Origin: a virus
Virus record (IMG/VR): IMGVR_UViG_3300049433_000130
Span: 1-36,386 of that record
DNA: 36,386 nt
Strand: one strand, 5' to 3'
Made by a program: the position numbers and the translations under genes
In this document: positions 1-36,386 of the stretch, in pieces
Layout of the letters: the number at the start of each line of letters is the position of its first letter
How positions within the stretch are numbered: the stretch's first letter is position 1
Notes under the pieces: generated by a model
Told to the model about the DNA's origin: nothing
What the model saw: the letters and a program-made list of their open reading frames with translations, nothing else
Database searches by the model: none

Positions 1-119
1 CCGCGTCGCGCACCAGCCGCAGCGGCGGCACCCGCCGGCGGGTGGCCCCGACCGTGACCGCAACCCCGCCTGTGACCGTCACGACCGAGAGGTACTGCCA
101 GCGCCCCGCGCGCTGCCCG
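1..119. repeat. Terminal overlap, left copy (contig closes on itself)
   Basis: Bases 47-119 are identical to 36314-36386. Bases 1-46 line up without gaps with 36268-36313 but differ at 11 positions. All 11 are transversions and every changed base here is G or C (A to C four times, T to G three, G to C two, C to G two). This fits an assembly overlap of a circular or circularly permuted genome with poor-quality bases at the contig start. A true sequence variant is less likely. Confidence 0.9.
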
Positions 120-181
120 GACCTAACGAACGGCGCGCCGAGGGCGCTTGCGATGGGTTCGCCGATTTTCGCCGCCGTCAT
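1..181 (-). CDS. Small tail/virion protein, 5' part of a gene crossing the contig join
   Basis: The ATG at 179-181 overlaps the TGA of the upstream gene (ATGA), the coupling used throughout this operon. The frame runs left to the join and continues in the right-hand end to a stop at 36161. Joined, it gives about 101 residues, starting MTAAKIGEP and ending GTYLVAIA. It is rich in V, T, G and A with short beta-prone stretches, as in small structural tail proteins. No family was recognised. Bases 1-46 carry the doubtful copy of the overlap, so residues read there differ from the right-hand copy; the right-hand copy should be preferred. Confidence 0.75.
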   Translation of the reverse strand, partial: MTAAKIGEPIASALGAPFVRSGQRAGRWQYLSVVTVTGGVAVTVGATRRRVPPLRLVRDA

Positions 182-891
182 TCGCCAATTGCCATCCAGG
201 AGAAGGTGAAGCTCCCTGCCGAGGTGGCAGCGACGCATCCGGTAAAGGCCGACGCGGAACGAGATTGCGTGAAAATACCGGTCGCCGCCGACCCGCCTGG
301 CGAGGCAATAAAGCCGTAGACAAGATCGGGTGCGCTTGTGAATGCTTTAGAAAAGTTTGTAGAGGCCGCACAGCTACTCCCGCCTACGTTTGCACCCGTA
401 GCGAGCGAGCCGTGCTCAATATGTGTATTTGTACTACCTGCGGTACTGTTCGCGTCGTAAGGGAGCGTGTATGTCGTCCCAGACGTCTGCTTTATTGCGC
501 CGGTCGAGGTCGATCCAGCATTACTCACGGTGCTGCTGAACGTGCCTGTTGTGCCAGAGACGCCTGCGCTGAAGTTTCCTGTCGTCCCTGAAACCGGCCC
601 GCCAGCCGCAACTCCGTTGGGAAACGTGTAGAGCTGAGATCCTCCGAAGGTCGCTTGAGTCCCGTTTGTCGGAAGGATCTGCGAGGCGTAGAATCCCGCC
701 GCACCGACGTTTGTGTTGTCGATGTTGTTCAAGCACCCGGAGAACGTCGAGGGGTTACTGTTGAGCACAGCGGCGGTGAGCGTTTGCCCGGCTGTGAACG
801 TCATCGACGGCGAACACGGCGACGCCTGCGCGAGGGCAGTTGTTGCACAAAATGTAACGACTGCCGAGATCAATGTGAGAATCCGTTTCAT
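178..891 (-). CDS. Secreted-type repeat-rich virion or adhesin protein with signal peptide
   Basis: The protein has 237 residues. The start was chosen at the ATG that overlaps the upstream TGA (ATGA). The N-terminus MKRILTLISAVVTFCATTALAQA is a textbook export signal: two basic residues, a hydrophobic core and an A-x-A cleavage site near residue 23. The body is rich in G, S, T and A, with repeated GT/TTG-type segments around residues 95-130 and a few cysteines. It is the second-last gene of the tail cluster, next to nozzle-like and fibre-like genes, so a tail-tip or surface-adhesion role is inferred. An export signal is unusual in a phage structural gene. The enzymatic function is unknown. 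Confidence 0.75.
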   Translation of the reverse strand: MKRILTLISAVVTFCATTALAQASPCSPSMTFTAGQTLTAAVLNSNPSTFSGCLNNIDNTNVGAAGFYASQILPTNGTQATFGGSQLYTFPNGVAAGGPVSGTTGNFSAGVSGTTGTFSSTVSNAGSTSTGAIKQTSGTTYTLPYDANSTAGSTNTHIEHGSLATGANVGGSSCAASTNFSKAFTSAPDLVYGFIASPGGSAATGIFTQSRSASAFTGCVAATSAGSFTFSWMAIGE

Positions 892-2621
892 GAAATTATT
901 GCCTCCTGCGATGACACGTTGATGATATAGCCAAGCGTGTTCCAAGGATAAATACTCGACTCTTGAAAGCTGACTTGCAGTACGTTTCCGCGCGCGTCGT
1001 TCTGCGCGTACCCTCGGATGATTTGGAACGCCTGCTGACCCGTGCCTCCACCGATTACTGCCGTCCCCACGACCGCTGACCCGACGACGTTTCCAGAGCC
1101 TTGATACACGGGAGAAGGGATCGTTGTAGCCGTACTATCGTACGTCGTCGCATAGTTTGCGGTGATCGAGAAGAGAAAGTTCAGCGCTTCACTTACTTGC
1201 GGATTCACAAGCGAGATCGCAAGCGCGACGTTGTCGCACGTCTTTACACTATCGGGGGAGCTGTCGCCAAGCTCCGGCTCAAAGAAGTCCGATTTGCCGG
1301 AGATGATCGTACCGATCGCTCCGCCGAAGTCGCCGGTGAGCGAGCCGAAGATGCCGGTTTTATCAATGGAGCCCGAGCCCCAGACGAAATTTCCGACATC
1401 CGCAGGACCGCGTAATGGTGCAACCCCTGCTACGTTCATATTCCGAATCTCGCCTACACACGGCAGCCCGTCTGCGTCTTTGAAGAGGAAGTCAAACCAC
1501 ACACCTGCATTCGGATATCCAAGCGGAGCCGCGATATTCGGCTGTTGTGGCGTGAGCAACCCGCCATTGTCGTAAAAGAGCAAATACTTCGATCCGAACC
1601 GCACGCCGACCGCATTCGTGCGATTGAGAATCGCCGCAAGCGGTCCATCGAAAAGATCGGGATTATTATCAGAGATCGGTCGGGGCACTTCTTGATTGCC
1701 ATACTTCTTCAGCCCGTTGAGATCGATAGCGTAAACTCCATCAATACCGAGAAAAACGTGAAACGTATCGAAGTTCACTACCGAGCTTGGTGAATTCGTT
1801 CCCACGGAAGCAGAGAGCAGCGTTATGGCCCATGGCCCGACGTCGCCATAATATCCGACGTATTGGAACGCGTAGATCGCAGACTGCTTATAGACAATCA
1901 TCGCATTCCCAAGTGGTACAAGTGCGGTGATGCTCCCTCCCGCGATCCCATCGTTGTACCCGATGAGATAAGGAATATACGAAGCGCCTGGTAACTGCCC
2001 GCCAAAGGTGAACGACTCCGGAGTGTTCGGGTCACTCACGTAAACTCCGGTCGGCTCCGTCGGTTCACCCGCATACCAAAGAGAATTGTTTAGGGTTGCA
2101 ACGCAGGTCGGAGTAATCGTCGCGCTGCCGGAATGATTCAGAGGAGCCGTGCCGACCGTTGCGATGGAGTTTCCCGGGCCTTTCCAAGTCTTCGGCGCGT
2201 CCACCCCGTTAACGATAAACGCGGCATTCGCGGTGAGAGTCGGGTCATACATCTGCGCGACTTGAATCGGACTCGCAGAGCTGCCGAGAGAGCCGATGTT
2301 CGTATACGCAGCATCACTCGTTCGCGCGGCGTAGAGCGCGTTGTTCGTCTGCGCGATGATGCTCGTGACGCCGACGAACCGTGCGCTCGCCATTCCTTTT
2401 ATCGCTGCGCCAGAGCCCGTTGCTCCGCTCATGGTTATCGCGGGAGTGCTGCCAGGACGCTTGCCGACCGTGTGCCCCGCGAACATCCACGTATTAATTG
2501 AAGCGGAAAGCTCGTTTCGCGCAAGCGCGTGAGTATCTTTCCGCGTGTTGCGACCGCCGCCGAGATCGGCGTAGTAGACTTTGTACGGCCCCTTGTTCTT
2601 CGTTGCGGTTTCAGAGGCCAT
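888..2621 (-). CDS. Tail nozzle/stabilisation-like protein (P22 gp10-type candidate)
   Basis: The 577-residue protein starts at an ATG 11 bp inside the end of the adaptor-like gene; the frame is open further upstream, but that part is antisense noise over the neighbour. The sequence is beta-rich. Segments such as GVYVSDPNTPESF, AIYAFQYVG and FLGIDGVYAIDLNG resemble propeller-like blades of podovirus tail accessory proteins that follow the adaptor and close the tail tube. Position (adaptor, nozzle, fibre-type genes) supports this. Residues 1-40 contain a conserved-looking KNKGPYKVYYADLGGG. The family call rests on pattern and order, not on a search. Confidence 0.6.
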   Translation of the reverse strand: MASETATKNKGPYKVYYADLGGGRNTRKDTHALARNELSASINTWMFAGHTVGKRPGSTPAITMSGATGSGAAIKGMASARFVGVTSIIAQTNNALYAARTSDAAYTNIGSLGSSASPIQVAQMYDPTLTANAAFIVNGVDAPKTWKGPGNSIATVGTAPLNHSGSATITPTCVATLNNSLWYAGEPTEPTGVYVSDPNTPESFTFGGQLPGASYIPYLIGYNDGIAGGSITALVPLGNAMIVYKQSAIYAFQYVGYYGDVGPWAITLLSASVGTNSPSSVVNFDTFHVFLGIDGVYAIDLNGLKKYGNQEVPRPISDNNPDLFDGPLAAILNRTNAVGVRFGSKYLLFYDNGGLLTPQQPNIAAPLGYPNAGVWFDFLFKDADGLPCVGEIRNMNVAGVAPLRGPADVGNFVWGSGSIDKTGIFGSLTGDFGGAIGTIISGKSDFFEPELGDSSPDSVKTCDNVALAISLVNPQVSEALNFLFSITANYATTYDSTATTIPSPVYQGSGNVVGSAVVGTAVIGGGTGQQAFQIIRGYAQNDARGNVLQVSFQESSIYPWNTLGYIINVSSQEAIIS

Positions 2622-3405
2622 ACGCGAGTCCGCCGAACACCGGGAACGTCGGCTGATCGGTGAATTGCTGCACGTCGCCGAGGGACGTGCAGCGGAAGTT
2701 TTCGCGAAGGCGCTCGACCTCTTCCATGTAGAGCGAGCGGTGCATCTTCGCATCGTCGGTGGAATTGTTTTTGTAGCAGAGTCGGAAACACGCCCAATGC
2801 CCGATCGCTGCCGCTGCATCGTCGGGAAGGAGAATACTGTCGCTCTGCGCGACGAGCGTGGGAACCTGAGACACCCCCGGAGTCGGGATGGCAGGGTACA
2901 CAATCGTGATTATGTCGCCTGACTCGACCGGGTTCGGGTAAAGTTCAAGCGTCCGCCGCTGCGGCCCGACTGCGGCAACGCGCGGATAGAGCCCCGCAGA
3001 GTTCGCGCGAAGATATCCTTGTCCCGTAAGGCGCAAGAAGGATTCCCACGAGACGAGAGACTCCCCCGGCTCGAATCGAATCGCGCTCGTCGATCCGAGC
3101 GGCAAGTAGAATACGTCAAAGACGCGGCCCGCCATCATTTGCGGATCGCCCGCGGGCGGGATCGCGTAGGACGCGATCCCCGCCGTCGTCGTGAGCGTAA
3201 ATTGTGCGGTAGTAAGGCGAAGCTCCCAAAGGGCGGTACAGATGCGCTTATATCCCTCGTTGATAAAGTAATCGACTTCGCCTTGCCCGACTTGCGCGTT
3301 TACAAGCGAGCCCCATTGAGGATACGCGCCAATGCCGAAGTTGATCCCCGGCTGCTGTAATGCCGAGAGAACGATATTTTCAATGTCGCCGAGTGCCGTT
3401 GCCAT
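2611..3405 (-). CDS. Head-tail adaptor-like protein
   Basis: The protein has 264 residues. The N-terminal helical part (LGDIENIVLSAL, then EVDYFINEGYKRICTALWEL near residues 44-64) is typical of podovirus adaptor proteins that dock under the portal. A beta-rich middle (AQFTLTTTAGIASYAIPP) and a C-terminal helix rich in charged residues (MHRSLYMEEVERLREN) follow. In P22-like phages such a protein is followed by the nozzle gene, as here. The start has a purine-rich site (AAGGGGCCAAGG) upstream. Assignment is by composition and synteny. Confidence 0.6.
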   Translation of the reverse strand: MATALGDIENIVLSALQQPGINFGIGAYPQWGSLVNAQVGQGEVDYFINEGYKRICTALWELRLTTAQFTLTTTAGIASYAIPPAGDPQMMAGRVFDVFYLPLGSTSAIRFEPGESLVSWESFLRLTGQGYLRANSAGLYPRVAAVGPQRRTLELYPNPVESGDIITIVYPAIPTPGVSQVPTLVAQSDSILLPDDAAAAIGHWACFRLCYKNNSTDDAKMHRSLYMEEVERLRENFRCTSLGDVQQFTDQPTFPVFGGLAYGL

Positions 3406-3420
3406 CCTTGGCCCCTTCCT

Positions 3421-4170
3421 TTATGGTGCGACGAAGAGCACAACGCTCGTCCCGGTAAAATTCGAGGACCCGCCGCCCCAGGTCCATCCGGCGGTGATCG
3501 CCGTGGACGTACTCGATGTGATCGGTCCTGATGCTGAGTACATCGCATTGTAGCCGTTGTTATTTCCGGTGCCGCCAGGATTCCCACCGTCGATATTCAC
3601 TGTTAGCGCCTGGCCGGTCCATCCGCCCGTGAGACTTGTGGGATTTCCCGTAGTGCTGAGATTGAGCTGCTGAATGGCTGAGATCGCGATCGGTAAGCAA
3701 TTCAAGACGGTGGGAATAGAAACGGCGGCGGTTCCGATCGTTGTCGCCGCCGTTGACGTATATTTACTAAACATTCCGTTTATCGGAGAGAAAGTATTCG
3801 CGTCCGAGACGTTTAGTATGATGCCGTTGACGGCATCTGCACTAACAGATGGAACAAAGGCATAAGCAGGAGGCTCCATGCCTGTTGCGATTTTGATAAA
3901 TACCGAAATTTGCGGACTGTTTCCGCTCGCTGCCTGCGTACCGTAGAGCGACCATCCAAGAGGAGCGGTAAAAGTTTGCCCGCCGCAGGAGAGCAGCGCA
4001 ATGAGCAAGTTTCCGGCAACGATCGACGCAGGCGCATTGATCGTTGCCGTTCCACCAAGCGTAAGATTATTCGTTCCCGTAGACTTCGAGCCGATCGTCG
4101 GACCACTTGCGATCGGCACTTGGTCAAATGGGGAGAGCAATGTCCGACTCGTGCCAATCAAGAGCGGCAT
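3421..4170 (-). CDS. Beta-rich virion protein, possibly carbohydrate-binding
   Basis: The 249-residue protein is dominated by T, S, G, A and hydrophobic beta strands: INAPASIVAGNLLIALLSC, then GWSLYGT, WTGQAL and a final TGTSVVLFVAP. The pattern, with aromatic residues between loops, resembles phage and bacterial beta-sandwich domains on tail fibres or capsid decorations. It lies 5 bp after the repeat-rich fibre-like gene and 15 bp before the adaptor gene in the same operon. No catalytic motif is visible. The function is inferred only from composition and place. Confidence 0.6.
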   Translation of the reverse strand: MPLLIGTSRTLLSPFDQVPIASGPTIGSKSTGTNNLTLGGTATINAPASIVAGNLLIALLSCGGQTFTAPLGWSLYGTQAASGNSPQISVFIKIATGMEPPAYAFVPSVSADAVNGIILNVSDANTFSPINGMFSKYTSTAATTIGTAAVSIPTVLNCLPIAISAIQQLNLSTTGNPTSLTGGWTGQALTVNIDGGNPGGTGNNNGYNAMYSASGPITSSTSTAITAGWTWGGGSSNFTGTSVVLFVAP

Positions 4171-4175
4171 CGGCG

Positions 4176-5459
4176 TTAATCCTGCAATATCCCTAAGGCC
4201 AATGTTAAATCCGTCGTCGCTGTGAACGTCGGCGTTCCGGTTACAATGAGAATACCGTAAAGCGTCGTTGCCCCTGCGGCAAGTGTTTGCGAAATTCCGT
4301 TCAACATGTAAATCGTATGCGTTCCTAGTCCGGAGGAAAAACTCGAAAGTTGAAATGCGCCAACGAGAAACGGAATGTCATTCACGTTGATACTCGGCGC
4401 GGTTTTATCCGTCCACGTCGTATTCGTTGGGTTGCTGTCAAAAAGAAAGAGCGTAAACGTCGCCGTCTGCACACTCTTACTGCGCAGCGAAATAGATTCA
4501 AGGACGCCGCTGCCTGCGGTGAGAAGCGCGGAACTGAACGTGATTTTTCCGCCGACGACGTTCCCCGTCGTATAAGCTGAAGAAGCCGTTACCGTTAATG
4601 CGGTCGCAATCTTTGCGGTCTTCCCGCCGACGTTCCCGATGTTTGCTGTACTCGCAACGAGTGCGGGAAGCGTCGCAAGACTGACAGGTTGCGCCGTGCC
4701 GCCTGCGATGCCCTGGACGCTCACGACCTGGCTCGAAGCCGTTCCGGCAGTCCCGACCACGATCTGATTCGCGGACGTGGCAGCCCCTGTGGGTAAGGGG
4801 AGTGCCGTCGCGGAGATCGGCTGGACCGTCTGCCAGAAGGTCCCGGTAACGGGAATTCCGACTCCGCTCGATGAGCCTTGCACGGTGATGAGGTTCGTGC
4901 CGGAGACGCCCGCCGTCGTAAGAGAGGGAAAGCCAACCCCGGCGTTGACGATCCCGATGGTCGCCGCACCCGTCGTAAGAGCGGGGAACGAGGCAAGCGA
5001 AACGGGTTGGGTCGCCTGGTAGAATACGCCGGAGACGGGGACCGCTGTCCCGGAGGGCGAGCCTTGGATCGTAGTGAGCAGGGTTCCGGGGGTACCGGGG
5101 GCTGAGGCCGTGGGGAAGCCGGTCCCGGCATTTGCCGTGACCGTCCCGGTCGTTGTGAACGACCCCGAGACGGGGATCGGGGTGCCGCCCGTGACCCCCT
5201 GAACCGCCAGGGCGTACGCGCCGACTCCGCCAGGAGCGAGGACCGCCGCTTGATTCGTACCTGTCGTCGGGTCGGCGATCGTTACCGCACCGCCGCTTCC
5301 GCCGCCGCCGCCCGCCTTTACGTTAACACAAAGATTTCCCGCCGCATCACACTGGAGATTCCGGTAGCCGTCTACGGTGAGGTTCGGCGGGCCGCTTACG
5401 AGGTATTGCGCTACGCCAAGGCGCGCGCCGCCATCCGTGTACGGTGAACTTGCGCCCAT
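4176..5459 (-). CDS. Repeat-containing tail fibre/structural protein
   Basis: The protein has 427 residues. After a short N-terminal domain (residues 1-45, with LNVDGYRNLQC-like sequence and a glycine run AGGGGGSGG) it carries about four imperfect repeats of roughly 60 residues. Each includes VQG-x3-G-x-P-x-PVSG or QPVSLAxLPAL. The C-terminal 150 residues form a different beta-rich domain ending LTLALGILQD. Such V/T/G repeats with a Gly hinge are common in virion proteins that bind the capsid or the cell surface. The name is inferred from this architecture. Confidence 0.65.
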   Translation of the reverse strand: MGASSPYTDGGARLGVAQYLVSGPPNLTVDGYRNLQCDAAGNLCVNVKAGGGGGSGGAVTIADPTTGTNQAAVLAPGGVGAYALAVQGVTGGTPIPVSGSFTTTGTVTANAGTGFPTASAPGTPGTLLTTIQGSPSGTAVPVSGVFYQATQPVSLASFPALTTGAATIGIVNAGVGFPSLTTAGVSGTNLITVQGSSSGVGIPVTGTFWQTVQPISATALPLPTGAATSANQIVVGTAGTASSQVVSVQGIAGGTAQPVSLATLPALVASTANIGNVGGKTAKIATALTVTASSAYTTGNVVGGKITFSSALLTAGSGVLESISLRSKSVQTATFTLFLFDSNPTNTTWTDKTAPSINVNDIPFLVGAFQLSSFSSGLGTHTIYMLNGISQTLAAGATTLYGILIVTGTPTFTATTDLTLALGILQD

Positions 5460-5462
5460 AAC

Positions 5463-5660
5463 TTAGCCATGCTCGCCGGGATCGAACAGGCCGATTTCAT
5501 GGAGGCTTGGAGCCTCGCCCTGGTCGATGTAGAGCCGCTCTCCGAGCCCGACGCCGGGGGCACCTGCGACATACTTAAACTCCGGGTAGGCTCCCTCGCG
5601 ATCTGGACGACCGGAAGCAAGCTCATCGTCGTGCTCGCCGTTGCCTCGATCAATCGCCAT
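5463..5660 (-). CDS. Small acidic protein of unknown function in virion operon
   Basis: It has 65 residues, starting MAIDRGNGEHDDEL, acidic and proline/glycine-rich (FKYVAGAPGVGLGERLYIDQ). It fits exactly between its neighbours, with 2-3 bp gaps, which argues that the frame is translated. No domain is recognised. The C-terminal LHEIGLFDPGEHG has no known match in memory. Confidence 0.55.
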   Translation of the reverse strand: MAIDRGNGEHDDELASGRPDREGAYPEFKYVAGAPGVGLGERLYIDQGEAPSLHEIGLFDPGEHG

Positions 5661-5662
5661 AG

Positions 5663-6382
5663 CTACGCTACTTTCTGCGGCGTCTTTTTTTGACGGGATT
5701 CGATTTCATTTGCCAGGTTCCGGAGCTGCTCCACAGTAAAAGTCTCAATTCCTGGCGGCGAGGCTGCCACGTTTGTCGTTGTAGCGGTGGGAACAATAAC
5801 ATCGTCTTGCCACCTAAACCAATCCCACGGACGGAATGAGAGTCTATCTGTCGTCTGCCCGCGACCGTCAACTGACTGAATATGCACACGCGGAACGGGA
5901 GGTGGCCCGATCTTGGTTGTGTCGGGGCCTTCTTCGCCACGGCGGAGATGCGATAGCCCGCTCGGGCCGGTCTGCGGGAAGCGCCAGTTGCCCCATTTCA
6001 TTGCGATCCGATTGCGCTCGTAGTTGAACGTCTCGTCCGGCGGCGTGTTCGGTGCGCTCTCTTTTGGATAGCGCCAATCTCCGAACCAGAGAACTACGGC
6101 CTCGAAAGGAAGAAGCAGGCCGTTCTTCTCCGGGTCGGAGACGAGAAAGCTCCACTCGATTCGCTTGCCGGGGATGAAGCGATTCATCGGGCGAGGGACC
6201 GTGTCGCTGTGCGAGCCGACGTCTACGAGGTCGTCCCCGCTTACGCGCTCGCCGCCGATGACGACGTTTCCGCCGCCGCCGACTTCACGCGCAGGGGTCG
6301 AGCCGAAGCGAATCGTCACCGGCATTTCCTTACCGGTGTTGTCCTTCGCCCAGGGCTCTTCGAGCGTGACGCGCAGGTCCAT
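5663..6382 (-). CDS. Unknown virion-operon protein
   Basis: The protein has 239 residues from the ATG that shares one base with the upstream TGA (TGATG); an in-frame TTG one codon earlier is less likely. The middle is rich in W and P (VVLWFGDWRYP, MKWGNWRFP, RPWDWFRW), suggesting a compact folded domain. The C-terminal 40 residues are a likely helix (FTVEQLRNLANEIESRQ) with a basic tail. It lies between a probable capsid decoration gene and fibre genes. The family is not recognised. Confidence 0.65.
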   Translation of the reverse strand: MDLRVTLEEPWAKDNTGKEMPVTIRFGSTPAREVGGGGNVVIGGERVSGDDLVDVGSHSDTVPRPMNRFIPGKRIEWSFLVSDPEKNGLLLPFEAVVLWFGDWRYPKESAPNTPPDETFNYERNRIAMKWGNWRFPQTGPSGLSHLRRGEEGPDTTKIGPPPVPRVHIQSVDGRGQTTDRLSFRPWDWFRWQDDVIVPTATTTNVAASPPGIETFTVEQLRNLANEIESRQKKTPQKVA

Positions 6383-7146
6383 CAACCGATTCCGTTCAGG
6401 TCGGCAAAGACGACCGCTTGCGTATTGCTCGACGCGGGCACGGGAATGATCGCTGCACCGACCGTGCTGAGGATACCTTGCACCGTGAACGGCCCGGTAT
6501 GCGCGAAGACGAACGGCGCGGTGAAGGTCGTTGCGGTGATACTGGCGACCACCACGGTCTCTTGCAAGGTCCCTTGGTCGATCACGAGCGACATTCCGGC
6601 GATGATACCGACCATGCTCGCGGGCGTAACCGCGACACTTCCCGCTGCACTATTCGCCGCAACGGTTGTGTTGACGGGGTATGCTGCGACTTGCCCGATC
6701 GCCGTGCCGATCGCACGAGTACCGACCGTTGCGAAGATATTGCTACTCGATATGACGAGTTTCGCGCCGATCGTTATGGCAGTCCCCGCTGCAATCGCCC
6801 CGGCGAGAACGCGACCGAGGCCCTGGAATTTGCATGTCGCGATGTAAATCTGCGAAGCGCCGGTTGTATTCGTGTAGCTCGCGCCTTGGTACAGACCGAG
6901 GAGATCCCCTGCGTTTGCAGAGGTCGCTAACACGCCGCGATCGGTCACGCGCGCGCTCTGGAAAAGCTTGCTCGGGTTTACATCCTGCGGCGCGTAACCG
7001 CCAGGAAGCTGCGTAAGGTCGCGGCAGATCGGCGTTCCCTGCGCAAGTACGCCGTTGTTCGCAAGGGAGATTCCAATGAGGATGTCGTCACCCTGAACGC
7101 CTGCGTTCAGGCCGTCGGTAGCGACGAAGTTTTTATTGATGCCCAT
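6382..7146 (-). CDS. Probable capsid decoration or minor head protein
   Basis: The 254-residue protein is beta-rich and low in charge: LAGAIAAGTAITIGAKLVIS, then AAGSVAVTPASMVGIIAGMSLVIDQG. Runs of alternating V/T/A resemble head-decoration and stabilising proteins that follow major capsid genes. It starts with a one-base stop/start overlap (TAATG) after a 78-residue gene that follows the major capsid gene. The role is inferred from place and composition. Confidence 0.6.
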   Translation of the reverse strand: MGINKNFVATDGLNAGVQGDDILIGISLANNGVLAQGTPICRDLTQLPGGYAPQDVNPSKLFQSARVTDRGVLATSANAGDLLGLYQGASYTNTTGASQIYIATCKFQGLGRVLAGAIAAGTAITIGAKLVISSSNIFATVGTRAIGTAIGQVAAYPVNTTVAANSAAGSVAVTPASMVGIIAGMSLVIDQGTLQETVVVASITATTFTAPFVFAHTGPFTVQGILSTVGAAIIPVPASSNTQAVVFADLNGIG

Positions 7147-7382
7147 TAGCCGCGTTCGCCCTTCCCGAAGAAGTGATTCGGTATGCCGTTACCGCTCGTG
7201 CGCGGGCTCTTGCCGTCGAGCTGTCCGCTGCCGGGTTCTCCCGGCCCGCCGCGCATTGCGGGTGGAGGTGGAGCTCCGGTGATACCGTTGCTCATAAATG
7301 CGCTGGAGAATACGACCCCTGCGCTCGTTTCATAGTACGGCTTATCGGGGCCGGGGCGGTTGCCTGTTTCATTCTTTGACAT
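7146..7382 (-). CDS. Small Gly/Pro-rich protein next to the capsid gene
   Basis: It has 78 residues, beginning MSKNETGNRPGPDKPYYE. The start was chosen at the ATG preceded by GGAGAGA; the frame extends further upstream only into the capsid gene. The sequence is low-complexity and probably disordered (GAPPPPAMRGGPGEPGSGQ). It sits 11 bp after the major capsid gene and overlaps the next gene by one base. It may be a small head component; no family is known. Confidence 0.65.
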   Translation of the reverse strand: MSKNETGNRPGPDKPYYETSAGVVFSSAFMSNGITGAPPPPAMRGGPGEPGSGQLDGKSPRTSGNGIPNHFFGKGERG

Positions 7383-7393
7383 ATTCTCTCTCC

Positions 7394-8425
7394 CTAGTAG
7401 TTCTGGAGCCAAGCTGCCCAATGAGCAGCCGGTTTCAGTACGACCATATTTGCAAACCACAGAATACGTGTGAATATCACAAGATTATTCTGCCCAATCT
7501 GCCAATCAAGCGTTATGAAATTCACGTTCGGATTCACGACGAGCTTCAGGTACGTCGAATTTATTCCGTACATGTAACCGCCGCTGTTGTTCCCGCTTCC
7601 CGGAGGCGTTCCAGGCGTTGCGATCCCCGTCGGTATTGCGTTGTCAAGGAAAAGCGGATTGCCGTTGAACACCAGATCATTGCCGCCCGCAGTCCTCGCA
7701 AGTTCTGGTTGAACGTAACGATCTTGCGGGAAGAGCGATTGAATTAATCCGCCGAACGCTGCGATGTTTGCGAAGTACGCATCTGGCCTGCTGCCGTCTA
7801 CCGACGCTTGCAAGTCGAGCGTATGCAAGTTTGCGATGAGGTTTGCAGACGTACCGTTTGCGATGCTGTAGTTGACTTGCGATTTCCACTTCGCGCCTAA
7901 TTGAGCGCGAGAGAAGCCTGCATACGTTGGCGCAACGGTGCCGTCGTCGATGCCCTCTGCTAGCCCTTGCAGGCCCTTCGGATTGATCGCGGTCGTGTTC
8001 GTAACGGTATCGCTTGAAATTTTATCGACGAGCGACATTTTTGTGATGTCGAGTTGAACGTCGAGGAGATTCGCAATCGCTTCCGGGCTGTCGTTGTTAT
8101 CGAATACGTCGGTTAGCGGTATTGCGAGCGCGTCGGTGTACCGACGCCAGCCGAGTGCTGGTCGCACGATGTTCCCGTTCATGGTGCTGATCGGGAGGTT
8201 GTCGTCTCCGTCGAACGTCGTCGTGTTCGGGCTCTGTCCGATATTGATCGGCCAAGTTAACGCCGCTGTACCCTTGACGTCATCGACCATGCCGCGTGTG
8301 CGAAGGTATTGATAAAACTTCTTCGCCTTGAATACGGTGTCGATGATCTTGCGCGTGACGAAGCCTTCGCGTGTGAGGCTCTGAAAGGCATTGAGGTAGA
8401 TGTACTGTGAGCTAATGTCCGCCAT
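7394..8425 (-). CDS. Major capsid protein
   Basis: The protein has 343 residues, a usual size for an HK97-fold capsid protein. Features that fit are an N-terminal helical arm (FQSLTREGFVTRKIIDTVFKA), a central segment with a long spine-type helix (PEAIANLLDVQLDITKMSLVD near residues 113-133) and a beta-rich C-terminal half ending in W/F-rich strands (FTRILWFANMVVLKPAAHW). It directly follows the scaffold-like coiled-coil gene by 3 bp, the standard head-gene order. A specific family within the fold cannot be named from sight. Confidence 0.75.
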   Translation of the reverse strand: MADISSQYIYLNAFQSLTREGFVTRKIIDTVFKAKKFYQYLRTRGMVDDVKGTAALTWPINIGQSPNTTTFDGDDNLPISTMNGNIVRPALGWRRYTDALAIPLTDVFDNNDSPEAIANLLDVQLDITKMSLVDKISSDTVTNTTAINPKGLQGLAEGIDDGTVAPTYAGFSRAQLGAKWKSQVNYSIANGTSANLIANLHTLDLQASVDGSRPDAYFANIAAFGGLIQSLFPQDRYVQPELARTAGGNDLVFNGNPLFLDNAIPTGIATPGTPPGSGNNSGGYMYGINSTYLKLVVNPNVNFITLDWQIGQNNLVIFTRILWFANMVVLKPAAHWAAWLQNY

Positions 8426-8428
8426 GAC

Positions 8429-9136
8429 TTACTTTGCCATCCCTGCTTTACGCTGCTCGTGCTTTATCAAATCCGTCGCTCGCGCAACGAGATCAATGTT
8501 GTCGAGTTTTCCTTCGCTCGCGCCGGGAACGCCGGGAGCGCCTGCCGTAGTACGCAGCGTCGGCTCGACACTTCGCTCGCGCTTGTAGGCGGGCTCAAGT
8601 GCTGACGCTGCATCCGCAAACGACAGTTTATTCTGAATGCCGTAGCTTGCGATCATCTTTATCCCGGCATAATCGCCTTCGGCGAGATGCGGAAACTTCT
8701 CGATGAGCTGCTCGGATAGCTTCGTGTTTTCAGAGAGCAGGCGTTGATTCACTTGCTCCTGCTGCTGCTGCTTGTAATCCGTGCTCTCTTTGGCGAAGCT
8801 CTTTACCTGGTCGTAGACTTCATCAATCTTCTTGAGCCAGGGGTTAATCTCGGGGTTCCACTCGTCTGAAAGCTTCGGCTTGTTCCGTGCGGAGAGCGCC
8901 TCGTAGCTCGCAAGAGAATCATCAAAAAGCCGTGCGGCACTTTCGTCCTCGACCATGCGCTTGATGCGCGCGCTGTGAGGAGAGAGCTGCTCGAACACGG
9001 ATTGCGTCTCGGTCTGATACTGCTCAAGCTCGCGCACACGCTGCTGCATCTGCGCGTACTCGTTCGGATCGACACCTTGAGAGGGCGGCGTGAATCCGCC
9101 GCCTGGAGAGGGCTCGCTCACGCCGCCGTTACTCAT
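8429..9136 (-). CDS. Scaffolding protein
   Basis: The protein has 235 residues, is highly charged and helical, with glutamine-rich coiled-coil stretches (YAQMQQRVRELEQYQTET, then TDYKQQQQEQVNQRLL and TKLSEQLIEKF). A Pro/Gly-rich N-terminus and a basic C-terminal helix ending IKHEQRKAGMAK are typical of phage scaffolds, whose C-terminus contacts the capsid protein. It is immediately upstream of the major capsid gene. Confidence 0.75.
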   Translation of the reverse strand: MSNGGVSEPSPGGGFTPPSQGVDPNEYAQMQQRVRELEQYQTETQSVFEQLSPHSARIKRMVEDESAARLFDDSLASYEALSARNKPKLSDEWNPEINPWLKKIDEVYDQVKSFAKESTDYKQQQQEQVNQRLLSENTKLSEQLIEKFPHLAEGDYAGIKMIASYGIQNKLSFADAASALEPAYKRERSVEPTLRTTAGAPGVPGASEGKLDNIDLVARATDLIKHEQRKAGMAK

Positions 9137-9139
9137 CGG

Positions 9140-9187
9140 TTACTTCCGACGACCGTGGCGACCGCGACCTTTGTGATGTCTACGCAT
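9140..9187 (-). CDS. Very short basic peptide (15 aa)
   Basis: It reads MRRHHKGRGRHGRRK. A strong ribosome site, GGAGG, lies 8 nt upstream of the ATG, and the stop is 3 nt before the scaffold start. Eleven of 15 residues are K, R or H. The good ribosome site and tight fit between two structural genes support translation, though it could also only be a leader that couples translation of the scaffold gene. A second small basic gene lies at 12445-12582. Confidence 0.45.
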   Translation of the reverse strand: MRRHHKGRGRHGRRK

Positions 9188-9206
9188 TGTGGATACCTCC
9201 ATGTTA

Positions 9207-9692
9207 TTAACCGGGTGGATTCCCCGGCGACACAGGTCCGCTCGGAGCACCGCCCGCCATCCCTGGCACCGCTTGGGGCATTGCGCCCGTAGGCATTGGC
9301 GGAGCACCTGGCATCCCTGCCGTGGGGCTTTGCGGTTGAGCTGGTGAAGCAGAAGCCTGCGCTTTACCCAACTGAGAAGCCGCCGAGGCGAGAATTTCTT
9401 GCGGATCAACTTCCGCAAGAATCTTTGTTACTACGGAGTGCATTCCGGTGATTAACGCCTTCAGAATTACTTCGTCGTCGTTAACCGTGTTGCTCAGTTT
9501 TTCCAAACTGACTCGCACTTGGTTTGCACTCTGCAATCGCTCGATGCTCGGATCAATCCGAGAATCGGGCGTTTTAGGATTCTGAGCTGGAGCGGATTGC
9601 TTCAGCCGAGCGAGGAGTGCGGAAGCGTCGCCCTTGCCGAGCGCGCCGGGGGCCGGAGAGCCTCCGGGTGCGGCTACGGGGAACCCTGCCAT
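9207..9692 (-). CDS. Pro/Ala-rich head-region protein
   Basis: The protein has 161 residues. The start was chosen at MAGFPV because GGATGGAG lies 5 nt upstream; an earlier in-frame ATG would reach into the terminator. A helical middle (IERLQSANQVRVSLEKLSNTVNDDEVILKALITGM) is flanked by Pro/Ala/Gly-rich, probably disordered tails (GMPGAPPMPTGAMPQ). The position between portal and scaffold suggests a minor head or assembly protein. No family is recognised. Confidence 0.6.
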   Translation of the reverse strand: MAGFPVAAPGGSPAPGALGKGDASALLARLKQSAPAQNPKTPDSRIDPSIERLQSANQVRVSLEKLSNTVNDDEVILKALITGMHSVVTKILAEVDPQEILASAASQLGKAQASASPAQPQSPTAGMPGAPPMPTGAMPQAVPGMAGGAPSGPVSPGNPPG

Positions 9693-9707
9693 GAACACTC
9701 CATCCTT

Positions 9708-9750
9708 GAAAAACAAAAATCCCGGAGACAGCTTGCGCTGTCGCCGGGAT
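9708..9750 (-). terminator. Strong intrinsic terminator inside the head operon
   Basis: Read leftward, the stem is ATCCCGG / CCGGGAT around an inner GACAGC / GCTGTC stem, with one mismatched pair between them and a GCAA loop. It is followed by TTTTTGTTTTT. It lies after the 70-residue gene downstream of portal and just before the ribosome site of the next gene, so it would limit read-through from terminase/portal into scaffold and capsid genes. A second, weaker hairpin lies just upstream of it (about 9750-9775). Confidence 0.85.
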
Positions 9751-9798
9751 CGCCGTCGATACTCTTCCCTAGGGGTATCGGCGGCTTCGGCGGATGCC

Positions 9799-10011
9799 TT
9801 AGTACGTCTGCTCGACGACCTCGATGCCGTTGAGCTTTCCGTCGCGCCAGGTGAGCTTCGCGCTACCTATCATCGGAGGATTTGAAATCACCGCGATGAG
9901 CCGCGCTGCTGCGCGCGGATTCTGTCCTGCGAGATGAACGATCGCCGCGATGATGCTCTCCTCTGCGGATTCCGTGAGGAGGCCGCGCGCATTGACAAGA
10001 GAGCCATTCAA
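9799..10011 (-). CDS. Small protein after portal
   Basis: It has 70 residues, read from a TTG one base after the portal stop codon; the nearby ATG is in another frame. The sequence MNGSLVNARGLLTES..., with a helical stretch SIIAAIVHLAGQNPRAAARLIAVI and a C-terminal strand region TWRDGKLNGIEVVEQTY, looks like a real folded small protein. It is the last gene before a strong terminator. The function is unknown. Confidence 0.55.
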   Translation of the reverse strand: MNGSLVNARGLLTESAEESIIAAIVHLAGQNPRAAARLIAVISNPPMIGSAKLTWRDGKLNGIEVVEQTY

Positions 10012-10012
10012 G

Positions 10013-11989
10013 CTACGCGGCTACCCTTGGAACTTTGCTTGCGTTCTTCGGCGCGCTTCGTGTGCGCGGTGGAGGGGAAGCGGCGGCACCGGAAAGCGCA
10101 GGGGGCTGATGAAGGATACGTTCTTGAATTTGCTGCCAGTCGGGAGTATTCGTACGCTGCCAGTAGGCGACCTTATCAATAATACCGTTCTGTAGTTCTT
10201 GTAGTAGTCGCGCGCGAACGCTCGACTCCGACCAGGCCATTGTGCTGCCCGTGACAATATCGAAGTTGAACGTGCCAAGAAGGAAAGCGCCACCGAGTTT
10301 TTCTTCACTAATGTTTCCTTCGCTGTCGGTTACGGCGACGGCGTGAGCTTCGGTGTATCTCCGCTGCATGAACCAGGCGGCAATCCTCATCGCCTCAACG
10401 ACGCTCTGCTCCATGCGCTTCGTTTCCGCCACGAGTCTTGATCCGCCGATCTCGGCCAACAGATCGTACCCCGCCGCAGAATCGACACGACCCGCAGCTT
10501 CACCTTGCATAATGCCCGTAGCGCCCACGATTCTTTCCATGTTCGACACCATGAAATTACACCATTGAAACCATGTCTCCGATAATTGAGGAAACTCGAA
10601 CGGCTGAACTTCGCTGACTTTTCCGACACGAACCACCTGCCCGGGCTTGACTAAAAGTGTATTCTGTTCGATGTTGCTTCCTTGCCCTGCGAGTACCGGG
10701 CGGAGCGAGGAATAACGCAAGTTATCCATCATGATAGACAGACTCACATTGAGCGACATTTGGATGTCTTCACAATCGAGCGCACATCCCTTAACCCAAG
10801 GGCCCTCAAGCGCTTCCCCATCGGAGAAGAGGGCGTGAGGTACCGGGCCATCCCAAGCGCGATCATCAACAAGTACGAGGTCCGGCAAGAGGAAAGTCGT
10901 GCGCCGCCAATGCGGATATTTCGGTACAAGCCTCTTCTCCATCACCGGCTCCATGCGGAGCTTGAAGCCGGGAAGCGTAACAGTCGTGCCGTCGGGCTGT
11001 GGATGCTGCTCTTCTTCCGCTGGCTCGAACTGCGGAATGCCCTCGTCGTCCCGTGCAATCTTCTTTCGCGGGTTGCCCGACACGTCGTAGACCTGCACGT
11101 CTTTGCGCACGAGTGTGCGATCGCGATGAAAGAGCTCGATAATCTGCACGGAGTCTTCGTTTGAGAATTGCGGCTTCGCGCTTGGCCCCGTCATTGAGTA
11201 AGCGCTGATTACAGGGCGACCGTTGACAATCGTTCCGAGATTTTGATTCGTCGCGGCCATGCGTCGCCACGGATCGCCAAGCGGGCTCTGCGGCATGCTG
11301 CCGCCGGAGTGCATCTTCCCGCGCTTACCGTCTTCCGCTCCGGCGTAAATCTTCTCGGCAGACTCCTCGTATAAGAGCGCGGCTTCGCTTCGCAGTAACG
11401 TCTCGCGATGTCCGACGAACTGCATGCGATGCGTCGTGTCGGCACGATCATCGAGAATCAAACGCCAGCCGGGAATGACATCGCACGTTACGTCGCCGAC
11501 GCCGCCGTTGTCGGTCGGGTCCCACGATATTTTCCACGAACAGGTGCGCGTTGAGTTTGCCAGAAGCTCCGCTTTGCGGAGCTTCGTCTTCATATTCTTC
11601 TCGCGCCACCACTTCATCATTACTTGGCGAAGGAGTTTACTCGCCTTCGCGTCTCCGAACTCGGTTGGTTCAATTACAGGTATAGGATCTTGCTTCGTCA
11701 TAATCGCGAGCTTGTGGAGTATCAATGCTTTTGTGAAGTTGACTGTCAATGCTGCGCGCGTACTTGGCATCGGGACGTTCCAATGCCTACCGTACATCAA
11801 GTTAGCGCCGATGCGGTCGGACTTCCGCCGGGCATCTTCATTAGCGTCGGCCCGCGCTACATACTCAGCGCAACGCAGGACAAGCCGTTTCTCCCACGAT
11901 GCGTCCTCATCGTCTCCCGCCGACTTACTCTTCTTGCTGGACGAGGGTGTAACACCCCCGGCGAGCGCCTCGTCTTGCTTTGAGATCAT
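10013..11989 (-). CDS. Portal protein
   Basis: The 658-residue protein is within the usual range for podovirus portals. It starts in ATGA overlap with the zinc-ribbon gene and lies between large terminase and scaffold. The N-terminal half has features seen in P22-type portals (ANLMYGRHWNVPMPST; NFTKALILHKLAIMTKQDPIPVI; a KWWREKN helix near residue 130). The C-terminal half carries the long helical barrel region (GEAAGRVDSAAGYDLLAEIGGSRLVAETKRMEQ...). The portal forms the dodecameric ring through which DNA is packaged and ejected. The call rests on size, sequence character and gene order. Confidence 0.8.
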   Translation of the reverse strand: MISKQDEALAGGVTPSSSKKSKSAGDDEDASWEKRLVLRCAEYVARADANEDARRKSDRIGANLMYGRHWNVPMPSTRAALTVNFTKALILHKLAIMTKQDPIPVIEPTEFGDAKASKLLRQVMMKWWREKNMKTKLRKAELLANSTRTCSWKISWDPTDNGGVGDVTCDVIPGWRLILDDRADTTHRMQFVGHRETLLRSEAALLYEESAEKIYAGAEDGKRGKMHSGGSMPQSPLGDPWRRMAATNQNLGTIVNGRPVISAYSMTGPSAKPQFSNEDSVQIIELFHRDRTLVRKDVQVYDVSGNPRKKIARDDEGIPQFEPAEEEQHPQPDGTTVTLPGFKLRMEPVMEKRLVPKYPHWRRTTFLLPDLVLVDDRAWDGPVPHALFSDGEALEGPWVKGCALDCEDIQMSLNVSLSIMMDNLRYSSLRPVLAGQGSNIEQNTLLVKPGQVVRVGKVSEVQPFEFPQLSETWFQWCNFMVSNMERIVGATGIMQGEAAGRVDSAAGYDLLAEIGGSRLVAETKRMEQSVVEAMRIAAWFMQRRYTEAHAVAVTDSEGNISEEKLGGAFLLGTFNFDIVTGSTMAWSESSVRARLLQELQNGIIDKVAYWQRTNTPDWQQIQERILHQPPALSGAAASPPPRTRSAPKNASKVPRVAA

Positions 11990-12441
11990 GCCGGTGCTCG
12001 ATAGTTCGACTCAGCGAGCATCGACTTGATCGACTTTACGTCGCTCAAGTCGGGCGGCTCGATAAGCGCGGCTTCACCCTTGCGGTCGAGCTTCTCGCCT
12101 CCGCTCTTGAGGTGGTCGGCGTATTCCTTCGCGACTTTCCATTGCGAGGGCATGTCACGCGGCGAGACCGGCTCTACGCCTTTGGAGGCGTAGAGCGCGT
12201 CACGCGAAGCGCGATCCTCCGGCATCTCGCACCCGAGCGTATCGCTGAAGCGCGTGCCCGTGCGCGGGTTGCGGTACATGCGCGTGCGATCTTCAACGAA
12301 GTTGAAGTCGCCGAAGACGCGGCTGTACGCGCACATCTTATGTGTTTGATGAGCGGCACGCATGTGCGAAGGCGCTTCGCCCATCGCGAAGCTGTGCTCG
12401 AACCGTTCGCCATGTTCGCACTTGAACTCGTAGAACGGCAT
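11986..12441 (-). CDS. FmdB-like zinc-ribbon-type protein
   Basis: The protein has 151 residues. It begins MPFYEFKCEHGERFEHSF, very close to the start of FmdB-type small zinc ribbons (MPxYEYxCxxCGxxFE). Here the second cysteine of the first pair is replaced by histidine (C8-x-H10), followed by H26, H31 and C37, so a metal site may be altered or lost. The C-terminal half is charged and helical (SQWKVAKEYADHLKSGGEKL). It sits directly upstream of the portal gene, a common location for such proteins in podoviruses. Its role is unknown. Confidence 0.6.
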   Translation of the reverse strand: MPFYEFKCEHGERFEHSFAMGEAPSHMRAAHQTHKMCAYSRVFGDFNFVEDRTRMYRNPRTGTRFSDTLGCEMPEDRASRDALYASKGVEPVSPRDMPSQWKVAKEYADHLKSGGEKLDRKGEAALIEPPDLSDVKSIKSMLAESNYRAPA

Positions 12442-12444
12442 TGC

Positions 12445-12582
12445 TTATCCGCGCCGACCGTGTTCCTTGCGCTCGCTCTTGCGCCCGTGCTTCTTGCGTC
12501 TGTGCTTCTTGCGCTTACTGGAAGTAGAATCGCCCTCTTCGCGGGTCGGCTCGTCACTGCTCGGATCTTCTCCAAAAGCCAT
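12445..12582 (-). CDS. Small Lys/Arg/His-rich protein (45 aa)
   Basis: The start has a strong site (AAGGAGATCATCA then ATG). The N-terminal third is acidic (MAFGEDPSSDEPTREEGD). The C-terminal two thirds are almost all K, R, H and S (KRKKHRRKKHGRKSERKEH). It fits between terminase (18 bp away) and the zinc-ribbon gene (3 bp). It could bind nucleic acid. The acidic/basic polarity is unusual and no family is known. Confidence 0.6.
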   Translation of the reverse strand: MAFGEDPSSDEPTREEGDSTSSKRKKHRRKKHGRKSERKEHGRRG

Positions 12583-12600
12583 TGATGATCTCCTTGCTCT

Positions 12601-14745
12601 CTACGCCCAGTCGCCGACATCGAATCCTCGGATCGCATTCCAAGGAAACTCGATCGCGTCGTTCTTGCCGAACGCTTTTTCTATAGTCTCATCATCGGCA
12701 CGATTGCGTAAGTGCTGTTCCTTCGCCTCAAGGCTTGGCGAATGCGAGAGGCCGAGATCTACTGCCGTTGGGATGCGATCACGCCGAGCCTTCTCGACCA
12801 TCATGAGATACTTTGGGGCTTGCCTGATCGCGATACAGGCTAGGCCCGCTGCCACTACACGGTCGTCGTGTTGATGCTTCTTCGCCGTGCGGTACTCCAT
12901 GCCGTCCTTCTTGAATGTGCTCATCTCTCGTACTAAGCCGCGAGATGCGGGCTTGAAATACCGCTCTTGCACGAACCATTGCAACGTCGAGAAGATCATC
13001 GGGCGATTCGAGGGCTTGGTCTGAAAGCCCGGCTTGTTCTTCTTTACGCCGATCTCGTCCCATTGCTCCTCATACGCAAAATTCGTAAAACCCCATTCGC
13101 TCATACGCTTAAGCACGACGCTGCCGAGTCCGTCGATCTCAGGCAAGATCATGCAGCGGTTGTACCACTCGCATAAATGCACGAGGTCGTCGGCAAAGTC
13201 GATTGGCGCAATCGTGCCTGCGAACTCTGCGACTTGGTTCCCGGTCACAAGGTCGATGACGACGCAGGTCGAGAGGTCGCGCCCCTGCTCGCCGCCCGCC
13301 GTGTCGGAGGCGGCGATGTAGAGATGCCCCTTCTCCGGCGGTTCCCAAACGAAGAGATCGCCTGACTCTCCGATGGCGAACTTCGGGCGCTCGAGCTCAT
13401 GGAAGCTCATCATGGGCGAGAACGGCGAGATCATCGGCTTATACCGGAGCTTGCCACAGACCGGGCCGAGGGTTTCGACGGGGTTGCCATCGGTGTCGGT
13501 TCGCTTGCCCCACATCTCCTTCGCGCGTACGTCGGCCTCCGCACATGAACGCGTGAGGTATTTCATATCGGCGGAGAAGACACTCTCAGAACGCTGAAGG
13601 AAGCAAGTCTGATCGTCCGACGGAAACTCCATATCCAATGCGTCTTCGTCGCCGTCGAGGTCGACGAGCTTTTTGTGTCTCCAGTACATTTGCGCGCGGG
13701 TTACTTTCTTCCCGTCTATCTTTTGTCGCTGTAAACTTAATTGCTCTTGCAATGCTTTTTCATCGCTACTCATACGCCATTCAGAAGGCGGCTCCATTAT
13801 GTACTCATCATCGTGAATATACCACGGCAAGAATATTGCAGTCATTTCCGATTCTGGATTCTTCGCTAATTGCCAAAAATCGTAAAAATCATTCTGTCCG
13901 TTCGGTGTAGACTCCCACGTTACTGAGCATTTTAAACGCGCTTTCGTCCCCATCGCCGGAAGCTGCGGAGACAATGCTTGCCAGAAGTCTTTCAGATTCG
14001 GATAGAACGCGCATTCGTGCAAACCGATGTGCTGCGAAGTGAATCCGCGAGGGTCTAGATTCTTTGCGACATACGTCGCGCCTTCGCTCATCCTGTCGGA
14101 AAAGTATAGTTCTTTCTTCGGTATCTTTGCAGTCTTTGATTCGCTGCGAAGTGGAGGTTTTATTGCACGAATTATTTCTCCGTTCGCGTCTTTTACTACG
14201 GGCAAGCCGTCATAGAACACACGAAAAAATGTAATCACACGCGCGGCTAGGGGTTCATCGTGCGTCGTGTCCAAGGTTCTTACGTTCTCGCCGCGCCACA
14301 GTTCCCAAAAATGTTCACCTGCATCAAAACATGTCGCCCCTAATTGACGCGCCTTTAAGATGAGAAAAAACACCATCAGCCCCATGCGACGGCGCATGAC
14401 TTGCCTATTCCAGATTACTTGCTGACCGCTATTAAAAATGAACGGCGTCTTGCTCATGTCGAGCCGGTTCACAATTTTCAGCATCAACGCGGCGAAGGTC
14501 GGATAGTCTCGGCGACAGAGCGCAATGAGCTTCACGAACGCCTTCGGGTTCGTGTCGTGCAGGTGTTGCCACCAGGGGTTACTCAGGCCCCGGAAGTTCG
14601 GGGTACGGTCGTCGCGCCTTCCCGGCGGGATCACGCCGCCGTTCGCGGTGACGAGCTCGTAGGCTTCGGGCGTGATCTGGCGGTGCGTACGGTCGCGCGG
14701 ATCGTACGGCGTAACGCCTGCTATTGCTGCGGTAGCCTGAGCCAT
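12601..14745 (-). CDS. terL: Large terminase (packaging ATPase/nuclease)
   Basis: The protein has 714 residues. The ATPase domain has the terminase-type Walker A KARQLGAT (about 131-138) and the acidic Walker B region GLHECAFYP with E244. The RNase H-like nuclease domain has the expected acidic triad: D481 in AASDTAGG, E536 in LPEIDGLG and D627/D628 in KHQHDDRVVAAG. The motor translocates DNA through the portal and cuts it to length. A site AAGGATG lies 9 nt before the start; the gene overlaps the previous one by 25 bp. This is the best-supported structural gene in the window. Confidence 0.92.
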   Translation of the reverse strand: MAQATAAIAGVTPYDPRDRTHRQITPEAYELVTANGGVIPPGRRDDRTPNFRGLSNPWWQHLHDTNPKAFVKLIALCRRDYPTFAALMLKIVNRLDMSKTPFIFNSGQQVIWNRQVMRRRMGLMVFFLILKARQLGATCFDAGEHFWELWRGENVRTLDTTHDEPLAARVITFFRVFYDGLPVVKDANGEIIRAIKPPLRSESKTAKIPKKELYFSDRMSEGATYVAKNLDPRGFTSQHIGLHECAFYPNLKDFWQALSPQLPAMGTKARLKCSVTWESTPNGQNDFYDFWQLAKNPESEMTAIFLPWYIHDDEYIMEPPSEWRMSSDEKALQEQLSLQRQKIDGKKVTRAQMYWRHKKLVDLDGDEDALDMEFPSDDQTCFLQRSESVFSADMKYLTRSCAEADVRAKEMWGKRTDTDGNPVETLGPVCGKLRYKPMISPFSPMMSFHELERPKFAIGESGDLFVWEPPEKGHLYIAASDTAGGEQGRDLSTCVVIDLVTGNQVAEFAGTIAPIDFADDLVHLCEWYNRCMILPEIDGLGSVVLKRMSEWGFTNFAYEEQWDEIGVKKNKPGFQTKPSNRPMIFSTLQWFVQERYFKPASRGLVREMSTFKKDGMEYRTAKKHQHDDRVVAAGLACIAIRQAPKYLMMVEKARRDRIPTAVDLGLSHSPSLEAKEQHLRNRADDETIEKAFGKNDAIEFPWNAIRGFDVGDWA

Positions 14746-15107
14746 TCTGCGACATCCTTTTCGCCGGGGCCGCCTTGGTGCTGCGGCTGGAGGTTCGCCT
14801 CGGCATGCGCCCGCGCTCTTGCGCGAGCGGCCAGGGCAGCGTCGAGGTCGAGGTCGCCGGGCGGAAAATCTCCAGAGAAGGCCATCTGGTTGATCGTCGG
14901 CGGAGGCGTCTCGCCGAAGAGGGTGTCACACCCGAGCGTCTCCTCCGCTGCGGTCACGCTCGGGAAGGCGATCTCTTCAGAAGCCGACGGCTCCTGCGGT
15001 AGCCGCGCCAGCGCCGTCGGCTCCTCTTGGGTATCGACGGCGAGCATGGCTTCCATCATCCCACGGAAGGCGCTGCGGACGATCAGGGCGAGGCGCTCGT
15101 CGGTCAA
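14721..15107 (-). CDS. Unknown small protein upstream of large terminase
   Basis: The protein has 128 residues: an N-terminal helix (MTDERLALIVRSAFRGMMEAML), an acidic, Pro-rich middle (TQEEPTALARLPQEPSASEE) and an Ala/Arg-rich helix (LDAALAARARARAHAEANL). It starts 3 bp after the preceding stop and overlaps the terminase start by 25 bp, suggesting translational coupling. It may assist packaging by position only; no domain is recognised. Confidence 0.55.
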   Translation of the reverse strand: MTDERLALIVRSAFRGMMEAMLAVDTQEEPTALARLPQEPSASEEIAFPSVTAAEETLGCDTLFGETPPPTINQMAFSGDFPPGDLDLDAALAARARARAHAEANLQPQHQGGPGEKDVAEWLRLPQQ

Positions 15108-15110
15108 GGC

Positions 15111-15467
15111 TTAACGCGCCTCGACAACGGGAGCGGAAACTTCCACCACTTGCCCTTCGGCGGCTTCCCCGGCACTTTTGGGCTCGTCGCTCGGTCGCGC
15201 CTCACCATCCGTGGGTTCCGTGGGTTCCGTGGGTTGCTCGGGATTGGTGGGCGGCGTGGGCTCGGCCACTGCGCCCTCGGGCCTCGGCAGGCTCTTATCG
15301 AAGTCGTACCGTTCGTATCCCGCCGCATCGCAGCCCTCGCAGCGATAGCCTTCCGCTGGGACCGGAGGCGCGTTGCCGTCCGCGTCTGCCGAGACATAGC
15401 ACACATTATGACAGGCGCGGCACGTTTCACGTACCTGCTGACTCAAGGTATCATGGAGTTTGCTCAT
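15111..15467 (-). CDS. Small zinc-ribbon protein with Pro/Glu/Thr-rich tail
   Basis: The protein has 118 residues from the ATG of MSKLHDTL, 17 bp inside the end of the upstream gene; longer forms of the frame are basic noise. The N-terminal half has paired cysteines, CRACHNVC then CEGC (about residues 14-45), typical of a zinc ribbon. The C-terminal half is disordered with PTEPTEPT repeats encoded by 9-bp tandem DNA repeats. The function is unknown. Confidence 0.65.
   Translation of the reverse strand: MSKLHDTLSQQVRETCRACHNVCYVSADADGNAPPVPAEGYRCEGCDAAGYERYDFDKSLPRPEGAVAEPTPPTNPEQPTEPTEPTDGEARPSDEPKSAGEAAEGQVVEVSAPVVEAR
15211..15237. repeat. Tandem 9-bp repeat in coding sequence
   Basis: GTGGGTTCC occurs twice, followed by GTGGGTTGC, in perfect tandem. 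Read on the minus strand it encodes the PTE units of the zinc-ribbon protein tail. Repeat number can change by slippage in steps of three codons without breaking the frame. Confidence 0.8.
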
Positions 15468-16182
15468 CGTCTTCCTCGCTCTCTTCCTCGTCCTCAAACG
15501 GATCGCGGTCGTCCGGGTCCTCTTCCGGTTCAACGTCGATCACTTCGCCGACCGTGCGCATCACCTGCCCGGCACTCTTCTCGTCATCGGCGTCGATGGT
15601 GCGGAGCATGTCGTTGATGTTTGAGTGCTCAATCTGTACCTTCGCAGTCTGGGCAGGTAGCACGAGCTTCTGGTATGATGAGAGTGCCACAAAGGATGGT
15701 GGCATGCGAAGATCGACGACTTCACCCCCGGCCAGGACCTGCTTCGTGTGCGTCCCTTGGATGTGCCCGATGTGGGCCTTGATCGCGTCTTCAAGCGTGA
15801 AGCCACAAGCGGCAAACGCGTCCTCGATCGCCTGGCAGATCTCAGGCTTGCGAATCTGCGTGAGCGACCTTGCCGCAACGGCCTCGTCTTTGCGTACCGA
15901 GGGGAAGCAAGCGCGCGTTGCATCATTGAGCGCGTCGTTCACGGCGATTCCTTTCGCCAGGCTGCCTAGCACACGAGTGAGCCAATAGCGGTCGCGCTTG
16001 CGCCCGACCAGCGAGATTGCCTCCTCAACGGTTCTCGGCGGCGACTTGCTCCGTTTCATCCACCAGAGGCGGTTCTTTGCCTGCCTCATCTCCTGCGAGA
16101 GCTTCCGCTTCTTCGTTTCGAGTTGCTTGCGCCGCTCCTCCAGGCTGCCCGTCTCCGGCCTCGCTGGTCGCCAAACCGGCAT
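15451..16182 (-). CDS. Probable small terminase subunit
   Basis: The protein has up to 243 residues. The core (about 55-150) looks like a small terminase: a region with repeated helices, RKPEICQAIEDAFAACGFTLEDAIKAHIGHIQG, then an oligomerisation-type segment. The C-terminus is extremely acidic (PEEDPDDRDPFEDEEESEEDDEQ), also seen in small terminases that contact the large subunit. The ATG at 16182 has GAGAGGTGG about 5 nt upstream. It gives a 158-bp out-of-frame overlap with the preceding gene. Alternative starts are ATG at 16089 or 16059. It lies two genes upstream of large terminase. Confidence 0.6.
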   Translation of the reverse strand: MPVWRPARPETGSLEERRKQLETKKRKLSQEMRQAKNRLWWMKRSKSPPRTVEEAISLVGRKRDRYWLTRVLGSLAKGIAVNDALNDATRACFPSVRKDEAVAARSLTQIRKPEICQAIEDAFAACGFTLEDAIKAHIGHIQGTHTKQVLAGGEVVDLRMPPSFVALSSYQKLVLPAQTAKVQIEHSNINDMLRTIDADDEKSAGQVMRTVGEVIDVEPEEDPDDRDPFEDEEESEEDDEQTP

Positions 16183-16492
16183 CTAGCCACCTCTCAATCA
16201 AGGTCACGGCCTTGTCATGGCAACGCTTCGGAGCTGCGTCCGTCTCGTCGTCGCCGAAGTGTTGGAGCGCCTTGAGCGCGACCTCAAACGGGCTTATCTT
16301 CGGCTGCTGCGCCGCAAGCGCAACCTGTCCGATGGCAGCTTCGAGCTGCTGGAGCTTGAGGGCGAGCTGTTGAAACGCGCTGTTGATCGCCTCATCGCGC
16401 GGGGCGATCATCTCGGCTAGCACCGCTTGGATCGCCTGCTGTGAGGCGACCTGTGACCCGCTCTGAAGGAACCTATCGAGCTGCGCCGTCAC
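16025..16492 (-). CDS. Unknown helical protein in late-operon leader
   Basis: The protein has 155 residues, starting in ATGA overlap with the ribbon-helix-helix gene. The N-terminal two thirds are Gln/Ala-rich helices (MTAQLDRFLQSGSQVASQQAIQAVL; AFQQLALKLQQLEAAIGQVALAAQQ), probably coiled coil. The C-terminal 45 residues are acidic and low-complexity. The last 158 bp are shared with the start region of the small terminase candidate in another frame. Confidence 0.6.
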   Translation of the reverse strand: MTAQLDRFLQSGSQVASQQAIQAVLAEMIAPRDEAINSAFQQLALKLQQLEAAIGQVALAAQQPKISPFEVALKALQHFGDDETDAAPKRCHDKAVTLIERWLDAGLATSEAGDGQPGGAAQATRNEEAEALAGDEAGKEPPLVDETEQVAAENR

Positions 16493-16740
16493 GCGGCGAC
16501 GCTCTTGCGCCGGAGGCTTGCACCGCCTTCGCGCAGGACCTCGGCGAGCGCCTCTTCATCGCGCCCGTCGAAGAGCGCGGAGAGCGCGACTTCCACGATG
16601 CTCGACTCACTCACACGGCGATCGAACGCCGTTCGACGCAAGCGGTCGCCGATCTCGTTCGCGACGTTGATCGAGAGCTTCATCGAGCCAGGGCGCGACA
16701 GTTGTTCGCGACGAGTCTCGTCCGTGACCGTATCTATCAT
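16489..16740 (-). CDS. Ribbon-helix-helix DNA-binding protein
   Basis: It has 83 residues from the ATG of MIDTVTDETRRE, which has GAGAGG just upstream; the frame stays open 33 codons further into the previous gene. The pattern MKLSINVANEIGDRLRRTAFDRRVSESSIVEVALSALF is a classic Arc/MetJ/CopG fold: one short beta strand that would contact DNA, then two helices. Dimers of such proteins bind short operators. Sitting near the start of the late block, it may regulate late or early transcription. The target is unknown. Confidence 0.65.
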   Translation of the reverse strand: MIDTVTDETRREQLSRPGSMKLSINVANEIGDRLRRTAFDRRVSESSIVEVALSALFDGRDEEALAEVLREGGASLRRKSVAA

Positions 16741-16772
16741 ACCTCTCGTATCGACACGGAGCAGCGAAAGCG

Positions 16773-17117
16773 CTAGGCTTTCGGGCGGTTCTGCCTCTTC
16801 TTGCGAGCCGTCGGCTTCAGCTCGGCTTCGGCGGCGCATTCTCCGGGATCGGTATGGGCGGATAGTTCGGCGGCAGGCGGATGATCGTCGGGCCGATTGC
16901 GCTCATGTGCAGATTCCTCATACGGCATAAACTCGCGGGCGCGATCCGTCAATACGGCGACACCGCCTCGGGTACTGTATCCATTCTGAGGCTGCTTAAA
17001 GCGTACCGCAGCGTCGAAGCCTCCCGAGGAACGAACGACCTCAAAACCCCGATCGGCGATTGCCGCCGCGACGTACGCCTCGTCGGGGACCTCGGACTCG
17101 CTCAAGAGCCGCGTCAA
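16773..17117 (-). CDS. Unknown leader-region protein
   Basis: The protein has 114 residues, with ATGA overlap at the start. The N-terminal 65 residues look folded (SEVPDEAYVAAAIADRGFEVVRSSGGFDAAVRFKQ). The rest is charged, Pro-rich and basic at the end (KPTARKKRQNRPKA). No known domain is visible. It may be an early-late regulator or DNA-binding accessory by composition only. Confidence 0.5.
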   Translation of the reverse strand: MTRLLSESEVPDEAYVAAAIADRGFEVVRSSGGFDAAVRFKQPQNGYSTRGGVAVLTDRAREFMPYEESAHERNRPDDHPPAAELSAHTDPGECAAEAELKPTARKKRQNRPKA

Positions 17118-17539
17118 GAGGCTTCCGCCTCTTGCGCCTTGGACGGCGACGCGACGAATGCGTACAGCCGCGCGAATGCCACCTCAAGCTGCACCGCAAC
17201 CTCGGCGGCGACCTCCTCGCGAATCACGTCCCGGAAGCGGATCGCAGCCGTCGCTTCCTCGGGCTTCGCCTGCCCTAACTCGCGCCACGCCTCGCGGCAG
17301 CGCTCCGTGCCGCAGGGGTAGTCTCCGGTGAGGTGTATCTGCTCGCGTTCCCGCTTCCGCGACCGATCAATCTCGGCCCACAAGGCGCTTCGCTCCCCGA
17401 CCCATCCCGCAGCGTCCTTGATCCGCGCTTCGAGGTTGTCGAGCAGGCAGTCGATCTCGCGCCATTGAGGGCGACCGCTTCGCTCATCGCGGATCGACGC
17501 GATCAGCGCTAGGCACGCTTCATCGGACTCGCGGTTCAT
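17114..17539 (-). CDS. Unknown protein, helical
   Basis: The protein has 141 residues. The start was set at MNRESDEACL because GGAAGG lies 7 nt upstream; longer in-frame options lack a ribosome site. It contains a charged helix (ERSALWAEIDRSRKREREQI), a C-x5-C segment (YPCGTERCREAW) and a second helical half (DVIREEVAAEVAVQLEVAFARLYAFV). It is part of the ATGA-linked leader gene string. The function is unknown. Confidence 0.55.
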   Translation of the reverse strand: MNRESDEACLALIASIRDERSGRPQWREIDCLLDNLEARIKDAAGWVGERSALWAEIDRSRKREREQIHLTGDYPCGTERCREAWRELGQAKPEEATAAIRFRDVIREEVAAEVAVQLEVAFARLYAFVASPSKAQEAEAS

Positions 17540-17612
17540 GTACCAACCTTCCATAGCGACCAAGCCGGTACCGCCCATCGCGCCGATGACTCCGTGCCTA
17601 CGCGCGTATCCA

Positions 17613-17640
17613 CGGTCGGGAGGACTCGAACCTCTACCGG
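17613..17640 (-). other. tRNA T-arm-like fragment (no complete tRNA)
   Basis: The minus strand reads AGAGG-TTCGAGT-CCTCC, a canonical TTCRANY T-loop with a near-perfect stem. It sits inside CGGT/ACCG outer pairing like a T-arm plus acceptor minihelix. Modelling a 76-nt or a long-arm tRNA fails, because no 5' acceptor strand complementary to the 3' side exists at the expected distance. It could be a tRNA remnant, a former attachment core copied from a tRNA 3' end, or chance. It lies in the 200-bp gene-poor gap 17540-17735. Confidence 0.35.
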
Positions 17641-17735
17641 CCCTATTAGCTTCGCCAATGCAAGCCTCGGCACATTGCGCGGCGGCTTATGAAAGATTCG
17701 GGAGGCGGGCAGGACGCGAGGCTTGAGCTAGACGG

Positions 17736-17930
17736 CTACGAGTTCCGGCGCTTGCGGAACTCCTTCGTCAGACGACGAAGCTCTGCCACCGCTTCGCGAC
17801 GAGCGGTCAACCACGGGCTCAAGCCCGGCGTCGCTGGAAAAAGATCGAACAGCCGAATCGTGTTGACAATCGTCCGCTCCTCCACGTCAAGGTAGTCATC
17901 GAGTATCTGGTCGCGCTCCTCCAACGTCAA
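17736..17930 (-). CDS. Small charged helical protein
   Basis: It has 64 residues, with ATGA overlap at the start. The sequence MTLEERDQILDDYLDVEERTIVNTIRLFDLFPAT... is mostly amphipathic helix with a basic end (LRRLTKEFRKRRNS). No family is recognised. It is the second gene of the leftward block. Confidence 0.55.
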   Translation of the reverse strand: MTLEERDQILDDYLDVEERTIVNTIRLFDLFPATPGLSPWLTARREAVAELRRLTKEFRKRRNS

Positions 17931-18124
17931 GAGGCTTTCGCCTCTAGCGTCACATCGAGCACAAGCGACGCGAGAATCGCACGCATGCTCTCCGGCGTCA
18001 TGTTCGAAATCACCGACCCTTCCTCGCCCGCTGCGGCATAGTACAGCAAAAACCCAACGCCCGAAGGAAAGTGCCCCTGGAGCAATCGCGCAAGCGACTT
18101 CTCCAGCTCTGCCCCTAAGTCCAT
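17927..18124 (-). CDS. First small gene of the leftward late block
   Basis: It has 65 residues from the ATG of MDLGAELEKSL. A GTG at 18187 in the same frame would add 21 residues but has no ribosome site. The protein is helical with a hydrophobic middle (FPSGVGFLLYYAAAG). It is coupled to the next gene by ATGA. Upstream, a weak minus-10-like TAAAAT (18207-18212, minus strand) may be the late promoter. The function is unknown. Confidence 0.5.
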   Translation of the reverse strand: MDLGAELEKSLARLLQGHFPSGVGFLLYYAAAGEEGSVISNMTPESMRAILASLVLDVTLEAKAS

Positions 18125-18189
18125 ACCATAAGTCTTTCGTCTCTCTTCATAGGAAATACTCGCCTTTTCGTCGAACGTCCTAAGCACAA

Positions 18190-18720
18190 AATAAATTTGG
18201 AAAGCAATTTTAGCCCGAGGTCATATCTCTATCTGTGGCCGCTGATGGGGCCGACCCGTGCGAGCGTGCGTGTGGGTACAGGCCCGCCTGCGTGCTCGCG
18301 TGCGTGCGCGCGTAAGCATACGTGTGCTGCGAGCTACCCGTGCGTGTCGCATCTTGGTGCGTAGGTGAGCAGGGGTGTGTGTCGTGTGCGCGCTGCTTGA
18401 TGCAGGGGTATCACCCTCGCCTCGCGCTTGATTCCATCCGCGCTCGCGGGTGCGCGCCTAGCGCATCGGGCGCGTGTCTTGCGTTCGGTCGCCTTCCGCG
18501 CGTCGCCCGCCTAGGGGCGGTCGTCGCTTGCGTTTCCGCGCGACGTTCGCGTTACGTTGCGTGCGCTCGCAGAAGCATGTTTGCGGTTCGACGCGGGCGG
18601 GGGCGTTATCCTATCGCGCGTGTGTAAAGATTTCCTCGTGCGCGTCGTGTGTGAGCGCGGGCGCATACATTTTTCGCGCAAAAAGCGATGCGCCGCGCGA
18701 TTCTACCATGCCCGGCAGAG
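18190..18720. other. Divergent gene-free region with alternating purine-pyrimidine bias
   Basis: About 530 bp lie between the leftward late block and the rightward early block. Open frames here are by-products of high GC and have unnatural R/C/S-rich composition. The plus strand is full of GTG/GCG/CGTG words (CGTGCGTG at several places in 18250-18350), alternating purine-pyrimidine over long stretches. A short hairpin, TTTTTCGCGCAAAAA, sits near 18670-18684. It is the expected place for divergent promoters or replication control, but no clear promoter could be picked out. Confidence 0.5.
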
Positions 18721-18771
18721 TATGCGTCAAGGGCCATAAGACTCATTGACGAGTCGGTGGCAGCATGAGAA

Positions 18772-18871
18772 GATAGTAACACGGCAGCCAGACAAACGGC
18801 AGCCAAGAAACACCGGGTCGAAAGACCCATCGACACAAGCCTGCCGAAGCGATACGATAGTAACACGGCAG
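18772..18871 (+). repeat. 16-bp direct repeat pair before the first early gene
   Basis: GATAGTAACACGGCAG occurs at 18772-18787 and again at 18856-18871, 84 bp apart. The second copy lies in a hairpin with an 8-bp perfect stem, GCCTGCCG (18839-18846) / CGGCAGGC (18866-18873). Upstream are hairpins GACTC/GAGTC (near 18740) and GGGTC-GAAA-GACCC (near 18825). The layout suggests a regulatory leader for the early transcript. Confidence 0.6.
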
Positions 18872-18891
18872 GCAAAACGAAAGGCAAGGCA

Positions 18892-19080
18892 ATGACATCG
18901 AACTCAATAGATTGCGCCTATTGCGACAAGAAAGCGGCTTACGTCGTCGTCACCGCACAGGACCCATCCTATTGGCCAGAACGTCTCCTCGGAAAAAGCT
19001 TTCGAGTTGACATCCGCAAGAATTCTCCCCCAGAAATCCCTGTCTCAAAATTATGCACTAGACATAAAGACCGCGACTAG
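18892..19080 (+). CDS. Small cysteine-rich early protein (62 aa)
   Basis: It starts MTSNSIDCAYCDKKAAYVVV and has C-x2-C near residue 8 and a late C-x2-H-type pair (KLCTRHKD), so a zinc ribbon is possible. The leader AAAGGCAAGGCA before the ATG is nearly identical to the leader at 19598-19609. The stop codon TAG is also part of the hammerhead helix II strand that follows. It is the first gene of the rightward block; the function is unknown. Confidence 0.65.
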   Translation: MTSNSIDCAYCDKKAAYVVVTAQDPSYWPERLLGKSFRVDIRKNSPPEIPVSKLCTRHKDRD

Positions 19081-19133
19081 GCCGAAACTGCCGCAAGGCA
19101 GTCCATCCGTGATACGGATGCTGATGAGGCATA
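19078..19133 (+). ncRNA. Type II hammerhead ribozyme with complete core
   Basis: All core elements are present in type II order. Helix II strand TAGGCC is followed by GAAA (19084-19087). Helix III is CTGCC-GCAA-GGCAG, with A19087 pairing T19102. C19103 is residue 17 of the GUC cleavage site. Helix I is CATCCG-TGATA-CGGATG, and the core CTGATGA is at 19121-19127. Then GGC pairs back to GCC, with two more pairs after a G/A mismatch. Predicted self-cleavage is between 19103 and 19104, in the spacer between two small early genes. Confidence 0.88.
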
Positions 19134-19170
19134 TCTCAAAAGACAAGCATACAACGAAAGAGAGTAACAA

Positions 19171-19332
19171 ATGGGCTATATGATACATAATCACCTTACT
19201 GGAGACTTCTTGGATACCAGAAGGTATGTAACCGAAAAAGAAGCGGCAGCGGCACTGAAGTTAGCGCTGAAAACAGATATGTATAAGTACTCTTCTAGTT
19301 GGGTCGTTAAGAAGTTAATGCCAAGACGCTGA
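19171..19332 (+). CDS. Small early protein (53 aa) between two ribozymes
   Basis: It starts MGYMIHNHLTGDF and ends VVKKLMPRR, preceded by GAAAGAGAG 6 nt upstream. It contains a helical stretch TEKEAAAALKLALKTDMYKY and a basic C-terminus. Cleavage by the flanking hammerheads would release an RNA of about 259 nt carrying only this gene. No family is recognised. Confidence 0.6.
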   Translation: MGYMIHNHLTGDFLDTRRYVTEKEAAAALKLALKTDMYKYSSSWVVKKLMPRR

Positions 19333-19338
19333 AACAAA

Positions 19339-19390
19339 GGTCGAAACGGCGTTCGCGCCGTCGTAGCGTAATGCGCTGCATGATTAGACC
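19339..19390 (+). ncRNA. Second type II hammerhead with A3-U8 core pair
   Basis: The fold matches the first ribozyme. Helix II GGTC (19339-19342) pairs with GACC (19387-19390). GAAA is at 19343-19346. Helix III is CGGCG-TTCG-CGCCG, with A19346 pairing T19361. C19362 is residue 17. Helix I is GTAGCG-TAATG-CGCTGC. The seven-base core reads ATGATTA instead of CTGATGA. Both changed bases, C3 to A and G8 to U, are partners in the core pair, so base pairing is kept. Activity cannot be judged from sequence. Confidence 0.72.
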
Positions 19391-19407
19391 GCCAAGAAAG
19401 GCACGCA

Positions 19408-19626
19408 ATGAGAAACGAAACTCTCGAAGACCCTGAGATTGTACGCTGGACATACGAATCAATCGACCCGTCCGACCTTCTTTGCAAGGTATGCGAGAAG
19501 ACAGAAGCGACTCATTCCTACGTCGAAGTAAACGAATACTGCGGAGAATATATCGATGAACATGTGATGGTCTGCAAGCCTTGCTTAGACCGCCAAGAAA
19601 GGCAAGGCAATGATGACCAACGCTGA
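19408..19626 (+). CDS. Small zinc-binding-type early protein (72 aa)
   Basis: It starts MRNETLEDPEIVRWTYE. It has C-x2-C (LLCKVC), a lone C in NEYCGEY, and C-x2-C (MVCKPC), a treble-clef or zinc-ribbon spacing. The leader AAGAAAGGCACGCA repeats the pattern used by the neighbours. It overlaps the next gene by 17 bp. The function is unknown. Confidence 0.65.
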   Translation: MRNETLEDPEIVRWTYESIDPSDLLCKVCEKTEATHSYVEVNEYCGEYIDEHVMVCKPCLDRQERQGNDDQR

Positions 19627-19759
19627 AAAGTTAGCAAGGAATCTGAATACCGGCAAGGATACCGTAGCGAGAATTATGGGACGCTACACAACTGCGCAAC
19701 TAATAGAAGACGAACGCTTCATACGCATACGATTCCTGAACTGGAAACTAACTTTGTAA
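19610..19759 (+). CDS. Small basic early protein (49 aa)
   Basis: It starts MMTNAEKLARNLNTGKDTVARIMGRYTT. The segment KLARNLNTGKDTVARIMGRY is compatible with a helix-turn-helix-like unit, and the protein ends FLNWKLTL. A strong leader, AAAGGCAAGGCA, precedes the ATG. A DNA-binding role is only a guess from the helix pattern and charge. Confidence 0.55.
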   Translation: MMTNAEKLARNLNTGKDTVARIMGRYTTAQLIEDERFIRIRFLNWKLTL

Positions 19760-19760
19760 T

Positions 19761-19800
19761 GATGAGGTTATGCCGCATCTGATGAGACCTACTCGAAAGG
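19761..19800 (+). other. Partial hammerhead-like element
   Basis: CTGATGA (19779-19785) is preceded by a hairpin ATGAGG-TTATG-CCGCAT (one A/G mismatch) and followed after nine bases by GAAA (19795-19798), as in a hammerhead. The residue before helix I is G (19761), which is not allowed at the cleavage site, and no helix III partner is visible. It is best seen as a decayed or chance third copy in the spacer between two early genes. Confidence 0.35.
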
Positions 19801-19810
19801 ACGGAAGACA

Positions 19811-20200
19811 ATGAGCGAATACGTGACACCAGATCACGACGCAGCCGGCAGTGGAGGAATGATGATCCGCATCATGTCTAAATCGCATCCCGACCTGGCG
19901 GAATCACTCGGAGGCGGAGGCAAGATTTGCGTCGACGCCGAGTATCCAGCCACCCCGAAGAACCTCATCCGCGCAACGAATGAGCTTGTGAGCCTGATTC
20001 ACATCAGAAAGAATTCGCTCGGGAACATCGGATGCGGGCAATCATGGATATCCATCGGAAACAAGACGTTCGAGTGCCATATGCTTCAGTTCGAGCTATT
20101 CGATAGCTACGCTCCCGATGGAGCAATCTCTCCTACGCAAAGGGCGCATAAGATTCTATCCGGCGTGTGGCAGACCGCTTCGAAACGGCCCTCCGTTTGA
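19811..20200 (+). CDS. Unknown early protein (129 aa)
   Basis: It starts MSEYVTPDHDAAGSGGMMIRIM, with AAGGACGGAAGACA upstream as ribosome site. The middle looks folded with strands (NKTFECHMLQFELFDSY). Base composition is less GC-rich than the following genes. The C-terminus runs 34 bp into the next gene. No domain is recognised. Confidence 0.6.
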   Translation: MSEYVTPDHDAAGSGGMMIRIMSKSHPDLAESLGGGGKICVDAEYPATPKNLIRATNELVSLIHIRKNSLGNIGCGQSWISIGNKTFECHMLQFELFDSYAPDGAISPTQRAHKILSGVWQTASKRPSV

Positions 20201-20409
20201 ACGCGCACCGCCGACCGAAGAGACTCTGCGCGCCAACCGCCGCAGAAAAAGTCCGTGCATGGCGCGAGGCCAACGTGGCGGATGGGCTCTGTCGGCAAGG
20301 CAAGGCGCATGCGCTGCCCTCCTGCGGTAAGCTCTGCGCGGCCTGTGCGGAGCGCCGGAACGTCCTGCGCCGCGCGCGGACTGCTCGTTTGAAAGGCGAT
20401 GCCGCCTAG
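20167..20409 (+). CDS. Small protein with one C-x5-H-x8-C-x2-C module
   Basis: It has 80 residues from GTG, overlapping the upstream gene; a shorter start at GTG 20275 would leave 44 residues including the module. The segment DGLCRQGKAHALPSCGKLCAAC matches the CCHC pattern shared with the next gene and with a minus-strand gene at 22216. A basic helix follows (ERRNVLRRARTARLK). The module probably binds one zinc ion; the partner is unknown. This frame was preferred over a competing one because the module is conserved. Confidence 0.55.
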   Translation: MADRFETALRLNAHRRPKRLCAPTAAEKVRAWREANVADGLCRQGKAHALPSCGKLCAACAERRNVLRRARTARLKGDAA

Positions 20410-20427
20410 CCTGCCGATCCTTTCGGC

Positions 20428-20961
20428 ATGCGGAGCGAACCTCTCGAATCCTACAACGCTCGCCGGGAGCGATACCGTGCGGCCGGTATCTGCACGAAGG
20501 GGCGCAGGCATGGCCCTGCCGTCAAATACGACCTCTGCGAGCCCTGCGCGACCGCGTACCTCGCTACGCAACGCAAGCTCTACGAACGACGCAAGGTAAG
20601 CGGGTTCTGTACCTCGTCGGCGTCGCATGGACGGGCAACGCACGGTCGGCTCTGCGACGTGTGCTTCGCGAAGCGAAGCGCGGAAGACAGGGCGCGACCG
20701 CCGCGCGTACGACGCGCGAAGCCGACGTGCGCATTCGGCGCATCACATGGCCCCGCCGTAGACGGCGCGTGGTGCAAGGAATGTGTCGCGCGCCGAACTC
20801 GCGCTGCCGCACGGATCGCAGCGCGAAACACGCCCGCGAAACAACCGGTTCCGCCGAAAACACAACCCGAGCGGCATAAGGAAACCGTTCGCGAGCGTAT
20901 TGAGCGCGGCGGAAACTTTGACTCGGGTAACGTGTGGGAGGCGTTGTGGCACAGAATGTGA
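20428..20961 (+). CDS. Protein with three C-x5-H-x8-C-x2-C zinc-type modules
   Basis: The protein has 177 residues. Modules lie at about residues 21-39 (ICTKGRRHGPAV...C-x2-C), 57-75 (FCTSSASHGRAT...C-x2-C) and 91-109 (TCAFGASHGPAV...C-x2-C). All have identical spacing and the core HGxAxxGxxC. They are separated by basic helical linkers of about 17 residues. The C-terminus is VWEALWHRM, similar to the end of the minus-strand single-module protein (FWAALRDLW). Tandem modules with basic linkers suggest nucleic acid binding; the exact family is not recognised. Confidence 0.65.
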   Translation: MRSEPLESYNARRERYRAAGICTKGRRHGPAVKYDLCEPCATAYLATQRKLYERRKVSGFCTSSASHGRATHGRLCDVCFAKRSAEDRARPPRVRRAKPTCAFGASHGPAVDGAWCKECVARRTRAAARIAARNTPAKQPVPPKTQPERHKETVRERIERGGNFDSGNVWEALWHRM

Positions 20962-20963
20962 GG

Positions 20964-21025
20964 CGAATGTTACGACACAATGAGCCCCTTAGCCTCACGA
21001 ATGTTACGACCCGACCGACTATAAT
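20964..21025 (+). promoter_or_regulatory. Early promoter with doubled CGAATGTTACGAC element
   Basis: The 13-bp word CGAATGTTACGAC occurs at 20964-20976 and 20998-21010, 34 bp apart. A perfect minus-10 box, TATAAT, is at 21020-21025, so the second copy covers the minus-35 position. No normal TTGACA is present, which suggests an activator site, operator or phage-specific element. It lies 46 bp before the start of the next rightward gene. Further copies of the core ATGTTACGAC are at 26408-26420 and 28819-28831. Confidence 0.65.
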
Positions 21026-21071
21026 AGAGAGAGAACCCCAATAATCACAAGGCTTTTTAAAGAGGACGATC

Positions 21072-21278
21072 ATGAGCACTGCATCTGAGTATTTGCGTGG
21101 GACCTGTCGAGCGATAGAGCGCGAAGAACTGCTAGGGGAAAACGCATATTTGCGCGAGAGCCTCGACAAGATCACGACGGCGGTACAAAGCTGCCACGAG
21201 CTTATCGACGACATCGACATCTACGAGAGATACCCGAACGTCGTAACCGCGTTTGAGAAGATCGAGGCTCTGCTATGA
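21072..21278 (+). CDS. Small coiled-coil early protein (68 aa)
   Basis: It starts MSTASEYLRGTCRAIEREELLGENAYLRE, with GAGGA in the leader. Heptad-like helices run over most of the length and it ends NVVTAFEKIEALL. It overlaps the next gene by ATGA. It has the size and shape of a small dimeric regulator or chaperone, but no family is known. Confidence 0.65.
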   Translation: MSTASEYLRGTCRAIEREELLGENAYLRESLDKITTAVQSCHELIDDIDIYERYPNVVTAFEKIEALL

Positions 21279-21559
21279 TTCGCGGCTCGCTCTATACCGA
21301 ATCAGACGACCTCAAGAACGTCTGGCTCCGGCTCACAAGCGGAAAGTACGCATTGCCGGAGCCGTATCTTCTCCTCGACCTCAAAAGGACCGACTTAACC
21401 ATCTACCTTGCCCCGGAAGACCTACCACGGATTGCGGGCATGTTACGGCTCGCTGCCGAAAAAATCGAGGCTCTAATTCCCCAGAACGGCACCAATCATG
21501 AAGCGACCTTACAGCCAAACGTCGTCCTATTTCCGAGCGAAGTCGCAAGAGCGGCGTGA
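21275..21559 (+). CDS. Unknown early protein (94 aa)
   Basis: It starts MIRGSLYTESDDLKNVWLRLTSG in ATGA overlap. The sequence looks like an alpha/beta domain (KRTDLTIYLAPEDLPRIAGMLRLAAEKIEAL). It overlaps the following zinc-ribbon-type gene by 62 bp in another frame. The C-terminal 25 residues may be unstructured. The function is unknown. Confidence 0.6.
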   Translation: MIRGSLYTESDDLKNVWLRLTSGKYALPEPYLLLDLKRTDLTIYLAPEDLPRIAGMLRLAAEKIEALIPQNGTNHEATLQPNVVLFPSEVARAA

Positions 21560-21737
21560 AGCCGCCCGCGAGGCGGGTTTGTGTATCCTGTGCATGCGGC
21601 GTAGCGTAACGCCGGGTGTCCGGCCCGGTCCCGCGCAGCTCCCATTCAGCTCGTGCCGGAAATGCCGATCCGCCATGCGCGAGAAGATGGCGCAACGGCG
21701 AGCAATAAGAGCAAGAGAACTGTCAAGGAATCCTTGA
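21498..21737 (+). CDS. Small zinc-ribbon-type early protein (79 aa)
   Basis: It has C-x2-C (AGLCILCMRR) and a second C-x2-C (FSSCRKCRSAM) 20 residues later, with basic flanks. The lead-in REAGLC resembles that of the C-x5-H modules (AAGIC, AEAGVC), so it may be a four-cysteine relative. The stop codon lies inside the terminator stem. It is the last gene of the rightward block. Confidence 0.6.
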   Translation: MKRPYSQTSSYFRAKSQERREAAREAGLCILCMRRSVTPGVRPGPAQLPFSSCRKCRSAMREKMAQRRAIRARELSRNP

Positions 21738-21753
21738 CAGCTCTCTTGCTTTT
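21711..21753 (+). terminator. Intrinsic terminator of the early block
   Basis: Left arm GCAAGAGA-A-CTGTCAAGG and right arm CCTTGACAG-C-TCTCTTGC pair over 17 bp with one A/C mismatch and an AAT loop, then TTTT. It ends rightward transcription just before the convergent resolvase gene. On the other strand the downstream bases are not a T run, so leftward termination would be weaker. Confidence 0.88.
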
Positions 21754-21790
21754 CGATGTTGGATGGAAGCGAGGCGTGACGTGGCCTGCG

Positions 21791-22219
21791 CTACCAGGTC
21801 AATGTGACGTCTGCGCCCTCGTCTCCTTGCGCCACATAGACCTTCGAGATGAACCAGGTCGCAATGAGCCGGTCGTCCGCGATCACGCCGGAGCGCGTGA
21901 GCGAGTCGCCAAGGCTTCGGGCGAGCTTATCCGCGTCGGGCGCGGAGATGTGCGGGTCGCCGGGCGCAAGCGCCCTCTTGCCACGCGAGCGAGACTTCGG
22001 GATCGGGAAGCGCAGGACCGCCTTCACCGTGACGGGCGCTCGGATTGCCACCAGAGGTGGCTTCCAGGCCCGTAGAGCCGCATCGGCCACTTTCGCATAC
22101 CAAGACACCTTACGCTTCCGAGACGCGCTTGTACCGGCCTCAAGGTAGACTCCCGAGGCAATGCGCGAGCCGCTGCCCTTCGGCTGCGGGATGCCTGGCA
22201 CGAAGAAGGTCAGATTCAT
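21791..22219 (-). CDS. rusA: RusA-like Holliday junction resolvase
   Basis: It has 142 residues, the usual RusA size. The N-terminus MNLTFFVPGIPQPKGSGSR has the family's G-x-P-xPKxR-type start. The catalytic carboxylates are present in APDADKLARSLGDSL (D95, D97, with K98 and D105) and in GVIADDRLI (D115, D116). The enzyme cuts branched DNA made during replication or recombination before packaging. It is the last gene of the leftward replication block, coupled by ATGA. Confidence 0.88.
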   Translation of the reverse strand: MNLTFFVPGIPQPKGSGSRIASGVYLEAGTSASRKRKVSWYAKVADAALRAWKPPLVAIRAPVTVKAVLRFPIPKSRSRGKRALAPGDPHISAPDADKLARSLGDSLTRSGVIADDRLIATWFISKVYVAQGDEGADVTLTW

Positions 22220-22452
22220 CGGCCCATCCCGAGCTTACCGGCATACCACAGGTCGCGCAGCGCGGCCCAGAAGTCGCCGTTGACGTTGATCGAGACTGCC
22301 GCCTCGGGATTGAGTCGCCGCAGGCGGGAGAGTCTGGCTCGCGCACGGCAGGAGGCGCAGAGCCGCCCATGCGTCGCTGGGCCATGCGCCGAGGAGGTGA
22401 CGCAGACGCCTGCCTCGGCGCGCTGCTCTCGCGTCGCCCGCGTCAACGGCAT
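22216..22452 (-). CDS. Single-module C-x5-H-x8-C-x2-C protein (78 aa)
   Basis: The start ATG shares a base with the primase stop (TGATG). The module AGVCVTSSAHGPATHGRLCASC is almost identical to the second module of the plus-strand protein at 20428 (GFCTSSASHGRATHGRLC). The C-terminus NGDFWAALRDLWY also matches the end of that protein. It lies between primase and resolvase, so a link to replication or recombination is likely. Zinc binding is inferred from the spacing. Confidence 0.65.
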   Translation of the reverse strand: MPLTRATREQRAEAGVCVTSSAHGPATHGRLCASCRARARLSRLRRLNPEAAVSINVNGDFWAALRDLWYAGKLGMGR

Positions 22453-24485
22453 CAAGGCACCTCGCCGTCGAGGCACGGCCCATCAAGGATGCCGACCAGC
22501 GCATCGACCCGGCGCGCATCGACGTGCCCATTGCGAGAGAGGGCGACAAGAGATGGCGATTTCGTTTCCTGGGACTTTCCTGGGGTTTCCTGGGGATTTC
22601 CTGGGGACGCCTGGGAATCTCTTGGGACCATACGAACATACGTTTCATGGGGATCTTCTGATTCTGCTGATTCCTCGGACTCTACCACACACTCCCTGTG
22701 TGTGAGTGTGTGTGGGATCTGCGTTCCCAGGGTTCCCAGGAAACGCTTTTCCCTCGTGGAGCCCGAACAGGTGTACGTCTTCGGATCTCCACGCTTGCCG
22801 GACCCCGAAACGGCGATGAGTCCGTCACACAGGAGAGAGGCGATGGCGCTCCTCGAAATGCCACCTTTTCGCCCGGAATGGTTCGCAAGATCCCTTGCGC
22901 TGACGGCCATGCCAGGCTTGAGATAGGCAAGCATGTTCTGCTCGCAGATCCGCTTGTCGGCGACCCACTTCGGCTCGACAGCAGTCATCTGGCGCGTCTC
23001 AGAATCGAAGGCAAGGATCGTATCCTCGATTGGTACGCCCGAGCGCATCTTATCTGTCTTGATGGTCCGAGAGCCTTGAGGCGAGACTGTCATCACCATC
23101 GACACGTCGAAGGAGGCAAGGATCTTCTGCGAGCCGAGGAACTCGTCGGCGCTCCTCTTCGTGTGATGGAGGACGACAAGGCTCGTGTCATGCTTCGCCC
23201 GCAGGGCGAGGAGCGGGTCTATTGCCTTCGAGGTGTTCGAGTAGTCGTTGATGTTCTCGATCTCGGGAAAGAACGCGCCGAAAGTGTCGATGATGACAAG
23301 GCTCGGCTGGTACTGCCCGATGATCGCGTCAAGCCACGCGTGGCGGTGTTCGTCCGGCACCTCGGCCCGCGTCGCATAGAGGATGTCCTTACTCGATCCC
23401 ATCCCCATGTCTTCGAGCGCCTCGTCGAGGTCCTGGTCGGACTCTTCCATGCCGATCCAGATGACTTTGCCTTGCTTGCATCGCCGCGAGAGGAACGGGG
23501 CTCCTGTCGAGACGCAGGTCGCCAGGGTCCGCATAAGCGTGCTCTTGCCCGCCCCAGGGCGAGCAGAGAGAAGGCATAGCCCTGATTGCCGGATGAGGTC
23601 TTCGACGATCCAATCGACGCGATCTGAGATCCGTTCCCGAAGCTCCTCGGCGGTAAGAAGCTTGTAGCCGCCTTCGGGCGGCGCTGGCGGTGCCGTGACC
23701 CGATGGTCGGGCTTGTGTTTGCTCGCGGACCTGGCGATAGGCGTGAGTTCGCGCTCGGGTAAGGCAACCGTGCTCTGCGCGTTCATCGTCTTTAACGCCG
23801 CGAGGATGTCCTTCTCTTGCCATCCGTATCGCCGGAGGAGGCACGCGCGCCGATAGAGCTCCGCGTTCCGCTCGCCGGGAGTGAGCGGTGCCGTGAGGGA
23901 AACTGCCTCAGCTTTAAGAGGTTCCCAGGAAACCGCAGTCTCTTTTTCTCGTGGAAGAAAGAGGTCGGGGAGAGGCAAGAAGTCGGGGCGCTCGCGCGGG
24001 GGCTTCTCTGTCTCGTGGGTCCAGCGATAGGTTCCCGTCTTGCCGTCTTCTCTGACTACCGAGGGGGCAAGAAGGACATACCCTTTCGCACCGCAGAGGT
24101 CGATATCGGGGAGACCGACGTTCTTGAACGCATTGATCTTGCGGTCGAGGTTGCCTGCGTAGAAGTAATGCCGTCCCCCGCTCCGCGTGAGCGCGGTCGG
24201 GGTCGCAAGCACATCGAAATTCTCGTCGATGAGGGCGACGAAGGATTCTGCGCCTTGCTTCCCATCCTTTACGTCAACGTCCACGACGACGATAGCGGAG
24301 CGTCCACAGTCGAGCCCGATATTATACTCTGGGTTCTCGGTCCACCACTTGTCGATCTGCGCGAGGTCGTTTGAGGCGTCATGGAAGCCATTCTCGGTGG
24401 CTGGCCTCTTACTGAGCGGATGGCAGGGGAAGATCCACCAGCCCGCCTTCACATACGAGCGAGCCTTCGCATGGAGCGCGGTCAC
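22452..24485 (-). CDS. Primase-polymerase/RepA-type helicase fusion
   Basis: The protein has 677 residues from a GTG overlapping the upstream stop (GTGA). The N-terminal half is a bifunctional primase-polymerase domain: WWIFPCHPLSKRP, then the metal-binding DxD in IVVVDVDVKDG (about residues 65-75) and GGRHYFY. A RepA/RecA-type ATPase follows, with Walker A SARPGAGKST (about 307-316) and Walker B SLVIIDTFG (D400). A winged-helix-like segment and a low-complexity SPGNPQETPGK tail end it. It is the only polymerase seen, so it probably drives replication start with host enzymes. The tail coding region carries the iteron-like repeats. Confidence 0.88.
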   Translation of the reverse strand: MTALHAKARSYVKAGWWIFPCHPLSKRPATENGFHDASNDLAQIDKWWTENPEYNIGLDCGRSAIVVVDVDVKDGKQGAESFVALIDENFDVLATPTALTRSGGRHYFYAGNLDRKINAFKNVGLPDIDLCGAKGYVLLAPSVVREDGKTGTYRWTHETEKPPRERPDFLPLPDLFLPREKETAVSWEPLKAEAVSLTAPLTPGERNAELYRRACLLRRYGWQEKDILAALKTMNAQSTVALPERELTPIARSASKHKPDHRVTAPPAPPEGGYKLLTAEELRERISDRVDWIVEDLIRQSGLCLLSARPGAGKSTLMRTLATCVSTGAPFLSRRCKQGKVIWIGMEESDQDLDEALEDMGMGSSKDILYATRAEVPDEHRHAWLDAIIGQYQPSLVIIDTFGAFFPEIENINDYSNTSKAIDPLLALRAKHDTSLVVLHHTKRSADEFLGSQKILASFDVSMVMTVSPQGSRTIKTDKMRSGVPIEDTILAFDSETRQMTAVEPKWVADKRICEQNMLAYLKPGMAVSARDLANHSGRKGGISRSAIASLLCDGLIAVSGSGKRGDPKTYTCSGSTREKRFLGTLGTQIPHTLTHRECVVESEESAESEDPHETYVRMVPRDSQASPGNPQETPGKSQETKSPSLVALSRNGHVDARRVDALVGILDGPCLDGEVP
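22563..22745. repeat. Phased CCTGGG iterons, candidate replication origin
   Basis: CCTGGG occurs at 22568, 22579, 22589, 22600 and 22610, spaced 11, 10, 11 and 10 bp, one DNA turn. The inverse, CCCAGG, occurs at 22726 and 22735. The flanking words CGTTTCCTGGGA (22563-22574) and TCCCAGGAAACG (22734-22745) form a 12-bp inverted repeat. Between them lie a moderately AT-richer stretch (22620-22680) and a CACACA-CTCCC-TGTGTG hairpin. Location inside the replication gene is as in lambda ori within gene O. Confidence 0.6.
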
Positions 24486-24802
24486 GAGGCGGTTCCATCT
24501 TCGAGGACGAGCCAATCAATAAGGGACGATCCCTTGTGTTGCGCGATAGTGAAGATTGACTTCCTCGCACAAAATTCGCATCGGAAGTAAATCTTCAGTC
24601 CGTGGCGACGTAAACTAGGATTCCCTCCTATCGCGTCGTCTATCTCGGCTTTTCCCGCCGAGACAACGACGTGGAGCCCGTCCCGCGAGTCTTCCGTTCG
24701 CTCAAAGATTTCGACGCGCTCGTGGTGGAGGCAATGCCCCCCGCACGCGGCGCATCTGAAGTGCGGATTCTCAAGGCCGCTTCCCGTGAACTCTGGAATC
24801 AT
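24482..24802 (-). CDS. Zinc-ribbon protein upstream of primase
   Basis: It has 106 residues. GGAGG lies 6 nt before the ATG. Four cysteines are in two C-x2-C pairs: FRCAACGGHCLHH near residues 16-24 and FRCEFCARKSIF near residue 73. The pairs flank a strand-rich region (LHVVVSAGKAEIDD). The metal site probably stabilises a small nucleic acid or protein binding domain. Genes of this shape are common next to phage replication genes. The exact function is unknown. Confidence 0.7.
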   Translation of the reverse strand: MIPEFTGSGLENPHFRCAACGGHCLHHERVEIFERTEDSRDGLHVVVSAGKAEIDDAIGGNPSLRRHGLKIYFRCEFCARKSIFTIAQHKGSSLIDWLVLEDGTAS

Positions 24803-24833
24803 GCTGGTCCTCCGGTGCTAAAGAGCACCTGAT

Positions 24834-25046
24834 TCATAGAAGGACTCGCCCGCCGAGCATCCAACAGGACACAAAGAAGACAGGTCGCCACCGAGAGGTG
24901 GGTCCTTCTGTGCCGAGACTTTTTCCCTGGGGAGAGAAGTGAAGTCCCGGAGAGTGATATTCGTTCGAGGCGCACCTATCAGGTGCGCCTTTCGCGTATG
25001 TCGCTGGTTCCTTCGGGTCCTGTGTCATCCTGCCCGAACGGCTCAT
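24834..25046 (-). CDS. Possible small protein (70 aa), doubtful
   Basis: It has a strong AGGAGG 6 nt before the ATG and an ATGA overlap with the gene upstream, both good signs. The sequence (MSRSGRMTQDPKEPATYAKGAPD...) is unlike a folded protein and a 10-bp-stem hairpin lies inside it. It may be a short translated leader or a decayed gene. Confidence 0.4.
   Translation of the reverse strand: MSRSGRMTQDPKEPATYAKGAPDRCASNEYHSPGLHFSPQGKSLGTEGPTSRWRPVFFVSCWMLGGRVLL
24969..24991. other. Perfect 10-bp stem hairpin
   Basis: AGGCGCACCT-ATC-AGGTGCGCCT is followed on the plus strand by TTCGCG. There is no T run on either strand, so it is not a normal terminator. It could be an operator dimer site or an RNA processing stem between the zinc-ribbon gene and the upstream genes. 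Confidence 0.7.
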
Positions 25047-25378
25047 GCGGAGCCTCCTTGCAGGGGACGACCGTATAGGCAGCCGTCGTGAGACATGCTA
25101 AACGTGAGCGGCTCTCCAAACTCATCGAGGAGTTTTTCCATGCCGCTGGCTACCGCATCGACCGCTCCTTCTGTCGTGCGGAACATGTCGTAGACGACCG
25201 GCATCGTTTCTTCCAAGAAGTCGTCGATGAACGCATCGCTCTTGCCCATCTTCCGCATGAGGTCGATGGACATGTCTACGAACGAGATGGCGAGGAAGGT
25301 GCGCTCGTGTAGCGTCTTGTCGAGGCACATCACCTCGATCTCCGTGCGCTTGGATCGGATACGTTCGTCGTCCGTCAT
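25043..25378 (-). CDS. Unknown helical protein
   Basis: It has 111 residues from the ATG overlapping the upstream TGA. The sequence is helical and acidic: MTDDERIRSKRTEIEVMCL, then FVDMSIDLMRKMGKSDAFIDDFLEE and EGAVDAVASGMEKLLDEFGE. The C-terminus LTFSMSHDGCLYGRPL looks like a strand pair. No domain is recognised. It is part of the ATGA-linked replication block. Confidence 0.6.
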   Translation of the reverse strand: MTDDERIRSKRTEIEVMCLDKTLHERTFLAISFVDMSIDLMRKMGKSDAFIDDFLEETMPVVYDMFRTTEGAVDAVASGMEKLLDEFGEPLTFSMSHDGCLYGRPLQGGSA

Positions 25379-25812
25379 ACGGCGTAGTGCATGCACGGCG
25401 TTTCCTCGACGTGCGCGCGCAAGGCGGCGGCTGCTTCCTCGCGGTTCGGGCTTATGAATCGCGCGAAGCAGCCGCCGCAGATGTCAACGAACCGCTCGAC
25501 CTTCGGCTTGCGTTTGATGCCCTTGAACCGCACCAGGCGCTTCCCGGGCAGGTACGGCTGCGCATCCTTCGCGTCGTCCCGGCAGACGGGCAGGTGCCCG
25601 TCGAGCAATGCGCGCGCCTCATCCTCGGTACGCGCCTCGACCCGCATCCGGCAGCCGCGACAGTAGCCGTAGCCCATCCACGAATAGAGCAGGCCCTTGC
25701 CGTGGCAGTACCACGCGGGCACGTCGAGCGCGTCCTCGGGGATTCGCGCAAACGTATCCCAATTCGAGGGCCGCGCCTCGGGCCAATCTGGGTGCCATTC
25801 GATCGATGCCAT
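25375..25812 (-). CDS. Protein with two C2HC zinc-finger-type units
   Basis: It has 145 residues. Two units share the spacing C-x2-C-x18-H-x(3 or 5)-C. One is CRGC...DGHLPVC at about residues 51-77. The other is CGGC...RAHVEETPC at about residues 112-140. Between them is a basic segment (KRLVRFKGIKRKPKVERF). The repeated spacing argues that both bind zinc and that the protein contacts nucleic acid. The start is the first ATG, with only a weak ribosome site. No known family was matched. Confidence 0.65.
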   Translation of the reverse strand: MASIEWHPDWPEARPSNWDTFARIPEDALDVPAWYCHGKGLLYSWMGYGYCRGCRMRVEARTEDEARALLDGHLPVCRDDAKDAQPYLPGKRLVRFKGIKRKPKVERFVDICGGCFARFISPNREEAAAALRAHVEETPCMHYAV

Positions 25813-25865
25813 GGGAGATAAAGTCGAGATTTTAGGTGATGGAACTTAGGGGCAAGCGAGCGATA

Positions 25866-26042
25866 TTAGAGCGGCGGCGGGCGAAGCGGGTCGATCGGAG
25901 GCGGATCGGGATCGACGATCGCCTTGACGACCATGTAGGCGAGCCAGAGAACGATGGCCACGTTTATGAGACCGTGGAAGAGCCAGTAGATCGGCGACAC
26001 GGCCACAATCGCGAGTATGATCTGTACGTCGTTCCAATTCAT
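25866..26042 (-). CDS. Small membrane protein (58 aa)
   Basis: It reads MNWNDVQIILAIVAVSP..., with two hydrophobic stretches (VQIILAIVAVSPIYWLF, then INVAIVLWLAYMVVKAIV) and a rigid Pro-rich C-terminus (DPDPPPIDPLRPPPL). AGGAG lies 6 nt before the ATG. Its size and topology fit a holin, antiholin or inner membrane modifier. It lies directly downstream of the large structured RNA rather than in the lysis cassette. Confidence 0.65.
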   Translation of the reverse strand: MNWNDVQIILAIVAVSPIYWLFHGLINVAIVLWLAYMVVKAIVDPDPPPIDPLRPPPL

Positions 26043-26048
26043 GCGAAT

Positions 26049-26404
26049 CTCCTAGCGCCGGAAACCTCGCCGTTCAGGGCGAGGAGGAGGCGCGGTTCTG
26101 TGGTATAGCGGAGGACCCGTCTTGCGACGAGCCCTCCCTTAGCCCTTGAGGGCCTTGTGACGGAGCATCCTTGCTCTCTCCCCTCGACAATGTTCGATTG
26201 CAGCGTTGTGTCCACAAGCGTTTCGTGCGTACCCTGTTGCTTGTCTGCCCCGTGGACTTCGAGAGGCCGGAACTGAGGAAGCATCCCGGCGTCGGTCTTG
26301 AACTTCAATCGAACGTAGTTCCTTTCAGAACTGAGTCTGGTCAACCTGAGCTTTCACAAGCTCCGGCTTTTAGGCCGGGGTAGTTGACGGCAGTCCTCCT
26401 AGCG
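26049..26404. repeat. 9-bp direct repeats flanking the structured RNA
   Basis: CTCCTAGCG is at 26049-26057 and 26396-26404 (CGCTAGGAG on the minus strand). The right copy precedes the RNA; the left copy is the ribosome site of the 58-residue membrane protein. Loss of the segment between them would leave the ATGTTACGAC motif directly upstream of that ribosome site. Confidence 0.6.
26060..26390 (-). ncRNA. Large structured RNA, HEARO/IscB omega-RNA-like
   Basis: Read leftward it starts GTCAACTACCCCGGCC. Helix GTCAAC/GTTGAC encloses CCGGC-CTAAAA-GCCGG and AGCTT/AAGCT. Then come AGTTC-TGAAAG-GAACT, a 9-bp long-range pair GTTCGATTG (26306-26314) / CAATCGAAC (26192-26200), GAGCA/TGCTC, a 12-bp stem capped by a GCAA tetraloop (26110-26137), and CCTCGCC/GGCGAGG. 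The 5' architecture and roughly 300-nt size recall HEARO RNAs that guide the HNH nuclease IscB. No iscB is adjacent. The structure is clear; the class is inferred. Confidence 0.6.
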
Positions 26405-26407
26405 TGT

Positions 26408-26420
26408 GTCGTAACATCAT
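26408..26420 (-). promoter_or_regulatory. Copy of the ATGTTACGAC motif upstream of the structured RNA
   Basis: The minus strand reads ATGATGTTACGAC just before the right-hand CGCTAGGAG repeat. The 180 bp from here to the SSB stop are otherwise gene-free and hold a GAGCAC/GTGCTC hairpin at 26587-26612. The motif may control the RNA and membrane protein unit. Confidence 0.5.
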
Positions 26421-26599
26421 GCGCTAGGGCGCGTTCCGGCGCGAGAGGCGAACGGGCCAAGGCGGATCGTGCCGCACGAGAAAGAGGACTCCTCTAATCG
26501 CCAAACATTTTTTTGAAGATGGTCACTTTTGGTTGTTAATCCGTCCCACAGGAACGCGCGAAGCTAGAGCCGACTGAGCACAAGCACAATGAACGGTGC

Positions 26600-26989
26600 T
26601 CAAAACGCGAACGACTCTTCGTCGTAGAGCGACGCTTGTGCGGGCGATCCGGCCTCCTGGCCGGACTCGCCCTTCTTGTCCAACATTTGCATTGTGTCGA
26701 TCACTACCTCGACAGCTTTGCGCTTCACGCCTTCTTTATCTTCGTAGCTGCGAATAACAAGGCGTCCTTCGACGAGGACGCTCATTCCCTTTTTGAGATA
26801 CTGCTCGCATATTTCTGCGAGCTTCTCCCACGCGGAAATATCAACGAACATCGTCTCGTCGTTGTTCTTTGTCTTGCGATTGACGGCGATTCCGAACTTG
26901 CAGACTTGCGATCCCGAAGGAATAAACTTGCTCTCCGGGTCCTTCGTCAAATTTCCGACGAGAATAATGCGGTTGTAGTTACCTGGCAT
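26600..26989 (-). CDS. ssb: Single-stranded DNA-binding protein
   Basis: It has 129 residues with a standard OB fold: NRIILVGNLTKDPESKF (residues 5-21), VCKFGIAVNR, MFVDISAWEKLAE and GMSVLVEGRLVIRSY. The C-terminus YDEESFAF keeps an acidic, aromatic tip close to the bacterial DDDIPF type used to recruit partners. GAGGGGG lies 8 nt upstream. It coats single strands in replication and recombination. Confidence 0.95.
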   Translation of the reverse strand: MPGNYNRIILVGNLTKDPESKFIPSGSQVCKFGIAVNRKTKNNDETMFVDISAWEKLAEICEQYLKKGMSVLVEGRLVIRSYEDKEGVKRKAVEVVIDTMQMLDKKGESGQEAGSPAQASLYDEESFAF

Positions 26990-26991
26990 AC

Positions 26992-27141
26992 TTAAAACCC
27001 CCTCAAAATGGAATGGGCGAATTGCCCGAGTAGTTTTCTTATGACGCTGCGCAGCTCAAGAGGGTCCTCGATAGGACCCTCTTCCGTCTGAAAAAAAAGC
27101 GCATTTGTGTACTCGTCGATGAGAATCTCCAAGTCGCTCAT
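26992..27141 (-). CDS. Small acidic protein (49 aa)
   Basis: It starts MSDLEILIDEYTNALFFQTEEG in ATGA overlap with the upstream gene and ends HSILRGF. It is helical and acidic. An 8-T run codes for the LFF segment, and a 10-bp inverted repeat (AGAGGGTCCT/AGGACCCTCT) lies inside. The end of the frame supplies the SSB ribosome site. The function is unknown. Confidence 0.6.
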   Translation of the reverse strand: MSDLEILIDEYTNALFFQTEEGPIEDPLELRSVIRKLLGQFAHSILRGF

Positions 27142-27881
27142 GCGGCCTTCTTCGCCATCATATTCTCGTGCTTGTGAATCACGAGTTCAATGTCGCGAAG
27201 CTGCAACGGTGTCGGGCTCTTCCCTTGCGGAATATCTTTGCAGCTTTCAGCGCAGCTCCGCGCCCACGCGCCAAAGGCCGTCTCGTTCGGAATGAGCCCG
27301 CAATGCAACGCCCGCTTGCGGAGCGAGGTGAGCGACGGCGGAGCCGTCGCCTTCTCCTCACGCTTGCTGTCTACCATGTCCGGCGTCATCTCTTCGGCTG
27401 GCGTTGCTTGGTAGCCAGCCAAGACCATGATGTATCCAAGGTTTGCGCGATACGCTTTCGACGCGGCTCGCGTCGCCGCCATCGAGCGAATCGCGTAGTC
27501 TTCCCATTTGTTTTTTCCGAACTCCGTCTTGCAGCATTGCGCTTCTGCTGCGGCGATCATTTGCCCGCTGCGATTGTAGACGACGACGCGCGCTTCCCAT
27601 CCGCCTTCTACCGGGCGTGTCCACTCGCATACCGCGTTCACCGACAACATCGCTGCAAGCGTTTGCCATGCCTCGACCTTCGGAAACTTCTTGCCCTTGA
27701 TATCGACGACGAGGCCCTGCTTGTCAACGAGTTTCACAAGCGTCGCGGCAACCCGCGCCGCTTTCTCCAGGATCGCGTCGGGGTCGTCGGTTCCAAACAA
27801 ACCTAAGTATTGCGGAGCCTGTTGGAGCGCGAGAGGGGCGGGAGACTCTTTGTATTCTGCATCGACACTTTGCAACATCAC
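27138..27881 (-). CDS. Possible single-strand annealing/recombination protein
   Basis: It has 247 residues. The central part, ARVVVYNRSGQMIAAAEAQCC followed by YAIRSMAATRAASKAYRANLG and VLAGYQATPAEEM, is of a type found in phage proteins of the Rad52/DdrA/Erf-like annealing group. It is coupled by ATGA to its neighbours and lies between a Fe-S exonuclease and SSB, the usual trio of a phage annealing recombination set. The C-terminus is basic with a helical end. The family is inferred and a structure search would decide. Confidence 0.5.
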   Translation of the reverse strand: MMLQSVDAEYKESPAPLALQQAPQYLGLFGTDDPDAILEKAARVAATLVKLVDKQGLVVDIKGKKFPKVEAWQTLAAMLSVNAVCEWTRPVEGGWEARVVVYNRSGQMIAAAEAQCCKTEFGKNKWEDYAIRSMAATRAASKAYRANLGYIMVLAGYQATPAEEMTPDMVDSKREEKATAPPSLTSLRKRALHCGLIPNETAFGAWARSCAESCKDIPQGKSPTPLQLRDIELVIHKHENMMAKKAA

Positions 27882-28060
27882 TCCACCCCCAGGGTGGCGC
27901 GGATAGCTTCAAGTACGTCTGCTCGTTCATCCGTTACTGTCCACTCGCCTTCAGAATACTCACGAGGCGTTGACTCAAAAACTGTTACGACGCTTTTCAG
28001 GAGACTTTCGTACTTCTCGACGATCGTCTCCTGAGCGCATTCGGTGCACACCTTCATCAC
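27878..28060 (-). CDS. Small C-x2-C protein (60 aa)
   Basis: It starts MMKVCTECAQETIVEKYESLLK, with one C-x2-C pair, and continues as an acidic helical protein (TDERADVLEAIRATLGVE). It is ATGA-coupled on both sides between nuclease and annealing-type protein. One pair alone suggests zinc bridging between two subunits or no metal. The function is unknown. Confidence 0.6.
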   Translation of the reverse strand: MMKVCTECAQETIVEKYESLLKSVVTVFESTPREYSEGEWTVTDERADVLEAIRATLGVE

Positions 28061-28770
28061 ATCACCTGCAAGGATTCATTGCGATTGAGTTCACATGCGG
28101 CATACGGACAATATCCGCATTGCCACGAGTTCCCATTTGCGTCTTCGGTGTACCACGGCGGCTTCGCGTCAATCGGTTCAGGATCACTCGTTGTCGTCGA
28201 TTCCATATCGACGACGGCCTTGCCAATGATCGACGCGAGTCCGGCAGTCTCATACCAAAATGTCACGCGTTTTCCGCTCGCACGGCACACGACTTGCAAA
28301 CCGTATCGTGGCTTCCCTAATGCAATCGCATACGCCGTCGCCTGAATGCGGTATCCCATCTTCGGCTCTTCGGGTATTTTTGTGGTCTTCTTCTTCGCGT
28401 CGCCCTTGCCGACGTACCCGCTCCAGAACGTCGTCGTCTTGGTATCGAGGACTGCATCCTCGAAGACGAAGTCTGCCGTGCCGATGAGTTTGTGTCCGAA
28501 GATCGGATCCTTCACGGGAACTTGATACCGATATTTCACTCCCGCCGCGTCAAGTGCATCGCAGACGATCTGCTCATATTTTAGTCCGAGCTGCATCTGG
28601 ATATAATTGTCGAGGTCGATAAATGTTTCGGTGAGCTGATTGCGTCGTGCCCATACCTGCCGCTTGCAGAGTGCAAGATCGGAGACGTGCAATGCAGCGT
28701 CGTCCCAGGGAGACTCTCTTTGCTGCTTGCTTTGCAACGCGATAAGCGCCGCGTCAAGGTCGATGTTCAT
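28057..28770 (-). CDS. Cas4/RecB-like PD-(D/E)xK exonuclease with Fe-S cysteines
   Basis: It has 237 residues. The nuclease core has E66 (KYEQ), D100 in GTADFVF, then D109-x-K111 in VLDTKTT, and the QxxxY motif Q143/Y147 (RIQATAYAIAL). One cysteine near the N-terminus (C35, LALCKRQVW) and three at the C-terminus (C218, C221, C226 in CGYCPYAAC) are placed as in Cas4 and AddB, where four cysteines bind a 4Fe-4S cluster. It probably resects DNA ends for the neighbouring annealing-type protein. No Cas genes or CRISPR array are present. Confidence 0.85.
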   Translation of the reverse strand: MNIDLDAALIALQSKQQRESPWDDAALHVSDLALCKRQVWARRNQLTETFIDLDNYIQMQLGLKYEQIVCDALDAAGVKYRYQVPVKDPIFGHKLIGTADFVFEDAVLDTKTTTFWSGYVGKGDAKKKTTKIPEEPKMGYRIQATAYAIALGKPRYGLQVVCRASGKRVTFWYETAGLASIIGKAVVDMESTTTSDPEPIDAKPPWYTEDANGNSWQCGYCPYAACELNRNESLQVM

Positions 28771-28818
28771 TCCTTACTCAATTCCAGCCGTAAATCGGCT
28801 TCACCCCAATATCATATC

Positions 28819-28831
28819 GGAATGTTACGAC
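28819..28831 (+). promoter_or_regulatory. Intergenic copy of the ATGTTACGAC motif
   Basis: GGAATGTTACGAC lies in the only gap between the lysis cassette and the replication block. Leftward of it are a possible minus-10-like TATGATAT and a GCCG-ATTTA-CGGC hairpin before the nuclease start, so this is the likely control region of the replication genes. Confidence 0.5.
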
Positions 28832-28857
28832 TAAGTATTGAGGCGAACGGGCACAAA

Positions 28858-29172
28858 TTAAGCCGGAGGTGACGCGCTCACGGTGATCGGTACGGTCGAG
28901 GCGTTCGACGCGGAGACGTTCACCGCGAGGCTTCCGACGGGCTCTCCGTGCGCGGTGATCGTTGTTGCCGCGTGACTGATTGCGATTGCGACGAGTGAGA
29001 GCGCGGCCCCGCGCTCTTGCCCGAAGGCGATATTGAGCAACGGCTGATTCGAGACGGCCTGCGCGACCGTGCCAATGACGCCGATTGCAGCTAAGATGTT
29101 CGCCCACGTTGCGATCTTGAAAAAGGCGACCGTAAGATTTGATGCGATCGCGAAAGGCTTAAAGATGCTCAT
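28858..29172 (-). CDS. Probable holin
   Basis: It has 104 residues, ATGA-coupled to the lysozyme gene. Hydrophobic segments are at about residues 18-42 (FKIATWANILAAIGVIGTVAQAV) and 55-75 (GAALSLVAIAISHAATTITA). The C-terminal third is polar, Ser/Val-rich and possibly periplasmic. The call rests on size, two membrane-type segments and the position next to the cell-wall enzyme. It could instead be a membrane-anchored structural protein. Confidence 0.5.
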   Translation of the reverse strand: MSIFKPFAIASNLTVAFFKIATWANILAAIGVIGTVAQAVSNQPLLNIAFGQERGAALSLVAIAISHAATTITAHGEPVGSLAVNVSASNASTVPITVSASPPA

Positions 29173-29660
29173 TCCGGCTTATCTCCTTTGATGAGTCGAT
29201 GGAACGTAGCCAATACGGAACTTGCGTAGTTGTTTCCGGTTGTGGCGAGATCGACGTTTCCGGCGAGATGAGCTTCCCAAGCAGCCCTCTCTCCAGCGTT
29301 GAAAGACGCTGCGACAAGCCGCGCCAAGTAATCTCCACATAGACCACGACGAGCAAACTGATGCAGAGCTGGAATGAGAAAATTGCTAAGAGCATACCGG
29401 ACGTTGATATTCTCATTATCCCATCCTTCGGGAAACGTGCTTGTGAGCTGAAACAGCCCGTGCCCGCCGTCTCCTGAGAGGATCGTGCGCGCATCCCAGG
29501 AGCCATGCACCTCGCCGGAGATACTCTCCCTCCAAGCAATCGCATACGCGAGGCACGGCGGAAAGCCAAGCTCGACACAGGGCGCTTGAATCGTCTCTGC
29601 GTAAGGAAGCGGAGGTGTAACACCTTTCGGAATCGGCCTGCCGGAAATATCGTATATCAT
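29169..29660 (-). CDS. Endolysin: lysozyme-like/SLT transglycosylase
   Basis: It has 163 residues, the start in ATGA overlap with the gene upstream. The fold signature is present: catalytic E in AIAWRESISGE (about residue 45), the GHGLFQLTST motif (about 66-75) and the ASFNAGERAAWEAHL motif (about 120). It cuts peptidoglycan glycan strands. No signal peptide or anchor is visible, so release through a holin is expected. Confidence 0.8.
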   Translation of the reverse strand: MIYDISGRPIPKGVTPPLPYAETIQAPCVELGFPPCLAYAIAWRESISGEVHGSWDARTILSGDGGHGLFQLTSTFPEGWDNENINVRYALSNFLIPALHQFARRGLCGDYLARLVAASFNAGERAAWEAHLAGNVDLATTGNNYASSVLATFHRLIKGDKPE

Positions 29661-30046
29661 TTTCCACCTCCGATGAGTATCGGCGCAAAGGAGCGAATCT
29701 CCGTAACGACCGCTACAACGCCGACGAGCACGAGAAACCACACAACGCGCCAGAATACCACCATAGCCGCTTCGAGCTTGCCTGAGATTTCGGCGATCTT
29801 CCGGTCGGTGTCACGGATATCGCGCCGCACGTCTTGCACCTCGACGCGCACCCCTTTTCCGCCGTTAATCTCGTTTGTGAGCTGCGAGACGGACTCGGTA
29901 AGCGTCATGACCGTCCGCTCGAGGACGGCCACAGAATCCGAGAGGCGCGTCGTGGCGAGTACGAGTTTGAAGTTTACCTCGCCGACCGAGACGCTGGAGA
30001 TGAGCGTCTCGGCCCGCTCGATCGCCGCGTCCATCGGATCGCTCAT
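29657..30046 (-). CDS. Coiled-coil membrane-anchored lysis accessory or holin
   Basis: It has 129 residues. Long coiled coil (LSDSVAVLERTVMTLTESVSQL, then VRRDIRDTDRKIAEISGKLEAA) is followed by one membrane segment near the C-terminus (MVVFWRVVWFLVLVGVVAVV). This is the plan of XhlA-like and some holin-accessory proteins. It is ATGA-coupled to the endolysin and to the large virion gene upstream. Confidence 0.6.
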   Translation of the reverse strand: MSDPMDAAIERAETLISSVSVGEVNFKLVLATTRLSDSVAVLERTVMTLTESVSQLTNEINGGKGVRVEVQDVRRDIRDTDRKIAEISGKLEAAMVVFWRVVWFLVLVGVVAVVTEIRSFAPILIGGGK

Positions 30047-32400
30047 AGCTTCGGCGAGAGCTGGAGCCTCCGCATCATGAGGTCGATCGCGGGCTGCGGT
30101 ACCCCCTGCGTCTGAAGCTGGTCGCGAAGCTGCCCCTTGAGCGCGCTCCCCGGGCTCTGCCTCTTGGCCTTATTGAGCCGCATGCCAGGCAGGCCGAGCA
30201 GGGTGTTCATGACAGGTGAGGTGTTGGCGGGATAGGGCGCGGTCCCGGTGAGGTTCTGCGCGATCCCAAGGCCGGGGACGTAGCTTCGAGTGACTTCCGA
30301 GACCCCTGTCGAGAGCTTTCCCTTCCGCGCCTGATCGGCGAGGGTGTAGCCCTGCCCGTACACGCCGAGCCGAGAAGGTGAGGTCGCGTAGCCTGCGGGA
30401 TTGGCGAAGAGCCCCAAGCCCTCTTCAAGCGGCCCGCCTACGTGCAGGTCGGTCCCGAAGGTCGGCTCCATCACGTCCGCGTTGAAGTCCGTCTCCCCGC
30501 GCGCAAGTGCGCGCGTCGTGCGCGGCTGCTTCATAATCGCCCGGTGAGTCGCCTTTGGCACGATGTCGTATGACCAATGCGGGAAGGCAGCACCAAGCCG
30601 CTGCCGCATATCTCGCGCGAATGGCGACTCGTTGCCGCCGTAGTCCCCGAGCACGTCTCGAATCTCGCCGCCTGCGTCGAATCCGGTATGCCCCTGCTTC
30701 TTGAGCGCGTCCTCTAACCCGAGGCGTTGCCCCGTATCGAACCGTTCGAGCGCCTCGTTCACGCCCTTCGCCCGAGCCCCGATGAATCCGCCGACCTTCT
30801 TGCCGACCGGCCCCAGGCGACCGAGCGCCTTCTCGTAGCCCGGAGGCTCGAATTGAGCGCCGAGCGCATGGTGCTCCGTGCCGCCGACCTGTTCAAGCTG
30901 CTGCACACGCTCTAGGGTCTTGGGGTCGCCCTTCTTCATGAGGTGTGAATGCCGAAGCCCCCGCGCAAGCGCGGGTGCGCCGCCTGGCCCCATCATTTGC
31001 AGCACCGAGATATTCTTCTTGTGCGGTAAGCTCGTGAAGGCGAAGAGCGCCTCTCGCTGGAGGTCGGCGAGGTCCTTAGCAAAGGTCGGTTGCGGCCTCA
31101 CTTCCTCACCAAAGAGCCGATCGTGCAGCCCTTGCGGAATGTTCGTACCGGGCAGAAGCGGCGCACCCGGTTTGAGGAACGTCTCCCGCGCGCCTTCGGC
31201 TCCTTTTATCGCCTCGTGTTGCCCGCCGAGGAGCTTCCGATACCGATTCGCGTTCTTCTCATCCCCTCGCGCCACGGCGGCAGAGAGCCCCTCAAGCGTC
31301 TTTGAAGGGCGGCTGACGTTCGGGGTGAGCCCGAGATCGCGCATGATCTTGTCTCGGGTCGCATAGTATTGCTCGTGCCGTGCGCCACGATTGAGCCGGT
31401 CGAGCACACGCTCCTCGATCGGCGTCGAAACGTCGCCGACCTTCTGCGGGAGGTTGTAGCCCGGCTTTGGCGCGAGCTTGCGAATGCGCTCATAGGCGCT
31501 CGGCTGCTTGCCGACCTCTTCCACGCCTGTCTTGAGCTTCTGCTTGGGTACGTAGTCGCGCCGGAAGTTCGTGAGGATGCCGAGCGGCTTACTCGCCGCC
31601 TCCTCGGTAGTCGGCACATACCCCGCCTTCATCGCCTTGCGGCGAACGCTCGCGTTCCCCTCGCGGAAGGCGCGCCGGAGCGTCTCGTTGTCGATTCCCG
31701 GCGAGATCCTCGGTCCCGTGGCCGTGGTGGGATTGACGGGCGTCGTGGGGTGCGCCGCGAGGTGCTGATCGACGAGCGTCTGGTGCCGCGCCTTCGCGCG
31801 CGAGAGCGTGTTGCGTTCGGCGGCTTCGTGCCCCTTGATGATATTCTCGCCCCCCCGGGTCGCGTATTTGCGCATCGGGTGCGAGGCATCGAAGTAGCCC
31901 ATAAGCTTATCTGTGATCGGAACCTTGCTTGCGACCTCGCCGAGCTTCGCCGCCTTAGCGGCGGCTCCGGCGATGCGGAACGGATCGAGGAACGGAAAGA
32001 GGTTCGCCGGGTCGGCTACGCCCTGGGCGAGCCAATGCTCGCCGGTTCGGAGCATCCCGTTCTGTGCAAGAGGAATCCCCATATTCCTGAGCATGGAATC
32101 GGTCATCGCAGGATCGCTTCCGGCGACTCCGGCTTTCGCGCCCCTGCCGATGGAGCGGAGGCTCTCGGGAATCCCGCCCGGAGACTGCCCCTGCCCTGGG
32201 AAGAGTACGTTCTGCAAGAGGCTGCCGACCCCGCCGCCGCCGATCGCTCCCTCGACCCCGCGCTCCGCTGCACCTGCGACGTTAAGGTAAGCGTTGAGCG
32301 GCTTCTGTCCCGCCGCCACGATATGCTTGGCGAGAAGATTGAGGCGGCGCGGGACCGCCGTCGGGTCGAGCATCGACCCTGCGACATCCGCGAGGCTCAT
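30043..32400 (-). CDS. Large internal/ejection-type virion protein
   Basis: The 785-residue protein is the largest in the window. The N-terminus is Ala/Gly-rich and partly hydrophobic (AAERGVEGAIGGGGVGSLL). Basic, helical central parts follow (AFREGNASVRRKAMKAG; AKDLADLQREALFAFTS). A region PFARDMRQRLGAAFPHWSYDIVPKATH resembles domains of large phage proteins carried in the virion (LPD38-like). Position upstream of the lysis cassette and downstream of two Q/A-rich proteins suggests a DNA-ejection protein. No enzymatic motif could be confirmed. Confidence 0.5.
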   Translation of the reverse strand: MSLADVAGSMLDPTAVPRRLNLLAKHIVAAGQKPLNAYLNVAGAAERGVEGAIGGGGVGSLLQNVLFPGQGQSPGGIPESLRSIGRGAKAGVAGSDPAMTDSMLRNMGIPLAQNGMLRTGEHWLAQGVADPANLFPFLDPFRIAGAAAKAAKLGEVASKVPITDKLMGYFDASHPMRKYATRGGENIIKGHEAAERNTLSRAKARHQTLVDQHLAAHPTTPVNPTTATGPRISPGIDNETLRRAFREGNASVRRKAMKAGYVPTTEEAASKPLGILTNFRRDYVPKQKLKTGVEEVGKQPSAYERIRKLAPKPGYNLPQKVGDVSTPIEERVLDRLNRGARHEQYYATRDKIMRDLGLTPNVSRPSKTLEGLSAAVARGDEKNANRYRKLLGGQHEAIKGAEGARETFLKPGAPLLPGTNIPQGLHDRLFGEEVRPQPTFAKDLADLQREALFAFTSLPHKKNISVLQMMGPGGAPALARGLRHSHLMKKGDPKTLERVQQLEQVGGTEHHALGAQFEPPGYEKALGRLGPVGKKVGGFIGARAKGVNEALERFDTGQRLGLEDALKKQGHTGFDAGGEIRDVLGDYGGNESPFARDMRQRLGAAFPHWSYDIVPKATHRAIMKQPRTTRALARGETDFNADVMEPTFGTDLHVGGPLEEGLGLFANPAGYATSPSRLGVYGQGYTLADQARKGKLSTGVSEVTRSYVPGLGIAQNLTGTAPYPANTSPVMNTLLGLPGMRLNKAKRQSPGSALKGQLRDQLQTQGVPQPAIDLMMRRLQLSPKL

Positions 32401-33437
32401 TGCGCTTCGTCATCCTCACTCGCGGGCGGCGCGGGACCGCCGCCCGGAGCCGTGGTGAGAAACTTCCACGCCTGCAAGAGATAGTTCGGGGCGTTCGCCG
32501 GAGGAGGCGGAGGGAGCTTGACGGGCTTCTGCTTGGCTTCATCTCCCGGCTTCGGCATCGGGGTCGGAGTGTACGGCCTGCCACTCGCCGCTGCCGTCAC
32601 CTGGCCGAGTTCATTCTCGTATTTCCACACCGCAAGCCGCGCCTGATACGCCTCGTTTGTCGCCTTCGCTTCGGGTGTATCTCCCCTACCAGCACGGTTC
32701 AGAGTACCCCGGCGATCCTCGCCCTTCTGCGTCTCACGCTCGCGCAAGAGCGCGCCTGAAGCTCCGATGCTCGCAGCCTTGAGCCGTGAGTCGGCGGCAA
32801 TGTTGGCCGTTCGAATCATCGCGGCGATGTGCGCCTGCGTATTCTGGACGGAGGTCGCATCGTGATTCGAGGCGATCACGAGCTTGTCGGCTGCGTCCTT
32901 TGCCGCTTGCTTTTCCAGAGCCGTCCAATGGTGGATGCGCGCTTGCGTCTCAATCTCGGCGTTCGCTTCCTTGCGAAGGGCGAGCTGCGCGGCTTCTTCG
33001 CCTTTGGCGAGGTTGCCGTACTTCTCGGCAAGACCGACCGCCGTCGAGGCGGCGTCGATAGCCTTGTTTTTCGAATAGAACGCGGCGTAACTGCTATAAT
33101 AATCCGACCATTGGCGGTTACTTACCGGCGGGCCACCAGGCTTCTGGACAGGGGCCTCGGGAGGTAGAGCGCCCGGCGGAAGAATGTAGCCGTGCGATAC
33201 GTCTTCTGCGTGCTGGTGAGTCGCGGTATTCGCGAGCCCCGTCGTCCTCGCACGGGTCTCGTCTGTCTCCGCAATCGTCTTCGTATTCGCAAGAGCCCCT
33301 GACACCGCTGCCAGGCGGTCTTGCTCCGCCTGCCGAGCGGCCTCTGCTGCTGCCTGCTTCCCCGCCTGCTGTCCCGCAAGAACCGAGCTTGCCACACCGA
33401 GCCCCGTCGCGAACGGGTCGGGCTTCGTCCAGGTCAT
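32397..33437 (-). CDS. Ala-rich internal virion protein
   Basis: It has 346 residues, with a long helical middle (QAGKQAAAEAARQAEQDRLAAV; RKEANAEIETQARIHHWTALEKQAAKDAADKL) and a Pro-rich, probably flexible C-terminus (KLPPPPPANAPNYLLQAWKF). It overlaps the large gene by ATGA. Helical, Ala/Gln-rich proteins in this position are typical of podovirus inner-core proteins injected with the DNA. The role is inferred. Confidence 0.6.
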   Translation of the reverse strand: MTWTKPDPFATGLGVASSVLAGQQAGKQAAAEAARQAEQDRLAAVSGALANTKTIAETDETRARTTGLANTATHQHAEDVSHGYILPPGALPPEAPVQKPGGPPVSNRQWSDYYSSYAAFYSKNKAIDAASTAVGLAEKYGNLAKGEEAAQLALRKEANAEIETQARIHHWTALEKQAAKDAADKLVIASNHDATSVQNTQAHIAAMIRTANIAADSRLKAASIGASGALLRERETQKGEDRRGTLNRAGRGDTPEAKATNEAYQARLAVWKYENELGQVTAAASGRPYTPTPMPKPGDEAKQKPVKLPPPPPANAPNYLLQAWKFLTTAPGGGPAPPASEDDEAQ

Positions 33438-33476
33438 GCGCGCACCAAAGAGGGAAGCCGCAGCTCCCCTGTCGTA

Positions 33477-33585
33477 CTAGCTCCGGGACAAATAGAAAGA
33501 AAAAGTCGCACCCCTATAAGGGTCCGACTCCTCCCGTTAGGCGCTATCGACCGCAACCTAACGGGCTTCTTCCTCATGGAGCTAG
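33477..33585 (-). other. Closed structured leader element
   Basis: CTAGCTCC (33477-33484) and GGAGCTAG (33578-33585) are perfect complements that enclose two hairpins: CCCGTTAGG (33533-33541)/CCTAACGGG (33557-33565), and the terminator stem at 33504-33529. Another hairpin, CTCCCAC/GTGGGAG, lies near 33630-33656. The 500 bp between the two internal-protein genes (33438-33936) have no credible gene and read as a chain of RNA hairpins. Confidence 0.6.
33490..33529 (-). terminator. Intrinsic terminator or attenuator before internal-protein gene
   Basis: Leftward, AGTCG-g-ACCC pairs with GGGT-g-CGACT around TTATAG, followed by TTTTCTTTCTATTT. It stands 50 bp before the start of the 346-residue gene, so it may attenuate transcription of the ejection/lysis genes. 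Confidence 0.75.
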
Positions 33586-33700
33586 CAACTCCTCCAAAGT
33601 CGAAGTAGCGCGGGACGCGAAATGCGTCCTCCCACAAACTAACGGATAGTGGGAGTTTGAAGCGAGGCTTCGTGCGCCCTGAGATATGGCAACGTCGCGA

Positions 33701-33740
33701 AGAAAAATGAGAAGCCCAGGAATACGCCTGGGGCGCTTCT
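33701..33740 (-). terminator. Intrinsic terminator after Q/N-rich gene
   Basis: AGAAGC and GCTTCT flank a CCAGG-CGTATT-CCTGG hairpin with a small bulge, followed leftward by CATTTTTCTT. It lies about 200 bp after the Q/N-rich virion gene and forms the upper end of the hairpin-rich gap. Confidence 0.7.
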
Positions 33741-33936
33741 TGCCGACGATGACCTGGTTTCACACGGGTGGGCTTTTTCTCCCCAGCGAGTCGGCAAGGC
33801 AACGAAAACCTCGCCGAAGCTATACCGATTGTCGTTGAGCGCTTGTCTCCCGGCCTCGCAGCGCGAAAGCGTTGGGGGGCTGGGGGGCTTGCGCCTCGCT
33901 GCCGCTTCCTGCTCTCTCTGCCCGATTGTGGATAAC

Positions 33937-34950
33937 TCACTTCTTCGCCGTTGGTGCGTAGACGCTCGCAAGCGCCGACTGCGCCCCGCTAAACGGGTCG
34001 GAGGTCGAAGGCGTTCCGAAGTTCTGCTGGCCCTGCACGGCGATAGAATTTTGTGCCCCAAGCCCCGCGTCGTTGATCGCGTTCTGCGCTGCGAATTGAT
34101 CGTACCATTGGCTCTGGAGCTGCTGGAGGTACGCCTGCTGAGCCGCGTTCTTTGCGGCGGTATTCGCTTCGAGGGTCGAATTGTACGCGCCCACGTTTGC
34201 GGTATTTGCCGTATTGCTTGCATCCATATTTGCCAGGCCTGCCTGCTGCCTGAGCTGAGCCCCGAGCTGGCTTTGACTGTTGATCGCGCTCTGGTTTGAG
34301 AGTCCGGCCTGCTGGTTCATCTGCGCTTGAATGAGGTTCTGCGAATTGATCGCCCCGGCGTTCCCGGTGAGCGCCTGAATGAGGGCGTTCGAATTAAACT
34401 GCCCCTGGTTCATTTGGTTCGCCTGGCTATTCTGGATCGCCGAGGCAATGCTCGGAGCCTCGGCCTGTGTCTGCCGCACGTCGAGATTGTTCTGAGCCGC
34501 GACGGCAGGGCCACCGCTCAAGCCGAATTGGGCGAGCTGGTTTGCTAACTGGCCGTTCTGACTCGTGATCTCCGGTTGGAAGCCCGCAAGGAGCTGCTGA
34601 ATCGTGGCGTTTGTCGAAAGGTCGGGCGAATTTCCTTGCGTGATCCCCTTGATTTGATTCGGGTTGAGGAGCGAGGTCGGGCCAATCTGGGTATTTCCGA
34701 CCTGGGCGGCGGGATTCAGCCCGGCTCCGGCCCCGTTGTACTGCGCGGCGACGACCTGACGCAGAGCATTCGGGTCCTGCTGAATTGCGGCATAGTTCGC
34801 CTGGGTCGTGTTCGGACTCGCTGCCGGATTGGCCGCTACGGCGGCGTTGGCTGTGTTCGTCTGCGCTTGTGTCGGTGTCGCCACGCTGCCACTTCCTTGG
34901 GGTGTGACCGGATACAGGACGTTTCCGGCCTGGTTGTACGTCGTCGCCAT
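33937..34950 (-). CDS. Gln/Asn/Ala-rich virion protein
   Basis: The 337-residue protein is dominated by Q, N, A, S and T with almost no aromatic core: NTANAAVAANPAASPNTTQ, then NNLDVRQTQAEAPSIASAIQNSQANQMNQ and AQQAYLQQLQSQWYDQF. Heptad-like Q/A/L pattern suggests long helices. It is typical of podovirus internal or head-to-tail proteins ejected with DNA. Such low-complexity Q/N content can also form fibrous assemblies. It is followed by a hairpin-rich gap. Confidence 0.6.
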   Translation of the reverse strand: MATTYNQAGNVLYPVTPQGSGSVATPTQAQTNTANAAVAANPAASPNTTQANYAAIQQDPNALRQVVAAQYNGAGAGLNPAAQVGNTQIGPTSLLNPNQIKGITQGNSPDLSTNATIQQLLAGFQPEITSQNGQLANQLAQFGLSGGPAVAAQNNLDVRQTQAEAPSIASAIQNSQANQMNQGQFNSNALIQALTGNAGAINSQNLIQAQMNQQAGLSNQSAINSQSQLGAQLRQQAGLANMDASNTANTANVGAYNSTLEANTAAKNAAQQAYLQQLQSQWYDQFAAQNAINDAGLGAQNSIAVQGQQNFGTPSTSDPFSGAQSALASVYAPTAKK

Positions 34951-34957
34951 GCGCGGG

Positions 34958-35392
34958 CTAGGCCGTGCCGCTCATTGCCTGCCTGAGCGCCACAAGGACC
35001 GCCGGGGGCAGGGCTTTCCCTGCACCGCCCGAAGGCGCGGCACCCGCGCTCATCATGCCGGGACCAGGCCCCCCCCCCGGGGTGGGAGGGATGCCGGAAG
35101 CTCCCGCCATCGTATTTAGGGCGCTGCGGGGATCGGAGGAGGTGCCAGGCGGGGCACCCGCAAGCGGAATGCTCGCGCCGGAGTACGCCGGAGCCCCCTG
35201 CGCGGGGCCGGGATTCGCCTTGAGATAGTCGTTGAGGTGGCCGGTGGCAACCCCTTGGGCTTTCGTCGCGTTGGCCTGAGCCGACGCCTCGGCGTTTTCT
35301 TTGTCCTTGATGGTCGCTTTCTGCTGCATGTTCTGATCGATCATACTCGCCCCGCCGAGCGCGATCGCTGCTAAGACTGCTGGTGGCATCAT
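34958..35392 (-). CDS. Unknown Pro/Gly/Ala-rich protein with G10 tract
   Basis: It has 144 residues from the ATG after AGGAGGGCA, overlapping the GNAT stop (ATGA). The N-terminus has a hydrophobic helix (MMPPAVLAAIALGGASMI) and then polar helix (ATIKDKENAEASAQANATKAQ); the rest is Pro/Gly-rich. The coding strand has ten consecutive G (plus-strand C at 35069-35078) coding GGG. A one-base change there would shift the frame for the last 40 or so residues. Confidence 0.6.
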   Translation of the reverse strand: MMPPAVLAAIALGGASMIDQNMQQKATIKDKENAEASAQANATKAQGVATGHLNDYLKANPGPAQGAPAYSGASIPLAGAPPGTSSDPRSALNTMAGASGIPPTPGGGPGPGMMSAGAAPSGGAGKALPPAVLVALRQAMSGTA

Positions 35393-35772
35393 TGCCCTCC
35401 TGGCGAACGGGCGAGTGCGACTCCGACGAATTTGAAGCCGCGCGCAAGTGCGTGTGCGATGAAAACCTCGAAGCACGAGACGCCCGAGATCGTCTTTCCT
35501 TTATGATCGGCCTCGGCGAGAAGCAGCTTGAGAACCGCCGCCGTGCCGCGCTTACCGTAGCGCCCTTGCTCGGCATACCAATCGAGGATGCACCACTGGT
35601 TAGACGATGGCTCGCTGTATCCAACCGCCGCGACCACCGCCCCCTGGTGCTCCGCGATGAGCCACGCGAGCCCGTCGCGCTCTTGCACGGGGAGGTTCCA
35701 TCGCGCGTAGCACGCATCGCGCAGCGCCTCAATGCCGGGCCAATCGGCGGGAACGGCTTGTCTCGCGATCAT
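35389..35772 (-). CDS. GNAT-type N-acetyltransferase
   Basis: It has 127 residues from MIARQAVPADWPGIEAL; GAAGG lies 5 nt upstream, and a longer start at 35832 would run into vapD. The GNAT order is visible: R-x-A-x-x-x-D-W-P-x-I first strand and helix, the DGLAWLIAEHQGAVVAAVGYS strand pair, WCILDWYAE and KRGTAAVLKLLLAEADHKG (the acetyl-CoA loop and helix), then FEVFIAHALARGFKFVGVAL. A substrate cannot be read. Similar phage genes modify proteins or carry host fitness functions. Confidence 0.75.
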   Translation of the reverse strand: MIARQAVPADWPGIEALRDACYARWNLPVQERDGLAWLIAEHQGAVVAAVGYSEPSSNQWCILDWYAEQGRYGKRGTAAVLKLLLAEADHKGKTISGVSCFEVFIAHALARGFKFVGVALARSPGGQ

Positions 35773-35822
35773 CGGGACCTTCGTCCGATTCGCAGGCACA
35801 TCGAGAATGGTATCCTTGCAGT

Positions 35823-36158
35823 ATGTATGCAATCACGTTCGACCTTGATACCGAGATGCTTCAGAACCTCTACGACGGCGACTCGTGGCGCAATGCCTAC
35901 GGCGACGTGAAGCGCATTCTCGTCGAAGAGGGCTTCACGCGCCAGCAGGGCTCGGTCTACTTCGGGGACATGGTGAAGATTGACGCGGTCGGAGCGATGA
36001 TGGCGGCAGGTAGGCTTGCGCGAGAGCTCCCTTGGTTTGCCGAATCCGTGCGCGATATTCGCATGCTGCGGATCGAAGAGAATAATAACCTGAACCCAGC
36101 TGTGGCCGAGCAGGGACGGCTTGCAGCGCAAATCCGGGCGCTCGGCGGAAAGCTCTAG
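35823..36158 (+). CDS. vapD: VapD-like (Cas2-fold) endoribonuclease
   Basis: It has 111 residues, starting MYAITFDLDTEML as in VapD. The family's core is present: AYGDVKRILVEEGFTRQQGSVYFGD, then LARELPWFAESVRDIRMLRIEE. The N-terminal aspartates (D7, D9) and the SVRDIR motif are the parts linked to Cas2-like RNase function in known VapD. It is the only gene in this part read rightward, tail-to-tail (2 bp) with the last tail gene and 50 bp from the divergent GNAT gene. No antitoxin-like partner is seen, so it may act on host or competing phage RNA. Confidence 0.88.
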   Translation: MYAITFDLDTEMLQNLYDGDSWRNAYGDVKRILVEEGFTRQQGSVYFGDMVKIDAVGAMMAAGRLARELPWFAESVRDIRMLRIEENNNLNPAVAEQGRLAAQIRALGGKL

Positions 36159-36160
36159 CA

Positions 36161-36386
36161 TCACGCAATCGCCACGAGGTACGTCCCCGCCACGGGCATC
36201 GTGATCGAGAAGGCCGTGCTCGTGCGCGACGCGATCGGCCAGGTGAACGCCGGGTAGGCGTTGTTTCCCGCGTCGAGCAGCAGCAGCATCGTCGGCACAC
36301 GCCCGAGCGTGTGCCCGACCGTGACCGCAACCCCGCCTGTGACCGTCACGACCGAGAGGTACTGCCAGCGCCCCGCGCGCTGCCCG
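36161..36386 (-). CDS. Small tail/virion protein, 3' part of the gene crossing the join
   Basis: This is the continuation of the gene starting at 181. From the join it reads SGQRAGRWQYLSVVTVTGG, then VAVTVGHTLGRVPTMLLLLD, ending in the stop at 36161. The total product is about 101 residues. A GTG inside (36349) can look like a start, but the coupled ATG across the join is far better. It is the last gene of the tail cluster, convergent with vapD. Confidence 0.75.
   Translation of the reverse strand, partial: GQRAGRWQYLSVVTVTGGVAVTVGHTLGRVPTMLLLLDAGNNAYPAFTWPIASRTSTAFSITMPVAGTYLVAIA
36268..36386. repeat. Terminal overlap, right copy
   Basis: It matches 1-119 as described for the left copy. 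This copy sits inside an otherwise normal reading frame that continues into its left part without odd residues, so it is the more reliable version. Confidence 0.9.

Follow-up and report, generated by a model that had tools for sequence, protein, structure and literature searches.

Hammerheads and genes of the locus

The stretch of DNA analysed here, hereafter referred to as the window, comprises the 36,386 nucleotides of the virus record IMGVR_UViG_3300049433_000130. Genes for a phage virion structural protein, the major head protein, the portal, the terminase and the primase/helicase are located on its minus strand, and short plus-strand genes cluster at about 18.9-20.2 kb. Two type II hammerhead ribozymes, HHR1 and, about 260 nt downstream of it, HHR2, lie among these short genes as follows:

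18892-19080, plus strand: 62-aa ORF, the TAG stop codon of which abuts HHR1
19080-19131, plus strand: type II hammerhead HHR1
19171-19332, plus strand: 53-aa ORF between HHR1 and HHR2, with a TGA stop codon 6 nt before HHR2
19339-19390, plus strand: type II hammerhead HHR2, core AUGAUUA (A3-U8)
19408-19626, plus strand: 72-aa ORF with two CxxC pairs, its ATG 17 nt after HHR2

The product of ORF 19408-19626 gave a weak zinc-finger match, below the Pfam cut-off. HHR1 carries the canonical core CUGAUGA (19121-19127), with predicted cleavage at 19103/19104, and RNAfold gives the hammerhead fold for it; a 4-bp pseudoknot between its loop I and its tail (GAUA/UAUC) is possible. From 5' to 3', HHR2 is made up of the following segments, the predicted cut falling within UC^GUAGCG:

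19339-19342, plus strand: helix II 5' strand GGUC, pairing with GACC at 19387-19390 (helix II 99.3% paired, three of its four pairs covarying)
19343-19346, plus strand: G12 A13 A14 A15.1, invariant in an alignment of 38 pentaloop-class copies
19346-19361, plus strand: helix III ACGGCG-UUCG-CGCCGU, from sequence, RNAfold and covariation
19362, plus strand: C17, with cleavage predicted at 19362/19363 on the basis of the hammerhead consensus; the GUC does not vary in the alignment
19363-19379, plus strand: helix I GUAGCG-UAAUG-CGCUGC, of the pentaloop subclass, from RNAfold and covariation
19380-19386, plus strand: core AUGAUUA with A3 at 19380 and U8 at 19385, from the sequence and its relatives
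19387-19390, plus strand: helix II 3' strand GACC

HHR2 thus has the type II layout of three helices, open at helix II, with the GAAA, the NUH site and the CUGANGA strand in this order. It carries the consensus residues G12 A13 A14, A15.1-U16.1, C17, U4 G5 A6 U7 A9 and G10.1-C11.1 and departs from the consensus core at positions 3 and 8 only, where the Watson-Crick pair expected of type II hammerheads is present as A3-U8. In the alignment, the columns of the GAAA, the cleavage triplet and the other consensus residues vary little or not at all. The hammerhead fold is both the minimum free energy and the centroid structure in RNAfold (-23 kcal/mol, z = -2.4). In a covariance model built from 38 hammerheads, which include HHR1 and HHR2 and make their match partly one by construction, HHR2 scores 61.5 bits (E 7.5e-19) and HHR1 59.6 bits, the next match in the window reaching 12.9 bits. 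The preliminary description had regarded HHR2 as a second hammerhead with intact fold, cleavage-site C and helix II pairing, in which the C3-G8 pair of the seven-base core was replaced by A3-U8; the sequence, RNAfold and the covariance model bear this out, and when both strands of the window were scanned blindly for the motif, HHR2 and the upstream, canonical HHR1 were the sole sites returned.

A strict structural finder, run over 2.2 Mb of collected loci, gave 147 matches, and the reversed sequence yielded none; the identity of HHR2 as a hammerhead is far beyond chance. Short hairpins are frequent in GC-rich intergenic DNA, but the covariance score, the empty reversed controls, the strict covariation and the complete HHR1 adjoining HHR2 leave a negligible probability for chance hairpins or a terminator in place of a ribozyme. 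Neither HHR1 nor HHR2 was reported by Rfam at the gathering threshold (37 bits, RF02276); at a relaxed threshold HHR1 alone appeared, with 32.2 bits against the cut-off of 37, and HHR2 gave no match. As scored, HHR2 is thus no listed member of RF02276, although its fold recurs in relatives. HHR2 shares with the known type II hammerheads (RF02276; Perreault et al. 2011, PMC3088659) the opening at helix II, the GAAA, the GUC site and a phage or prophage setting, often with several copies per locus at gene borders, and differs from RF02276 in having A3-U8 for C3-G8 and in scoring below the gathering cut-off. Copies of the A3-U8 type escape annotation models in which C3 and G8 are rewarded.

Covariation of the 3-8 pair among relatives

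All virus contigs were scanned with helix II fixed as GUC/GAC, helices I and III left free and every non-canonical combination allowed at positions 3 and 8, after an earlier, looser A3-U8 pattern had returned at least 100 stretches, mostly unfolded chance matches. Within the slice set by the particular helix II sequences, U7 and GUC demanded in these scans, for which the frequencies are valid, both positions are changed in 25 stretches. These gave 36 folded hammerheads, 27 with U3-A8 and nine with A3-U8, counted as instances, several of which come from closely related contigs; the two other copies found do not fold, and all 36 folded double changes are Watson-Crick pairs. Position 3 or 8 is singly changed in six stretches, four of them folded: C3/A8 (L175), A3/G8 (L177) and the U3.G8 wobbles of L178 and L179. 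The corresponding scan with helix II as GCC/GGC yielded eight folded double changes, each of them U3-A8. A genome collection, used as background, contained 51 matches to the double-change pattern, one of which folds (U3-A8, in an Oceanobacillus profundus record). The unfolded matches of the same patterns are mostly non-Watson-Crick or G-C at 3/8, being rich in C8 and G3-C8, and their combinations differ from those of the folded matches (Fisher p about 2e-22). When copies were made distinct by the trimmed ribozyme, 66 C-G, 24 U-A, five A-U and six others were obtained. In a separate count, positions 3 and 8 form a Watson-Crick pair in 118 of 123 distinct cores, compared with a mean of 72 and a maximum of 85 after shuffling.

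The structural subclass of HHR2 was scanned separately, with positions 3 and 8 free and a six-bp helix I with a UAAYG loop required. The 58 stretches found, together with the window, hold 57 C-G, four U-A and one A-U pair and no mismatch (62/62 Watson-Crick). In the alignment of 38 pentaloop-class copies, 99.7% of the cells are paired, with 169 double changes, and pairing falls to 29-43% when the partner is slid as a control; one of the 38 copies, L177, is unpaired at 3-8. Position 3-8 thus changes almost only with the pair kept, which argues strongly that pairing and not base identity is selected. Decay is disfavoured, since it would give single or mismatched changes at 3 and 8, and these are nearly absent among the folded copies. 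The proposal made earlier, that the double change reflects selection on pairing and not decay, is supported by the folded doubles, the few folded singles and the mismatch-free subclass alike, and the paired cells and double changes of the alignment speak for structural constraint in the relatives, as opposed to unpaired changes.

A search for homologues with the same A-U pair was also successful. A3-U8 recurs in unrelated contigs: besides the window, it is carried by a group of seven related contigs (L034, L047, L064, L077, L082, L085 and L089) and by L118. Natural U3-A8 cores were reported in 2011 by Perreault et al., in a paper (PMC3088659) that also cites in vitro work in which paired 3-8 exchanges were active, and the covariation of 3-8 as U3-A8 is therefore already published. 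Those copies resemble HHR2 in that both sides of the pair are changed and Watson-Crick pairing is kept; U3-A8 is, however, a pyrimidine-purine pair like C-G, whereas the A3-U8 of HHR2 is reversed to purine-pyrimidine. Natural A3-U8 was not found in the literature searched, which is no proof of its absence. A3-U8 extends the natural repertoire by a purine-pyrimidine pair, at a position that has long been considered almost invariant. Przybilski and Hammann in 2007 reportedly exchanged C3-G8 for other Watson-Crick pairs in engineered type III ribozymes, while HHR2 is a natural type II copy; all Watson-Crick pairs are said to have been active in the Arabidopsis ribozyme and one viroid ribozyme to have preferred pyrimidine-3/purine-8, a preference that may make A3-U8 slower on some scaffolds. 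The earlier statement that G8 takes part in catalysis needs a qualifier, as a 2024 structure paper (PMC11300833) assigns the role of G8 to its ribose 2'-OH. This group is present on U8 too, which would make U8 compatible with catalysis.

Some occurrences of U3-A8 may be recorded here. Four hammerheads in a single contig (L254/G010) all carry U3-A8, as if the array had switched its pair. A U3-A8 type II hammerhead is present in both L205 (Oceanobacillus profundus DSM 18246) and L103, the stretch being listed also as a virus record, and the cultured bacterium provides a culturable source of such a hammerhead for assays.

Gene boundaries and the probable role of HHR2

The hammerheads occupy the borders between genes, mostly next to a stop codon and a short distance ahead of the following start: in 79 of 101 distinct hammerheads an ORF stop ends between -10 and +3 nt relative to helix II, compared with 259 of 1931 control GAAA sites. 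The related array G001 (L118, IMGVR_UViG_3300033551_000003, positions 43500-64814, loci L270 and L271) comprises 29 type II hammerheads, all on the same strand, over about 17 kb, most of which lie between consecutive ORFs. A Shine-Dalgarno sequence and a start codon follow within 80 nt after 27 of the 29, and an adjacent ORF stop, by the criteria of this analysis, was found for 16. Its cores include CUGAUGA, CUGAGGA, CCGAUGA (U4C), UUGAAAA, UUGAAGA and AUGAUUA, three having an extra A after the core; helix I is similar in several of the copies with the cores CUGAUGA, UUGAAAA, UUGAAGA and AUGAUUA. Clusters in which several hammerheads flank single genes are described for prophages of C. scindens, A. 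caulinodans and A. tumefaciens in PMC3088659, according to which such clusters cleave polycistronic RNA in vitro, one of them (A. tumefaciens) also in E. coli, and Perreault et al. proposed transcript processing as their role. The window differs from these clusters in having two intact copies between genes of 50-70 aa, and the G001 array in having 29. A 2017 review (PMC6155905) regards the role of prokaryotic hammerheads as an open question tied to phages. Multi-hammerhead arrays, above all G001, represent natural paralogous ribozyme series in which the cores vary within a single transcript unit, and such arrays make this function directly testable.

HHR2, a natural relative of the phage type II hammerheads, is probably still self-cleaving between the cistrons of a presumed rightward early transcript. 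A3-U8 keeps the pair that scaffolds the active site. Given its position between two cistrons, past one stop codon and ahead of the next start codon, a cut at 19362/19363 would split the message in two. Of the two mRNAs, the upstream one would then terminate with the helix III hairpin and a 2',3'-cyclic phosphate, and the downstream one would carry a 5'-OH ahead of the helix I hairpin, the outcome being two messages that are separately stable and separately translated; a stabilising effect of the new mRNA ends is proposed here by the present analysis. As proposed for the prophage clusters, hammerheads of this kind most likely cut the polycistronic early transcript between cistrons.

HHR2 could instead have retained the fold but be inactive or cleave very slowly, having lost C3-G8 and kept its hairpins only as an mRNA-end or spacer structure. 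Such a reading, though unlikely, stays alive because hammerhead sites do decay in this phage, as suggested by two partial copies of the 3' half and leader of HHR2, about 200 nt apart and each before an ORF:

19582-19604, plus strand: near-copy (96%) of the 3' end and leader of HHR2, inside the terminal part of ORF 19408-19626 and directly ahead of ORF 19610
19780-19802, plus strand: 70% copy, a possible remnant of the 3' half of a third hammerhead (CTGATGAGACC), before ORF 19811, with the 5' half missing

Both are probably relics of lost hammerheads or a copied leader, and the second, which scores only 12.7 bits (E 0.07) in the covariance model, resembles a broken third hammerhead. Decayed copies look unlike HHR2, in which the other core positions and all three helices are intact. 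The rarity of A3-U8, one in 62 in the structural subclass, would suit an inactive copy, and some phage hammerhead-like RNAs were inactive when tested in 2011 (PMC3088659); the near absence among folded copies of the single or mismatched changes that decay would leave, and the constancy of the A3-U8 copies of the L034 group, which differ at 0-2 of 61 positions and in the helix III loop only, argue against it. A further point against activity concerns tertiary structure. A pseudoknot of at least 5 bp between loop I and the tail is found in 55 of 67 distinct copies of the long-loop class, against 18% after tail shuffling; it is not visible in the UNANG pentaloop class that includes HHR2.

A comparably low probability is given to cleavage acting as a translation or decay switch and not as simple cistron separation. 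A ribosome terminating at the stop codon beside helix II would cover the 5' half of the ribozyme, or cleavage would free the leader of the next gene. Many copies do have a stop codon abutting or overlapping helix II, and in G001 the pseudoknot strand runs nearly straight into the Shine-Dalgarno sequence; such spacing, however, would equally result from the compactness of phage genomes and is what plain punctuation would produce, and neither ligand-binding nor an alternative fold was found. Cleavage that separates cistrons is preferred here. It is conceivable, but rather doubtful, that phage hammerheads are a general punctuation of early operons, with as many as about 30 in one genome and the cleavage rate at each boundary tuned by core identity. 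If so, tuning would act through the identity of the 3-8 pair and through further core positions (C-G, U-A, U.G, A-U, U4C, insertions), and A3-U8 and other core variants would be tuned and not decayed.

Origin of A3-U8 and neighbouring elements

The A3-U8 copies of the L034 group and of L118 belong to the long-loop class, and that of the window to the pentaloop class. Helix I is similar in the long-loop copies, and A3-U8 is therefore counted as having arisen at least twice, possibly three times. The copy in L118 has an atypical context, without an adjacent stop or Shine-Dalgarno sequence. Contigs of the L034 group have kept the ribozyme together with a leader of about 28 nt, although the gene downstream is exchanged, L034 and L047 having a different gene at this place from L064, L077, L082, L085 and L089; the gene exchange seems to break right behind the hammerhead.

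Close relatives of the window were sought in several ways. Virus contigs searched with the neighbouring protein P0001 gave no close relatives, and BLAST of window positions 17500-21500 and of a stretch of L270 against phage records gave no match. A terminase search returned one relative, L001/G002, with 89% terminase identity; this closest phage found has no hammerheads and hence none homologous at the HHR2 locus.

With regard to the origin of A3-U8, as distinct from its function, U8 may have been copied from the downstream repeat TGCTTAGACCGCCAAGAAAGGCA (19582-19604), A3 then compensating. The repeat has 96% identity over 23 nt and spans U8, A9, helix II and the leader, and its coding reading CLDRQ matches CLTRR at the end of the homologous gene in L001, so that the downstream copy could be the older one. 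This route is nevertheless rather improbable, for the copying may have run in the opposite direction, and L177, a related pentaloop copy with A3.G8, offers a path by point mutation, from C-G through A.G to A-U.

Other elements of the window may be mentioned. A 24-nt direct repeat (88%) at 18767-18790 and 18851-18874, upstream of the hammerhead operon, contains GATAGTAACACGGCAG, which is resembled by the string GATAGTCACA in L001; the repeats are possibly tandem early promoters. A HEARO RNA (RF02033, 111.5 bits), of the guide-RNA class of IscB-type nucleases, lies on the minus strand at 26173-26388; the minus-strand ORFs tested near it gave no nuclease match, and an SSB gene is located at 26600-26989.
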